DNA of 58,520 nt from an uncultured Oscillospiraceae bacterium (lineage in GTDB: Bacteria; Bacillota; Clostridia; Oscillospirales; Oscillospiraceae): positions 1 through 58,520 of the forward strand of contig CAJFUI010000100.1 in assembly GCA_904420145.1 (NCBI GenBank), in the 5' to 3' direction. Numbering within the stretch: the first letter of the stretch is position 1; each line of letters begins with the position of its first letter. The notes beneath the pieces were generated by a model. It made no database searches and was not told the origin of the DNA. It saw nothing but the letters and a program-made list of their open reading frames with translations. Position numbers and translations under genes: made by a program. Positions 1 to 58,520 of the stretch are shown one piece after another.

Positions 1-90
1 ACCGATGAGGCTCTATTTAAATGCCTAACCTCACCCGCAGAGCGGGTGGCTATTCCTTTCGCTCTCGCGAAAGTCGCTTAAGCGAGCGAA

Positions 91-120
91 AGAGGGCGCG
101 GCAAAAAGCCGCGCCCTCTT
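91..120. terminator. Rho-independent terminator-like hairpin
   Basis: GAGGGCGCGGC-AAAAA-GCCGCGCCCTC perfect 11-bp stem at 92-118. Confidence 0.6.
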
Positions 121-183
121 GGGTATACCGGAGGGCCATACTGCAGAGAGTAAGGGGACGGAATTGCTGTAAGGAGGCAGGAT

Positions 184-1755
184 ATGAGATATACACTCTA
201 TGAAAAGGGGACCATCCTCACCATGGAGGGGGAGAAAACCGCGGAGGCCGTGCTGGTGGAGGACGGCATCGTTGCCGCGGTGGGGAATGAGCGCGCGTTC
301 AATCCCCCGGCGGGAACAGCGCGTGTGAATTTGGAGGGGCGTGTTCTGCTGCCCGCCTTTTTGGATGCCCACAGCCACTTCTCCGCCGCCGCCAACGCCC
401 TGCTGCAGGCGCCCTTGGAGGAGTGCGTCAATTTTGAGGAGATCCGCCAGCGCATCGCGGACTTTATCCGGGAAAACCAGGTGGCTCCCGGGGAGTGGGT
501 GGTGGCCCAGGGCTACGACCACAACGCCCTGGCGGAGAAGCGCCATCCCACGCTGGGCCTTCTGGACGCCGCCGCGCCGGACAATCCCCTGATCGTCCAG
601 CACCGCTCCGGCCATGTGGGAGTGGTCAACTCCGCCGCGATCTGCCGTCTCAGCCTTAGAGCTGATACGCCGGCCATCGCTGGCGGCCGCATCGGTGTAG
701 AGAACGGACAGCTTACCGGCTATTTGGAGGAGAACGCTTTCCTCCACTACCAGAAGCAGGTGCCCATGGCCACGGCAGAGACCATGCTGGATGCCTACCG
801 CCGGGCCCAGGAGATCTATCTCTCCCACGGCATATCCACCGTGCAGGAGGGGATGTTTACCAAGGAATTGCTGCCCCTCTACCAGGCCCTTTTGCAGAGC
901 GGGCTTCTGAAGGTGGATGTGGTGGGCTATGCCGACGCCGCCGCGCCGGAGCTGCTCAAGGCGCTGGAGGACTATCGCGGCGGGTATCGGCGTCACTTCC
1001 GCTTGGGCGGCTGCAAAATTTTCCTTGACGGCTCCCCCCAGGGCCGCACCGCCTGGATGCGAGAGCCCTACGCAGGGGAGAAGGACTACCGGGGTTACCC
1101 CACCTTGACCGACGGGCAGGTGGAAGGCTTCCTCCGCTTCGCCGCGGAGGAGAAGCTGCAGCTCCTGGCCCACTGCAACGGCGACGCCGCCTGTGCCCAG
1201 CTCCTTGCGGCGGCGGAGGGGCTGCGGACGGCGGGAATCGACCTGTCGCCTCTGCGCCCGGTGATGATCCACGGACAGCTGCTGGGACTTGACCAGCTGA
1301 AGTCTGTAAAGGAACTTGGCTTTCTTGTATCCTTCTTTGTGGCCCACGTCTACCACTGGGGGGATATCCATATCCAAAACTTCGGCCGGGAGCGGGCGGA
1401 CCACATCTCCCCGGCGGCCTCCGCCCTCGCCGCGGGGATCCCCTTTACCTTCCATCAGGATACCCCGGTGATTCCGCCGGACATGCTGGAGACCGTCTGG
1501 TGCGCAGTGAGCCGCCGCACCAAGGCCGGCGCGGTGCTGAAGGAAAAGATCGGTGTCTATGACGCCCTGCGCGCCGTCACCGCCGCCGCGGCCTACCAGT
1601 ACTTTGAGGAGGGCAGCAAGGGTACCATCACCCCGGGGAAGCGGGCGGATTTTGCGGTGCTGGACCGCAATCCCCTTACCGTGCCGGAGGAGGAGCTGCG
1701 GGAGATCCGGGTGGTGGAGACCATCTTAGCGGGTAAGAGCGTCTGGCGGTGCTGA
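184..1755 (+). CDS. amidohydrolase family protein (YtcJ-like)
   Basis: 523 aa ORF; DAHSHFSAAANALLQ metal-binding motif, QGYDHNALAE, C-terminal ITPGKRADFAVLDRNPL typical of amidohydrolases. Confidence 0.9.
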   Translation: MRYTLYEKGTILTMEGEKTAEAVLVEDGIVAAVGNERAFNPPAGTARVNLEGRVLLPAFLDAHSHFSAAANALLQAPLEECVNFEEIRQRIADFIRENQVAPGEWVVAQGYDHNALAEKRHPTLGLLDAAAPDNPLIVQHRSGHVGVVNSAAICRLSLRADTPAIAGGRIGVENGQLTGYLEENAFLHYQKQVPMATAETMLDAYRRAQEIYLSHGISTVQEGMFTKELLPLYQALLQSGLLKVDVVGYADAAAPELLKALEDYRGGYRRHFRLGGCKIFLDGSPQGRTAWMREPYAGEKDYRGYPTLTDGQVEGFLRFAAEEKLQLLAHCNGDAACAQLLAAAEGLRTAGIDLSPLRPVMIHGQLLGLDQLKSVKELGFLVSFFVAHVYHWGDIHIQNFGRERADHISPAASALAAGIPFTFHQDTPVIPPDMLETVWCAVSRRTKAGAVLKEKIGVYDALRAVTAAAAYQYFEEGSKGTITPGKRADFAVLDRNPLTVPEEELREIRVVETILAGKSVWRC

Positions 1756-1775
1756 GCGGCGTCTGAAAAGAGGAT

Positions 1776-1810
1776 AAAGAGGAGGCCTCACAGCGTGAGG
1801 CCTCCTCTTT
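1776..1810. terminator. bidirectional terminator between amidohydrolase gene and rpmB
   Basis: AAAGAGGAGGCCTCAC-AGC-GTGAGGCCTCCTCTTT near-perfect hairpin between convergent genes. Confidence 0.8.
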
Positions 1811-1824
1811 AAGCAATATGGAAA

Positions 1825-2013
1825 TCAGACCGCTCTGGTAACTTTGCCGGAGCGCAGACACCTGGTACAAACGTACACATGGCGGGGGGTACCATCGACG
1901 ATAGCCTTCACGCGCTTGACGTTGGGCTTCCAAGTCCGGTTAGAACGCCGGTGAGAGTGGGAAACCTGAATACCAAAAGTAACGCCCTTGTCGCAGAATT
2001 GACACTTAGCCAT
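1825..2013 (-). CDS. rpmB: 50S ribosomal protein L28
   Basis: MAKCQFCDKGVTFGIQVSHSHRRSNRTWKPNVKRVKA...RHVYVCTRCLRSGKV; internal ATG of the ORF 1825..2100. Confidence 0.95.
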   Translation of the reverse strand: MAKCQFCDKGVTFGIQVSHSHRRSNRTWKPNVKRVKAIVDGTPRHVYVCTRCLRSGKVTRAV

Positions 2014-2235
2014 CCGTTGCACCTCCTTGCTGTACATACTATGACCCTTACTTTCACAAGTCACATCGGATATAATAGCATGTCCTGCAGAAAAATGCAA
2101 GAATTATTTTGCAGATGTGCCAAAAAATTTTCCTTCCTTTTTCACGGTTTGCATATGCTTCCAGTGGCGGAGTGCTCTGCGGCCGCACTTTTTATCGGGC
2201 GCAGCTGCTGCGCCGGTCCTGCGGACCCTGCTGCC

Positions 2236-2601
2236 TCAGGGCTTTACAAAGAATATGCCGTAAACCACAATGCAGGCGAAGAAGGCCAGTACGGCTGCGG
2301 CGAGGATCACATATGCCCGGATCAATTTCTTCGCCCTGCCCACATCGTCATAGATCGAGGACAACTGTTCGCTGCTGAGGTTTTTCTCCCGCACCTCCTG
2401 CACGTCAATGTCCCGGACCAGCTCGTCCAGCGTCAGGCCAAAGTAGTCGCTTAAGAGCACCAGACGCTGAAAATCCGGATAGGACTGACAGGACTCCCAC
2501 TTGGAAATCGTCTGGCGGGAGACATTTAACTCCGCACCCAGCTCCTCTTGGGATAGGCCCTTGCTTTTCCGCAGATTGATTAGCTTTTCATTAAAGTTCA
2601 T
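2236..2601 (-). CDS. XRE-family HTH regulator with C-terminal transmembrane segment
   Basis: LRKSKGLSQEELGAELNVSRQTISKWESCQSYPDFQRL HTH plus AYVILAAAVLAFFACIVVYGIFF TM helix. Confidence 0.88.
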   Translation of the reverse strand: MNFNEKLINLRKSKGLSQEELGAELNVSRQTISKWESCQSYPDFQRLVLLSDYFGLTLDELVRDIDVQEVREKNLSSEQLSSIYDDVGRAKKLIRAYVILAAAVLAFFACIVVYGIFFVKP

Positions 2602-2790
2602 TTGACGGTTCTCCTTCAACCATTCTTTTGCGATCGCAGGAACAGTATGACAGATCAGGCTCTTTTGTGCAACCAACCATGGTTGGCAATTTGTCAATAA
2701 CCGGTAACATCGCAATAGTGGAGCAGGACGGCGGATAGATGATCTCCGATGCCGAGGGGCAGAAGAGAGGGCACCGGAGAAACAGCGGCC

Positions 2791-2819
2791 TTGTATTTCC
2801 CACAGGGATACGCTATAAT
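2791..2819 (+). promoter_or_regulatory. SigA-type promoter upstream of hprK
   Basis: TTGTAT-N17-TATAAT. Confidence 0.6.
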
Positions 2820-2922
2820 ATAGAAAGGTACATATGGCCCTCCGGCCATTGACAAAAGATGAAACATACAGGTGGATTTCGTGTCTGAAATAAGACAGGG
2901 GCACCGCACAGGGGAGGACAAA

Positions 2923-3870
2923 ATGGTTCAGGACGAGGTAAAGGGGACAATTAAGCTCAAGAAACTGGCGGAGCATTTCAAAATGAAGGTGGTTTACGCC
3001 GGCGCGGATTACGAGGCGGCAGAGATCGGGATCAAGGACGTCAACCGCCCCGGTCTCCAGTTTGTGGGATTTTTTGACTACTTCGATCCCCGTCGCCTGC
3101 AGGTGATCGGCATGGCGGAGACAAAGTTTTTAGAGCGGATGACCAGTGAGCAGCGGGAGAAGAGCTTCGCCGGGCTGTTTGCCTACGACATCCCCGCCCT
3201 TGTGATCTCCCGGGATTTGGAGTGCTTCCCGGAGTGTATGAAGATGGCGGAGAAGTACCAGCGCACCATTTTGTCCACCTCCGATACCACGGTGGTCTTT
3301 ACCAGCAAGGTGATCGACTATCTCAACCATGTGCTGGCCGCCACGGTGACCCGCCACGGCGTTTTGCTGGATATCTACGGCGAGGGGGTTTTGGTGATCG
3401 GCGACAGCGGCATCGGCAAGAGCGAGTCCGCCATCGAGCTGGTCAAGCGCGGCCACCGGCTGGTGGCGGACGACGCGGTGGATATCCGCCGGGTCTCCAA
3501 TGAGCTGATTGGAAAGGCCCCCGACCTGATCCGCCACTACATGGAGCTGCGGGGCATCGGCATCATCGACCTGCAGCAGCTTTTCGGTATGAGCGCGGTA
3601 AAGCTGGAGGCACAGATCGGCCTGGTAGTGGAGCTGGAGCACTGGAATGACAACAAGTTCTATGACCGCTTCGGTTTGGAGGAGCAGAGCATGAACATCC
3701 TCGGGGTGGAGATCCCCAAGGTGATTATCCCGGTCCGTCCCGGAAGAAACATCGCCTCCATCATCGAGGTGGCGGCCATGAACAACCGCTATAAGCGCTA
3801 CGGCTTCAATTCCGCCAAGAAGCTGGCGGATGAGCTGGCCCATCTCAATCAGGAGGCCAGTGAGAAATAA
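2923..3870 (+). CDS. hprK: HPr kinase/phosphorylase
   Basis: Walker A GDSGIGKSESAIELVKRGHRLVADDAV and signature ELRGIGIIDLQQLFG; start chosen at MVQDEVKGTIKL. Confidence 0.95.
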   Translation: MVQDEVKGTIKLKKLAEHFKMKVVYAGADYEAAEIGIKDVNRPGLQFVGFFDYFDPRRLQVIGMAETKFLERMTSEQREKSFAGLFAYDIPALVISRDLECFPECMKMAEKYQRTILSTSDTTVVFTSKVIDYLNHVLAATVTRHGVLLDIYGEGVLVIGDSGIGKSESAIELVKRGHRLVADDAVDIRRVSNELIGKAPDLIRHYMELRGIGIIDLQQLFGMSAVKLEAQIGLVVELEHWNDNKFYDRFGLEEQSMNILGVEIPKVIIPVRPGRNIASIIEVAAMNNRYKRYGFNSAKKLADELAHLNQEASEK

Positions 3871-3887
3871 AGGGAGGGAGGAACGAG

Positions 3888-4838
3888 ATGTATACCATAG
3901 GAATCGACGTGGGAGGAACCAACCTGAAGGCCGGGCTGGTGGACGCCCAGTACCGTATCGCCGCGGTGGAGAAGATGCCCCTGCGGTGGGAGTCCCCTGA
4001 AAAGTTCGCGGCGGATCTGGCGGCCCTCTCCAACGGCCTGATCGCCCAGAAGGGAATCGCCCGGGAGGAGGTAGCGGCCATCGGCGTGGGGCTGCCCGGA
4101 CAGGTGGACCCCACCGGCACCGTCGTTGTGCGGACGGTGAACATCCCCATCCGCAACCTGCCCTTAGCGGATCTGATCCGGCGGCAGTGGGAGGTGCCCA
4201 TTTTCCTCGGCAACGACGCGGACTGTGCCGCGCTGGGGGAATTCTACCACTTTGAGGACCGCAGCATCAAAAATTTGATTTTAGTCACCCTCGGCACCGG
4301 CATCGGCACCGGCGTGATTTTAAACGGAAAGATTCACCGGGGCGTCAACGGCTGTGCCGGCGAGGGGGGGCATATGGTCATCGTTTCCGACGGCGTGCTC
4401 TGTACCTGCGGCCGCCGGGGCTGCTGGGAGCGCTACTCCTCCGCCAGCGGACTGATCCGCATGACCAAGGAGGAGATGGAGTGCTGCAGCGACAGCGCCA
4501 TGTGGGCTGAGGCGGCTATGGATATGGAGCGTGTTGACGGGCGCACCGCTTTTGAGGCGGCCAAAAAAGGGGACGCCGCTGCCAAGCGGGTGGTGGACCA
4601 GTACATCCGCTACCTTGCCGACGGCGTGACCAATCTGATCAATCTGCTGCAGCCGGAGGTCATCTGCATCGGCGGCGGCCTGAGCAACGAGGACGACGCC
4701 TATCTCCTTCACCCGCTGCAAAAGCGGGTAGAGGAGCTGCGCTACGATAAGGATGCCCCCAGTCATACACAGATTGTCAAGGCAAAGCTGGGCAACGACG
4801 CGGGGATCATCGGCGCCGCCCTGCTGGGCAGGAGTTGA
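3888..4838 (+). CDS. ROK family sugar kinase (glucokinase-like)
   Basis: GIDVGGTNLKAGLVD; TLGTGIGTGVILNGKIHRGVNGCAGEGGHM; CTCGRRGCWERYSS zinc motif. Confidence 0.93.
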   Translation: MYTIGIDVGGTNLKAGLVDAQYRIAAVEKMPLRWESPEKFAADLAALSNGLIAQKGIAREEVAAIGVGLPGQVDPTGTVVVRTVNIPIRNLPLADLIRRQWEVPIFLGNDADCAALGEFYHFEDRSIKNLILVTLGTGIGTGVILNGKIHRGVNGCAGEGGHMVIVSDGVLCTCGRRGCWERYSSASGLIRMTKEEMECCSDSAMWAEAAMDMERVDGRTAFEAAKKGDAAAKRVVDQYIRYLADGVTNLINLLQPEVICIGGGLSNEDDAYLLHPLQKRVEELRYDKDAPSHTQIVKAKLGNDAGIIGAALLGRS

Positions 4839-4875
4839 AACATTAGAAGTTTTGAAGAAGGATGGGAGGGGCGCT

Positions 4876-5793
4876 ATGCGCTGGTACGAGGAGTTTGACC
4901 GGGAGCGGGCGGAGAGATTTCCCCAGCTGGAGGTGCGCTGTGAGGAGCCTATGTGCAGTCACACCACCTTCCGCATCGGCGGGCCGGCCCGCCGCATGGC
5001 GCTGCCTGCTGCAGCGGAGGAGGCTGCTGCCCTTCTTGCCCTCGCCGGGGAGCGGGAGTGGCCCGTCCTCATGGTGGGCAACGGGTCCAACCTCCTTGTC
5101 TCCGACGAGGGGCTGGACCGTCTGGTGATTCTCACCACCGCTCTGGACAGCGTGTCGGTGGATGAAGCAGCCGGAATCATAGAAGCGGGGGCGGGGATCC
5201 GCCTCTCCAAGCTTGCGGTGGCCGCCATGGAGCACGGGCTGGGGGGCCTGGCCTTCGCCCACGGCATCCCCGGCACCCTCGGCGGCGCCGTCTTTATGAA
5301 CGCCGGCGCCTACGGAGGGGAGATGTGTCAGGTCATCTCCTCGGTAACGGCGTGGCTGCCCGGCAGAGGCGTCTGCACCCTGCCGCGGGAGGAGCTGGAT
5401 TTCTCCTACCGCCACAGCCGTTTCTCCAACGGGGAGGGAGCGGTGCTCTCCGCAAGGCTCACCCTCCAGCCCGGCTGCGACAGTGCCGCCATCCGGGAAG
5501 AGATGGAGATCCTCATCGCTAAGCGGCGGGCCAGCCAGCCCTTGGAGCTGCCCAGCGCCGGCAGCACCTTCAAGCGCCCGATGGGCTACTACGCCGGGAC
5601 GCTGATCGACCAGTGCGGCCTCAAGGGACTCACTGTGGGCGGCGCGCAGGTGTCGGAGAAGCACGCGGGGTTCATTGTCAACCGCGGCGGCGCTACCTGC
5701 GCCGATGTGACGGAGCTGATCGCCCAGGTGCAGCGGCGAGTGAAGGAGGCCACCGGCGTTACCTTGGAGCCCGAGGTCCGGGTTATGCGGTAA
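4876..5793 (+). CDS. murB: UDP-N-acetylenolpyruvoylglucosamine reductase
   Basis: TTFRIGGPARRM, GNGSNLLVSDEGLDRLVI, GIPGTLGGAVFMNAGAYGGEM, PSAGSTFKRP. Confidence 0.96.
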   Translation: MRWYEEFDRERAERFPQLEVRCEEPMCSHTTFRIGGPARRMALPAAAEEAAALLALAGEREWPVLMVGNGSNLLVSDEGLDRLVILTTALDSVSVDEAAGIIEAGAGIRLSKLAVAAMEHGLGGLAFAHGIPGTLGGAVFMNAGAYGGEMCQVISSVTAWLPGRGVCTLPREELDFSYRHSRFSNGEGAVLSARLTLQPGCDSAAIREEMEILIAKRRASQPLELPSAGSTFKRPMGYYAGTLIDQCGLKGLTVGGAQVSEKHAGFIVNRGGATCADVTELIAQVQRRVKEATGVTLEPEVRVMR

Positions 5794-5922
5794 AGGGATA
5801 GAGAGATACCGGCGGCGCTTTGGAAGGATCGATTTTCCCATGCGGGTGTCGGAGGCGGGGAATCTCCAATGGGGGACAGCCGCTGTTTGTGTTGGCGCCT
5901 GAAGAGGCATTTGGAGGTTTGT

Positions 5923-6783
5923 GTGGAAATTTTAATTATCTCCGGCCTGTCCGGAGGAGGCAAGAGCAAGGCCGCCTCCTTTTTGGAGGATATGGGTTAC
6001 TACATTGTGGACAATATGCCAGCGGAGATCATCTTAAAGTTCGCGGAGTTCTGTGCGGGGGCCCAGGGGCGCTATACAAAGGCGGCTCTGGTCTATGACG
6101 TCCGGGCAGGGGAGGACTTTAAGACATTTTTCCGCGTTCTTGATACGCTGAAGCAGGGAAAGGACACCTGCCGCCTGCTGTTTTTGGAGGCCTCTGTGGA
6201 TACGATCATCAAGCGCTACAAGGAGAGCCGCCGCCCCCACCCCCTCTATGAGGCCTATGGGTCCTTAGAGGCGGCGGTCCGGGGGGAGATCGAGCTGATG
6301 CGGCCTGTGCGGGAGCGGGCGGATTTTGTCATCGACTCCACAAATTTCTCCACCGCCAAACTGCGGGGGGAGCTCTCCCGCCTCTTCGGAGACAGTTCTT
6401 CCAAAACGGATATGGTGGTTAATGTGGTCTCCTTTGGATTCAAGCACGGCCTGCCTCTGGAGGCGGATCTTGTCTTTGACGTCCGCTTTATGCCAAATCC
6501 CTACTACATTGAGGAGATGCGGGAGAAGACAGGGCTGGATCAGGAGGTCTACGACTACGTGTTCAGCTTCCGCCAGACCCGGGATTTTATGACCCATCTG
6601 GAGGGCCTGCTGCAGTTTGTGCTGCCCTATTATAAGGAGGAGGGAAAGACCGTGCTGGTGGTGGCCATCGGCTGCACCGGCGGACACCACCGCTCTGTGG
6701 CCGTAACCCGGGCGCTCTCGGATTTCATCCGCCGGCTGGGCTACCAGGTGACGGAAAACCACCGGGATATTACCAGAAACTGA
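5923..6783 (+). CDS. rapZ: RNase adapter RapZ / nucleotide-binding protein
   Basis: IISGLSGGGKSKAASFLEDMGYYIVDNMP; VAIGCTGGHHRSVAVT; GTG start; synteny with yvcK-whiA. Confidence 0.95.
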   Translation: MEILIISGLSGGGKSKAASFLEDMGYYIVDNMPAEIILKFAEFCAGAQGRYTKAALVYDVRAGEDFKTFFRVLDTLKQGKDTCRLLFLEASVDTIIKRYKESRRPHPLYEAYGSLEAAVRGEIELMRPVRERADFVIDSTNFSTAKLRGELSRLFGDSSSKTDMVVNVVSFGFKHGLPLEADLVFDVRFMPNPYYIEEMREKTGLDQEVYDYVFSFRQTRDFMTHLEGLLQFVLPYYKEEGKTVLVVAIGCTGGHHRSVAVTRALSDFIRRLGYQVTENHRDITRN

Positions 6784-6817
6784 GCAAAGCAATATCAACG
6801 ATTCCAAGGGGAGAACC

Positions 6818-7852
6818 ATGGTCATTACATCCTCGCCCAGTCTGCAGCGGCGCAGGGGCCCACGGGTGGCCGCCATAGGGGGCGGCACGGGCCTGAGCAC
6901 CATGCTGCGGGGCTTAAAAACCTATACGGAAAATATTACCGCCATTGTGACGGTGGCCGACGACGGCGGCGGCAGCGGCGTGCTGCGCCAGGAGCTGGGG
7001 ATGCTGCCGCCAGGGGATATCCGCAACTGCCTGGAGGCCCTGGCTAATGTGGAGCCGCTGATGAGCGAGCTGCTGCACTACCGCTTTACGGAGGGAAGTC
7101 TTGCGGGGCAGAGCTTCGGCAATCTGTTCCTGGCCGCCATCAACGGCATTTCACCCTCCTTTGACGTGGCGGTAACCCGTATGAGCCAGGTGCTGGCCAT
7201 CACCGGCCGGGTGCTGCCGGTGACCACGGCCGATGTGCAGCTGGAGGCGGAGTTTGAAAACGGCACCCGGGTGGTGGGGGAGTCTAAGATCTTTTACTGC
7301 AAAAAGCGGGAGGACTGCCGTATCCGCCGGGTGCGGCTGCTGCCGGAGCGCCCGGCGGCCCTGCCCTCCGCTCTGGAGGCCATTCGCCACGCCGATATGA
7401 TTCTCCTTGGCCCGGGGAGCCTCTACACCAGCATTATTCCGAATCTCTTAGTGGATGGGATCGCCCAGGCGATCCGCTCCGCCGAGTGCTTGAAGGTATA
7501 TGTGGCCAACGTAATGACCCAAGAGGGGGAGACGGAGGACTACACCCTTTCCGACCACATCCGGGCCCTTTTCGAACACGGCGGCAGCGGCCTTTTTGAC
7601 CTGTGTTTGGTCAACGAGACCCCGATTCCCGAGGAGATCCGGGCCCGCTACGCCAAGGAGGACGCTGGTCCCTTGGCAGTGGACGCCGCCGCCTGCGCTG
7701 CTCTCGGCGTGGAGCTGGTGAGCTATCCGGTCTCTATGGTGTGCGGCGGCCTGGTCCGCCACGACCCGGACCGCTTGGCCTCCGCGCTGATGCGGCTGCA
7801 CGGGGAGCGCAGCGTCCGCCTGGCCGGCGGCGGCTACCGGAAGGAGTCCTGA
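6818..7852 (+). CDS. yvcK: YvcK family gluconeogenesis factor / CofD-like protein
   Basis: VAAIGGGTGLSTMLRGLK, TVADDGGGSGVLRQELGMLPPGDIRNCL; synteny rapZ-yvcK-whiA. Confidence 0.96.
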   Translation: MVITSSPSLQRRRGPRVAAIGGGTGLSTMLRGLKTYTENITAIVTVADDGGGSGVLRQELGMLPPGDIRNCLEALANVEPLMSELLHYRFTEGSLAGQSFGNLFLAAINGISPSFDVAVTRMSQVLAITGRVLPVTTADVQLEAEFENGTRVVGESKIFYCKKREDCRIRRVRLLPERPAALPSALEAIRHADMILLGPGSLYTSIIPNLLVDGIAQAIRSAECLKVYVANVMTQEGETEDYTLSDHIRALFEHGGSGLFDLCLVNETPIPEEIRARYAKEDAGPLAVDAAACAALGVELVSYPVSMVCGGLVRHDPDRLASALMRLHGERSVRLAGGGYRKES

Positions 7853-7902
7853 ATACGCAGAGGAGGCGGCCTGCCAGGGCCGCGGAGTAAGAGGGGAGTG
7901 CC

Positions 7903-8802
7903 ATGTCCTTTTCCAGCGATGTGAAAAATGAGCTCTGCCGGGATACCCTGCAGCGCCTTTGCTGCGCCCGGGCGGAGGCCTACGGGGTTTTGCTCTACTG
8001 CCACACCTTTACCTCCCGGGAGGTTCGGATTATCACGGAGAGCCCTGTCTTTTCCACCCGGCTGCCGAAGCTCTTTCAGCGGGCTTTCGGCCTCCGCTTT
8101 GACCGCCTGCCGGAGGAGGATGTTGGCCGGGGAAAGTACATCTATCAGATCACCGACGCGGACAAGCTCAGCACCATCATCAATCTGTTTGGCTACGACC
8201 CACAGCAGAATCCGGTGCTCCACATCAACTTCGGCATGCTGGAGGAGGACTGCTGCCGCGCCGCCTTTCTCCGGGGGGCCTTTTTGGCGGGGGGGAGCGT
8301 CACCGACCCCTTTAAGCGCTACCACTTGGAGCTGGCCACCTCCCATCTGCAGGTCAGCCGGGAGATGGCGGCCCTGCTGTGGGATATGGGCTATGAGCCC
8401 AAGACCGTGGTCCGCAGCGGCTATCAGGTGACCTACTTCAAAAACAGCCAGCAGATCGAGGAGCTGCTGACGCGGATGGGGGCGGGCATCTCCGCCATGG
8501 AGATCATGAACGCCAAGGCGGAGAAGGATCTGCGCAACGGCGTCAACCGCCGGGTCAACTGTGAGGCCGCCAACGTGGACAAGGCGGTGGAGGCCGCGCA
8601 GGAGCAGCTGGAGGCCATCCGCCGTCTCTACGATTTGGGCCGGGTGGAGAAGCTGCCGGAGAAGCTGAAGGAGACCATTGTGCTCCGGGAGACCTTCCCC
8701 GAGCTCTCCCTCAGCGAATTAGCGGCGGAGTTTGACCCGCCTATCAGCAAATCCGCTTTGAACCACCGGCTGCGCAAGCTGATTGCGCTGTCGAAGGAAT
8801 AG
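7903..8802 (+). CDS. whiA: DNA-binding protein WhiA
   Basis: MSFSSDVKNELCR N-terminus, LAGGSVTDP..YHLEL LAGLIDADG-like fold, C-terminal HTH SLSELAAEFDPPISKSALNHRLRKL. Confidence 0.96.
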   Translation: MSFSSDVKNELCRDTLQRLCCARAEAYGVLLYCHTFTSREVRIITESPVFSTRLPKLFQRAFGLRFDRLPEEDVGRGKYIYQITDADKLSTIINLFGYDPQQNPVLHINFGMLEEDCCRAAFLRGAFLAGGSVTDPFKRYHLELATSHLQVSREMAALLWDMGYEPKTVVRSGYQVTYFKNSQQIEELLTRMGAGISAMEIMNAKAEKDLRNGVNRRVNCEAANVDKAVEAAQEQLEAIRRLYDLGRVEKLPEKLKETIVLRETFPELSLSELAAEFDPPISKSALNHRLRKLIALSKE

Positions 8803-8818
8803 GAAGGAGAAACATAAG

Positions 8819-9277
8819 ATGGCAGACAACAAGAGAGAAGGCATGGACCGCCCTGCGATGGCCGCCGAGTACCACGCCGCCGGCATGAACTGCGCCCAGG
8901 CGGTGGCCGGCGCCTATGCGGATGTGATCGGGCTGGACTTAAAGAAGATTTTTGCCCTGACCGGAACCTTCGGCGGGGGCTTCCGCTCCCATGAGATCTG
9001 CGGCGCGATTACGGGGGCGGCCGTGGTGCTGGGGGCGAAGTATCCCCACGACACATTGGGAGATATGGCGGCCAAATCCTTCACCTCGAAGAAGATGATG
9101 GAATTTGTCCGCCGCTTCCGGGAGCGCTTTCCGGCGCTGACCTGCCGGGATTTGCGGGATATTCCGGGAGATCCCTCCGTCAGCCCCGCCGCAAAGCGGC
9201 TGGGCCTCACCCGGTCCTGCGACATCTATATTGTCGCCGCGGTGGAGATTTTGGAGGAGATGTTCTCGGAGGCGTGA
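8819..9277 (+). CDS. C-GCAxxG-C-C family protein
   Basis: AAGMNCAQAVAGAYADV...GTFGGGFRSHEICGAITGAAVVLG. Confidence 0.8.
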   Translation: MADNKREGMDRPAMAAEYHAAGMNCAQAVAGAYADVIGLDLKKIFALTGTFGGGFRSHEICGAITGAAVVLGAKYPHDTLGDMAAKSFTSKKMMEFVRRFRERFPALTCRDLRDIPGDPSVSPAAKRLGLTRSCDIYIVAAVEILEEMFSEA

Positions 9278-9299
9278 GACGGAGAGGGGAGGAGGTTCC

Positions 9300-9605
9300 A
9301 TGCTTGGAGGGAGAGAGCCCATGGACTGCCGCCGGACGCTGAAGGCGGTCCACGGCGCGTTTTACGGCGGGCTGGGGGCGCTGGCGGTCAATTTAATGGT
9401 CCTATCTGTTGTCCCGGCTGACCAGACGTGGCTGCCGGTTCTGACCATTGTGCTGTGCGCTTTGGGGATCGCGGGGATTATCGGGGGGATTGTACTGGGC
9501 TATGTACGCCTCCGCTGTCCCCGCTGCGACGCGTCATTGATGCTGGGCGGGAGAATTCCCTCCCATCTCCCCAATTTCTGCCCGGCGTGCGGAGAGCCTC
9601 TGTGA
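9300..9605 (+). CDS. small membrane protein with C-terminal zinc-ribbon-like CxxC pairs
   Basis: two TM segments followed by RCPRCDASLML..FCPACGEPL. Confidence 0.65.
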   Translation: MLGGREPMDCRRTLKAVHGAFYGGLGALAVNLMVLSVVPADQTWLPVLTIVLCALGIAGIIGGIVLGYVRLRCPRCDASLMLGGRIPSHLPNFCPACGEPL

Positions 9606-9660
9606 GAGGGGGCTCTCCCATCCCTGATGACGGCTTATTATGAGTAGAGAGGAATTGCCT

Positions 9661-12600
9661 ATGTCCTTTGTTCATCTCCATGTCCATACGGAGTACAGCC
9701 TCCTTGACGGCGCCTGCCGGATCAAGGAGCTGGCCAAGCGCGTCAAGGAGCTGGGCCAGAGCGCGGTGGCCATCACTGACCACGGCTGCATGTACGGCGC
9801 CATCGACTTCTACCGGGCCTGCAAAGCCGAGGGGATCAAGCCCATTATCGGCTGCGAGGTCTATGTGGCCGCCCGCTCCCGCTTTGACAAGATCCACGAG
9901 TTTGACGCGGAGAGCCGCCACCTGGTGCTGCTGTGCAAAAATGAGGAGGGCTACCGTAACCTCAGCTATATGGTGAGCCTCGGCTATACCGAGGGGTTCT
10001 ACATCCGCCCCCGCATCGACATGGAGCTGCTGAAAAAGCACCACGAGGGACTCATCGCCCTGTCCGCCTGCCTCGCCGGGGAGCTGCCCAAGCGCCTTCT
10101 GAACCAGGGCTACGACAGCGCAAAGGCGTATGTGCTGGAGATGCAGGAGATCTTCGGACCGGGGAACTTCTACATGGAGCTGCAAAACCACGGCATCCGG
10201 GATCAGGCCGCTGTCAACCGGGGGATTCTCCGCCTCCACGAGGAGACGGGGATCCCCATGGTGTGCACCAACGACTGCCACTACCTACGCAAGGAGGACG
10301 CGGAGAGCCACGACATCCTCCTGTGCATTCAGACAGGCAAGACGGTGGACGATGAGAACCGCATGCGCTATGAGCCGCAAAACTTCTATGTCCGCTCCAC
10401 CGAGGAGATGGAGTCCCTCTTCTCCGCCTATCCCGGTGCCGTCTCCAACACTGCTGAGATCGCGGAGCGGTGCAATTTGGAGTTCACCTTCGGCAAGTAC
10501 CACCTGCCCCAGTTCCAGCTGCCGGAGGGCTATGACGCGGTGTCCTATATGAAGGAGCTGTGTGAGGAGGGCTTTCAGAGGCGCTACGGGGACAGCCACC
10601 CGGCGTACCGCAACCAGCTGAACTATGAGATGGATATGATTGAGCGCATGGGCTTTACGGACTATTTCCTCATCGTCTCTGACTTTGTCCGCTATGCCCG
10701 CAGCGTGGACATCCCGGTGGGGCCCGGCCGGGGCAGCGCCGCTGGGTCCATGGTGTCCTACTGCCTCGGCATTACGGACATCGACCCCATGAAATACGGC
10801 CTCTATTTCGAGCGTTTTTTGAACCCTGAGCGGGTGAGCATGCCGGATATCGACATGGACTTCGGGGACACCCGCCGGGACGAGGTGGTGGAGTATGTCC
10901 GCCGGAAGTACGGCAGCGACCATGTGGCCCAGATTGTCACCTTCGGCACCATGGCCGCCCGCAACGCCATCCGGGACGTGGGCCGGGTGATGAACATGCC
11001 CTACGCCGATGTGGACGTGGTGGCCAAGCAGGTGCCCAGCGGTCCCGGTGCCCTCCATATCACCCTCGAGGACGCCCTGCGCCTCAGTAAACCCCTGCGG
11101 GACATGTACGAGGGAGACGAGCAGGTAAAAAAGCTCATCGACATGGCCAAGTCCCTGGAGGGGATGCCCCGGCACGCCTCCACCCACGCCGCCGGTGTGG
11201 TAATCACCAAGCGGCCGGTCTATGAGTACGTGCCCCTCTCCAAAAACGACGACACCGTGGTCTGCCAGTACACCATGGTGACTTTGGAGGAGCTGGGGCT
11301 TCTGAAGATGGATTTCTTAGGCCTTCGGAACCTGACGGTGCTGGACGACGCCGTGAAGATGGTGCGCCAGCAGGAGCCGGACTTCCAGCTCTCGGACATT
11401 CCGGAGGGGGATCCGGCTACCTACGACATGCTCTCCCGGGGACAGACCTCCGGCGTCTTCCAGATGGAGTCCAGCGGCATGACAGGCGTCTGCGTGGGCC
11501 TCAAGCCCCAGTCCATCGAGGATTTGACCGCCATTGTGGCTCTCTACCGCCCAGGCCCCATGGACTCCATCCCCCGCTTTATCGCCTGCAAGCACGACCC
11601 GAAGCTGGTCACCTATAAGCACCCGTCCCTGGAGCCGATTCTCTCCATCACCTATGGCTGCATCGTCTATCAGGAGCAGGTGATGCAGATCTTCCAGCAG
11701 CTGGCCGGCTACTCCCTGGGCCAGGCGGATATGGTGCGCCGGGCCATGAGCAAGAAGAAAGCCAAGGACATCGAGCGGGAGCGGGAGGCCTTCCTCCACG
11801 GTGACAAGGAGAGAAACATTACAGGTTGTGTGGCCAATGGGATTCCTGAGGAGACCGCCGAGGCCATCTACAACGAGATCTACGACTTTGCCAACTACGC
11901 CTTCAATAAGGCCCACGCGGTGGCTTACGCTGTGGTGGCCTACCAGACCGCATGGTTTAAGTGCCACCATACCAAGGAGTACATGGCAGCCCTGCTCACC
12001 AGTGTGCTGAACAACTCTGACAAAATCGCTGAGTATATCAATGAATGCCGGGACTGCGGCATCACGCTGCTGCCCCCGGATGTCAACCGCTCCCGGGACA
12101 GCTTTACCGTGGAGGAGGAGGGGATCCGCTTCGGACTGGTGGCCATCAAGAATATCGGCCGCAGCTTCATCCAAGCGGTGCTGCGGGAGCGGGAGCAAAA
12201 CGGCCTGTTCAAAAGCTTTCAGGATTTCTGCGAGCGGATGCTGGACGCGGATATGAACAAGCGGGCGGTGGAAAACCTGATCCGCTCCGGTGCCTTTGAC
12301 AGCCTCGGCGCCAAGCGGTCCCAGCTGATTCGGGTCTATGAGGGCGTGCTGGACAGCATCAGTGCCAGCCGCCGGCAGAACCTGGAGGGGCAGATGGACT
12401 TCTTCGGCATGTCCGCCAATACCCAGCACACGGAGATTCATCTGCCGGACATTGAGGAGTACTCCCCAGCGGAGCTGATGACCATGGAGCGGGAGACCAC
12501 GGGCCTCTATCTCTCCGGCCATCCCATGCGGGCTTACCGGGAGGCGGCGGCGCGGGCTGGGGCGGTCAGCATCGCCGCCATCCAGCGGGACTTCGCCCGG

Positions 12601-13137
12601 GAGGACGGGCCGGAGCGCTTTCAGGACGGCCAGCGGGTCACCGTGGCCGGCATTGTGACCTCCAGCAGGGTTAAGCCCACGAAGAACCGCTCGATGATGG
12701 CCTATGTGGTGGTGGAGGACGAGGCGGCCTCCATTGAGCTGCTGTGCTTCAGCAAGACGCTGCAGAACTGCGGCAGCTATCTCAAGGAGAACCAGCCGGT
12801 GGTGGTCCGGGGCAAGCTGTCTGTCCGAGACGAGAAGTCCCCCCAGATCCTCTGCGACAGCGCCTATCCCCTGACGGACGACCCCAATGCAATTCCCGCG
12901 GCCCAATACGGGGAGAAGATTCTGCCCGGTGAGGCGGTGTATCTGCGCATCAGCGGCACAGGGGACAGCCGGTTCCGCCACCTGCAGCTGGTGCTGGAGA
13001 TGTTCCCCGGCCAGACGCCGCTGAAGATCCGCCTGCTGGACACCGGCAAGCTCATCGGCACCACCTGTCTGCTCCACACATCCCTGATCCGGGAGCTGGA
13101 GAAGGTCTTCGGCAAGGAAAACGTGGTGGTAAAATAG
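9661..13137 (+). CDS. dnaE: DNA polymerase III subunit alpha
   Basis: FVHLHVHTEYSLLDGACRI PHP domain; GPGRGSAAGSMVSYCLGITDIDP; PDIDMDFGDTRRDEVVEYVRRKYG. Confidence 0.98.
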   Translation: MSFVHLHVHTEYSLLDGACRIKELAKRVKELGQSAVAITDHGCMYGAIDFYRACKAEGIKPIIGCEVYVAARSRFDKIHEFDAESRHLVLLCKNEEGYRNLSYMVSLGYTEGFYIRPRIDMELLKKHHEGLIALSACLAGELPKRLLNQGYDSAKAYVLEMQEIFGPGNFYMELQNHGIRDQAAVNRGILRLHEETGIPMVCTNDCHYLRKEDAESHDILLCIQTGKTVDDENRMRYEPQNFYVRSTEEMESLFSAYPGAVSNTAEIAERCNLEFTFGKYHLPQFQLPEGYDAVSYMKELCEEGFQRRYGDSHPAYRNQLNYEMDMIERMGFTDYFLIVSDFVRYARSVDIPVGPGRGSAAGSMVSYCLGITDIDPMKYGLYFERFLNPERVSMPDIDMDFGDTRRDEVVEYVRRKYGSDHVAQIVTFGTMAARNAIRDVGRVMNMPYADVDVVAKQVPSGPGALHITLEDALRLSKPLRDMYEGDEQVKKLIDMAKSLEGMPRHASTHAAGVVITKRPVYEYVPLSKNDDTVVCQYTMVTLEELGLLKMDFLGLRNLTVLDDAVKMVRQQEPDFQLSDIPEGDPATYDMLSRGQTSGVFQMESSGMTGVCVGLKPQSIEDLTAIVALYRPGPMDSIPRFIACKHDPKLVTYKHPSLEPILSITYGCIVYQEQVMQIFQQLAGYSLGQADMVRRAMSKKKAKDIEREREAFLHGDKERNITGCVANGIPEETAEAIYNEIYDFANYAFNKAHAVAYAVVAYQTAWFKCHHTKEYMAALLTSVLNNSDKIAEYINECRDCGITLLPPDVNRSRDSFTVEEEGIRFGLVAIKNIGRSFIQAVLREREQNGLFKSFQDFCERMLDADMNKRAVENLIRSGAFDSLGAKRSQLIRVYEGVLDSISASRRQNLEGQMDFFGMSANTQHTEIHLPDIEEYSPAELMTMERETTGLYLSGHPMRAYREAAARAGAVSIAAIQRDFAREDGPERFQDGQRVTVAGIVTSSRVKPTKNRSMMAYVVVEDEAASIELLCFSKTLQNCGSYLKENQPVVVRGKLSVRDEKSPQILCDSAYPLTDDPNAIPAAQYGEKILPGEAVYLRISGTGDSRFRHLQLVLEMFPGQTPLKIRLLDTGKLIGTTCLLHTSLIRELEKVFGKENVVVK

Positions 13138-13153
13138 TGATAAAATAGATAAG

Positions 13154-13184
13154 CCCCCGTGAAATCCATTGGATTTCACGGGGG
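13154..13184 (+). terminator. bidirectional terminator-like hairpin after dnaE
   Basis: CCCCCGTGAAATCC-ATT-GGATTTCACGGGGG perfect 14-bp stem between convergent genes. Confidence 0.8.
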
Positions 13185-13199
13185 TTGTATTTTCAAGCG

Positions 13200-13730
13200 C
13201 TAAGTCTCCTCCTCATAGAGCACCTCGATGATCCTGGAGTAGATGCGCTCCGCGTCCTTTTCAAAGCGCTTTTCCAGCTCCTTTGCCATGCTCTCCTTGG
13301 TGACAAGGAGCTCCAGCCGCATGACGTTCTCCAGCTCGTCGCTGAGGGAGAGCGTCACCGTGAAGGAACCGGAGCGGCGGACAGTAGTGCCTGTCTGGAT
13401 TAGGGCGCTGCGCCGGAGCTTCTGGTTGTAGGCCACGATATTTTTCTCCGCCTTCATGCGCACGGAGTAGGGGATGCTGCTCTCGCAGATCCTGCCATTC
13501 TCCTGTCCCTTGGCCGTGATGGCGTAGCGGTCATTTTCACAGGTAAGGTGCCCCGTCCGCACCAGGTCCGCCAGACACTGGGAGAAGTCGAAGTAGTCCA
13601 CCCCCTCGTCGCACATAGCTAAATCCTGCAGCACCTCGAAGGGGGCGGGCTCCACCAGACGGGCGGTGATGTAGAGAATCAAAAATTTGATCTCCAAGTT
13701 GTCGCTGATAAAACCGCCAAACTGCGGCAT
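13200..13730 (-). CDS. DUF4364 family protein
   Basis: 176 aa; ISDNLEIKFLILYITARLVEPAPFEVLQDLAMCDEGVDYFDFSQCLADL resembles DUF4364 winged-helix-like proteins of Clostridia. Confidence 0.8.
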   Translation of the reverse strand: MPQFGGFISDNLEIKFLILYITARLVEPAPFEVLQDLAMCDEGVDYFDFSQCLADLVRTGHLTCENDRYAITAKGQENGRICESSIPYSVRMKAEKNIVAYNQKLRRSALIQTGTTVRRSGSFTVTLSLSDELENVMRLELLVTKESMAKELEKRFEKDAERIYSRIIEVLYEEET

Positions 13731-13809
13731 AGACGATCCCTCCTCTCCCGCGGCGATCTTTTATCTATCATTATACCTGCTTTCTCCGTTTTTGTATAGC
13801 CTATTTTTT

Positions 13810-13945
13810 GTGGCGCAAGAGCATGACAAAAACGGCCATGTGCCGCTTTCAAGGGCACGGCCATGCAGGTACAGCGCGCGGGCTGTTCTTGATCCGCATG
13901 TGTAAAAGCTTCGCGGGCCTCATTGGCCTCATTTTTGCCTGCTGC
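13810..13945 (+). repeat. diverged repeat element copy A (hairpin-containing)
   Basis: GCAAGAGCATGACAAAAACGGCCATGTGCCGCTTTCAAGGGCACGGCCATGCA matches copy B at ~14960-15012; similarity continues into ATGTGTAAAAGCTTC...TTTTGCCTG. Confidence 0.65.
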
Positions 13946-14051
13946 CGCGGCGGGCTGACGGCCCAGGAGGTTTCACCCATCGGCCCCGGCAGCATACACT
14001 GGATTGAAAGAGGTCATCTTTCAACCAAGCTACTTAATAGGAGGTTTTCCC

Positions 14052-14894
14052 ATGGCCGATAAGGTATCACCCGGCCCCATCAGCTGCGATTCCTGCGCTG
14101 ACAACCGCGAGGCCGTTTGTATCCATACAAAGAAAATCTACGACTCCTGCAAGGATAAGGACTGCATTGAGGACCTGCGCTTCTATCCCACCGTGGCGGG
14201 ACAGGAGATTCTCAATCGCGCCCTGAGCGTCAAGGGCGGTAAGGCGGAATTGCTTTACGTCTATATCAACGTGGAGCCGGTGGTGTTCAACCGGGGCTTC
14301 TTCACGGTGGATATGCGCTACTTCTACCGCGTCACCCTCAACGCCTACTGCAGCTGCCCGCGCCCTGTGGAGGTGGAGGGCCTGTGCGTCTTTGACAAGC
14401 GGGCTATCCTCTTTGGCAGCGAGGGCAACGCCAAGATCTTCTCCTCCAAGGTGCGGGCCGATGGGCTGGACCGCCAGATGCTGGAGCGGAGCAATATGCC
14501 CGTTGCCGTGGTGGAGGCGGTGGATCCCATCGTCCTTGACGCCAAGCTGGTGGAGTGCTGCGACCAGCGCTGCTGCGACTGCGACCTGTGTGAGATCCCC
14601 GCCTGTGTCAGCCAGTGCTTTGGCTGCGAGCTGACCATGGGCGACGACTGCCGCCGGGCCTTTGTCACCCTCGGGCAGTTCTCCATCGTCCGCCTCGAGC
14701 GGGACAGTCAGCTGCTGATCCCCGTCTTGGACTACTGCCTGCCGGAGAAGGAGTGCACCGGCGGCGCCAGCGAGGATCCCTGCGAGCTCTTCAGCAACAT
14801 CGCCTTTCCGGTGAACGAGTTCTTCCCCCCCAACACCATCGAGATGCCCGGCGACTACGAGGGCACCAAGCACTACTGCGGCTGCGGCCGCTGA
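14052..14894 (+). CDS. uncharacterised cysteine-rich protein (23 Cys), possibly sporulation-associated
   Basis: 280 aa ORF with RBS; ISCDSCADNREAVCIHTKKIYDSCKDKDCIEDLRFYP and VECCDQRCCDCDLCEIPACVSQCFGCEL. Confidence 0.8.
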   Translation: MADKVSPGPISCDSCADNREAVCIHTKKIYDSCKDKDCIEDLRFYPTVAGQEILNRALSVKGGKAELLYVYINVEPVVFNRGFFTVDMRYFYRVTLNAYCSCPRPVEVEGLCVFDKRAILFGSEGNAKIFSSKVRADGLDRQMLERSNMPVAVVEAVDPIVLDAKLVECCDQRCCDCDLCEIPACVSQCFGCELTMGDDCRRAFVTLGQFSIVRLERDSQLLIPVLDYCLPEKECTGGASEDPCELFSNIAFPVNEFFPPNTIEMPGDYEGTKHYCGCGR

Positions 14895-14922
14895 GGCCTA
14901 CACAAAAGCGCAGAAGCGAGCT

Positions 14923-14951
14923 GCGGGAGGGCGGTTTTTCCGCCCTCCCGC
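14923..14951 (+). terminator. terminator downstream of the Cys-rich gene
   Basis: GCGGGAGGGCGG-TTTTT-CCGCCCTCCCGC followed by TTTTT. Confidence 0.85.
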
Positions 14952-14955
14952 TTTT

Positions 14956-15082
14956 TGCTATGCAAAAGCATAGCAAAATTGGCCATGTGCCGCTTTCAGC
15001 GGTACGGCCATACAATCAAAAGCACGTGGACCGGAACAGCCCATATGCGCAAAACTTCATGCGCTCCGTCTTTTGCCTGTGT
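14956..15082 (+). repeat. diverged repeat element copy B (hairpin-containing)
   Basis: GCAAAAGCATAGCAAAATTGGCCATGTGCCGCTTTCAGCGGTACGGCCATACA, then ATGCGCAAAACTTC...TTTTGCCTG; direct orientation relative to copy A. Confidence 0.65.
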
Positions 15083-15154
15083 TCCCGGTGCGCTTTCCGC
15101 CCATGAAGTTTTGCGCCTCCCATAGGCGGGAAACAGGCTGTCCTTTTTTTGCCG

Positions 15155-15183
15155 GCATACTTTGGGACAACCCGTCATACAGT
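15155..15183 (+). promoter_or_regulatory. SigE-type promoter of the spoIIIA operon
   Basis: GCATACT-N14-CATACAGT closely matches the SigE pattern KHATAYY-N14-CATACAHT. Confidence 0.75.
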
Positions 15184-15215
15184 GGAACAGGAAACGAAAG
15201 ACAGGGGGAGTTGCC

Positions 15216-16121
15216 ATGGAGGCATATGAGCAACAGCGGTTTTGGCAGGCCTGCGGTCTGCTGCCCAAGGCGTTGCGCACGGCGGCGCTGTCCCTCCCGC
15301 CGCCGGAACAGGCCCTTGTGGAGGAGCTGCGCCTGCGGACAGGCCTGCCCCTCACCTTGACCATGCCGGAGGGGGAGCGGACTGTGGCGGGGACAGAGGT
15401 GACCCCGGGCGATCTCGAGCAGGTCCTCAACACGGTGACGGAGTACTCCCGCTACACCGCCTCGGAGAGCCTGCGGCAGGGCTATCTCACCGCCGAGGGG
15501 GGCTTTCGGGTGGGGGTGTGCGGCAGCGTGGTCTTGGAGGGGGGAGCGGTGGCGGCCATCAAGGAGCTCTCCTCCCTGAATATCCGTATCCCAAGGGAGA
15601 GGCCGGGGATCTCTCTGCCCATACTTCCTCTAATCTGCCGAGAGGGGACCAGGGAGGTGGTCAGCACCCTGATTCTCGGCGCGCCGGGAGGCGGGAAAAC
15701 CACCTTCCTCCGGGATATGGTCCGCAGCCTCTCCGACCGGCGGGGAGTGCGGGTGGCCTTAGTGGACGAGCGTGGGGAGATCGCCGCTATGCACCGCTGC
15801 CGTCCCCAGCTGCAGGTGGGTGCCCACACCGACGTGATGGACGCCTGCCCAAAGGCGATTGCCATCCCCGCTCTGCTGCGGGCCATGAATCCGGAGGTTA
15901 TCGCCGTGGACGAGGTCGCCGTGGCGGAGGATGTGGCGGCCATGGAGCGCTCCGCCCACGCCGGAACGGCGCTGCTGGCCACCGTCCACGGATCCAGTGT
16001 GGCGGAGCTGCGGCGCAAGCGGCTCTTCGCGGCCCTCTTGGATACAGGTGTCTTCTCTCAGGCGGTCTGCATCCGCCGGGAGGGGAGGCGGCGGCTCTAT
16101 GAGGTGGAGCGGCTATGCTGA
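15216..16121 (+). CDS. spoIIIAA: stage III sporulation protein AA
   Basis: ATPase with GAPGGGKTTFLRDMVRSLSD; first of eight genes in canonical order. Confidence 0.95.
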   Translation: MEAYEQQRFWQACGLLPKALRTAALSLPPPEQALVEELRLRTGLPLTLTMPEGERTVAGTEVTPGDLEQVLNTVTEYSRYTASESLRQGYLTAEGGFRVGVCGSVVLEGGAVAAIKELSSLNIRIPRERPGISLPILPLICREGTREVVSTLILGAPGGGKTTFLRDMVRSLSDRRGVRVALVDERGEIAAMHRCRPQLQVGAHTDVMDACPKAIAIPALLRAMNPEVIAVDEVAVAEDVAAMERSAHAGTALLATVHGSSVAELRRKRLFAALLDTGVFSQAVCIRREGRRRLYEVERLC

Positions 16122-16597
16122 AGGCTGTGGGCGCCCTGCTGCTCCTTGCGGGCGGACTGTGGCTGCGGCAGGTGCTGCTGCAGCGCCGACGGGAGCACAT
16201 CGCCTTAGGCGAGGAGCTGTGTCTGGCGCTGGACCGCCTGCAGCAGGGGATCTACCGCCTGCGGGAGCCCCTGCCCCAGCTGCTGCGCCTGTGCCGTGAG
16301 GAGCTTTGTCTCAGCCGTCCCTTCTGGGAGGGGCTGCTGGAGCGCCTGTCGGCGGAGGGGGATTTCCCCGCGGCGTGGGAGGGTGCGCTCACCCTGGTGC
16401 CGCCGCCCTACGGCAGGCTGCTCGCCCCCTTGGGCGCCGCCCTGCCCGCAGGGGAGCGGGAGGATCTTTTACTTTTGACAAGGGAGGAAGTGTACCGCGC
16501 CGTTCAGGAGGAGCGGCGGCAGCAGGGTAAGCGGGACAGGCTGGCGACGGCCCTGTGCCTGAGTACGGTGCTGCTGGTCATCGTGGTACTGCTGTAA
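16115..16597 (+). CDS. spoIIIAB: stage III sporulation protein AB
   Basis: position between AA and AC; N-terminal TM and C-terminal TM. Confidence 0.9.
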   Translation: MLKAVGALLLLAGGLWLRQVLLQRRREHIALGEELCLALDRLQQGIYRLREPLPQLLRLCREELCLSRPFWEGLLERLSAEGDFPAAWEGALTLVPPPYGRLLAPLGAALPAGEREDLLLLTREEVYRAVQEERRQQGKRDRLATALCLSTVLLVIVVLL

Positions 16598-16598
16598 T

Positions 16599-16793
16599 AT
16601 GGATATTGATCTGATTTTCAAGATTGCGGCCATCGGCATCATCGTGGCGGTGCTCAACCAGTTGTTGATACGCTCCGGCCGAGAGGAGCAGGCGCTGATG
16701 ACCACCTTAGCGGGGCTTGTGGTGGTGCTGATGATTCTGGTGCAGGAGATCAGCGACCTCTTCACGCTGATTAAGACCCTCTTTGAGTTTTGA
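16599..16793 (+). CDS. spoIIIAC: stage III sporulation protein AC
   Basis: 64 aa; MDIDLIFKIAAIGIIVAVLNQLLIRSGREEQALMTTLAG. Confidence 0.95.
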   Translation: MDIDLIFKIAAIGIIVAVLNQLLIRSGREEQALMTTLAGLVVVLMILVQEISDLFTLIKTLFEF

Positions 16794-16796
16794 GCC

Positions 16797-17183
16797 ATGG
16801 AATTGATTGTCAAGGTGGCGGTGATCTGCATTGTGGTGGCCCTGACGGCGCTGCTGCTTCAGCGGGACACCCCTGAGTTGGGGCTGCTGCTGACCTTGGC
16901 CACAGTGGTCGTGGTCATGCTCTTCGCCCTGTCCTTCTATGAGGATGTGGCGGAGCTGATGGACACACTGCTGGCCGAGTCCGGCCTGAGCGGCACCCTT
17001 TTCATTCCGATTTTGAAGATCATCGCCATCTCCCTTGTGACGAAGCTGGGGGGCGATGTGTGCAAGGACAGCGGGCAGAGCGCCCTTGCGGACACGGTGG
17101 ATATAGCGGGCACCTTCTGCGCCCTGCTGGCCGCGGAGCCCCTGTTCCGGGAGGCGTTGTCCCTCTTGACGGGGCTGGGGTGA
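16797..17183 (+). CDS. spoIIIAD: stage III sporulation protein AD
   Basis: 128 aa membrane protein; ILKIIAISLVTKLGGDVCKDSGQSALADTVDIAGTFCAL. Confidence 0.95.
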   Translation: MELIVKVAVICIVVALTALLLQRDTPELGLLLTLATVVVVMLFALSFYEDVAELMDTLLAESGLSGTLFIPILKIIAISLVTKLGGDVCKDSGQSALADTVDIAGTFCALLAAEPLFREALSLLTGLG

Positions 17184-17188
17184 AGTAT

Positions 17189-18250
17189 ATGAAAAAGCTG
17201 CTTGTTTTCTTAATCGTCCTTCTCCTCTGCAGCGGACAAGCCGCTGCGGCGGAGCTCCCCGAGGAGCTGGTGGACAGCCTGCCGGACTCCGCGGCGGACA
17301 TCGGCGCGGAGGAGGGGTGGAGCGCTGGCATTTCCAATCTCCTCTCCCTGGTGCAGGAGCGCTTTTTCTCCCTGCTTCGGGAGGGCGTCGGCGGCATCGT
17401 ACAGCTTTTGCTGGTGCTCTTCCTCTGTGGGATTGCAGAGACCCTCTTCTTCAGCGCCAAGGGAAAGCACACCTTTAACTATGTCGCCTTGACCGCCACG
17501 GCGGCGGTGGTCCTGGTGTCGGCGGGGGATTTGTCCCATCTGATGGGCCTTGGACGGGAGACCATCGGGGAGCTGGAGGCCTTCTCCAAGGTTCTGCTGC
17601 CCACCATGGCCGCCGCCACCGCCTCCATGGGTATGGCAGGGGCCGCCTCGGTGCGGCAGGTGACCACGGTTTTTTTCTGTGACCTGCTGATCTCTTTGAT
17701 TAACCGGCTGATCCTCCCGCTGATCTATCTGTACATCGGCGCCCTCGCCGCCGGCAGCATGTTGGGGGACAGCCGCTTGGACGGCATCGCCAGGGGGATC
17801 AAAAAAGCGGTGGTCTGGGTCCTCAGCGGCCTCTTGACCATCTTCACCCTCTATCTCTCCGTGGCGGGGGCCGTATGGGGAACGGTGGACGGTGCGGCGG
17901 TGAAGGTGACAAAAAAGGCTATCGCGGGAGTGGTGCCGGTGGTGGGAAACATTATTTCCGGTGCGGCGGAGACCGTGCTGGCGGGGGCCGGGGTGCTGAA
18001 AAACAGCATCGGCGTCTTCGGCGTGTTGGCGGTGCTCTCCATCTGTGTGCTGCCTTTTTTGAAGCTCGGCGTGCAGTACCTGCTCTATAAGGCGGCGGCC
18101 TTCGCCGCCTCCACAGTGAGCTCGCCCTCCCTCGTCAAGCTGATCGACGGCTTAGGCGGCGCCTTTGGACTGCTGCTGGGGACGGTGGCCAGCTGCGCGC
18201 TGCTGCTCTTGGTGTCGCTGATCTCCTCGCTGATGGTGGTGGCGGTATGA
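17189..18250 (+). CDS. spoIIIAE: stage III sporulation protein AE
   Basis: multi-TM protein in canonical position; start taken at MKKLLVFLIVLLLCSG rather than the ORF-track start. Confidence 0.92.
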   Translation: MKKLLVFLIVLLLCSGQAAAAELPEELVDSLPDSAADIGAEEGWSAGISNLLSLVQERFFSLLREGVGGIVQLLLVLFLCGIAETLFFSAKGKHTFNYVALTATAAVVLVSAGDLSHLMGLGRETIGELEAFSKVLLPTMAAATASMGMAGAASVRQVTTVFFCDLLISLINRLILPLIYLYIGALAAGSMLGDSRLDGIARGIKKAVVWVLSGLLTIFTLYLSVAGAVWGTVDGAAVKVTKKAIAGVVPVVGNIISGAAETVLAGAGVLKNSIGVFGVLAVLSICVLPFLKLGVQYLLYKAAAFAASTVSSPSLVKLIDGLGGAFGLLLGTVASCALLLLVSLISSLMVVAV

Positions 18251-18720
18251 TAGATGCTTTACAGACTTGGCTCATCGGCGTGACAGTGACCGCCTTTCTG
18301 CTGGCCATAGCGGAGACCCTTGTCTCTCAGGAGGGAGTGAAGCGGGTGCTCCGCATCGCGGGAGGCGTGCTGCTAATCATTGTGATGATACGTCCTCTTT
18401 TAGGGGTGTCATTAGAAGAAGTCGGCTTCTCTATAGCGACCTATGAGCGGGATGTGGAGAGCTTGACGGAAAATTTCACCGCACAGCAGCAGGAGGACCT
18501 GTCCGCAATCATAGAGGACGAGGTGGCCGCATATATATGGGACAAGACGCAGTCTATGGGCTTGACATGCGAGGTGACGGTGGAGATGAAGGAGGGGGAG
18601 GAGGGTGTCCCGCTGCCTGACACTGTGACGCTGTCGGTGCCCTACCATGAGGAACTGAGCGCATGGCTGGAGGAAGAGATGGGGATTCCGCCTGAGCGCC
18701 AGGTATGGCAGGAGGAGTGA
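18247..18720 (+). CDS. spoIIIAF: stage III sporulation protein AF
   Basis: canonical position; ATGA overlap with spoIIIAE; two N-terminal TM helices. Confidence 0.9.
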   Translation: MIDALQTWLIGVTVTAFLLAIAETLVSQEGVKRVLRIAGGVLLIIVMIRPLLGVSLEEVGFSIATYERDVESLTENFTAQQQEDLSAIIEDEVAAYIWDKTQSMGLTCEVTVEMKEGEEGVPLPDTVTLSVPYHEELSAWLEEEMGIPPERQVWQEE

Positions 18721-19265
18721 GCTTGGAAAAGGAAGGAAAACGGACGAGAACGGCGAAAGGGCTGGCGCAGGTACTGGGGAAGTACAAATACGTGCTGCTG
18801 GTGATTGCGGCCGGCGTGATCTGCTTAGCATGGCCGTCGGCAAGGGAGGCGGTGACGCCGGAGGCGGAGATCTCCGAGACCGGCAGCGGCGATGGACTGG
18901 ACAGCCTGCAGCAGGAGATGGAGGAGATCTTAGGGAAGATCAGCGGTGTGGGACAGGTGCAGGTGATGCTGACGCTGGACCGGGGGAGCGAGTCGGTATT
19001 GGCGGAAGACACCACCCTCTCTTACAGCGGACAGACCCAGGCCCCCGACGACTACAACCGCTCCTCGGAAACCGTGGTGCTCTCCAAGAGCGGCAGCGGG
19101 GACAACGTGGTGGTCACCCAGGAGGTCTACCCCCAGTTTCGCGGGGCTTTAGTGGTGTGCGAGGGGGGCGGCGACCCAGCCGTGCAGCTGACGGTGACCG
19201 CAGCGGTCTCAGCGCTGACGGGGCTCGGCTCCGACAGGATCTCAGTGGTAGAGTGGCAATCATAA
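18717..19265 (+). CDS. spoIIIAG: stage III sporulation protein AG
   Basis: canonical position; GKYKYVLLVIAAGVICLAWPS TM and ISGVGQVQVMLTLDRGSESVLAED ring-building-like motif. Confidence 0.9.
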   Translation: MSLEKEGKRTRTAKGLAQVLGKYKYVLLVIAAGVICLAWPSAREAVTPEAEISETGSGDGLDSLQQEMEEILGKISGVGQVQVMLTLDRGSESVLAEDTTLSYSGQTQAPDDYNRSSETVVLSKSGSGDNVVVTQEVYPQFRGALVVCEGGGDPAVQLTVTAAVSALTGLGSDRISVVEWQS

Positions 19266-19287
19266 CCATACAGGAGGAAGAAAGGAA

Positions 19288-19863
19288 ATGAAACAGGTTT
19301 GGAAGCGGAATATTGTGGCGGCAACGGTGCTGCTCTTTGTATGTGCGGCGGTGTATCTCAACTGGCGATACGCCAGCAACATCAGCGACCTCGGCCAGGA
19401 GAGCGACCAGAAGGTCTTAGGTCAGTCCACCTTGGTAAACGGTGAGGCAGAGGATGAGAAGACGGCGCAGGCCGAGAGCGAAGAGGAGACCATCGGCACC
19501 GCCGCTGGCGACTATTTCGCCTCAGCCCGTCTGAGCCGCCAGCAGGCCCGGGATAACGCCATCTCCCTGCTCCGGGAGGCCGCGGAGAGCGAGAGCGCCG
19601 ACGCCGCGGTGGCCAACGAGGCGGCGGAGACGATTCAGGTGCTGGCCGGTTATGCAATCGCCGAGGCGCAGATCGAAAACCTGGTCACCGCCAAGGGCTA
19701 CGCCGAGTGCGTGGCCTTTATGGGGGAGGACAGCATCAGCATCGTGGTGTCCACCGGCACCGAGGAGCCCCTCTCCGCTGAGGACGTGGCCTGTATCACT
19801 GATATTGTGCTCAACGAAACAGATTACACCGCCGGACAGATCAAGATCGTGGAGGCGGATTGA
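19288..19863 (+). CDS. spoIIIAH: stage III sporulation protein AH
   Basis: canonical position; N-terminal TM; FASARLSRQQARDNAISLLREAAES. Confidence 0.93.
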   Translation: MKQVWKRNIVAATVLLFVCAAVYLNWRYASNISDLGQESDQKVLGQSTLVNGEAEDEKTAQAESEEETIGTAAGDYFASARLSRQQARDNAISLLREAAESESADAAVANEAAETIQVLAGYAIAEAQIENLVTAKGYAECVAFMGEDSISIVVSTGTEEPLSAEDVACITDIVLNETDYTAGQIKIVEAD

Positions 19864-19867
19864 GACA

Positions 19868-19908
19868 GAGGCCCCCTTTTTCCCCTGTTTTCGAGGAAAA
19901 AGGGGGCT
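19868..19908 (+). terminator. terminator of the spoIIIA operon
   Basis: AGGCCCCCTTTTTCC...GGAAAAAGGGGGCT hairpin immediately after spoIIIAH. Confidence 0.8.
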
Positions 19909-20137
19909 GTCTTCATGAAATTATTCATCCGCGCTCCCTTGCCAAGGCGAATGGGATATGCTATAATAGCCGCAGAGCGGCTGTGCTGTGTGCATATGGC
20001 TGCTGAGAGCGACCGGTCAGCTTTCCTACCGCCGTGGCGTCTGGAGCGCCTGCTCTGGAGGAGCATCGGGCGTCCCGCTCTTTTGGGCAGGGACCTGTCT
20101 GCCTGACCGTCCTGTAGAAAGAGGAGTGTCTGCTGCT

Positions 20138-20482
20138 ATGAATGAGAATAAAGAGTATATCACTCACCCGGAGGAGATGGGCTCTATCCTGATTTCCGAG
20201 GAGGTGCTCAGCGCTATTGCCGCCTCCGCCGCCTCTGAGATCGAGGGGGTCGCCGGACTGATGGGGGCCTCCGCCGGTAAAAAGGGTTCCGGCCGCGGCG
20301 TGAAGATCACCTTGGATGGGGACCGCGCTGTGGTGGACGTCTATCTGATGGTCAATTATGGCCAGCCCATCCCTGAGGTGGCGGAAAAGGTACAGAGCGC
20401 CGTCGTCTCCTCTATGGAGGCCATGGCGGGCTTTTCCGTGGCGGAGGTCAATGTCCATGTGGGTGGTGTGAGCTTCGCGTAA
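20138..20482 (+). CDS. Asp23/Gls24 family envelope stress response protein
   Basis: ISEEVLSAIAASAASEIEGVAGLMG...VDVYLMVNYGQPIPEVAEKVQSAVVSSMEAMAGFSVAEVNVHVGGV. Confidence 0.93.
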   Translation: MNENKEYITHPEEMGSILISEEVLSAIAASAASEIEGVAGLMGASAGKKGSGRGVKITLDGDRAVVDVYLMVNYGQPIPEVAEKVQSAVVSSMEAMAGFSVAEVNVHVGGVSFA

Positions 20483-20560
20483 TTGGCTTGTGTCCTCTAT
20501 AGGGCGGGGGAGACTCCGCCCTCTCACCTTGTTAAGAAGTCAGGAAAGAGATAGAAAATT

Positions 20561-21010
20561 ATGACCAGAAACACTGCCAGAGAGATTGCCGCGCGGCTGT
20601 CCTATACCCTCAGCTTTGCTGACATGCCGGTGGACGAGCTCCTTGACCGCCATCTCTCCGAGGAGAACTTTGCGTCCTTAGCCGAGGAGGATGAGGCCTA
20701 TGCCTCCCTGCCCAATGACAAGCAGCGGGCATATATCTGCCGCTTGGTCAAGGGGGTGGACCAGCACGCCTTTGAGCTGGACCGGTATATTGAGAAGTAC
20801 GCCAAGGGCTGGCGGTTCTCCCGCATGCCCCTGATGGCTACGGCCATTATGCGCGTGGCCATGTATGAGATTCTCTACATGGATGACATTCCCAACGGCG
20901 TCGCCATCAACGAGGCGGTGGAGCTGGCGAAAAAGTATGAGAGCGACGAGGTGGTCCGCTTCATCAACGGCATCCTCGGCACCTTTGTCCGGGAAGAGGC
21001 CCAGTCGTGA
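20561..21010 (+). CDS. nusB: transcription antitermination factor NusB
   Basis: C-terminal MRVAMYEILYMDDIPNGVAINEAVELAKKYESDEVVRFINGILG. Confidence 0.93.
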   Translation: MTRNTAREIAARLSYTLSFADMPVDELLDRHLSEENFASLAEEDEAYASLPNDKQRAYICRLVKGVDQHAFELDRYIEKYAKGWRFSRMPLMATAIMRVAMYEILYMDDIPNGVAINEAVELAKKYESDEVVRFINGILGTFVREEAQS

Positions 21011-21133
21011 TGCGCCTTGGCGCTTTTGGGCCTGTTGAAAGGGAGAGAGCGTACGAAGTGCGCTCTTTTTTTATAAAGCCGCCCAGTCCCCCGAGAGGGA
21101 GGGCGGCTGTACCGCCCCAAGGGAGATGTGCCC

Positions 21134-22393
21134 ATGGCGGCGCTTTACAGTCAGGAAAGGGGGATATCTCCCATAGAAGGAAAGATTTTTTCCGTCTCCG
21201 AGGTGAATCAGCTGATCAAGGGCATGCTGGACGAGGAGCCGGCGCTCAGTGAGATTTTGATCCGGGGCGAGATTTCAAACTACAAGCTCTACCCCTCAGG
21301 ACACCACTACTTTACCCTGAAGGATGCCGAGGGAGCCCTGCGCTGTGTCATGTTCCGGGGACAGGCCGCCCGGCTGCGGTTCCGGCCGGAGAATGGCATG
21401 AAGGTGATCGCCGCCGGCCGGATCAGCGTGTTTCCCCGGGACGGCGTCTACCAGCTCTACTGCAGCGCTCTCTCTGCCGATGGGGTCGGTGATCTCCATG
21501 TGGCCTTTGAGCAGCTGAAGGAGAAGCTCTTTCAGGAGGGGCTCTTTGACCGCACCCATAAGAAGCCCCTGCCGCTTTTTCCCCGGCGCATCGCCATCAT
21601 CACCTCCAGTGCCGGGGCGGCGGTCCACGACATGATCCGCATTATCCGCCGCCGCTACCCGCTGACCAAGGTGATTTTGCTGCCGGTGCGGGTGCAGGGG
21701 GCGGAGGCCCCGCCGGAGATCGTAGGAGCCATCCGCTACGCCAACCGGTACGAGGTGGGGGACGTGATCATCACCGGCCGGGGCGGCGGCTCCATCGAGG
21801 ACCTATGGGCCTTTAACGACGAGCGGGTGGCCCGGGCCATCTACGCCTCCCACATCCCTGTGATCTCCGCTGTGGGACACGAACCGGATGTGACTATCGC
21901 GGACTTCGTGGCAGATGTGCGGGCGGCCACCCCCTCCCATGCGGCGGAGATTGTGGTTCCCGACGGGGAGGAGCTGCTGGACAAGCTTCGCTCGGCACAG
22001 CTCCATCTGGTCCGGGCTGAGCAGAAGAAACTGGCGCTGCTGGGAGAGCGGCTGCGCGCTCTGGGCGGTAAGCGGGTGCTGACAAATCCCATGGCCTTCG
22101 TTGAGGATAAGCGGATGGTGCTGGACTACACCCAGCGGGCCCTGTCTCTCGCTGGGGCCGGGCTGCTGACTACCCCCAAGCGGAGGCTGGGGGCACTGGC
22201 GGCTTCCCTTGACGCCATGAGCCCCCTGAAGGTGCTCAGCCGTGGCTATGCTATGGTGGCGGACGGGCGTGGAAACGTGGTCCGCTCTGTGCGGGAGCTG
22301 TCAAAAGGAGAGATGTTGTCTGTGACAATGGGCGACGGCGTCGCCCGCTGTCAGGTGATGGATACTGCAGAGGAGGAGCTGTTAAATGGATAA
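21134..22393 (+). CDS. xseA: exodeoxyribonuclease VII large subunit
   Basis: FSVSEVNQLIKGMLDEEPALSEILIRGEISNYKLYPSGHHYFTLKD; ITSSAGAAVHDMIRIIRRRYP. Confidence 0.97.
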   Translation: MAALYSQERGISPIEGKIFSVSEVNQLIKGMLDEEPALSEILIRGEISNYKLYPSGHHYFTLKDAEGALRCVMFRGQAARLRFRPENGMKVIAAGRISVFPRDGVYQLYCSALSADGVGDLHVAFEQLKEKLFQEGLFDRTHKKPLPLFPRRIAIITSSAGAAVHDMIRIIRRRYPLTKVILLPVRVQGAEAPPEIVGAIRYANRYEVGDVIITGRGGGSIEDLWAFNDERVARAIYASHIPVISAVGHEPDVTIADFVADVRAATPSHAAEIVVPDGEELLDKLRSAQLHLVRAEQKKLALLGERLRALGGKRVLTNPMAFVEDKRMVLDYTQRALSLAGAGLLTTPKRRLGALAASLDAMSPLKVLSRGYAMVADGRGNVVRSVRELSKGEMLSVTMGDGVARCQVMDTAEEELLNG

Positions 22394-22619
22394 GAAGGAA
22401 AAGAGCTTCGAGGAGAATATCATCCGCTTAGAGGAGATTGTCTCCCTGCTGGAGAAGGGGGATGCCAAACTGACGGAGTCCCTTACTCTCTTTGAAGAGG
22501 GGACCAAGCTGGTGGAGGTCTGTACGAAGATGCTCAATGAGGCGGAGCTGAAGGTAGTTAAGCTGCAGAAAGGGGAGGACGGCGCCCCGGTAGAGACCGA
22601 TTTTGCCGCGGAGGAGTAG
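22386..22619 (+). CDS. xseB: exodeoxyribonuclease VII small subunit
   Basis: SFEENIIRLEEIVSLLEKGDAKLTESLTLFEEGTKLVEVC; overlaps xseA. Confidence 0.96.
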   Translation: MDKKEKSFEENIIRLEEIVSLLEKGDAKLTESLTLFEEGTKLVEVCTKMLNEAELKVVKLQKGEDGAPVETDFAAEE

Positions 22620-22625
22620 TGCCCT

Positions 22626-23048
22626 ATGATGAACTATACCCACAAGGTGCAATACTATGAGACGGACAAGATGGGCATCACCCACCACGCCAACTACATC
22701 CACTGGATGGAGGAGGCCCGGGTGGATATGCTGGAGAAGATGGGCTGGGGCTACGATCGGCTGGAATCCCTCGGGGTCAGCTCGCCGGTGATCGGCCTCT
22801 CCTGCGACTACAAGGCCTCCACAACCTTCGGAGACGAGGTGGAGATAGAGGCGAGTATCCAAGAGTATAAGGGCATCCACCTGGTGGTAGCCTACACCAT
22901 GCGCCGCCTGCGGGACGGAAAGACAGTGCTGGAGGGAACCTCCCGTCACTGCTTTTTGGGAACCGACGGCAAGTTTCTGCGTCTTGCCAAGTCGTTTCCC
23001 GACTTTGACGCGGCGCTGAAGGCCATGGCCTCCCAGCAGGACCAGTAA
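22626..23048 (+). CDS. acyl-CoA thioesterase (YbgC/FadM hotdog family)
   Basis: KVQYYETDKMGITHHANYIHWMEEARVDMLEKMGWGYDRLE. Confidence 0.92.
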   Translation: MMNYTHKVQYYETDKMGITHHANYIHWMEEARVDMLEKMGWGYDRLESLGVSSPVIGLSCDYKASTTFGDEVEIEASIQEYKGIHLVVAYTMRRLRDGKTVLEGTSRHCFLGTDGKFLRLAKSFPDFDAALKAMASQQDQ

Positions 23049-23066
23049 CGGAAAGGGGAAGATATC

Positions 23067-23939
23067 ATGTTTCAGGAGACCTATCAGACCTACCTCACGG
23101 CAATTGAGGCGTATCTTGACGCTCTCTTTCTCAGTGAGACGCCGGCACCGTACCACGAGCTGCAGGAGGCCATGCGCTACAGCCTCCTTTCCGGCGGCAA
23201 GCGGATTCGTCCTGTTTTGACAGCGGCCTTCGCTCAGCTGTTCGGCGGGGCGTGGGAGAAGGCAGTGCCCTTTGGCTGTGCGCTGGAGCTGGTGCACACC
23301 TACTCCCTGATTCACGATGATCTCCCCTGTATGGACGACGACGACCTCCGCCGGGGCAAACCAACCTGCCATAAGGTCTATGGTGAGACCTTAGCCGTGC
23401 TGGCCGGGGACGCGCTGCAGCCGGAGGCCTTCGCCATTCTGGCCGCCGCCGAGGGGATGAGCGCGGAGCAGCGCCTGGACGCGGTGGCTGTGCTCTCCCG
23501 TGCCGCCGGAGCGGACGGTATGGTGGCCGGTCAGGTGCTGGACACCCAAGGATTGGAGCAGGACGAGGAGGGACTGCGGCTGATGGTCAGCCTAAAGACC
23601 GGGGCCATGATCTGCGCCGCGGCGGAGCTGGGCTGTGTGGCGGCGAACGCCTCGCCGGAGCAGCGGCAGGCGGCCATCACCTACGCCAGGGAGATTGGAC
23701 TTGCCTTCCAGATCCGGGATGATATGCTGGATGTGATCGCCGATCAGGCGGAATTTGGCAAGCCTATCGGTTCGGATCGGGAGGAGGGGAAGATCACCTT
23801 TGTGGATGTGCTGGGCCTTGCGGGCTGTGAGCAAGCGGTAAAGGACTGTACTGCGGCCGCCAAGGCGGCCATCGCCTCCTATCCCAACAGCGAATTTCTG
23901 CTGGAACTGGCGGATCACCTGGCGGACAGAAGGAAGTAA
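23067..23939 (+). CDS. ispA: polyprenyl synthetase (farnesyl/geranylgeranyl diphosphate synthase)
   Basis: SGGKRIRPVLTAA, LIHDDLPCMDDDDLRRGKPTCHK, FQIRDDMLDVIAD. Confidence 0.93.
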   Translation: MFQETYQTYLTAIEAYLDALFLSETPAPYHELQEAMRYSLLSGGKRIRPVLTAAFAQLFGGAWEKAVPFGCALELVHTYSLIHDDLPCMDDDDLRRGKPTCHKVYGETLAVLAGDALQPEAFAILAAAEGMSAEQRLDAVAVLSRAAGADGMVAGQVLDTQGLEQDEEGLRLMVSLKTGAMICAAAELGCVAANASPEQRQAAITYAREIGLAFQIRDDMLDVIADQAEFGKPIGSDREEGKITFVDVLGLAGCEQAVKDCTAAAKAAIASYPNSEFLLELADHLADRRK

Positions 23940-23943
23940 GACT

Positions 23944-24375
23944 ATGTATATTACCGGCAACCGGATTATTGACTGCGCTCTTATAGCATGGTTTTTGGCC
24001 CAGCTGATCAAAGTGCTCTTGGAGCTGCTGATGGAACGGCGGTTCCGTCCGTCGCTCCTCGTTTCCAGCGGCGGTATGCCCAGCAGCCACTCCGCCTGCG
24101 TCATGGGCTGCACCACAGCGGTGGGAAAGAGTACCGGCTGGGGCAGCCCTCTTTTCGCCGTCTGCATAGTTTTCTCCGTAGTGGTGATGTATGATGCCTG
24201 TAATGTCCGGCGCAGTGCCGGGGATACAGCTAAGCGGGTCAATCAGCTTATGAAGCGGGTGGAGCGGCTCACCGCTGAGGATATTGCGGAGGATCTGAAG
24301 ATTATTATGGGCCATACGCCCCTGCAGGTGCTCATGGGGGCTCTGCTGGGCGTGGCGGTGGGCTTTCTGCTGTAA
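23944..24375 (+). CDS. divergent PAP2 family protein (DUF212)
   Basis: SSGGMPSSHSACVMGCTTAVG...VMYDACNVRRSAGDTAKRVN. Confidence 0.9.
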   Translation: MYITGNRIIDCALIAWFLAQLIKVLLELLMERRFRPSLLVSSGGMPSSHSACVMGCTTAVGKSTGWGSPLFAVCIVFSVVVMYDACNVRRSAGDTAKRVNQLMKRVERLTAEDIAEDLKIIMGHTPLQVLMGALLGVAVGFLL

Positions 24376-24418
24376 AAAACGGCAGGGGATGTGGGATCCG
24401 TCTTTAAAATCTATTGTA

Positions 24419-24460
24419 AACAGCCATCTGTACAGTGAAAAAACGATACAGATGGCTGTT
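24419..24460 (+). terminator. terminator-like hairpin
   Basis: AACAGCCATCTGTA-N14-TACAGATGGCTGTT followed by TTGTG. Confidence 0.6.
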
Positions 24461-24585
24461 TTGTGCATGGGAGTGGTTGTCCTTCCCTGTCCTATTCGGC
24501 AGAAAGACAGGAGGCACAGCCTGATGGCTGTGCCTCCGCATAGCAGAAAAATCTCTCGCGGACCCTCCGTACCATAAGTGCGCCG

Positions 24586-25611
24586 TTATAGGATCAGCAT
24601 AGCGTCGCCGAAGCTGAAGAAGCGGTAGCGCTGCCGCACCGCCTCCTCATAGGCGGCAAGCACATGCTCCCGGCCGGCGAAGGCGGATACCAGCATAATG
24701 AGGGTGCTCTCTGGCAGATGGAAGTTGGTAATCAGACCGTCCATCACCTTAAAGCGGTAGCCGGGATAGATGAAGATGCTGGTCCAGCCCGCCTTCGGCT
24801 CCATGGTGCCGTCCTCATTGGCCCAGCTCTCGATGGTGCGGCAGGAGGTGGTGCCCACGCAGATCACCCGGCCGCCGCTGGCCTTGGTGCGGTTGATGAG
24901 GGCCGCCGTCTCCGGCGGGATCAGGCAGTACTCGCTGTGCATGTCGTGATCGGTGATCTCCTCCTCCTTCACCGGGCGGAAGGTCCCCAGCCCCACGTGG
25001 AGGGTCACATAGCCGATGGACACCCCCATGGCCACCAAGGATCCCATCAGATCCTTGGTGAAGTGGAGCCCCGCCGTGGGGGCCGCGGCGCTGCCCACCA
25101 CCTTGGAGTAGACCGTCTGATAGCGCTCCCGATCCTGCAGCTCCGCCTTGATGTAGGGGGGAAGGGGCATCTTGCCCAGCCGCTCCAAGACCTCAAGAAA
25201 GATTCCCTCGTAGTCAAAGCGGACCAGCCGGTTGCCGCCTTCCACCTCATCCACCACCTCGGCGGTGAGCTCACCGTCTCCAAAGGAGAGCTTCGCGCCC
25301 CGGCGCAGTTTCTTGCCCGGACGCACCAAGCACTCCCAGACCTTGTCCCCCCGGTCGATCAGCAGCAGCACCTCACAGGCGCCGCCCCCCGGGAGGCGCT
25401 GGCCCAGCAGCCGCGCCGGCAGCACCCGGGAGTCGTTCATAATCAAGCAGTCCCCCGGCCGCAGGAAATCGGGCAGGTCGTAGAAGTGCCGGTGAGCCCA
25501 GCTGCCGGTCTGTCGGTCTAAAACCAGCAGGCGGGAGGCGTCTCTGCGCTCCAGCGGCGTCTGGGCGATCAGCTCCTCCGGCAGGTCAAAATAAAAATCC
25601 TTTGTTTTCAA
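24586..25611 (-). CDS. queA: S-adenosylmethionine:tRNA ribosyltransferase-isomerase
   Basis: [63 protein letters not shown] start inferred, ORF extends to 25653. Confidence 0.95.
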
Positions 25612-25767
25612 CTTTTCTCTCTCCTGACAGGACAATCCCTCTTTTGCTGACACGCCAGCTGCTCCTGCGGAATAGAATGGTTTATCCGGAAGTAGCGCTC
25701 ACTGGTGGGCAAAGAACAGAAAATGTCCGCATATAAAATACAAATGTAAAATTTTCGCGAACAGTTG

Positions 25768-25796
25768 TTGACAGCAACCACAAAATGTGGTATGAC
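25768..25796 (+). promoter_or_regulatory. SigA-type promoter upstream of asd
   Basis: TTGACA-N17-TATGAC with TGTGG before the -10. Confidence 0.6.
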
Positions 25797-25927
25797 TAAC
25801 ACGATTATTAACCGTTCCGCCGCAAAACGCTATTATTATAGCGGATAGGACGGAACAATGCAAGCCCGCGGCGACTTGGCGGCCCGGGATTGGAAGGATA
25901 TTTTTACATATTTAGGAGGAATACCCA

Positions 25928-27022
25928 ATGAAACAGTATCGCGTAGGCGTCATTGGCGCCACCGGCATGGTGGGCCAGCGCTTTGTCTCCCTGATGGAGA
26001 ACCACCCATGGTTTGAGCTGGTGGCCGTGGCCGCCAGTAGCCGCAGCGCCGGCAAGACCTATGAGGAGGCGGTGGGTGACCGCTGGGCCATCGGCGGCAC
26101 CATCCCCGAGGCGGCGAAGCCTCTGGTGGTCCTCGATGCCGAGGCCGACGTGGAGAAGCTGGCCGGCATGGTGGACTTCTGCTTCTGCGCGGTGGACATG
26201 AAGAAGGAGGAGATCCGCGCCTTAGAGGAGAAGTACGCGAAGCTGGAGTGCCCCATCGTCTCCAACAACTCCGCCCACCGCTGGACCGACGATGTGCCCA
26301 TGGTGGTGCCCGAGATCAACGCCGACCACATCAAAGTCATTGACGCCCAGCGCAAGCGCCTTGGCACCAAGCGGGGCTTTATCGCCGTCAAGTCCAACTG
26401 CTCGCTCCAGTCCTATGTGCCCGCCCTGCACCCCCTGAAGAAGTACGGCCTTGAGAAGGCCCTGGTGTGCACCTATCAGGCCATTTCCGGCGCAGGCAAG
26501 ACCTTTGCGCGCTGGCCGGAGATGGTGGACAACTGCATTCCCTACATTGGCGGCGAGGAGGAGAAGAGCGAGCGGGAGCCTCTGAAGCTGTGGGGCCATG
26601 TGGAGGACGGCAAAATCGTCTGCGCTGACGGTCCCTCCATCACCGCCCAGTGCTTCCGGGTGGCCTGCCAGGACGGCCATATGGCGGCCTGTTTCATGTC
26701 CTTTAAAGACGGCTGCAAGCCCTCCATCGACCAGATTAAGGCTGATTGGGCCGCCTTCCGGGGCCGCGCCCAGGAGCTGAACCTGCCCAGCGCCCCCAAG
26801 CAGTTCCTCCACTATTTTGAGGAGCCCGACAGGCCCCAGACCCGGCTGGACCGGATGCTGGAAAACGGCATGGCCATCTCCATCGGCCGGCTGCGCCCGG
26901 ACACCCAGTACGACTACAAGTTTGTCTGCCTCAGCCACAACACCCTCCGGGGCGCCGCCGGCGGCGGCGTGCTGCTGGCGGAGCTGCTGTGTGCCGAGGG
27001 GTATATCGAGCCGAAGAAGTAA
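25928..27022 (+). CDS. asd: aspartate-semialdehyde dehydrogenase (archaeal/fungal-like type)
   Basis: VGVIGATGMVGQRFVSLMENHPWFEL; KSNCSLQSYVPALHPL catalytic Cys; YQAISGAGK. Confidence 0.92.
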   Translation: MKQYRVGVIGATGMVGQRFVSLMENHPWFELVAVAASSRSAGKTYEEAVGDRWAIGGTIPEAAKPLVVLDAEADVEKLAGMVDFCFCAVDMKKEEIRALEEKYAKLECPIVSNNSAHRWTDDVPMVVPEINADHIKVIDAQRKRLGTKRGFIAVKSNCSLQSYVPALHPLKKYGLEKALVCTYQAISGAGKTFARWPEMVDNCIPYIGGEEEKSEREPLKLWGHVEDGKIVCADGPSITAQCFRVACQDGHMAACFMSFKDGCKPSIDQIKADWAAFRGRAQELNLPSAPKQFLHYFEEPDRPQTRLDRMLENGMAISIGRLRPDTQYDYKFVCLSHNTLRGAAGGGVLLAELLCAEGYIEPKK

Positions 27023-27069
27023 TCCTTCCCCCGCGCAAACAGGCGGCAGGGCAAAAATATCGTTTCACA

Positions 27070-27104
27070 AAAGAGGACGGATCTGCAATCCGTCCTCTTT
27101 TTTT
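27070..27104 (+). terminator. terminator after asd
   Basis: AAAGAGGACGGAT-CTGCA-ATCCGTCCTCTTT followed by TTTT. Confidence 0.8.
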
Positions 27105-27169
27105 GATAGAGCGCCCGGCAGGGGCGTTACGCTCCATGGATCCGCCATCAGAAAAGGAGGTCATTATTT

Positions 27170-28054
27170 GTGAAGGAACCTATCTTTACAGGATCTGGTA
27201 CAGCTATTATTACACCCTTCACCACAGATACCATCGACTACCCCGCCCTCGGGCGGCTGCTGAACTTTCAGCTGGAGAATGGGACCGACGCCATCATCGT
27301 CTGCGGCACCACGGGGGAGGCGGCCACCATGTCCTATGTGGAGCGCATGCGGGCCATTGAGTACACCGTGCGCAACGTGGACGGCAAGGTCCCCGTGATT
27401 GCCGGCACCGGCTCCAACAACACGGAGAACGCCATCACCCTCTCCAAGGACGCTGCCCTGGCGGGGGTGGACGGCCTCTTGGTGGTCACCCCGTTTTATA
27501 ACAAGGCCACCCAGACCGGCCTCGTTCGCCACTTTGAGGCCATTGCCAACGCGGTGAACCTGCCTGTCATTACTTACGACGTGCCCTCCCGCACCGGGGT
27601 CACGATTGCACCTGAGACCTACGCCCAGCTCTCCGTCCACCCCAACATCATCGGCACCAAGGAGGCCAGCGGCAGCTTTGCCCAGATTCAGAAAACCCGG
27701 GAGCTGTGCGGGGAGGGGTTCTACATCTGGTCCGGCAACGACGAGGATACGGCGGCCATCTGCATGCTGGGCGGCAGCGGCGTCATCTCCGTGGCGGCGA
27801 ACCTGATTCCCAAGGAGATGCACGAGCTGACGGCGGCTTGCCGCCGCAACGACTTCGCCGCGGCGGGCAGAATGCAGTTGCGCATCCGCAAGCTCTGCGA
27901 AGTCCTCTTCTGCGAGGTCAATCCCATCCCGGTGAAAACGGCCCTCTATCTTATGGGCTACTGCGAAAATATTCTGCGCCTGCCCCTGTGCGAAATGTCC
28001 GCCCCCAACCGCCTGCGCCTGCAGGAGACGCTGAAGGAGTACGGTCTGCTGTAG
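27170..28054 (+). CDS. dapA: 4-hydroxy-tetrahydrodipicolinate synthase
   Basis: GSGTAIITPFTTDTIDYPALGRLL; CGTTGEAATM; GTG start. Confidence 0.96.
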   Translation: MKEPIFTGSGTAIITPFTTDTIDYPALGRLLNFQLENGTDAIIVCGTTGEAATMSYVERMRAIEYTVRNVDGKVPVIAGTGSNNTENAITLSKDAALAGVDGLLVVTPFYNKATQTGLVRHFEAIANAVNLPVITYDVPSRTGVTIAPETYAQLSVHPNIIGTKEASGSFAQIQKTRELCGEGFYIWSGNDEDTAAICMLGGSGVISVAANLIPKEMHELTAACRRNDFAAAGRMQLRIRKLCEVLFCEVNPIPVKTALYLMGYCENILRLPLCEMSAPNRLRLQETLKEYGLL

Positions 28055-28156
28055 GGAGGGGCGGCCCGCAGCCCGCGGAAAAGGGCGGGCAACGGCAACT
28101 GAAAAGCAATCCTTCACGGCGTCCCGGTCAAACCTGCCGGGGCGCCGTTTTCCTAT

Positions 28157-28185
28157 TTGCCTAATGGGGAGAAATGTGGTACAAT
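28157..28185 (+). promoter_or_regulatory. SigA-type promoter
   Basis: TTGCCT-N17-TACAAT preceded by TGTGG. Confidence 0.5.
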
Positions 28186-28237
28186 GAACAAAAGTCTGAT
28201 AAAGAAGAATTCCCCCAATGAGAAAGGGAGCGGGCCT

Positions 28238-28486
28238 ATGATTTCTCTGCTGCAACGATATTTCGGCAATACCATCGCCGCACCGATCGCCTTTTTGCTG
28301 CTGTTTTTGGTGATCGGCGGGGCGGCGCTGTACCTCACCCCCCGCATCGCCGCGTGGCTGGACCGGAAAGAGAAGAAAAATCACAGCTTTTACGAGGGCA
28401 TGCTGACAGAGGATCCGCGGACAAAGGAGGAGAGCGGCGGGGAAGAGGACAAGGAGCGAGAGGAGGAGAACCATGACACTGACTGA
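28238..28486 (+). CDS. small single-TM hypothetical protein
   Basis: MISLLQRYFGNTIAAPIAFLLLFLVIGGAALYLTPRI; followed by coupled TfoX-like gene. Confidence 0.55.
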   Translation: MISLLQRYFGNTIAAPIAFLLLFLVIGGAALYLTPRIAAWLDRKEKKNHSFYEGMLTEDPRTKEESGGEEDKEREEENHDTD

Positions 28487-28724
28487 CCTGCCCAATATCG
28501 GTCCCGTTTTAGCCGGGAATCTCCGAGCCGTCGGCATTGAGACGGGGGAGGAGCTGCAGCAGGTGGGGGCGGAGGAGGCATTTTTGCGCATCCGCACCTC
28601 GGTGGACCCCTCCGCGTGCTTCCATCAGCTGACGGCCCTTGCCGGGGCGGCGGCCGGTGTGCGCAAGAGCGCGCTGCCGCCGGAGCGCAAGGCGACGCTG
28701 CGAAGCTGGTTTCAAACTCTGTAG
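28473..28724 (+). CDS. TfoX/Sxy C-terminal domain-like protein
   Basis: MTLTDLPNIGPVLAGNLRAVGIETGEELQQVGAEEAFLRIR. Confidence 0.85.
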   Translation: MTLTDLPNIGPVLAGNLRAVGIETGEELQQVGAEEAFLRIRTSVDPSACFHQLTALAGAAAGVRKSALPPERKATLRSWFQTL

Positions 28725-28740
28725 CAAGTAGGAGCGAGAC

Positions 28741-29874
28741 ATGTTTGAAGTAGTCAAGACAGAGGGCCGCGCCCGCCGCGGCCATTTTTCCTGCGCCCAC
28801 GGGGGCGTGGTACAGACCCCGGTCTTTATGAACGTGGGCACCCAGGCGGCCATCAAGGGGGGGCTCTCCGCCCGGGATTTGAAGGAGATCCGCTGCCAGA
28901 TCGAGCTGAGCAACACCTACCATCTGCACCTGCGCCCCGGCGACGAGGTGGTGAAGGCCTTAGGGGGCCTGCATCAGATGATGTGCTGGGACGGCCCCAT
29001 CCTCACCGACTCCGGCGGCTTTCAGGTGTTCTCCTTGGCCTCCCTGCGGAAGATCAAGGAGGAGGGGGTCCACTTCGCCTCCCATATCGACGGGCGGAAG
29101 ATCTTCATGGGCCCGGAGGAGAGCATGCGGATTCAGTCCAACCTGGGCAGCGACATCGCCATGGCCTTTGATGAGTGCATCGAGAACCCCGCCCCCTACG
29201 ACTATGTCAAGCAGTCCTGTGAGCGGACCCTGCGCTGGCTGGTGCGGTGCAAGGCGGAGCACGACCGGCTGGGCAAACTGCCCGACTGCGTCAACCCCGG
29301 ACAGATGCTCTTTGGCATCAATCAGGGGGGCACGTACGCCGACCTGCGGATCTGGCACATGGAGGAGATCGCCAAGATCGACTGCGACGGCTTTGCCATC
29401 GGCGGCCTTGCGGTGGGGGAGAGCACGGAGGTGATGTACGAGATCATCGACGCGGTGGAGCCCCACATGCCCGGGGACAAGCCCCGCTACCTCATGGGAG
29501 TGGGCACCCCCAGCAATATCATTGAGGGAGTGGCCCGGGGGGTGGACTTCTTCGACTGCGTCATGCCCGCCCGCAACGCCCGCCACGGCAAGCTGTTTAC
29601 CTGGCAGGGGAGCCTGAATATCAAAAACGAGAAGTACAAGCTGGAAACCCGGCCCATCGACCCGGAGTGTGACTGCCCCGTCTGCCGCACCTACAGCCGT
29701 GCCTATCTGCGCCACCTTTTCAAGGCTGAGGAGATGCTGGCCATGCGCCTCGCCGTGATGCACAACCTCTATTTTTATAACCGCCTGATGGAGCGGATTC
29801 GGGAGGCGATAGACGGGGGAACATTTTCCGACTTCCGCGGCGTCTACAGCAAAAAGTTAGACGAAAAAATTTAG
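28741..29874 (+). CDS. tgt: queuine tRNA-ribosyltransferase
   Basis: TPVFMNVGTQAAIKGG; ILTDSGGFQVFSL; GGLAVGES; CDCPVCRTYSRAYLRHL zinc motif. Confidence 0.97.
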   Translation: MFEVVKTEGRARRGHFSCAHGGVVQTPVFMNVGTQAAIKGGLSARDLKEIRCQIELSNTYHLHLRPGDEVVKALGGLHQMMCWDGPILTDSGGFQVFSLASLRKIKEEGVHFASHIDGRKIFMGPEESMRIQSNLGSDIAMAFDECIENPAPYDYVKQSCERTLRWLVRCKAEHDRLGKLPDCVNPGQMLFGINQGGTYADLRIWHMEEIAKIDCDGFAIGGLAVGESTEVMYEIIDAVEPHMPGDKPRYLMGVGTPSNIIEGVARGVDFFDCVMPARNARHGKLFTWQGSLNIKNEKYKLETRPIDPECDCPVCRTYSRAYLRHLFKAEEMLAMRLAVMHNLYFYNRLMERIREAIDGGTFSDFRGVYSKKLDEKI

Positions 29875-29877
29875 GAC

Positions 29878-29906
29878 TTGCCAAATGGGGCAACCTCCGC
29901 TATAAT
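29878..29906 (+). promoter_or_regulatory. SigA-type promoter for yajC
   Basis: TTGCCA-N17-TATAAT. Confidence 0.55.
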
Positions 29907-29958
29907 AACACTAATTGGCAATCCAAATTTTGTATATGTCCAAAGGAGAAATGATATC

Positions 29959-30321
29959 ATGGGTCAATATGGCAGCCTGATTATGATCGTCGCGATGATG
30001 GCCATCCTCTACTTCCTGATGATCCGCCCGGAGAACAAGCGGAAGAAGCAGGCACAGGAGATGCGCAACTCCCTGAAGAAGGGGGATATGATCACTTCGA
30101 TCGGCGGCATCATCGGCCGGATTGTGATGGTGACAGACAACACCATTATCATCGAGACCAGCGAGGATCGGGTCCGCATGGAGCTGACCAAGTGGGCTGT
30201 GTCCTCTGTGGGCGTCCAGACCAGCGATATGCCCGAGGCTCCCAAGAAGGAGAAGAAGGAAAAGAAGGAACTGGAGGAACCCGAGAAGCAGGAGGACAAG
30301 GAGACCACCTCCGAGGAGTAA
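29959..30321 (+). CDS. yajC: preprotein translocase subunit YajC
   Basis: IMIVAMMAILYFLMIRPENKRKKQAQEMRNSLKKGDMITSIGGIIGRI; tgt-yajC synteny. Confidence 0.95.
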   Translation: MGQYGSLIMIVAMMAILYFLMIRPENKRKKQAQEMRNSLKKGDMITSIGGIIGRIVMVTDNTIIIETSEDRVRMELTKWAVSSVGVQTSDMPEAPKKEKKEKKELEEPEKQEDKETTSEE

Positions 30322-30333
30322 CGCCATGCTGCG

Positions 30334-30366
30334 AGAGGCAGCCGCTTTGGATAGGCGGCTGCCTCT
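30334..30366 (+). terminator. terminator after yajC
   Basis: AGAGGCAGCCGC-N9-GCGGCTGCCTCT followed by T-rich tract. Confidence 0.75.
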
Positions 30367-30466
30367 TTATTTGCTGGCAGGAGAGCGCTGTCTCCGGCGC
30401 CGCGGCCTGACATTTCAGCGCTCAGGTGTGAGACTGCCTGTGTACCTGGCGGCATGCGCCTTCTGG

Positions 30467-30495
30467 TTGCAAAAAGGGACGAACTATGGTATAGT
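30467..30495 (+). promoter_or_regulatory. SigA-type promoter for divIVA-like gene
   Basis: TTGCAA-N17-TATAGT. Confidence 0.55.
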
Positions 30496-30587
30496 GGGGG
30501 CACAAAAGCGCTGTGCAGGCCGTGGTAAGAACACAGGGACCGTGCAGAGATACGGGTAGAAAGGAAAGGGAAAGCGGGGGATTGCCC

Positions 30588-31238
30588 ATGGAGAATACAT
30601 TTCGCAGCGCCGTTTTCGGCGGATTTAACCGGCAGGATGTGATCAATTATATTACCAAAACCGCCTCGGAGAACGCGGAGACCATCCGCGCCTTAGAGGA
30701 GGAGCGGGACCGACTGCTGCAGGAGCTCTCAGAGAAGGGGGAGCAGGCGGCGAGGGCGGAGGAGTTATCGGCCCAGTGTACAGACCTGGAGAGCCGGCTG
30801 ACAGCGGTGCAGGCGGAAAAAGCCACCCTCAGCGGCGAGGTGGAGGAAAAAGACGCTCTGGCGCAGCGCCTTGCCGCCCTTGAGACCCAGGCGGAGGAGT
30901 ACCGGGAGCTGAAGGAGCATATTGCCCAGATCGAGCTGGACGCCCACCGGCGCGCCGATGAGATCATCGCTGCGGCGGAGCAGGAGGCGGAGGGGCTGCG
31001 CCAGCAGGCAAAGCAGGAGGCCGATGAGGCCCGGCACCGGCTGCAGGAGCAGCTGACTGTTTTAGCCGGACAGTACCGGACGATGCGCGGCGACTTCCAG
31101 TCGATCCAGGAGCATGTGACCGGTGAGCTGCGGCGGATGCATGTGGCCATAGAGCAGCTGCCCTTAGCTTTTGACCGCTTCGACGGCGATCTCACCAAGC
31201 TCCGCGGCAGGATAGCGGCGGAAGAGCCGGAGAAGTAA
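30588..31238 (+). CDS. DivIVA domain-like coiled-coil protein
   Basis: FRSAVFGGFNRQDVINYITKTASE N-terminal motif followed by long coiled coil. Confidence 0.8.
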   Translation: MENTFRSAVFGGFNRQDVINYITKTASENAETIRALEEERDRLLQELSEKGEQAARAEELSAQCTDLESRLTAVQAEKATLSGEVEEKDALAQRLAALETQAEEYRELKEHIAQIELDAHRRADEIIAAAEQEAEGLRQQAKQEADEARHRLQEQLTVLAGQYRTMRGDFQSIQEHVTGELRRMHVAIEQLPLAFDRFDGDLTKLRGRIAAEEPEK

Positions 31239-31250
31239 TCACACGGAAGA

Positions 31251-31292
31251 AAAAAGGAGCATGAACGAAAAACTCGTTCATGCTCCTTTTTT
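31251..31292. terminator. bidirectional terminator
   Basis: AAAAAGGAGCATGAACGA-AAAAC-TCGTTCATGCTCCTTTTT between convergent genes. Confidence 0.88.
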
Positions 31293-31300
31293 AGGATTGG

Positions 31301-32752
31301 TTAAAGCTCCCGTAAAACCGCCGTGAGATAGCGCCAGGTGCGCTCCACAGAGGCGATGTCCAGACGTTCCCGGGGGGTGTGGATCTCTAAAATGTTTGGC
31401 CCGAAGGAGACGCTGTCCAGCCCCGGCAGCTTCTCACTGAAGAGGCCGCACTCCAGTCCGGCGTGGATGGTCTCCACCACCGGCTCTCTGCCGTACTGCT
31501 CCTGAAAAATGCGGACCATCGTCTCCCGAAGAGGGGAGTCCTTGCGGTACTCCCAAGGGGGGTAGACCCCCCGTGTGGCAAAGGAGGCGCCCCGCTCCCC
31601 GGCGATCCGGGACAGCTCGCCCACCAGGGCGTCGTGAGAGGCCTGCACGCTGCTGCGCACCGAGGCGGTGATCTGCAGCGCGTCCTCCTCCAGCCGGAGA
31701 ATGCCCAAATTCAGAGAGGTCTCCACCAGACCGGGGATGTCCTTGGATATGGCCAGCACGCCGTTGGGAAGCCGGCAGAGCAGCTCCAGCGCTCTCGCAC
31801 TGTCCTCCGCGCTGAGGGCGGCGCCGCAGACTTCGGCGCTGTCACGGTAGGTGCAGGCGCAGTTGGGGTCCGCCTTGCCATATTTTTTCTGTACACTGGC
31901 CCACCATGCCTCGACCTCCCGGCGGGCGGCCTCCTGCTGGTCAGGGGGGAGCAGGAAGACGGCCTCGGCGGCACTGGGGATGGCGTTGTCCTGCTTGCCG
32001 CCCTGCAGCTGCTGGAGCTGGAGGGTGCAGAGCCGGGAGAGGCGGGAGAGGATTTCCCCCATGAGCTGGATAGCGTTGGCCCGGCCCTTGTGAATCTCCA
32101 CGCCGGAGTGGCCTCCGGTGAAACCGGACAAGCGCAACTGGCAGCACAGGCCGCATCCATGGCCCATGGGCAGGGGCAGGGCTATATCGCACCGGGCGCC
32201 GCCAGCGCAGCCGACCGTTAGAACCCCCTCCGACTCTGAGTCGATGTTGAGCAGACGGCGGCCGGAGAGGAGGGAGCCATCCAGCGCCGCCGCGCCAAGA
32301 AGTCCGATCTCCTCATCCACAGTAAAGACCGCTTCAAGCGGGGGGTGGGGGATGGCGGGATCATCCAAAATAGCCAGAGCGTAGGCCACGGCGATGCCGT
32401 CGTCGCCGCCGAGGGTAGTGCCCTCCGCAGTGACATAGCCGTCCGTCACCTGCAGCCGAAGGCCCTCCCGCTCCATGTCGATGGGACACTCCGGCGTCTT
32501 GGCACAGACCATGTCTAAGTGCCCCTGTAAAATGACAGTAGGATGGTCCTCATAGCCGGGGGTGCCCGGCTGGTAGATTACTACATTGTTCTTCTCATCC
32601 TGTATCCACCGCAGCTGGCGCTCCTTGGCGAAGGCCACGCAGTAGTCGCTGATGGCCTTGGTGTTCCCCGAGCCGTGGGGAATGGCGCACAGCTCCTCAA
32701 AAAAGCGGAAGGGGCCCTCAGGCCGCAAATCCTTTAAAATACGTTCGGACAT
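31301..32752 (-). CDS. pepD: beta-Ala-His dipeptidase / aminoacyl-histidine dipeptidase
   Basis: FFEELCAIPHGSGNTKAISDY; LQGHLDMVCAK; GDDGIAVAYALAIL; FTVDEEIGLLGA. Confidence 0.93.
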   Translation of the reverse strand: MSERILKDLRPEGPFRFFEELCAIPHGSGNTKAISDYCVAFAKERQLRWIQDEKNNVVIYQPGTPGYEDHPTVILQGHLDMVCAKTPECPIDMEREGLRLQVTDGYVTAEGTTLGGDDGIAVAYALAILDDPAIPHPPLEAVFTVDEEIGLLGAAALDGSLLSGRRLLNIDSESEGVLTVGCAGGARCDIALPLPMGHGCGLCCQLRLSGFTGGHSGVEIHKGRANAIQLMGEILSRLSRLCTLQLQQLQGGKQDNAIPSAAEAVFLLPPDQQEAARREVEAWWASVQKKYGKADPNCACTYRDSAEVCGAALSAEDSARALELLCRLPNGVLAISKDIPGLVETSLNLGILRLEEDALQITASVRSSVQASHDALVGELSRIAGERGASFATRGVYPPWEYRKDSPLRETMVRIFQEQYGREPVVETIHAGLECGLFSEKLPGLDSVSFGPNILEIHTPRERLDIASVERTWRYLTAVLREL

Positions 32753-33005
32753 CAAAATCCCCCATTCTGCCGCTGTATGCGGCATAAAACGTTATGCGCG
32801 GTAGGCGCACCATAATAACAAATAAAATTCATGAAAATTGTAAGCGGCGCAGGAAGCTTTGCCCATGTGTCCTGTCATCGGTCCCATGTACTGCACTCTC
32901 GGCCTGTGCCCCCAGAGACGGCACAGGAACCCATGTGCCGCGCAATAAGGAAGGGCATCCCCCCTGCAGAGAGGGGGGATGCTTATCATTTTAGAAAGGG
33001 AATCC

Positions 33006-34019
33006 TTACAGCAGCTGTACGCCGGCCTCCTGGCAGATGCGCAGGGTGTCGTGATCCCAGATACTCACTTGCACCTCACCGATATGGGCCACGCCGGTCA
33101 TCAGCATGCACAGGCGGCTCTGGCCGATGCCGCCGCCCATGGTCAGGGGCAGCTCACCGCTCAGCAGCATCTTGTGGAAGGGGAAATTCCGGCGCTCATC
33201 CTTGCCGGCGAGGGTCAGCTGGCGGTCCAGGCTCTCCTCATCCACCCGGATACCCATGGAGGAGACCTCAAAGGCCCTGTCCAGCACGTCGTTCCACATG
33301 AGAATGTCGCCGTTGAGCTGCCAGTCGTCGTAGTCGGGGGCCCGGCCGTCGTGGGGCTTGCCGGACTTCAGCTTGCCGCCGATCTGCATGAGAAAGACGG
33401 TCTTATGCCCCTCCCTCATAAAGGCGGTTTCCCGCTGGCTGGGGGTGAGGTCGGGATACAGGTCCTCCAGCTCCTGGGTGGTGATGAAGGTGACGTCCCG
33501 CTCCAGCTTCACATGAAGCTGGGGAAAAGCGCGGCGCAGGGCGTCGCAGGTGTCGCAGATGGCGCCCACAATGGCGCGCACCGTCTGCTTGAGATAATCT
33601 ACATTCCGCTCCTCACGGGTGATGACCTTCTCCCAGTCCCACTGGTCCACATAGATGGAGTGAAGGTTGTCCATCTCCTCATCCCGCCGGATGGCGTTCA
33701 TATCTGTGTAGAGGCCGTTGCCGGGGAAAAAGTCATAGCGCTTGAGAGCCAGACGCTTCCACTTGGCCAGGGAGTGGACCACCACGCCAATGCAGCCGTC
33801 GGCCGCGGGAATATCAAAGGAGACAGCCCGCTCGTAACCATTGAGGTCGTCATTGAGACCGCTGTCCGCCCGGACGAAAAGAGGGGCGGAGACGCGGCGC
33901 AGATTCAGCGCCCGCTTCAGATTGTCCTGAAAATTTCCCTTGATAAATTCGATAGCACACTGCATATCATAGACATTCAGCGGCGTTTTATACCCCTCGG
34001 GGATGTAGGTTTTGCTCAT
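33006..34019 (-). CDS. asnA: aspartate--ammonia ligase
   Basis: VRADSGLNDDLNGYERAVSFD; GMNAIRRDEEMDNLHSIYVDQWDWEKVI-type motif; GGGIGQSRLCMLMTGVAHIGEVQVS. Confidence 0.96.
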   Translation of the reverse strand: MSKTYIPEGYKTPLNVYDMQCAIEFIKGNFQDNLKRALNLRRVSAPLFVRADSGLNDDLNGYERAVSFDIPAADGCIGVVVHSLAKWKRLALKRYDFFPGNGLYTDMNAIRRDEEMDNLHSIYVDQWDWEKVITREERNVDYLKQTVRAIVGAICDTCDALRRAFPQLHVKLERDVTFITTQELEDLYPDLTPSQRETAFMREGHKTVFLMQIGGKLKSGKPHDGRAPDYDDWQLNGDILMWNDVLDRAFEVSSMGIRVDEESLDRQLTLAGKDERRNFPFHKMLLSGELPLTMGGGIGQSRLCMLMTGVAHIGEVQVSIWDHDTLRICQEAGVQLL

Positions 34020-34341
34020 GGAGATCCTTCCTTCCTGTTTTTGGATTCACTGCCCCTTATCATACATCAACTTCTACAAAAATGCACGACATTTATGAAA
34101 GAACCGGAGAATTTTATGAACTTTTCACGAGGAGAATAGATGAGACAGTACAGCAGGCGAGCGTTTTGCCGTCTTCTTTGCACAGCAAAGGGCCCCGTTC
34201 CCGGTACGGGCTGCGGCTGATTAGACAAGGTCCTGCCTCTGCAAGACCTTGCGCTGCAGACCGCCAAGACGCCGCACCCAAGGCGAAGCGCACAGCAGTC
34301 CCCAAATGCCTTTTACTGGAGCTGCTGTAGGAGAATGGAGC

Positions 34342-34965
34342 CTATAGAAACAGGCTCATGACCGCCGGGGTGATATAGGCCTCTACAGCGGCGGCGCACA
34401 GCAGCAGGGGGAAGATGAGAAAGAGCAGGACCCGCAGGATATTGGCCAGCAGATCCACCATGGGAACCGCCCGCTCCCGGTGCAGCAGGATGCGCACGGT
34501 GTTCCGGCAGAGCAGAAAGCCGAGGGTCACCGCCAGCAGCAGCGCCGGAATCTCAAAGATGCCGTGGGGCAAAATGCCGGAGAAGAAAATCAGGAAGGAG
34601 ATGCCGTTGAGGTGATAGATGGCAGCTAAAGCGCCGATGATGAACGCGTTGGTCACCGCTACCAGCACCGGCAGGAAGAGAAAGGGGAGAAAGCCATAGA
34701 GGATGCAGAAGAGCATCACGGACCAGTTGTTCAGCAGCAGGGCGAGAAAGGAGAGACCGCCCGTCTCGTCCATGACGCCGGACTGGGAGATAGACTGCTG
34801 AAAATAGGCCAGCAGCGCCTCGGCCAGCTGTGGGTAGGCCACGCACACCCCATAGCCGCCCAGGGCCGCAAGCAGGAAGACCAGCCCCATAATCCAGGGA
34901 ATACGGCCCATCTGGCAGCGGGAAAAGGAGCGCAGCTCCGCAAGGTGTCCCTGTATCCCGCTCAT
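34342..34965 (-). CDS. SpoIIM-like membrane protein (stage II sporulation protein M family)
   Basis: multi-TM; NNWSVMLFCILYGFLPFLFLPVLVAVTNAFIIG...GILPHGIFEIPALLLA; 4-nt overlap with gltX. Confidence 0.8.
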   Translation of the reverse strand: MSGIQGHLAELRSFSRCQMGRIPWIMGLVFLLAALGGYGVCVAYPQLAEALLAYFQQSISQSGVMDETGGLSFLALLLNNWSVMLFCILYGFLPFLFLPVLVAVTNAFIIGALAAIYHLNGISFLIFFSGILPHGIFEIPALLLAVTLGFLLCRNTVRILLHRERAVPMVDLLANILRVLLFLIFPLLLCAAAVEAYITPAVMSLFL

Positions 34966-36452
34966 GGGCAAAGCAGCTCCAGCCCGGCTTTCAGCCGCTT
35001 TAGGCACTCCGCCTTGCCGAGGATCGCGCAGATCTCCACCGCGCCTCCCGGCGTCACCAGCTTGCCCGCCGCGGCGATGCGCACCGGCCACATCAGCGTG
35101 GCATTCTTGACGCCCAGCCGCTCCGCCAAGGCCATTAGACAGCCGTGAACAGCCTCTTGGCTCCAATCGTCCAAGGCCTCTAAAGCGGGGATGGCGGCCT
35201 CCAGCATGGCCTTGGCCACCTCGTCATTGGTCTTAGCCTTCTTATTGGTGAAAAGGGCCTTGTCATAGGCCGGTACGGCGTCAAAGAAGTCCACCTTCTC
35301 CGGGATCTCTGTCAGCTTTTCACAGCGGGCCTGCAGCAGGGCGGCGATGGCTCGGGTATCCAGAGAGGGATTCTTTACGCTCTGGCGGATATAGGGCTCC
35401 GCTGCGGCGTGGAAGGCCTCCGGCGTCATAGCCCGGAGGTAGAGGGCGTTAAAGTGGGTCAGCTTTTCGATGTCGAAGATAGCGGGGGATTTGGAGATGC
35501 CGGCGATATCGAAAATCTCAGACAGCTCCTGCAGGGAGAAGATCTCCCGCTCCGCCTGCTCCCCCCGAGGACTCCAACCCAAAAGGGCCACATAGTTGAG
35601 GATAGCCTCGGTGAGGTAGCCCTGGTCCCTCAGATCCTCATAGGAGGGGTCCCCGTGGCGCTTGCTCATCTTGTTGTGCTGGTCCCGCATGACGGGGGAG
35701 CAGTGGACATAGGTGGGCACCTCCCAGCCGAAGGCGTGGTAGAGCAGGTCGTACTTGGGGGCGGAGGAGAGGTACTCGCTGCCCCGGACCACATGGGTGA
35801 TGCCCATTAGGTGATCGTCGATGACGTTGGCAAAGTTATATGTGGGCAGACCGTCCCGCTTGAGAAGGATCTGGTCATCCAGCGTGCTGTTCTCTACGGT
35901 GATGTCGCCGAAAATAGCGTCATGGAAGGTGGTGAAGCCGCCCTCGGGAATCTTCTGGCGAATCACATAGGGCTCGCCGGCGTCCACCCGGGCCTGGGCC
36001 TCTGCGGGGGAGAGGCTGCGGCAGGGATCGGCGGCACGGTTGAAGTCCCCGGCATCCTCCTCGCTCTCCGTCTTCTCACAGAAGCAGTAGTAGGCGTGGC
36101 CTAATTCCACCAACAGACGGGCATATTTACCGTAAGTGTCCCGGCGCTGAGATTGGATATAGGGGGCCACAGGGCCGCCCACATCGGGTCCCTCGTCGTG
36201 GGTGAGGCCGCACTCAGCCAAGGTGCGGTAGATCACGTCAGTGGCACCTTCAATGAGACGCCCCTGATCCGTGTCCTCAATGCGCAGGATGAAGGTGCCG
36301 CCGGCGCTCCGGGCGATCAGCCAGGTGTAGAGGGCGGTGCGGAGATTTCCCACGTGCATGTAGCCGGTGGGGGAGGGGGCGAAGCGGGTGCGCACCTTCC
36401 CGTGGGGAATCTTTGCCTCCATCTCTTGGAAATAGGTCATATCCATGGACAT
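34962..36452 (-). CDS. gltX: glutamate--tRNA ligase
   Basis: RTRFAPSPTGYMHVGNLRTALYTWLIAR (HIGH-type), KMSKRHGD (KMSKS-type). Confidence 0.97.
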   Translation of the reverse strand: MSMDMTYFQEMEAKIPHGKVRTRFAPSPTGYMHVGNLRTALYTWLIARSAGGTFILRIEDTDQGRLIEGATDVIYRTLAECGLTHDEGPDVGGPVAPYIQSQRRDTYGKYARLLVELGHAYYCFCEKTESEEDAGDFNRAADPCRSLSPAEAQARVDAGEPYVIRQKIPEGGFTTFHDAIFGDITVENSTLDDQILLKRDGLPTYNFANVIDDHLMGITHVVRGSEYLSSAPKYDLLYHAFGWEVPTYVHCSPVMRDQHNKMSKRHGDPSYEDLRDQGYLTEAILNYVALLGWSPRGEQAEREIFSLQELSEIFDIAGISKSPAIFDIEKLTHFNALYLRAMTPEAFHAAAEPYIRQSVKNPSLDTRAIAALLQARCEKLTEIPEKVDFFDAVPAYDKALFTNKKAKTNDEVAKAMLEAAIPALEALDDWSQEAVHGCLMALAERLGVKNATLMWPVRIAAAGKLVTPGGAVEICAILGKAECLKRLKAGLELLCP

Positions 36453-36679
36453 TTCTTCCTCCGTTTTTATACATTCCTTTAAAATGTTTTATACTGCATG
36501 GTAAGGGGGCGAGGGTCCCGTGTCGAATAGGTCTTTCCCTGTTTCTCAGCGGTAATCTGCCCCATTATACATGAATTTTCCTCTCCGCGCAATACGGTCT
36601 TCTCTTTTCTCACCGCCGGGCTGAAGGCCCTGGCCGCCGGCGGAAGCGTGTCCCGCTCCGAAGAGGGAAACCTACAAGC

Positions 36680-36940
36680 TCAAACGAGCGGAGGACTCCA
36701 CCCATTCAGCAGGGCCTCCTTCTCCTGACGGGTGAGGCGTTTGATGGCGTACTCCCGGCGGGAGGCGGCGGAGCGGTCGGGCTGCTCCTCCGTGTAGACG
36801 AGGGTCAAAGGACCCCGTCCCCGGGTATATTTGGCGCCCCGACCGCTGCGGTGGGCGCCCAGCCGGCGGGGCAGATTGTCGGTAATACCGGTGTATAAGC
36901 TGCCGTCTCCGCAGCGGAGCATGTAGACGTACCAGACCAT
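36680..36940 (-). CDS. GIY-YIG nuclease family protein (UPF0213-like)
   Basis: VWYVYMLRCGDGSLYTGITDNLPRRLGAHRSGRGAKYTRGRGPLTLVY. Confidence 0.92.
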   Translation of the reverse strand: MVWYVYMLRCGDGSLYTGITDNLPRRLGAHRSGRGAKYTRGRGPLTLVYTEEQPDRSAASRREYAIKRLTRQEKEALLNGWSPPLV

Positions 36941-36991
36941 TTTTTGCCACCAGTCCTCTCCCGATTTCACACCACATCTATTTTACATAAT

Positions 36992-37023
36992 CCCTTGCAC
37001 TTGTGCAAGGGTTGTGGTAGAAT
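36992..37023 (+). promoter_or_regulatory. trpS promoter with palindrome over the -35
   Basis: TTGCAC-N17-TAGAAT; CCCTTGCAC-TT-GTGCAAGGG dyad spanning 36992-37011. Confidence 0.55.
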
Positions 37024-37210
37024 ATACCGGCAAATGAGCAGATATGGGAAGGCACGGCGGCTTTTTGATGACCGTGCGTTTTTTGGAAAGGTCCGTTGTC
37101 CGCAGCGCGGGCAAGCAGGCCGATTTCTTTCTGCCGGGAGGAAAAAGCAGACAGCTCCGGCGGGAAGCGAACGCGCGTATGCGCTTACAAAAGAGAAGGA
37201 GCAAGGCAAC

Positions 37211-38209
37211 ATGGACGAGAAGAAGGTAATGCTCTCCGGCATCCAGCCCAGCGGGGACCTGCATTTGGGGAACTATTTAGGGGCTATCAAGAACTGGGCG
37301 GGGCGTAGTGAGGAGTTTGACTGTTATTATTTTATGGCAGATATGCACACCATTACGGTGCGGCAGAATCCCGCTGATCTGCGCCGGCGGACCCTGGAGC
37401 AGCTGGCCCAGTATATCGCCTGCGGACTGGATCCGGAGAAGAACACCTTGTTCATCCAGTCCCATGTGCCCGCCCACGCGGAGCTGGGATGGGTGCTCAA
37501 CTGCTATACCATGTTCGGCGAGCTCAGCCGCATGACCCAGTTTAAGGACAAGTCCGCCAAGCATAAGGACAACATCAACGGAGGACTCTTCACCTATCCC
37601 GCACTGATGGCGGCGGATATTCTCCTCTACCAGCCGGATTTCGTCCCCGTGGGCAACGACCAGAAGCAGCATGTGGAGCTGACCCGGGATGTGGCAGAGC
37701 GCTTCAACCATATCTACGGCGATGTGTTCAAGATCCCGGAGCCCTATATTCCCAAGACCGGAGCGCGGATCATGAGCCTGAGCGCACCGGAGAGCAAGAT
37801 GAGCAAATCTATGCCCGAGGGGTGCGTATTCCTGATGGAGAAGCCCGAGGACATCCAGCGGAAATTCAAGCGGGCTATCACCGACAGCGACACGGAGAAC
37901 TGCGTCCGCTACGACCCGGCGGCAAAGCCCGGCGTTTCCAATCTGATGAACATCTATTCCGCCGTCACCGGCAAGAGCTATGAGGAGATCGAGCAGGAGT
38001 TTGACGGGAAGGGCTACGGCGCCTTCAAGCCCGCTGTGGGGGACGCGGTGATCGAGACGCTGCGGCCCATTCGGGAGGAGGCCCAGCGCATCCTTGCGGA
38101 TAAGGCCTATTTGGAGACGGTCTACCGCGCGGGCGCGGAGAAGGCGGGCTATATTGCGGGCAAGACCCTCCGCAAGGTCTACAAGAAGATCGGCTTTGTA
38201 GCCAGGTAA
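37211..38209 (+). CDS. trpS: tryptophan--tRNA ligase
   Basis: MLSGIQPSGDLHLGNYLGAIKNW; SKMSKS. Confidence 0.97.
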   Translation: MDEKKVMLSGIQPSGDLHLGNYLGAIKNWAGRSEEFDCYYFMADMHTITVRQNPADLRRRTLEQLAQYIACGLDPEKNTLFIQSHVPAHAELGWVLNCYTMFGELSRMTQFKDKSAKHKDNINGGLFTYPALMAADILLYQPDFVPVGNDQKQHVELTRDVAERFNHIYGDVFKIPEPYIPKTGARIMSLSAPESKMSKSMPEGCVFLMEKPEDIQRKFKRAITDSDTENCVRYDPAAKPGVSNLMNIYSAVTGKSYEEIEQEFDGKGYGAFKPAVGDAVIETLRPIREEAQRILADKAYLETVYRAGAEKAGYIAGKTLRKVYKKIGFVAR

Positions 38210-38225
38210 ATCGAGGCGGACGCTC

Positions 38226-39356
38226 ATGTATATTGAAAAAGAAATGATTGCCGATGTCATGCTGGCCTTAGTGGTGGCCATGACCATCAGCTTTATCGCT
38301 ACGCCGCTGGTACGCCGGCTGGCCTTTCGCATCGGCGCGGTGGATGTGCCCCGGGACAACCGCCGCATGCATGACCACCCCATCCCCCGGCTGGGGGGGC
38401 TGGCCATCTTCCTTGGCTTTCTCATTACGGTTTTGATCTTTGCCCCCATTCACCGGGAGCTGCGGGGCATTTTGATCGGTTCGGTTATCATCGTCATTTT
38501 GGGGATTGTGGACGACATCAAGTCCCTGCCGGCAAAGCTGAAATTGGTGGTGCAGATCGTGGCGGCTACAGTGGCCGTGTTCCACGGTGTGGCCATTGAG
38601 GTCATCAACAATCCCAATATTTTCAGCGACAATCCCTATTGGGTTCTGGGCTATTGGAGCTACCCCATCTCCATCCTCTGGATTGTGGCCATTACCAACT
38701 CCGTCAATCTCATTGATGGTCTGGACGGACTGGCCGACGGGGTATCCACCATCGGGGCGCTGACCATGCTGGTAATTGCCGTTCTGCTGGGGGAGGGGGA
38801 CATTGCCCTGATCTGCGGCGCTTTGGTCGGCGCCTGCGTGGGCTTTATCCCTTACAACCTCAACCCCGCCAAAATCTTTATGGGGGACACCGGCTCCACC
38901 TTTTTGGGGTATGTGCTGGCCACAGTGTCCATACAAGGGCTGTTTAAATACTACGCTGTGATCTCCTTCCTGGTACCCTTTATCATCCTTGGGCTGCCCA
39001 TTCTGGACACCACCGTGGCCTTTACGCGCCGCATCTTAAAGGGGCAGAGCCCCATGGTGGCGGACCGCAGCCATATCCACCATAAGCTCATCGACATGGG
39101 CCTCAACCAGAAGCAGGCGGTGGCCACCCTCTATATCATCTCCGGCGTGCTGGGGCTGAGCGCGGTGATGTTAGCTACCACCACGGGAGGAAAGGCGGCC
39201 CTGTTCATCTTGGCCCTTGTGCTCTGCGGTGTGGTGGCTGTGCGGCGTATCTGGCCTCACCACGAGCACCACCATGAGCACCATCTCCACCACAACCATG
39301 GAGAGGCTGCAGGAGAACAGGCAAGCGGGGAAACAGAGGAAGAGAAGCATGAGTAA
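38226..39356 (+). CDS. undecaprenyl-phosphate N-acetylglucosaminyl 1-phosphate transferase-like (MraY/WecA/TagO)
   Basis: VPRDNRRMHDHPIPRLGGLAIFLGF; NLIDGLDGLADG; FMGDTGSTFLG; His-rich C-terminus. Confidence 0.93.
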   Translation: MYIEKEMIADVMLALVVAMTISFIATPLVRRLAFRIGAVDVPRDNRRMHDHPIPRLGGLAIFLGFLITVLIFAPIHRELRGILIGSVIIVILGIVDDIKSLPAKLKLVVQIVAATVAVFHGVAIEVINNPNIFSDNPYWVLGYWSYPISILWIVAITNSVNLIDGLDGLADGVSTIGALTMLVIAVLLGEGDIALICGALVGACVGFIPYNLNPAKIFMGDTGSTFLGYVLATVSIQGLFKYYAVISFLVPFIILGLPILDTTVAFTRRILKGQSPMVADRSHIHHKLIDMGLNQKQAVATLYIISGVLGLSAVMLATTTGGKAALFILALVLCGVVAVRRIWPHHEHHHEHHLHHNHGEAAGEQASGETEEEKHE

Positions 39357-40494
39357 GCTGCGGATCATGAGCGTGTTCGGCACGCGGCCGGAGGCCATCA
39401 AAATGGCTCCGCTGGTGAAGGAGCTCGCCGCAAGGCCGGAGATCGAGTCGCTGTGCTGCGTCACCGCCCAGCACCGGGAGATGCTGGACAGCGTGCTGGA
39501 GGTGTTCTCCATCACCCCCGACTGGGACCTGAATATCATGACGCCCCGGCAGACTCTCAGCACCATCACCAGCAAATGTCTCACCGGAATGGACGAGGCC
39601 ATCGACGCCCTGCGCCCGGACATGATCCTCGTTCACGGCGACACCTCTACCACCTTCGCCGGCGCACTCTCCGCCTTTTACCACAAGGTGCCTGTGGGCC
39701 ATGTGGAGGCGGGGCTCAGAACTTATGACAAATACTCCCCCTACCCAGAGGAGATGAACCGCAAGCTGGTCTCTGCCATCGCGGATCTCTTTTTCTGCCC
39801 CACGGAGGCGAATCGGCAGAATTTGCTCCGAGAGGGGATCAGCGAGGGGCTGTTTGTTACCGGAAATACGGTGATTGACGCTCTGAAAACAACGGTAAGC
39901 AAGGACTATCGCTTTACAACGAAGCTGCTCAATGAGCTGCCCTATGACAGCAAAAAAATCGTCCTTGTCACCTGCCACCGCCGGGAGAACTACGGAGCGC
40001 CCATGGAGGACATCATGGCGGCGCTGGCCCAGGTGGCCCGGACCCACGATGATGTGGAGCTTGTCTACCCCGTCCACCTGAGCCCGGTGGTGCAGGAGTG
40101 TGCCCGCCGGCATCTGGACAGAATCGCCAACGTCCATCTGATTGAGCCTTTAGCGGCGGATGAGATGCACAACCTGATGGACCGCTGCTACATGGTGATG
40201 ACCGACTCCGGCGGACTGCAGGAGGAGGCCCCCGCCCTTGGCAAGCCCGTGCTGGTACTGCGCAGGGAGACGGAGCGTCCGGAGGCGGTGGCTGCCGGCA
40301 CGGTGAAGCTGGCCGGCGTGGCCTATGACGATATCGTCCGCATGGCGGATGAGCTGCTGGAGGACCCGGCGGCCTACGCCGCCATGGCAAAAGCCGTCAA
40401 TCCCTATGGCGACGGCTTTGCCTGCCGCCGGATTGCCGACGCTGTTTTGTGGCATTTTGGACTGGGGGAGAAGCCGGAGGATTTTCACAGCTGA
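39349..40494 (+). CDS. wecB: UDP-N-acetylglucosamine 2-epimerase (non-hydrolysing)
   Basis: SVFGTRPEAIKMAPLVKEL; VHGDTSTTFAGALSAFY; HRRENYG; TDSGGLQEEAPALGKPVLVLR. Confidence 0.96.
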   Translation: MSKLRIMSVFGTRPEAIKMAPLVKELAARPEIESLCCVTAQHREMLDSVLEVFSITPDWDLNIMTPRQTLSTITSKCLTGMDEAIDALRPDMILVHGDTSTTFAGALSAFYHKVPVGHVEAGLRTYDKYSPYPEEMNRKLVSAIADLFFCPTEANRQNLLREGISEGLFVTGNTVIDALKTTVSKDYRFTTKLLNELPYDSKKIVLVTCHRRENYGAPMEDIMAALAQVARTHDDVELVYPVHLSPVVQECARRHLDRIANVHLIEPLAADEMHNLMDRCYMVMTDSGGLQEEAPALGKPVLVLRRETERPEAVAAGTVKLAGVAYDDIVRMADELLEDPAAYAAMAKAVNPYGDGFACRRIADAVLWHFGLGEKPEDFHS

Positions 40495-40512
40495 GCGGAA
40501 AGGAGCACACCC

Positions 40513-41256
40513 ATGGAGAAAAAGCGTCTGACCCTGTTTACCCTTGGCTTCGGCGTGATGATTCTGCTGGTTGTGCTTTTTTTTGCCCGGGGATCGGTGC
40601 GGCAGACAGACCATATCCATCTGCCGGACGACAGCAGCGATCCCCAAGGGAGCGGAGACGGTTTCGGTGAGGGAGACTCCCAGCTCTCTGTCGTGGAGAT
40701 CACCCCTGATACCGTGCAGCAGGCCATCGCCACTATGAGCCGGCCGACGGTATATTCCCGAACGGTCAGTGTGACCATCTTTTGGGGGACAGACTCCCGC
40801 ACCACCGATACCCAGGTGGCTGTGGACGGAGAGTTCACCCGGCTGGACACCACCATGGCCGACGGAAGTGTCCGCCACCTGCTCAGCGACGGTGAGACCA
40901 CCTATATTTGGTACGATCAGGAGAGGAGTTACAGTGCCTTTCCCAGCGGGAGCTTTACCCAAGATGAGGAGCAGCGCCTGCCTACCTATGAGGATATTCT
41001 TCTTCTGCCGGTGGAGGAGATCGCCGCAGCAGTCTACGGAGAATATGAGGGGGTCTACTGCATCTGTGTGCTGACCACAGAGGATGCGGACGGCTATGAC
41101 ACGGCCTACTGGATCTCGGTGGACACAGGCCTCCTGGTGGCGGCGGTGACGCGGCAGAACGGCGAGACAGTCTATCAGATGCAGTCCCTGACCCTGGATA
41201 CCGCAGCGGACAGCAGCCGCTTCACCCTGCCGGACGGGACCGTCCTCGGGGAGTAG
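40513..41256 (+). CDS. membrane-anchored extracytoplasmic hypothetical protein
   Basis: N-terminal TM LFTLGFGVMILLVVLFFARG then acidic ectodomain; possible LolA-like fold is speculative. Confidence 0.7.
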   Translation: MEKKRLTLFTLGFGVMILLVVLFFARGSVRQTDHIHLPDDSSDPQGSGDGFGEGDSQLSVVEITPDTVQQAIATMSRPTVYSRTVSVTIFWGTDSRTTDTQVAVDGEFTRLDTTMADGSVRHLLSDGETTYIWYDQERSYSAFPSGSFTQDEEQRLPTYEDILLLPVEEIAAAVYGEYEGVYCICVLTTEDADGYDTAYWISVDTGLLVAAVTRQNGETVYQMQSLTLDTAADSSRFTLPDGTVLGE

Positions 41257-41347
41257 GGGGCAAGCAGATTCCTCCGCCGCAGACACCGAGACCAGCGATA
41301 TTTTCCTGCCGCACTGAGAGGCTGGCAGGAAAATATGTATTCTAAAC

Positions 41348-41386
41348 AAAAGGGGTACAGCCCATCAAAGGGCTGTACCCCTTTTT
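41348..41386. terminator. bidirectional terminator
   Basis: AAAGGGGTACAGCCC-ATCAAA-GGGCTGTACCCCTTT between convergent genes. Confidence 0.85.
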
Positions 41387-41686
41387 CTACAGCAGCAGAA
41401 GGAGACCGAGGGCGATCAGCAGCTCCTCGTCCTCCCCCTCGGAGAAGAGTACCAGCAAAAGCAGCAAAAGCAGCAGGTCGCCGGTGTCAATGTCGTCCAG
41501 CTTCAGCTTGCCGAGGAGCCGCTTCAAAAAGCCCTTTGCGCCGCCGTCCCCCTTGGGCGCCTCCCGCTCCCAATCTGGCTCCTGTCGGGGCGGCGGAGAC
41601 TGGGTGTGGCGGGGCGGTGTCTCCTCCTGCTGGTAGGGGATGCGCTGGTAGGCCCCGTCGTCGTTGCGGACATAGCGGTTATACAT
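41387..41686 (-). CDS. uncharacterised protein with Leu-rich acidic C-terminus
   Basis: LKLDDIDTGDLLLLLLLLVLFSEGEDEELLIALGLLLLL; start overlaps stop of the upstream ORF. Confidence 0.7.
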   Translation of the reverse strand: MYNRYVRNDDGAYQRIPYQQEETPPRHTQSPPPRQEPDWEREAPKGDGGAKGFLKRLLGKLKLDDIDTGDLLLLLLLLVLFSEGEDEELLIALGLLLLL

Positions 41687-42102
41687 TATGATTCACCCAG
41701 TGTTCCTAAGAATTTTTTGCCCAGGTGGATGATGTGTGCCACCTGCAGGGCCTTGTCGATCTTGTCCCGGCGTTCCTCCTTCAAAAAGGGGCGCAGGGCG
41801 TAGAGCAGCTGGGCCCGCTGGCTGTTCTGGGGGCTGTTGAGCTCCCCGAGAAGGGGGAGGAGCCGGGAGATCATCTTCGGGTCGATCTGTCCCAGCAGGG
41901 AGGAGGGGTCGCCGGCAGGCGGCGGGGCTGCCTGCGGCGCGCTCTGGGGCGGAGGAGCCGGAGGAGGCTGCTGCCTCTCCGGCTCCTGGGGCTGCTGGGG
42001 CGCGGACATGCCGAGGGACTGGGCGATAGACGCCACCTGCGCCATGGTCTCCGGGGAGGACAGTATCGCATTCAATTTTTCCTCAAACTCGCTCACGATC
42101 AT
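41686..42102 (-). CDS. uncharacterised protein with Pro/Gln-rich linker
   Basis: SSPETMAQVASIAQSLGM - Pro/Gln linker - LLGQIDPKMISRLLPLLGELNS..AQLLYALRPFLKEERRDKIDKALQVAHIIHLGK. Confidence 0.75.
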   Translation of the reverse strand: MIVSEFEEKLNAILSSPETMAQVASIAQSLGMSAPQQPQEPERQQPPPAPPPQSAPQAAPPPAGDPSSLLGQIDPKMISRLLPLLGELNSPQNSQRAQLLYALRPFLKEERRDKIDKALQVAHIIHLGKKFLGTLGES

Positions 42103-42119
42103 GTCCTCCCGCCGTCACG

Positions 42120-42380
42120 CTACTTCTGCTCCATGGTGCGATTGATCCGCTCCACGATCTGCGCCCCCTCGCTGCTGCTCATCAGCTTTTGAATCATCTC
42201 AGTAATGTCCGTTGTGTCGCCCTTGGCTGCCGCGCCCGCGGCCCGGTTGAGATTGGCCCCGCCGGACTGGGCCTTCAGCAGCTGGATCAGCCGCTGGCCG
42301 TCGGGCGAGTTCATCAACTGTAGAAGGGCTCCCTTGTTGCGCTGGAGCTGATTCATCAGGTCCTGTTGCTTGTTGTCCAT
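42120..42380 (-). CDS. small uncharacterised protein
   Basis: MDNKQQDLMNQLQRNKGALLQLMNSPDGQRLIQLLKAQSG..ITEMIQKLMSSSEGAQIVERIN. Confidence 0.7.
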   Translation of the reverse strand: MDNKQQDLMNQLQRNKGALLQLMNSPDGQRLIQLLKAQSGGANLNRAAGAAAKGDTTDITEMIQKLMSSSEGAQIVERINRTMEQK

Positions 42381-42408
42381 GGTTTTCCCCCATTTTGTTT
42401 GGTTACTG

Positions 42409-42437
42409 TATTATATGTGGCGGCGGGGAAAAATGTA
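42409..42437 (-). promoter_or_regulatory. SigK-like promoter candidate (TATAAT also embedded)
   Basis: minus strand TACA-N16-CATATAATA; matches mACm-N16-CATAnnnTA. Confidence 0.4.
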
Positions 42438-42489
42438 CCGGGGGAATGGCCCGGTTGGCGGAGGCGCAGAACCGCAGCGGAGCAAAAAA

Positions 42490-42535
42490 TCCCCGGGGAA
42501 GCGCTCAAGTTAGCAAGCGAGCATTTCCCCGGGGA
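42490..42535 (-). terminator. terminator of the nth operon
   Basis: TCCCCGGGGAA...TTCCCCGGGGA long hairpin; on the minus strand followed by TTTTTT. Confidence 0.75.
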
Positions 42536-42541
42536 GGTTTA

Positions 42542-43414
42542 TTATCTTTTGGGAATGGCGTGCAGAAAGCGTTCCGCCTCCTGGAGCTGATCGGGCAGCA
42601 GGGGAATGGCAAGGGGCGGATCAAAGCGCCGCTCCAGGAGCAGCGCGGTCCTTTTGCGGGGACCGGGGCTTGGGAAATCCGCCTCATCGATCACGCCCCG
42701 GCGGAATTGTTCCCATAGGAGATAGGCGGCGCTGGTCACATAAAAATTTTTTTCGATGACCACCAGCCCACGGTCCATCCACGCGAGAAAATATTCCGGC
42801 TTCGGCTGATGCCAGCGGAAGGGACCGTAGTTTTTGCCCTGAAGGAAGAGACTGCCGGAGATGGCAGGGGAGAGACGGTAGCAGAGCTTGGCAGTGTTGT
42901 ACATGGCGTAGCTCCGCTGGTAGAGGGCGCGCAGCTGGGCACTGTCCGGGTGGGACACAGCGGGCTTGGCATCCCTTGGGAGGCCGAGAAGCAGATTCAT
43001 TACCGGGAGGAGGTAATGGTCCTTGGTCTTGTTGTAGGCAAAGGAGACCTGGCGCTGGCAGTTGTTTTTTCGATAGTTCACGGTGATGGTGCACTGGAGC
43101 AGGGAGATAGCGTAGGTGAGGCAGGTCACCTCACCGGGCTTCAGCGCCGTCTCCTCCACTGTGCCGTCGTCCCGTCCGGTGAGGATCACCACCGTGTCGT
43201 CTAAATAGGCGATCAGGTACTCCGTTCCGGCGGCGTATTGGTGGATTTTGGGGATATAGACCACCTGTTCCCGGGGAAGCCCGCGGTCCCGATAGGGACG
43301 CAGGGCGGGAGCAAACCGCTCCGGCAGTTCCGACCAGTCATAGAGGAGCGTGGGCCATGAGGCGAGGGTGGGCCGGTCGTCTGCACGGATGGGCCAAAGC
43401 CGCTTACTGCCCAT
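42542..43414 (-). CDS. uncharacterised conserved-looking protein
   Basis: ORF overlaps the nth 3' end; no family recognised with confidence. Confidence 0.75.
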   Translation of the reverse strand: MGSKRLWPIRADDRPTLASWPTLLYDWSELPERFAPALRPYRDRGLPREQVVYIPKIHQYAAGTEYLIAYLDDTVVILTGRDDGTVEETALKPGEVTCLTYAISLLQCTITVNYRKNNCQRQVSFAYNKTKDHYLLPVMNLLLGLPRDAKPAVSHPDSAQLRALYQRSYAMYNTAKLCYRLSPAISGSLFLQGKNYGPFRWHQPKPEYFLAWMDRGLVVIEKNFYVTSAAYLLWEQFRRGVIDEADFPSPGPRKRTALLLERRFDPPLAIPLLPDQLQEAERFLHAIPKR

Positions 43415-44066
43415 CTTCCTCCTCCTGTTCTCCGCTCCAGTGGTCACACCAAGGGCGCAGGGCGCATTCGGCGCAGTTGGGCCGCCGGGCCACGCAGACC
43501 GCCCGGCCGTGGAGGACCATGCGGTGGCAGAAGTTGTTGCTCTCTTCCGGCGGGATGCACCTGCGCAGCTGCTGTTCCACCTTCAGCGGGTCCTTGCTGC
43601 CGTCGGTAATACCCAAAAGGCCGGTGATGCGGATACAGTGGGTGTCGCAGACATAGCCCTCCCTGCCATAGACATCGCCAAGGATCAGATTGGCCGTCTT
43701 ACGCCCCACACCGGGCAGGCGGAGGAGGTCCTCCATATTGTCGGGAACCCTGCCGTCAAACTCCTCCAGCAGCATCCGGCTGGCGGCGACAATGTCCCGG
43801 GCCTTGGCCCGCCAAAAACCGGTGGAGTGGATGTACTCGCCCACCTCGTCCACATCGGCCTCCGCAAGGGACTGGAGGGTGGGGTAGCGAGCGTAGAGGG
43901 CCGGGGTCACCAGGTTGACCCGGGCATCGGTGCACTGGGCGGCTAAACGGACGGAAAAGAGCAGCTCGTAGGCCTTGTCGGGGTCATAGGTCAGCGAGCA
44001 CGCCGCGTCGGGATAGAGTTTCTTTAATGTCTCAATGATATGGCTGATATCTTCCTGCGTCTTCAT
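43404..44066 (-). CDS. nth: endonuclease III
   Basis: LLRLPGVGRKTANLILGDVYG HhH; C-terminal CVARRPNCAECALRPWC FeS-type cysteines. Confidence 0.96.
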   Translation of the reverse strand: MKTQEDISHIIETLKKLYPDAACSLTYDPDKAYELLFSVRLAAQCTDARVNLVTPALYARYPTLQSLAEADVDEVGEYIHSTGFWRAKARDIVAASRMLLEEFDGRVPDNMEDLLRLPGVGRKTANLILGDVYGREGYVCDTHCIRITGLLGITDGSKDPLKVEQQLRRCIPPEESNNFCHRMVLHGRAVCVARRPNCAECALRPWCDHWSGEQEEEDGQ

Positions 44067-44183
44067 GGAATCACCTCAGAGCCATCCTACCACAGTTTTC
44101 GGCAAAATACGAGGAAAAAATCTGTGCAAGGGGGAAAAAGTGTGGTAGAATCATTCCTGAGTGAAAACCGGAGGAAATTTGCC

Positions 44184-44654
44184 ATGCAACTTTATTTCAA
44201 GCAGCGCTTCTTCTCCTGGCTGGACAGCTATGATATCTACGGGGAAAACGGAGAGACCCTCTTCACCGTGGAGGGCCGGCTCAGCTGGGGACACCGGCTC
44301 CATGTGCTGGACGCCCAGGGGAATCACATCGCCACTTTGCAGGAGAAGGTGTTCACCTTTCTCCCCCAATTTGAGATCTATATCGGCGAGACCTACATAG
44401 GCTGCATCAAGAAGGAGTTTACCTTCTTCAAGCCCCAATTCACCCTCGACTGCAGCGACTGGCAGGTGGACGGGGCGTGGATGGAGTGGGACTATCAGAT
44501 CACCAGTCCCACGGAGGGGCTGGTGGCCGTCATCACTAAGGAGGTGCTCCAGTGGACGGACACCTATGTGATCGACGTGGCGGACCCAAACAACGCGCTG
44601 GCAGCGCTGCTGGTGGTGCTGGCCATCGACGCGGAGAAATGCTCGAGAGACTAA
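44184..44654 (+). CDS. LURP-one-related family protein
   Basis: MQLYFKQRFFSWLDSYDIYGENGETLFTVEGRLSWGHRLHVLDAQGNHIATLQEKVFTFLPQFEI. Confidence 0.88.
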   Translation: MQLYFKQRFFSWLDSYDIYGENGETLFTVEGRLSWGHRLHVLDAQGNHIATLQEKVFTFLPQFEIYIGETYIGCIKKEFTFFKPQFTLDCSDWQVDGAWMEWDYQITSPTEGLVAVITKEVLQWTDTYVIDVADPNNALAALLVVLAIDAEKCSRD

Positions 44655-44762
44655 GAACCTGTATTTATAGCCGGGGGATGCCGGATGGACGAGGATTTTT
44701 CTCGTCAGCCAAGGAAATGCTCCGCGGCTATACTGGCGTATGGCAAGGGGAATTGACGCAGG

Positions 44763-46097
44763 ATGGCGGGGAAAAGACCGCCCAGACGGCGTTCATCGGT
44801 TGTGAATACAGGTTCTAAAGGAGGGAACAGCGTGGAACAGCCTTTAGCCGACCGGATCCGGCCGGAGACCTTAGACGAGGTGGTGGGGCAGCGGCACCTG
44901 CTGGGGCCGGGGGCCCTGCTGCGCCGGTTCATTGAAAATGGCACCAACGCCAACATGATCTTTTACGGGCCCTCCGGGGTGGGAAAAACCACCGTGGCCA
45001 ACATCATCGCCAAGCGCACCCAGCGCCCCCTGTACCGGCTCAACGCCACCACCGCCAGCACCCAGGATATCCGGGATATCATGGGGGACATCGGCACCAT
45101 GGTGGCCCCCAACGGGGTGCTGCTCTATCTCGACGAGATCCAGTACTTCAACAAGCGCCAGCAGCAGAGCCTGCTGGAGTTTATGGAGAACGGGAAGATC
45201 ACCCTCATCGCCTCCACCACGGAGAACCCGTATTTCTGCGTGTTCAACGCCCTTTTAAGCCGCAGCACGGTCTTTGAGTTCAAGGCCCTCAGCGCCGCTG
45301 ATGTGCTGCCGGCTGTAGAGCGGGGGCTGTCCATCGTGGCGGGGGAGAGCCCGCTGCCCCTTCAGTGGGAGGAGGGGGTCAGCGCATACATCGCCTCCGC
45401 CTGCGGCGGCGATGTGCGCAAGGCCCTCAACGCGGTGGAGTTCCTCTATGAGGCGGCCCAGCCCCAGAATGGGGCGCTGCACATCACCCTTGCCGACGCC
45501 AAGGAGGTGACCCAGCGCAGCGCCATGCGCTACGACCGGGAGGGGGACAACCACTACGATCTCCTCTCCGCCCTGCAGAAGTCCATCCGCGGCAGCGACC
45601 CTGACGCCGCTGTCCACTACTTGGCAAAGCTGTTGGTGGCGGGCGACCTCCTCTCCCCCTGCCGACGGCTGCTGGTGATCGCCGCGGAGGACATCGGCTT
45701 AGCCTACCCCCAGGCCATTCCCATTGTGAAGGCCTGCGTGGACAGCGCCCTGCAGATCGGCCTGCCGGAGGCACGGCTGCCCTTGGCGGACGCCGCCATC
45801 CTTCTGGCCACGGCACCTAAGTCCAACACCGGCCACAACGCCATTATTGCCGCCATGGAGGATGTGCAGAAGGGGAAAACCGGCGACGTGCCCCGCCATC
45901 TGCAGAATGTCCACGCCGACTCCGCCGGCAGCGGCCCCCATGAAACCTATAAGTACCCCCACGTGTACCCCAACCGCTGGGTGGAGCAGCAGTATCTGCC
46001 CGACGCGGTGAAGGACGCCAAATATTATGAATACGGCGACAACAAGACCGAGCAGGCCGCCAAGGCCTACTGGGAGCGGATCAAGGGAAAAACGTGA
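44763..46097 (+). CDS. rarA: replication-associated recombination protein A / MgsA AAA ATPase
   Basis: PLADRIRPETLDEVVGQRHLLGPG; YGPSGVGKTTVANIIAKRT; alternative GTG start at 44832. Confidence 0.95.
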   Translation: MAGKRPPRRRSSVVNTGSKGGNSVEQPLADRIRPETLDEVVGQRHLLGPGALLRRFIENGTNANMIFYGPSGVGKTTVANIIAKRTQRPLYRLNATTASTQDIRDIMGDIGTMVAPNGVLLYLDEIQYFNKRQQQSLLEFMENGKITLIASTTENPYFCVFNALLSRSTVFEFKALSAADVLPAVERGLSIVAGESPLPLQWEEGVSAYIASACGGDVRKALNAVEFLYEAAQPQNGALHITLADAKEVTQRSAMRYDREGDNHYDLLSALQKSIRGSDPDAAVHYLAKLLVAGDLLSPCRRLLVIAAEDIGLAYPQAIPIVKACVDSALQIGLPEARLPLADAAILLATAPKSNTGHNAIIAAMEDVQKGKTGDVPRHLQNVHADSAGSGPHETYKYPHVYPNRWVEQQYLPDAVKDAKYYEYGDNKTEQAAKAYWERIKGKT

Positions 46098-47010
46098 CGC
46101 TGCCGGTGTCCTTTTCACAGTCCACCGGCGCGTAGCGCCAGGCGGCTAAGCGGCCGTCGGTGATGTAGTAGCGGGGCGGCTCCGGCACAGGGGGCGCGGG
46201 GATCTTCTGCAGGATCTGCATCCGGATCTTCATCTGCTCTGGACGGATGCTCTTGACAAAGACGGAGACGGCGTCGTTCTCCTGCAGATCTGGGCGGAAG
46301 TCAGCCAGCCCGGAGAGGTTGGGCGTCAGTTCGATAAAGATGCCGTAGTCCTTGATCCCCCGGACATAGCCGGTGACGGTTTCCCCTGGGGCGAAGAGGG
46401 CTGCGTTTTCCAGCCAGGTGCCAAGGAGCTCCTTGTGGGACAGGGTAAAGCGCTTTTTCTCACGGTCCACCTGCTTCATCACCGCCAGAATCCGCTGTCC
46501 CGCCGTAAAGCGGAGATTGGGGTGGCTGATGCGGGCCATGGAGATGTGCTCCAGCGGCAGCAGGGCGATGACCCCGCCGCCGATGTCCACGAAGGCGCCG
46601 AAGCGCTCCAGGTGAGTGATCTTTCCCCGGCAGACGGTGCCCACCGGACATTCGTCAAGGATATGGGCCAGAGCCCGCTGCTGGGCCTGACGGCGGGAGA
46701 GATGCAGCGTCGGCTTGCCGCCGCCGTCGATCTGTATGTTGGTGATAAGAAACTGGACGCTGCGCCCCACGAGGGAGAGCAGGGCGATGTCCTTTCCCGC
46801 GCCGCTGATCTCCGGCCAGACGGCCTCCTCCCGGGGGATGACGCCGTCATAGCCGTGGAATTTGATATGTATATTGTGCTGTCCGTCGCAGCGGACGGCG
46901 GTGCCCTCTACAATTTCGCCCTCCTCCATATAGCGCTGTACGGCGGAGAGGGGGAGGGGGACGGTGCTGAGAGGGGCGTAGCCCTCCGGCAGGTATTGAT
47001 ATGCTTTCAT
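46081..47010 (-). CDS. S1 RNA-binding domain protein
   Basis: VCRGKITHLERFGAFVDIGGGVIALLPLEHISMARISHPNLRFTAGQRILAVMKQVDREKKRFTLSHKELLGTW and a second S1-like repeat. Confidence 0.88.
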   Translation of the reverse strand: MKAYQYLPEGYAPLSTVPLPLSAVQRYMEEGEIVEGTAVRCDGQHNIHIKFHGYDGVIPREEAVWPEISGAGKDIALLSLVGRSVQFLITNIQIDGGGKPTLHLSRRQAQQRALAHILDECPVGTVCRGKITHLERFGAFVDIGGGVIALLPLEHISMARISHPNLRFTAGQRILAVMKQVDREKKRFTLSHKELLGTWLENAALFAPGETVTGYVRGIKDYGIFIELTPNLSGLADFRPDLQENDAVSVFVKSIRPEQMKIRMQILQKIPAPPVPEPPRYYITDGRLAAWRYAPVDCEKDTGSVTFFP

Positions 47011-47087
47011 GTCTGTACCATCCTATTTTTTAGTCTAATCCACTATATGCGCCGCACAGACGGTTAGAGCCTGAGGAGGTTGAATCC

Positions 47088-47279
47088 ATGGAACTGAAAT
47101 TAGGGGACAGGGTGGAGCTGAAGAAGCAGCACCCCTGCGGCAGTAAAATCTGGACCATCCACCGGGTGGGCATGGATATTAAGCTCCGCTGCGAGGGCTG
47201 CGGCCACGAGCTGATGCTGCCCCGAAGCAAATGTGAGAAAGCCATCAAACGAATTTTGCCCAAGGAGGAGACAACATGA
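47088..47279 (+). CDS. DUF951 domain-containing protein
   Basis: LKLGDRVELKKQHPCGSKIWTIHRVGMDIKLRCEGCGHELMLPRSKCEKAIKRIL. Confidence 0.92.
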   Translation: MELKLGDRVELKKQHPCGSKIWTIHRVGMDIKLRCEGCGHELMLPRSKCEKAIKRILPKEETT

Positions 47280-47371
47280 AGAAAAAAACCGCCCGGATCA
47301 TCGCCTGCGCCATTATCGGACTGCTGGTGCTGTCCATGCTGCTGAGCCTGATCCTGCCCTTTGTCCGGTGA
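47276..47371 (+). CDS. 31-aa single-TM microprotein
   Basis: ATGA overlap with DUF951 stop; MKKKTARIIACAIIGLLVLSMLLSLILPFVR; below the ORF-track cutoff. Confidence 0.65.
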   Translation: MKKKTARIIACAIIGLLVLSMLLSLILPFVR

Positions 47372-47405
47372 GACAGCGCCCCACGGGGAAGAAGAGGGGG
47401 AGCCT

Positions 47406-47849
47406 ATGGACATGATAGAGATAAGGGAGCACAAAAAGCGGTATCTCGACCTGCTCCTCTTGGCCGACGAGCAGGAGGACATGATCGACCGCTACTTGGA
47501 GCGGGGGACCATGTACGCCTTGGAGGACGGCGGCGTGCAGGCGGTCTGCGTGGTGACCGACGAGGGGGACGGTGTGCTGGAGCTGAAAAACCTCGCCGTG
47601 CGTCCGGAATCCCAGCGCAGAGGCTACGGCAGGCGTCTGATCGAGTTTTTGGCAGAAACCTACCGAGGGCGCTTTCGCCTCCTGCAGGTGGGGACCGGAG
47701 ACAGCCCGCTGACCGTCCCCTTCTATGAGCGCTGCGGCTTTCAGCGCTCCCATATTCTGCCGGATTTCTTTACCGAGCACTACGACCACCCCATCTATGA
47801 GGGCGGCGTGCTGCTGCGGGATATGGTCTATCTCCGGCGGGAACTGTAG
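47406..47849 (+). CDS. GNAT family N-acetyltransferase
   Basis: LELKNLAVRPESQRRGYGRRLIEFL acetyl-CoA-binding motif. Confidence 0.92.
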   Translation: MDMIEIREHKKRYLDLLLLADEQEDMIDRYLERGTMYALEDGGVQAVCVVTDEGDGVLELKNLAVRPESQRRGYGRRLIEFLAETYRGRFRLLQVGTGDSPLTVPFYERCGFQRSHILPDFFTEHYDHPIYEGGVLLRDMVYLRREL

Positions 47850-47880
47850 ATACTTAAGACGGCCTGCACGGAGGAGAATT

Positions 47881-48633
47881 ATGTGTGCTGATTTTGTGAA
47901 TCTAACGGCGGACAATATCGCCCGTGAGCATCTGTGCTGCATCATCCGCAGCAAAAAGCCCCACCCGGGGGTGGAGGCGAAGCGGCAGTGGCTCGTCCAG
48001 CGGTTGCAGGAGGGCCATGTCTTCCGAAAGCTCAACGCCAAGGCCACGGTTTTCATCGAGTACGCCCCCTTGGAGACCGCTTGGGTCCCGATTGCGGGTG
48101 ATAACTATTTGTATATCTACTGCCTGTGGGTCCTCGGGGAGCAGAAGGGCAAGGGCTACGGGCGCTCGCTGATGGAGTACTGCATCAGCGACGCCAGGGA
48201 GCGGGGGCGGTCCGGCGTGTGCATGCTGGGGGCCAGCAAGCAGAAGGCGTGGCTCTCCGACCAGTCCTTCGCGAAGAAGTTCGGCTTCACGGCGGTGGAT
48301 GCCACCGACAGCGGCTATGAGCTCCTGGCCCTCTCCTTTGACGGAACGGTCCCCCATTTTGCCCCCCAGGCCAAGGGGCAGACCATCGAAAGCCAAGGGC
48401 TGACGATCTACTACAGCCCCCAGTGCCCCTATGTGTACCAGAGCCTTTCTCAGGTCAAGCAGTACTGCACGGAGCACGGCGTCCATGCGGACCTCTGCCC
48501 GGTGGACACTCTCCAGAAGGCCAAGGAGCTGCCCTGTGTGTTCAACAACTACGCCGTGTTCTACCGGGGAAGATTTGAGACAGTAAACCTGCTGGACACC
48601 GCCTCGCTGGACCGGCTGCTGGCCCGGAGATAG
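47881..48633 (+). CDS. GNAT N-acetyltransferase with C-terminal YoaP-like domain
   Basis: WVLGEQKGKGYGRSLMEYCISDARERGRSGVCML; IYYSPQCPYVYQSLSQVKQY C-terminal domain. Confidence 0.88.
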   Translation: MCADFVNLTADNIAREHLCCIIRSKKPHPGVEAKRQWLVQRLQEGHVFRKLNAKATVFIEYAPLETAWVPIAGDNYLYIYCLWVLGEQKGKGYGRSLMEYCISDARERGRSGVCMLGASKQKAWLSDQSFAKKFGFTAVDATDSGYELLALSFDGTVPHFAPQAKGQTIESQGLTIYYSPQCPYVYQSLSQVKQYCTEHGVHADLCPVDTLQKAKELPCVFNNYAVFYRGRFETVNLLDTASLDRLLARR

Positions 48634-48677
48634 CGCGCAGGACAGCGGAGGCTGGAAACAGGAAAAGATACAAAATA

Positions 48678-48708
48678 AGAGAGGGACGGCCAAATGCCGT
48701 CCCTCTCT
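48678..48708. terminator. bidirectional terminator
   Basis: AGAGAGGGACGGC-CAAAT-GCCGTCCCTCTCT followed by TTCTTTC. Confidence 0.82.
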
Positions 48709-48755
48709 TTCTTTCATTTTTGGGGGAACCCTACCGTCTGAATGGGAAGGGAGCG

Positions 48756-49679
48756 CTATCCGCGGACATCAAAGGCGTCCGTCAGGTCGAGGCTGATATC
48801 TCCGTCGGCAAACTCGTAGGGGATCTCGATGGTGTAGCCTGTGTCGGGATAGGTGCAGAAGAGATAGCCGTTTCGCACGGAGTAGGTGCCGCTGTTGCTG
48901 GTGCCAAGGCTGGTGCGCACCTCGAAGTTGTTCTCCGCCCAGAACTCCAGCTCATAGGCGGTGCTGTTTACATAAAACTGCCAGTAGTACCCGTTGATCA
49001 GCTCCTTCACCCGGGCGGTGGTCTCCGCGTCCGCCTCCTCATAGGCCAGCATTACCGTCTCATATCCATCCGGGTCCATAGCATGGGCCAGCTCCTCGCT
49101 GCTGCTAAAGTGCTCAATATCGTCGGTGGACAGGCGGATCTTGTCCACATCGGGGATCTGGCTGTCGGAGAGGGTAATGGACCGCCCCGGCGCCAGGTCC
49201 GCCTCCGGGATCAAAAAGGTGGCGGCCACCTGAAGGGAGGTCCCCATGTACACATCCTCAATGTAGCTGCTGTAGTAGTAATTGGGCATGTAGCGGATAG
49301 CGGGGGCGCTGGGGTTGTGCTCTGACTCATAGCTGTTGGCGTCGTTGATGGTCAGGGTGGTATAGGTGCTGTCGATCTGCAGGTTTTCCTCCGGCGCCGT
49401 CAGGGTGTAGAGCAGGTAGACCATCTTCAGCGGGCTGCCGTCCTCGTCCTGATAGGAGTCGTCCACGCAGATGCCGTCGATGGTCATATAGTCCGTGGTG
49501 GTGACCGACGCCAGCGTTTCCGGCTCCTCCGCCTCCGGCGTGGCAGACGTGTCAGGAGTGGCAGTTCCCTCACTGTTGTCGTTGTTGCCGCTGTCCGCCG
49601 GAGGCGTGTTTCCGCCGCCGCAGGCTGACAGGGAGAGGGCCAGCGCCGCTGTCAGCAATAGGATCGTCCATTTTCTCAT
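48756..49679 (-). CDS. predicted lipoprotein
   Basis: LLLTAALALSLSACGGGNTPP lipobox; acidic/Ser-Thr linker; YMTIDGICVDDSYQDEDGSPLKMVYLLYTL. Confidence 0.8.
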   Translation of the reverse strand: MRKWTILLLTAALALSLSACGGGNTPPADSGNNDNSEGTATPDTSATPEAEEPETLASVTTTDYMTIDGICVDDSYQDEDGSPLKMVYLLYTLTAPEENLQIDSTYTTLTINDANSYESEHNPSAPAIRYMPNYYYSSYIEDVYMGTSLQVAATFLIPEADLAPGRSITLSDSQIPDVDKIRLSTDDIEHFSSSEELAHAMDPDGYETVMLAYEEADAETTARVKELINGYYWQFYVNSTAYELEFWAENNFEVRTSLGTSNSGTYSVRNGYLFCTYPDTGYTIEIPYEFADGDISLDLTDAFDVRG

Positions 49680-49733
49680 GTAATCTCCTCCTTGTTCTGT
49701 TGATGGTATTGCTTGGACATCTCCTAAAAAACT

Positions 49734-49767
49734 AACACATAAGTATTCAAATGTCAACATATGTGTT
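49734..49767. promoter_or_regulatory. inverted repeat in divergent intergenic region, candidate operator
   Basis: AACACATA-N18-TATGTGTT between the lipoprotein gene and the XRE gene. Confidence 0.4.
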
Positions 49768-49816
49768 CAGAAGAAAATGCATTTTAGGATACCCTTGTAC
49801 CAAGGGGGGATCATTT

Positions 49817-50062
49817 ATGAGTGAAATGCGGCTGGATCCGAAGGTTGTGGGGGAGGTGATCGCGCAGTACCGGTTGAAAAAGGGGATTACCCAGGAGGTG
49901 CTCAGCGGTCTGTCCGACATCGGCAGGACCCACCTCAGCGCCATCGAGCGGGGGGAGCGCAAGCCCACCTTGGAGACCCTCTATCGGATCAGCTTGGCCT
50001 TGGATGTGCGGATGAGCACAATTGTCATTTCCATCGAGCAGGAGCTGGACCGGCGGCGCTGA
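49817..50062 (+). CDS. XRE-family HTH transcriptional regulator
   Basis: IAQYRLKKGITQEVLSGLSDIGRTHLSAIERGERKPTLETLYRISLALDV. Confidence 0.92.
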   Translation: MSEMRLDPKVVGEVIAQYRLKKGITQEVLSGLSDIGRTHLSAIERGERKPTLETLYRISLALDVRMSTIVISIEQELDRRR

Positions 50063-50088
50063 GACAGGGGATGCAAAACAGTGAAAGG

Positions 50089-50118
50089 GAGAGGGACGGC
50101 AGCTTTGCCGTCCCTCTC
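50089..50118 (+). terminator. terminator after XRE gene
   Basis: GAGAGGGACGGC-AGCTTT-GCCGTCCCTCTC. Confidence 0.7.
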
Positions 50119-50236
50119 TGCCTGCCGCTGAGGCTCTCCTTGAAAGTTTTTCTGCACGGGTATTAGGCGGCAAAACGCCCGCCGCATCTTCCCGCTCCAA
50201 AGTACTCCGGCTCTCTTTTTCCGCTCCGTCAGAGAT

Positions 50237-50270
50237 TCTGACCTGTTTCACACTGGCGCGGTCCTATAAT
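50237..50270 (+). promoter_or_regulatory. candidate spoIIG promoter with extended -35/-10 spacing
   Basis: TCTGAC-N22-TATAAT directly upstream of spoIIGA. Confidence 0.45.
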
Positions 50271-50294
50271 GATGGACAGGGAGGAGGAACGGCT

Positions 50295-51095
50295 GTGACG
50301 GTGATCTACGCGGACTTGGCGTTTTTTCTCAACGCCGTTTTGGATTATCTGACCCTCTGCTGCACCGTCCGGCTCTTTGGCCTGCCCCTGCGGCACCGGC
50401 GGATCGCCGCTGCCGCGGCGGCGGGGGGCGTATACGGCGTGCTCGCCCTGCTGCCGCCCTGGAGATTTCTGACGGCGGTGGTCTGCAAGTGCGCGGTGTC
50501 AGCGCTGATGGTGCGCATCGCCTTCGGGAAGAGCGGCTATTTTCTGCGGCACTACCTGCTCTTTTTAGTGGCCTCCTGCACCCTGTCCGGGGCGGTGGTG
50601 GGGCTGGAGGCTGTTTTCACCCAGACGGACAGCCCGTGGGTGATCTTTCTTCTCTCCGGCGCCTTCTGCGCCTTCGCCCTTGCGGTGGTGTTCCACCGGG
50701 GGGCGGCTTCAGCGGGCCGGCTGGTGACGGCGGAGATCGCCTTCGGCGGACGGCGCACCCGTGTCACCCTCTTCTGTGACACGGGGAACACCCTCCGGGA
50801 TCCCATCAGCGGGCAGGTGCTGTGCATCGTCTGGCGGGAGGCCCTGTCGCCTCTGCTGGCGGGGCGGGAGGTGCCCTATCGAACCATCACCTACCAGTCA
50901 GTGGGGACCGCTCAGGCGGAGTTGCCCTATTTCTGCTGCGATTCCCTGACCATCGGCAAGAAGACATGGAAAAACTATCCCATCGGCGTCACAGACCACC
51001 CCCTGTCGGATGGGGGCGGCTTTGTGGGACTGTGGGGCGGCGAACAGGAAGGAGAAGGCTGTAATGATCGCGCGATGGCTGCAAAAACTACATAA
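50295..51095 (+). CDS. spoIIGA: sigma-E processing peptidase SpoIIGA
   Basis: N-terminal multi-TM half, aspartic protease-like [16 protein letters not shown], adjacent to sigE. Confidence 0.93.
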
Positions 51096-51777
51096 TCTGC
51101 TGGAAAAATGGGGACTCCTCCTGCCCGGACGGGTCCACTACATCGGGGGCAGCGACACCCTGCCTCCGCCCCTGCCCAGAGAGGAGGAGGCGGTGCTCCT
51201 TCAGAGGCTCGATGAGGGGGATCTCTCCGCCCGCCAGACGCTGATCGAGCGCAACCTCCGCCTGGTGGTGTATATCGCCCGGCGCTTTGAGAACACCGGC
51301 ATCAATATCGAGGACCTGATCTCCATCGGCACCATCGGCCTGATCAAGGCCATCAACACCTATAAATGCGACAAGAACATCAAGCTGGCCACCTATGCCT
51401 CCCGGTGCATTGAAAACGAGATTTTGATGTACCTGCGCAAGAGTGTGGGACAGAAAGGGGAGGTGAGCCTGGATGAACCGTTGAACACCGACTGGGACGG
51501 CAACGAGCTGCTCCTCAGCGACATCCTCGGCACCGACAGCGACGAGGTCTCCCGGCCCATTGAGGAGGATGTGGACCGCTCTCTCCTCAACGAGGCCATC
51601 TCCCGCCTGGACCAGCGGGACCGGGAGATCATCGTGCTGCGCTTTGGCCTCTTCGGTCAGCGGGAGCAGACCCAGAAGGAGGTGGCCGACCGCCTCGGCA
51701 TCTCCCAGTCCTACATCTCCCGGCTGGAGAAGCGGATCATCCTGCGCTTAAAGCGGGAGATCCTCCGCCTGAGCTGA
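51064..51777 (+). CDS. sigE: RNA polymerase sporulation sigma factor SigE
   Basis: pro-sequence ending [53 protein letters not shown]; overlaps spoIIGA by 32 nt. Confidence 0.96.
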
Positions 51778-51909
51778 GGGCCCTTTGCCCTCCGCCGCCG
51801 CGGTCAGCAGGCCGCTCTTTTTTTCATACCGTACAGAACCGTATAGGGGCCGCTCCCGAAGCCGTATCGGGGGCGGCCTCTGTTTTTTTGAAAAACGACA
51901 AAATAGATC

Positions 51910-51938
51910 TTGACAAACAGCTCCATTAGCTATATAGT
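51910..51938 (+). promoter_or_regulatory. SigA-type promoter of GntR/ABC operon
   Basis: TTGACA-N17-TATAGT. Confidence 0.7.
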
Positions 51939-51984
51939 TAGTTACACAAGTAATGAACCAGTAAACATCCGTGGAGGTGATTGC

Positions 51985-52365
51985 GTGCATGGGACCCTGA
52001 ACGACCAATCCCTGATCTATCTGCAGATTGCGCAGATGCTGGAGGACGATATCCTCCGGGGCGTCTACCACGAGGAGGAGCAGGTGCCCTCCACCAACGA
52101 GCTGGCCAGGGGCTACAACATCAACCCCGCCACCGCGGCCAAGGGGGTAAACCTGCTGGTCTCCGACGGCATTCTCTATAAGAAACGGGGGATCGGTATG
52201 TTTGTGGCGAAAGGCGCGGCGGAGACGGTGCGCCGAAAGAGAAGAGACGCGTTTTACAATACCTATGTCAAGCCCCTTGTACAGGAGGGGACCTCCCTGT
52301 CTTTGACAGGGGAGGAGCTGCTGGCCATGGTGAACCGGGCCATTGAGGAAGGAGAATCCAAATGA
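51985..52365 (+). CDS. GntR family regulator (YtrA-like)
   Basis: IYLQIAQMLEDDILRGVYHEEEQVPSTNELARGYNINPATAAKGVNLLVSDGILYKKRGIGMFV; GTG start inferred. Confidence 0.92.
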   Translation: MHGTLNDQSLIYLQIAQMLEDDILRGVYHEEEQVPSTNELARGYNINPATAAKGVNLLVSDGILYKKRGIGMFVAKGAAETVRRKRRDAFYNTYVKPLVQEGTSLSLTGEELLAMVNRAIEEGESK

Positions 52366-53234
52366 GTACAGGAATTTTGAAAGCGGTGGGGCTGTGCAAG
52401 TCCTACGGCAGCACCGAGGTGCTCCATAACCTCGACCTTGAGATCCTGCCGGGCAAGATCTACGGCTTAATCGGCCGCAACGGGGCGGGGAAGACCACCC
52501 TTTTGAGCATCCTCACCGCCCAGAACACCAAGAACAGCGGCGAGGTCACCTACGACGGCGCGCCGGTGTGGGAGAACGCCGAGGCCCTCAGCCACATCTG
52601 CTTCTCCCGTGAGCTGCAGCCCACGCTGTTTTCCGGCCAGAACAACCTGAAGATCCGCCACTATCTGCGCTCCGCCGCTATCTACTACCCCGGCTGGGAC
52701 AGGAAATACGCCCAGCGGCTGCTGGCGGAGTTCAAGCTGGACGAGAAGAAGAAAATCTGCCAGCTGAGCAAGGGGCAGATGTCCATGGTGACCATCCTCA
52801 TCGCCTTGGCCAGCCGCGCCCCCATCACCATCTTAGATGAGCCGGCTGCGGGACTGGACGTGGTCATGCGGGAGCGGTTCTACCAGCTGCTGCTGGAGGA
52901 GTTCACCCAGACAGGCCGCACCTTCATCGTCTCCACCCACATCATCGAGGAGGCCGCCTCCGTGTTCGAGCAGGTCATCATCATCGACGAGGGCCGCATC
53001 TTGGAGAACTGCCCCACCGATGAGCTGATCGACCAGTTCCGCTATGTCTCCGGCAGTGAGGAGGCAGTGGCGCAGGCCACCGCGGGGATGGAGGTGCTGT
53101 CTGTCTACCAGGTGGGCCGGCACAAGACGGCGGCGGTCCGCTGCCGGGGGAAGCAGATCTCCGGCGACGTGGATGTCTCCGCTATGAACCTGCAGAATGT
53201 GTTTGTGGCCCTGTGCGGCCACGGGGACGCCTGA
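52362..53234 (+). CDS. ABC transporter ATP-binding protein
   Basis: GLIGRNGAGKTTLLSILT Walker A; LSKGQMSMVTILIALASRAPITILDEPAAGLD. Confidence 0.95.
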   Translation: MSTGILKAVGLCKSYGSTEVLHNLDLEILPGKIYGLIGRNGAGKTTLLSILTAQNTKNSGEVTYDGAPVWENAEALSHICFSRELQPTLFSGQNNLKIRHYLRSAAIYYPGWDRKYAQRLLAEFKLDEKKKICQLSKGQMSMVTILIALASRAPITILDEPAAGLDVVMRERFYQLLLEEFTQTGRTFIVSTHIIEEAASVFEQVIIIDEGRILENCPTDELIDQFRYVSGSEEAVAQATAGMEVLSVYQVGRHKTAAVRCRGKQISGDVDVSAMNLQNVFVALCGHGDA

Positions 53235-53250
53235 GAGGGGAGATGAGGAC

Positions 53251-53955
53251 ATGGGAAAATCCTTTCGATTCCTATTTCAATTCACCGGCTGGAACGTGCT
53301 CGCCATCCTCGCCTTCGCCGTGATCGTGATCGCCGGCACCATCGCTACCGGCGGCGGGGAGGCGGATAATCTGTTTGTCACCTACTTCCGCACCTTCCCC
53401 TTCGTGGCCCAGTGGATTCTTTACATCTTCGCCTTCGCCCTGTGTACCAGCAATCTGAATTTGGCTGTCTCCTTCGGAGCACGGCGGCGGGATTTCTTCT
53501 GGGCCCTGCAGGGGACGCTGCTCCTCTACACAGCGACCTGCTGGGTGCTCCAGGCGGTGATCACCGCCATGCCCGGCCTGCTCCGCTGGGGGAATCAGGA
53601 GGAGTGGGAGCTTCTTTTCAACCTCGGCGGCGGAGACTCCATCTGGCTCTACCCCCTGCTCTGCCTGTGCGTTTTAGCCCTCGGCTGTCTCAGCGGGCTG
53701 GTCTTTGGCCGCTCCAAGGCCATGGGGGCGCTGGTGATTTTCGTATCCTTCCTGGTGTTTTTCGCGGGCATGATCCTGATGATGGTGGGGATTCCGGCGG
53801 GGGAGGCGATCGCAGATCCCTCCAGCGGCCTCTCCGGAACCCTGATCGCGCTCTGGGGGAATCTGCCCCTGCTGCTGACGCTGGGCCTGCTAATAGTCCT
53901 TGCGGTGTGCGAGGCCATCATCTACCGGACAGTGTCCCGCTTTACGGTGAGGTGA
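53251..53955 (+). CDS. ABC transporter permease-like membrane protein
   Basis: multi-TM; NLNLAVSFGARRRDFFWALQGTLL. Confidence 0.85.
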   Translation: MGKSFRFLFQFTGWNVLAILAFAVIVIAGTIATGGGEADNLFVTYFRTFPFVAQWILYIFAFALCTSNLNLAVSFGARRRDFFWALQGTLLLYTATCWVLQAVITAMPGLLRWGNQEEWELLFNLGGGDSIWLYPLLCLCVLALGCLSGLVFGRSKAMGALVIFVSFLVFFAGMILMMVGIPAGEAIADPSSGLSGTLIALWGNLPLLLTLGLLIVLAVCEAIIYRTVSRFTVR

Positions 53956-53959
53956 TCCT

Positions 53960-54697
53960 ATGGGAAAGAAGTTCAAACAGCTGATCCGTCTCAACAGCGA
54001 CGATCTGATCCTGTACTTTAGCGTGGTGGGCGGGGTGTTCCTGTTGATCCACCTCATCACCGCCTGCGTATTGTTCTTTGGCGATGTGGGGAGCAGCCCT
54101 ATGGTCTCCGGCGTGGTGCTGCCCATTGTGGCGGGATTCATGGCGGTGATCGCCACCATAAGCCACGTGGGCGTGGCCTTTACCGACGCTCTGCGCTTTG
54201 GCCAGACCCGAAAAACGGCCCTGGCTCTGACCCTTGGACTCTCCGCCTTTGAGACCATCTCTATGGCGGTCCTGTCCCTTCTGCTCACCATCCTCGAGCG
54301 GTGCTTCGCGCCCCGCCTGTGGGCCGCCCTCACCGGCGCAAGGGGCTATGTGATGGAGTCCCCGGTCCCGGTCCCCGAGGGGAGCACGGCGGTGGAGACG
54401 GGGCTTTTGTATGTGGAGGACGTGTCCCTCGACTGGTGGTGGGCCCTTCTCATCCCCCTTGGCTGTCTGCTGCTGGGGCTGATCATCGGGGCCTTTCTCC
54501 AGCGGTTTGGCGGCAAGGCCGGCTGGATTCTGTGGGGCGTCTGGATGGTGGTCTGCTTTGGACCCCAGCTGCTCCCGTGGGACCGTCTGCCCAGTCTGCC
54601 TCTGTTTCCGGTGCTCTACGTCTTGGCGCCCCTCGTGGCGCTGGCCCTGCTGATCTGGTCGCTGTGGTCCCTGCTCCACGCGGTGGTGAAGGCATAA
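53960..54697 (+). CDS. second ABC-transporter-associated membrane protein
   Basis: multi-TM; VAFTDALRFGQTRKTALALTLGLSAFE. Confidence 0.82.
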   Translation: MGKKFKQLIRLNSDDLILYFSVVGGVFLLIHLITACVLFFGDVGSSPMVSGVVLPIVAGFMAVIATISHVGVAFTDALRFGQTRKTALALTLGLSAFETISMAVLSLLLTILERCFAPRLWAALTGARGYVMESPVPVPEGSTAVETGLLYVEDVSLDWWWALLIPLGCLLLGLIIGAFLQRFGGKAGWILWGVWMVVCFGPQLLPWDRLPSLPLFPVLYVLAPLVALALLIWSLWSLLHAVVKA

Positions 54698-54735
54698 GCT
54701 TAAGTGGGCGGCTATCAACCGGATTGCCTGCGGCA

Positions 54736-54765
54736 TCCCCATCCATCGTCAGATGGATGGGGATA
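54736..54765 (+). terminator. terminator of GntR/ABC operon
   Basis: ATCCCCATCCATC-GTCA-GATGGATGGGGAT followed by ATTTTTG. Confidence 0.88.
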
Positions 54766-54895
54766 TTTTTGCCCATTTGAATGGGAAACAAAGCCATTTG
54801 TCCGCAGATTGTTAAAATGGAGCAGACGGGTTTGGGAATTAAATGTAAAAAAATGGTTTTCCGCAGAAAAATTTAGCGGATTTAACAAAAAGCAG

Positions 54896-54924
54896 TTGAA
54901 AAATTTAGAAAGTTAGGATAGACT
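54896..54924 (+). promoter_or_regulatory. SigA-type promoter of surface-protein gene
   Basis: TTGAAA-N17-TAGACT. Confidence 0.6.
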
Positions 54925-54936
54925 ATGATTAGAGAT

Positions 54937-54995
54937 GCGGGCCGCTGCCCGCAGAAGGCACGTGCCTTCTCGTTCCCGGAGCCATGCTCCGGGAA
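54937..54995 (+). promoter_or_regulatory. three tandem stem-loops in the 5' leader
   Basis: GCGGGC-CGCT-GCCCGC (54937-54952); AGAAGGCACGTGCCTTCT (54953-54970); TTCCCGGAGC-CAT-GCTCCGGGAA (54973-54995). Confidence 0.85.
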
Positions 54996-55046
54996 GAACC
55001 CTGCTTATCCCTGCAAATTATATCGAAAAAGGAGAGATGTAAAGTC

Positions 55047-58000
55047 ATGAAGCAAAAGTTGTTGTCTATTATGTTGGCGCTGAGTATGGCGCTTACCCTG
55101 CTGCCTACAGCGGTACTGGCAGCAGGTGTGGACTGTGACGGCGGTCAAAGTTGTAACCATGAAGCTGCAATTGGTGAAGTACACTACAGTACCTTATCGG
55201 AAGCAGTAAGTTCTGCGACAAGTGACTCAACAGTAAAATTGCTGAAAAATGTACCGCTAAGTGCATCCATTGTTGTGAGAAATAAGATTACATTGGACCT
55301 CAACGGTCATCAAATTACCCGCGGCAGTGGGAATACGCAATACTGGCTCATCGGTGTATCTACAAGCGGTGATCTGACGATTTTAGACAGTCAGGATAAC
55401 GGAGCAATTCAAAGTGAAAACTTTGTAAACGACGGTGAAACAAATCCGGGATATGGTGTCTTGGCAAACGGAACGCTTACGGTCCAATCCGGCACAATTA
55501 GTGGATACATAGGAGTTGTTGTTTCTGGTCAGGGTGCATCTGCTGCAATCCATGGTGGGACAATCTCTGCCCCCAACTCCGCAGTGCAAGCACAACTTGG
55601 GGGAGCGGCAACAATCGATGGGGGAATAATTACTGGAGTTGAAAGCGGATTTGGCGTTACTGCAATTGGTGAGTATGACCCAAATGAAGATAATGTTCCG
55701 ACCACAAGTATTACCATTAGTGGAACGGCGAAGGTTTCTGGCGATGTTGGAGCTTTCGTTGCTGGCAAGGGTGCTGAACTGACAGTGAATGGCGGGGAGA
55801 TAAACGGAAACGCTTTTGCAATCTGTGGAAACGGTACGAAAACCACAGAGTCAGATCAGGGGAACACCAAGATCACGATTACAGATGGTAGTATTACCAG
55901 CAAGAATGCAGCAGGTATTTATCATCCCCAAGATGGTGTCCTCACTGTAAGAGGTGGAGAAATTACCGGCACATCTGGCATCGAAATGCGTTCTGGTACA
56001 TTGAATGTTTCGGGTGATGCTGTGATCACGGCGACTGCGGAAACATTTAGCACCAGTGCTAATGGGAGCGGCAGCACTACGGATGGAGCGGCAATTGCAG
56101 TCGCACAACACACCACAAAGCAGCCGATTACTGTGAATATTACAGGCGGAACCCTTAAGGGTACAGTTGCGTTGAATGATAGTAATGTTCAGAACAATGA
56201 TGGATCTTCTCCTGTAACAATCGATATTGAAAACAGCAACCTGGAGGGAGCTTTGCGGTCTAACGGTTTTGCTGATATTGCTGTAAAGGATTCAGAAATT
56301 TCAGGAAATGTTACCAATGCGAGTACTGGTGACCTGACCATCACCGGCGGAACCATTGAGGGCAACGTGGAGAACAAGTCCACTGGTGATGTGGTCATTC
56401 AAGCGAACGCTACTGTCACCGGCAGCGTCACCAATACCGGTGATGGAGCGAGTAAGGGCTCCATTGCCATCCTCAACAGCACAGTCGGCAGTGCAGATAA
56501 GAATGATGACAGTATTACAATCATAGGCAGCACAGTTGGTAATGAAGGGATTGCTGGTGAAGACTATGTTGCCATGGTGGGCGCCACGGGCTATAAGGAA
56601 TTGTCCGAAGCTCTGGAGGCTGTCAAAAATTCCGGCGGCACCATCACCCTGCTGAAGGATGCGTCCTTAACGGATGCCGACTATGATATTGCGGGCGATG
56701 TTACCATCACAGGCAGCGGCAAGATCACTGTTGATGTGAAGGACCCCGTTACTAATAATCAAGCGAATCCCCCCACAACGACATATTATCATGCCTTTAT
56801 GATCAAGCCCAATGCCTCTTTGACCTTGGACGGCGTGACTATGGATATTACGGGTCAGGGTTATGGCATCGACATCCAGTATGACTCCACTTTGACTTTG
56901 GATGGAGCCACTTTGAACATTCATGATGTGTCCAATGCCACGATCTCCGGTAAGCCAAGCGGTACAACAAACCCCGGTACCATCAATGTTCTCAATGATT
57001 CCACGATTACTGCCACCAATATCAACGGTAACTTCTCCAACGGCGGCGTGTGGACCATTGAAGATTCTACCGTTGAAATCGACGGCTGTGCCAGCCATGG
57101 CCTGAGTGCCAGCGCTGTTATTGTAAAAGCTGGCGGAGAAGTGCATGTCAGCAATACCGGCTATCGCGGTATCAGCATCAATGATGCGGACGGCAAGCTG
57201 GAAGTTCAAAGTGGTGGTGAGGTAACGGTCGCCAATGCATGCACTGCCGATGGATATACAAGTGCTGCTGTGGTTTTGGCAGATGCGGCTACCGGCGGCC
57301 TGCAGGCGGATGAGGGTTCCACCCTGCAGGTCTCTGGCGATATCAAGCTGAACACAACCGCTACAAATAACCTGGCAGGTGTCACAGTCACCGGTGGCAG
57401 CATTACCGGCGGCGAGGCCATGGTGGACGGCAAGGTATATGCTACTCTTGCCGACGCTCTGGAGGCAGCCAGCACTGCCACCGATAAGACCGTCACCCTG
57501 CTGCAGAATGTGACCGTCAGAGACAAAATCGTCATCGATGATGCCAATGTGACTTTGGACGGCGACGGCCACAGCATTACAGTGTCTACTGACGCTGCAT
57601 TTACCGGTGATGAAGGGAATACGCCCCCTGTCAACTCCGTGCTGGAAGTACTGGCGAACAACGTCACCATCCAAGACGTGGAACTCATTGGCACTGATGG
57701 TAAGACTAAGCACGGCGTGCAGTTCTATAATGTGGAAGGCGGTAAGCTGTCCGGCGTGACCGTCACAGGCACCGCTTGGACCGGCGTTCTGGTGAACGCT
57801 TCCAAGGTCACCATTGAGAACAGCGTGCTGAATCCGACAGGTGACGGGGTCTATGCCACGATCGAATATGCCATGGGCAATGACACTTTGACCAGAATCC
57901 CCGAACTCCACTTGAACAATGTGTCCAGTGACAGCGGAATCAAGGTTTGGGCGGACAATGCTACGGTGACGAGAGTTATCAACAAGAGTGCCGAGGCTGA

Positions 58001-58520
58001 TACAGCTGCTAAAGCAGCTGAAGAGATTCGCGGCAACATCACCACCGAGAACAATGTTGCCATTACGATAAGCATTGATGTCAAGAATGATGTTGATAAT
58101 CCTGAGAACACCACGGTGCCCAGCACCAAGCCCTCCACAGGTTCCTCCGGGAGCAGCAGCTATACGATCACGGTGGAGGACGCGGACCACGGCAAGGTCA
58201 CGGTGAGCCCCAGCCGGGCCAGCTCCGGCCGGACGGTGACCATCACCGCCACTCCCGACGAGGGCTATGAGGTGGACGAGGTGATCGTCACCAATTCCAG
58301 CGGTGATGAGATCAAAGTCACCGACAAGGGGAACGGCAAGTATACCTTCACCATGCCCCGTGGCCGTGTGAGCGTGGAGGTCACCTTCGTGGAGGAGAGT
58401 CAGGTCAGCACCCTGCCCTTCGACGACGTGGACGTGGACGACTGGTTCTACGAGGCGGTGGAGTACGCCTACGACAACGACCTGATGAACGGCGTCAGTG
58501 CCGATGAGTTCGATCCCAAC
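55047..58520 (+). CDS. large secreted repeat protein with predicted beta-helix-like modules, bacterial repeat domain and start of an SLH domain (partial, 3' truncated)
   Basis: signal peptide MKQKLLSIMLALSMALTLLPTAVLAAG; open for 1158 codons to window end; YTITVEDADHGKVTVSPSRASSGRTVTITATPDEGYEVDEV; PFDDVDVDDWFYEAVEYAYDNDLMNGVSADEFDPN SLH start. Confidence 0.9.
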   Translation, partial: MKQKLLSIMLALSMALTLLPTAVLAAGVDCDGGQSCNHEAAIGEVHYSTLSEAVSSATSDSTVKLLKNVPLSASIVVRNKITLDLNGHQITRGSGNTQYWLIGVSTSGDLTILDSQDNGAIQSENFVNDGETNPGYGVLANGTLTVQSGTISGYIGVVVSGQGASAAIHGGTISAPNSAVQAQLGGAATIDGGIITGVESGFGVTAIGEYDPNEDNVPTTSITISGTAKVSGDVGAFVAGKGAELTVNGGEINGNAFAICGNGTKTTESDQGNTKITITDGSITSKNAAGIYHPQDGVLTVRGGEITGTSGIEMRSGTLNVSGDAVITATAETFSTSANGSGSTTDGAAIAVAQHTTKQPITVNITGGTLKGTVALNDSNVQNNDGSSPVTIDIENSNLEGALRSNGFADIAVKDSEISGNVTNASTGDLTITGGTIEGNVENKSTGDVVIQANATVTGSVTNTGDGASKGSIAILNSTVGSADKNDDSITIIGSTVGNEGIAGEDYVAMVGATGYKELSEALEAVKNSGGTITLLKDASLTDADYDIAGDVTITGSGKITVDVKDPVTNNQANPPTTTYYHAFMIKPNASLTLDGVTMDITGQGYGIDIQYDSTLTLDGATLNIHDVSNATISGKPSGTTNPGTINVLNDSTITATNINGNFSNGGVWTIEDSTVEIDGCASHGLSASAVIVKAGGEVHVSNTGYRGISINDADGKLEVQSGGEVTVANACTADGYTSAAVVLADAATGGLQADEGSTLQVSGDIKLNTTATNNLAGVTVTGGSITGGEAMVDGKVYATLADALEAASTATDKTVTLLQNVTVRDKIVIDDANVTLDGDGHSITVSTDAAFTGDEGNTPPVNSVLEVLANNVTIQDVELIGTDGKTKHGVQFYNVEGGKLSGVTVTGTAWTGVLVNASKVTIENSVLNPTGDGVYATIEYAMGNDTLTRIPELHLNNVSSDSGIKVWADNATVTRVINKSAEADTAAKAAEEIRGNITTENNVAITISIDVKNDVDNPENTTVPSTKPSTGSSGSSSYTITVEDADHGKVTVSPSRASSGRTVTITATPDEGYEVDEVIVTNSSGDEIKVTDKGNGKYTFTMPRGRVSVEVTFVEESQVSTLPFDDVDVDDWFYEAVEYAYDNDLMNGVSADEFDPN

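Follow-up and report, generated by a model that had tools for sequence, protein, structure and literature searches.

A conserved operon of three small proteins behind a SigK-type promoter, probably serving sporulation, in one order of Clostridia

We analysed a window of 58,520 nucleotides, the whole stretch of DNA taken from a contig of an uncultured Oscillospiraceae bacterium, in which the list of open reading frames (ORFs) places three small genes, here termed P1, P2 and P3, in that order on the minus strand from 42380 to 41387. They form a compact unit that runs from a promoter-like site at 42436 to a terminator-like hairpin at about 41344, with the following features:

42483-42534, minus strand: terminator-like hairpin before the operon, CCCCGGGGAA...TTCCCCGGGG-ATTTTTT, identified by eye, ending the upstream gene for a 301-aa protein
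42409-42436, minus strand: SigK-type promoter, with the -35 AC at 42436-42435, a 17-nt spacer and the -10 CATATAATA at 42417-42409, ahead of the P1 ATG at 42380
42120-42380, minus strand: P1, ORF of 86 aa, helical as read from the sequence, with SP/DP-containing helical segments
41686-42102, minus strand: P2, ORF of 138 aa, with an N-terminal helical pair (EEKLNAILSSPETMAQVASIAQSL), a Pro/Gln-rich linker and C-terminal helices (LLYALRPFLKEERRDKIDKALQVA)
41387-41686, minus strand: P3, ORF of 99 aa, with a beta-hairpin (MYNRYxxNDDGxYxRIP), a disordered linker and a Leu-rich helical hairpin
41344-41386, minus strand: terminator-like hairpin 3' of P3, GGGGTACAGCCC-TTTGAT-GGGCTGTACCCC followed by TTTTGTTT, identified by eye, ending the unit

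The original prediction had described minus-strand ORFs of 86, 138 and 99 aa, which we recovered with exactly these coordinates and lengths, and an overlap of the second and third genes, which amounts to 1 nt, one base being common to the P2 stop and the P3 start (TAATG). P1 and P2 are separated by 17 nt in the window. Because P2 in relatives starts with a GTG that matches position 42096, the true start in the window may differ from the ATG at 42102. The acidic turn of the C-terminal hairpin of P3 reads SEGEDEE. Neither terminator-like hairpin was listed by the terminator scan of the window; the one behind P3 was probably missed because A-T pairs extend its stem into the T run, and the one before the operon because the scan rules permit a loop of only 3-8 nt. 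Because the latter hairpin closes the upstream gene, the operon appears to be transcribed separately. Scans for tRNAs and Rfam families returned nothing at the operon locus. The upstream gene (42542-43447, minus strand) encodes a 301-aa protein with no Pfam or NCBIfam match, and a LURP-one-related (tubby-like) protein is encoded at 44040-44654 on the plus strand (E = 2e-13).

A plain search found P1 homologues in 17 of 40 related genomes, and wherever the DNA extended, homologues of P2 and P3 lay beside them in the same order. The P2 profile matched 199 of the 217 genomes of the order. After 80 further loci had been added, 128 distinct P2 loci were available for gene-order counts. An iterated profile placed P3 directly downstream of P2 at 120 of these; among the remaining loci, four had a P3 gene slightly beyond the region searched and two were cut by the sequence end. 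P1 lay directly upstream of P2 at 91 of the 128 loci (L045 counted by hand), and a different small helical ORF took its position in most of the others. The median gaps are 17 nt between P1 and P2 and 8.5 nt between P2 and P3, and the P2 and P3 genes touch or overlap in 43 of 120 pairs. Oscillibacter valericigenes (L199), O. ruminantium and Flintibacter muris are among the carriers.

An independent test drew on 80 named loci from a separate collection, 71 of them new and unused in profile training. P1 preceded P2 at all 71 and P3 followed P2 at 67; the other four loci are short, with the place expected for P3 at or near the sequence end. The co-conservation and synteny on which the original prediction depended are thus borne out at the sequence level, and the recurrence of all three homologues, identically ordered, across many other genomes places the trio far beyond chance, as judged by these comparisons.

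The intact trio belongs to one order; elsewhere in the Clostridia there are remote P2- or P3-like genes with different partners. We rejected the idea that all Clostridia carry the trio, since the P2 profile matched 32 of 250 genomes of the phylum, many of the matches covering the C-terminal motif only. Four remote clostridial loci (L020, L021, L023 and L024) carry a P2-like gene followed by a P3-like gene, and other remote Clostridia combine the C-terminal motif of P2 (LLLAIKPFLS) with short peptides rich in Leu, for example NPFTLFLILILLL. Because many remote matches are weak and confined to the motif, common descent is likely only for the group of four. At one locus (L148:1132-1875), a single ORF of 247 aa contains both a P3-like Leu-rich hairpin and N- and C-terminal segments resembling P2, a possible fusion that predicts contact between P2 and P3.

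In other Clostridia (L151-L168) we also observed small undescribed operons that encode a P2-like C-terminal motif together with short NPxTLFLILILLL peptides and that often adjoin a subtilase or a second conserved gene, which is serine-protease-like and has no Pfam match. Among the remote relatives, L157 lies beside an S8 protease and L022 near GroES. A divergent gene with a YfcE-type phosphodiesterase motif lies upstream of the operon at 47 of 128 P2 loci (for example L105:1553-2002, minus strand); because it is missing at the window locus, we regard it as a neighbour only and not as part of the operon.

The window's P1, P2 and P3 had no Pfam or NCBIfam match above the cut-off, only chance-level matches, and 64-73 homologues of each protein compared with Pfam likewise reached no curated family. 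Family scans of the remote homologues gave chance-level matches only, and the three proteins matched no solved structure. The claim that the trio belongs to no described family therefore withstood comparison with Pfam, NCBIfam and the PDB, and the three small proteins are in neither of the family catalogues compared (Pfam and NCBIfam). A P1 profile searched against the PDB returned designed helical repeats and a weak match to spore germination protein 4o8w (E = 0.005), which we discarded as a generic helix signal. In the main texts of the papers searched, we found no description of such an operon.

AlphaFold models of P2 and P3 were built from 64-row alignments. The P2 model (pLDDT 77.5, pTM 0.39) is helical with a low-confidence middle, its helices spanning residues 2-14, 17-29, 75-88, 91-102 and 109-136. 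The P3 model (pLDDT 79, pTM 0.35) begins with a short beta-hairpin within its conserved N-terminal segment MYNRYxxNDDGxYxRIP, continues through an irregular linker and a short helix (51-60), and ends in a C-terminal helical hairpin (68-83/87-98) with helices of 16 and 12 residues. Each of the two hydrophobic stretches has a median length of 11 residues among 116 P3 relatives, and 102 of these relatives have a net acidic turn. Stretches of this length are short for membrane spans, a point against the reading favoured below. A Foldseek comparison of the P2 and P3 models with the PDB returned nothing below E = 3.

In C. difficile, SigE and SigK promoters have a common -10 and differ at the -35, which is ATA for SigE and AC for SigK (PMC3789822); the consensus from that organism gave our SigK-type pattern, AC-N16/17-CATAnnnT (PMC3789822). 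CATAnnnT occurred within 180 nt ahead of P1 at 77 of 90 loci with a recognised P1, compared with 17.7 in shuffled sequence, and in 38 of 314 control upstream regions of other ORFs. The full pattern was present at 49 of the 90 broad-set loci, against 2.2 in shuffled sequence and 13 of 415 control regions (p = 4e-31 for 49/90 versus 13/415, with ancestry ignored; all promoter p values and counts disregard relatedness among loci). At the independent loci, which are closer to the window than the broad set, a SigK-type promoter lay upstream of P1 in 65 of 71 cases versus 1.3 expected from shuffling, and neither the SigE-type nor the SigA-type pattern was found at any of the 71.

TATAAT, a possible SigA -10, is embedded in the -10 of the window. 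The SigA-type pattern TTGA-N18-20-TATAAT was found at none of the 90 broad-set loci, and a scan for sigma-70-type promoters upstream of P1 in the window returned none. When the preceding bases were not conditioned on, CA stood before TATAHT at 37 of 55 sites. At the 37 loci with CATATAHT, AC preceded CATA by 17 nt in 24 cases and by 16 nt in nine (33/37), AC at any other single distance occurred at most three times, and the ATA of SigE was present at 3/37. The SigE-like pattern ATA-N14-17-CATAnnnT also matched 11 of the 90 broad-set loci. Beyond near relatives, about half of the loci have no match to the strict promoter pattern, and neither the O. valericigenes Sjm18-20 locus nor that of Flintibacter muris gave one.

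From the counts over the 90 and 71 loci, the original proposal of a SigK-like promoter is well supported, by the match in the window and by the independent loci, with AC rather than ATA at the -35 and no SigA-type -35. The accompanying worry about SigA, raised by the embedded TATAAT, found no backing in either set of loci or in the scan. In the window genome itself, contig C74 ends in an N-terminal fragment of a SigK-type sigma factor that covers model positions 4-66, the gene being incomplete in the assembly. In genome G450 (contig C12), two sigK-type halves (L250 and L251) lie about 27 kb apart with a recombinase-like sequence by one of them, as in a skin-type element.

The window contains further sporulation genes, namely spoIIIAA (15162-16121), spoIIIAE (17060-18250), spoIIM (34342-35166, minus strand), spoIIGA (50295-51095) and sigE (51010-51777), so the organism has much of the machinery for sporulation; SigE scored above its NCBIfam cut-off, and the other four above Pfam and below NCBIfam cut-offs. 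Across the order, SpoIVA (TIGR02836) was found in 206 of 217 genomes, and P2 was missing from 6 of 11 SpoIVA-negative versus 12 of 206 SpoIVA-positive genomes (about 6%; Fisher p = 5e-5, shared ancestry ignored). Of the six SpoIVA-negative genomes without P2, four fall in one genus, g243. Because those 12 genomes have SpoIVA without a detected P2, P2 is not needed by every spore-former.

SigK/SigE-type sigma factors were searched for in 30 chosen genomes. Six genomes (G296, G317, G330, G343, G366 and G492) have neither SpoIVA, nor a full-length SigE/SigK relative, nor P2, their best sigma matches having E values of about 1e-17 to 1e-21; they represent two genera. Within genus g243, G303 and G490 keep both SpoIVA and P2, and G492 has neither. 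Five genomes of the order sample are P2-positive and SpoIVA-negative; all have SigE/SigK (E below 1e-70), and they probably reflect assembly gaps. G411 has a SigE/SigK-type sigma factor and lacks SpoIVA and P2. P2 was thus present in none of the six genomes without SpoIVA and SigE/K, versus 199 of about 212 others of the order sample. In the phylum sample of 250 genomes, SpoIVA occurs in 31 of the 32 with the P2 profile, and the remaining one has a SigE/K-type sigma factor.

By these distributions the association of P2 with sporulation is real, and it rests on two independent losses. The proposed restriction to spore-formers accordingly stands for the six loss genomes of two genera and is qualified by the roughly 6% of SpoIVA-positive genomes in which P2 went undetected. 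O. valericigenes possesses all sporulation sigma factors and lacks cotF, cotS and yabQ, and no spores have been seen (PMC3558957); that it keeps the trio counts against a sporulation reading.

The closest known counterparts in layout are C. difficile SigK operons. Many coat and exosporium genes are among the SigK targets of C. difficile (PMC3789822), and operons such as CD0596-cotF-cotCB and CD2399-cotJB2-cotD are, like the trio, short, encode small uncharacterised proteins and have an AC/CATAnnnT promoter (PMC3789822). The trio would also have their late mother-cell timing. In contrast to these operons, which end with a manganese catalase, the trio operon does not, and by Pfam and NCBIfam it has no sequence relation to them.

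A second comparison is with YjcZ-like small hydrophobic proteins of sporulation. Like them, P3 is a spore-former protein that has a short stretch rich in Leu/Ile and no assigned role, but none of 64 P3 members matched by profile, and P3 has an acidic-turn helical hairpin and a conserved N-terminal Tyr hairpin.

The trio is very probably a SigK-dependent sporulation operon, as judged from its promoter and distribution. Because it is near-universal in the order's spore-formers, has a late promoter and is missing where sporulation has been lost, it is probably an unstudied part of spore building. We favour, with a probability of roughly 0.55, a late mother-cell SigK operon that makes an order-specific spore-envelope assembly. 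SigK RNA polymerase would read the operon late in the mother cell, and the three small proteins would be expressed there and cooperate, in contact with one another, on the surface of the spore as it develops in this Oscillospirales-type order of Clostridia. P3 would anchor the assembly or polymerise. Its Leu-rich helical hairpin may insert into or pack on a membrane or a hydrophobic layer, for which the outer forespore membrane and the inner coat are the likeliest candidates, and its Tyr-containing N-terminal hairpin would extend outward on the disordered linker. P2 together with P1 may act as soluble helical binders of P3, which would prevent aggregation of the greasy tail or link P3 to the coat.

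In a bolder and doubtful version, acidic-turn Leu hairpins of the P3 type would polymerise into a separate hydrophobic layer of spore protein with P1 and P2 as dedicated handlers, as one branch of a wider undescribed clostridial family. If this were true, the P2-like domains that occur with short Leu-rich peptides, sometimes by S8 proteases or fused, would belong to an envelope-building system unrelated to known coat proteins.

About equally doubtful is a SigK operon with another late mother-cell task, such as timed lysis, in which P3 would permeabilise a membrane and P1 and P2 would keep it inactive. This account shares the SigK-type promoter evidence, and the two hydrophobic helices of P3 with their acidic turn and the soluble partners encoded upstream would suit it. 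The helices are short, however, the conserved N-terminal Tyr hairpin and long linker would be superfluous for a pore, and no holin or toxin family was matched.

Somewhat less probable still is a sporulation operon driven mainly by SigE at an earlier stage (engulfment or cortex). The -10 common to both sigma factors, the ATA matches in the broad set and the occurrence of CATATACTG instead of CATAnnnTA at many loci are in its favour, but the clean promoters with AC at 16-17 nt far outnumber those with ATA, and the independent loci have no SigE pattern.

We give similarly low odds to the idea that P1 and P2 are client-binding modules like STI1/DP, a chaperone pair for hydrophobic tails of the P3 type rather than structural proteins. 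Both are short helical modules with DP/NP/SP motifs, as is the STI1/HOP DP domain (PF17830), and STI1-HOP_DP was among the commonest weak Pfam matches of their homologues (4 of 73 P1 members, best E = 4e-4; 2 of 64 P2 members, best E = 6e-4). These matches are sporadic, however, and of a sort common for short helical proteins. The window proteins stay below the family cut-off (P1: E = 0.6, 10.5 bits against 29.1), and no sequence or fold match to STI1 was found in the PDB.

It is highly improbable that the operon has a housekeeping or stress role, with SigA transcribing it from the embedded TATAAT and shared ancestry producing the sporulation link. In favour of this are the TATAAT itself, the small size of the loss test (six genomes, two genera) and occasional housekeeping neighbours such as an HhH-GPD repair enzyme. 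Against it are the lack of the SigA-type pattern in the 90 and 71 loci and of a sigma-70-type site in the window scan, the prevalence of CA before TATAHT, and the matched loss and retention within genus g243.

O. valericigenes is missing a number of late and coat genes that occur widely in clostridia (PMC3558957), and the absence of cotF, cotS and yabQ leaves room for late proteins specific to the lineage. The trio, present in nearly all genomes of the order and preceded by a late sporulation promoter, is a strong candidate for the replacement of such genes. The order's spore-formers are common in animal guts, and spores aid the spread of gut anaerobes. The trio would provide three targets for spore proteomics and reporters, and its genes may serve as markers for predicting sporulation from genomes.
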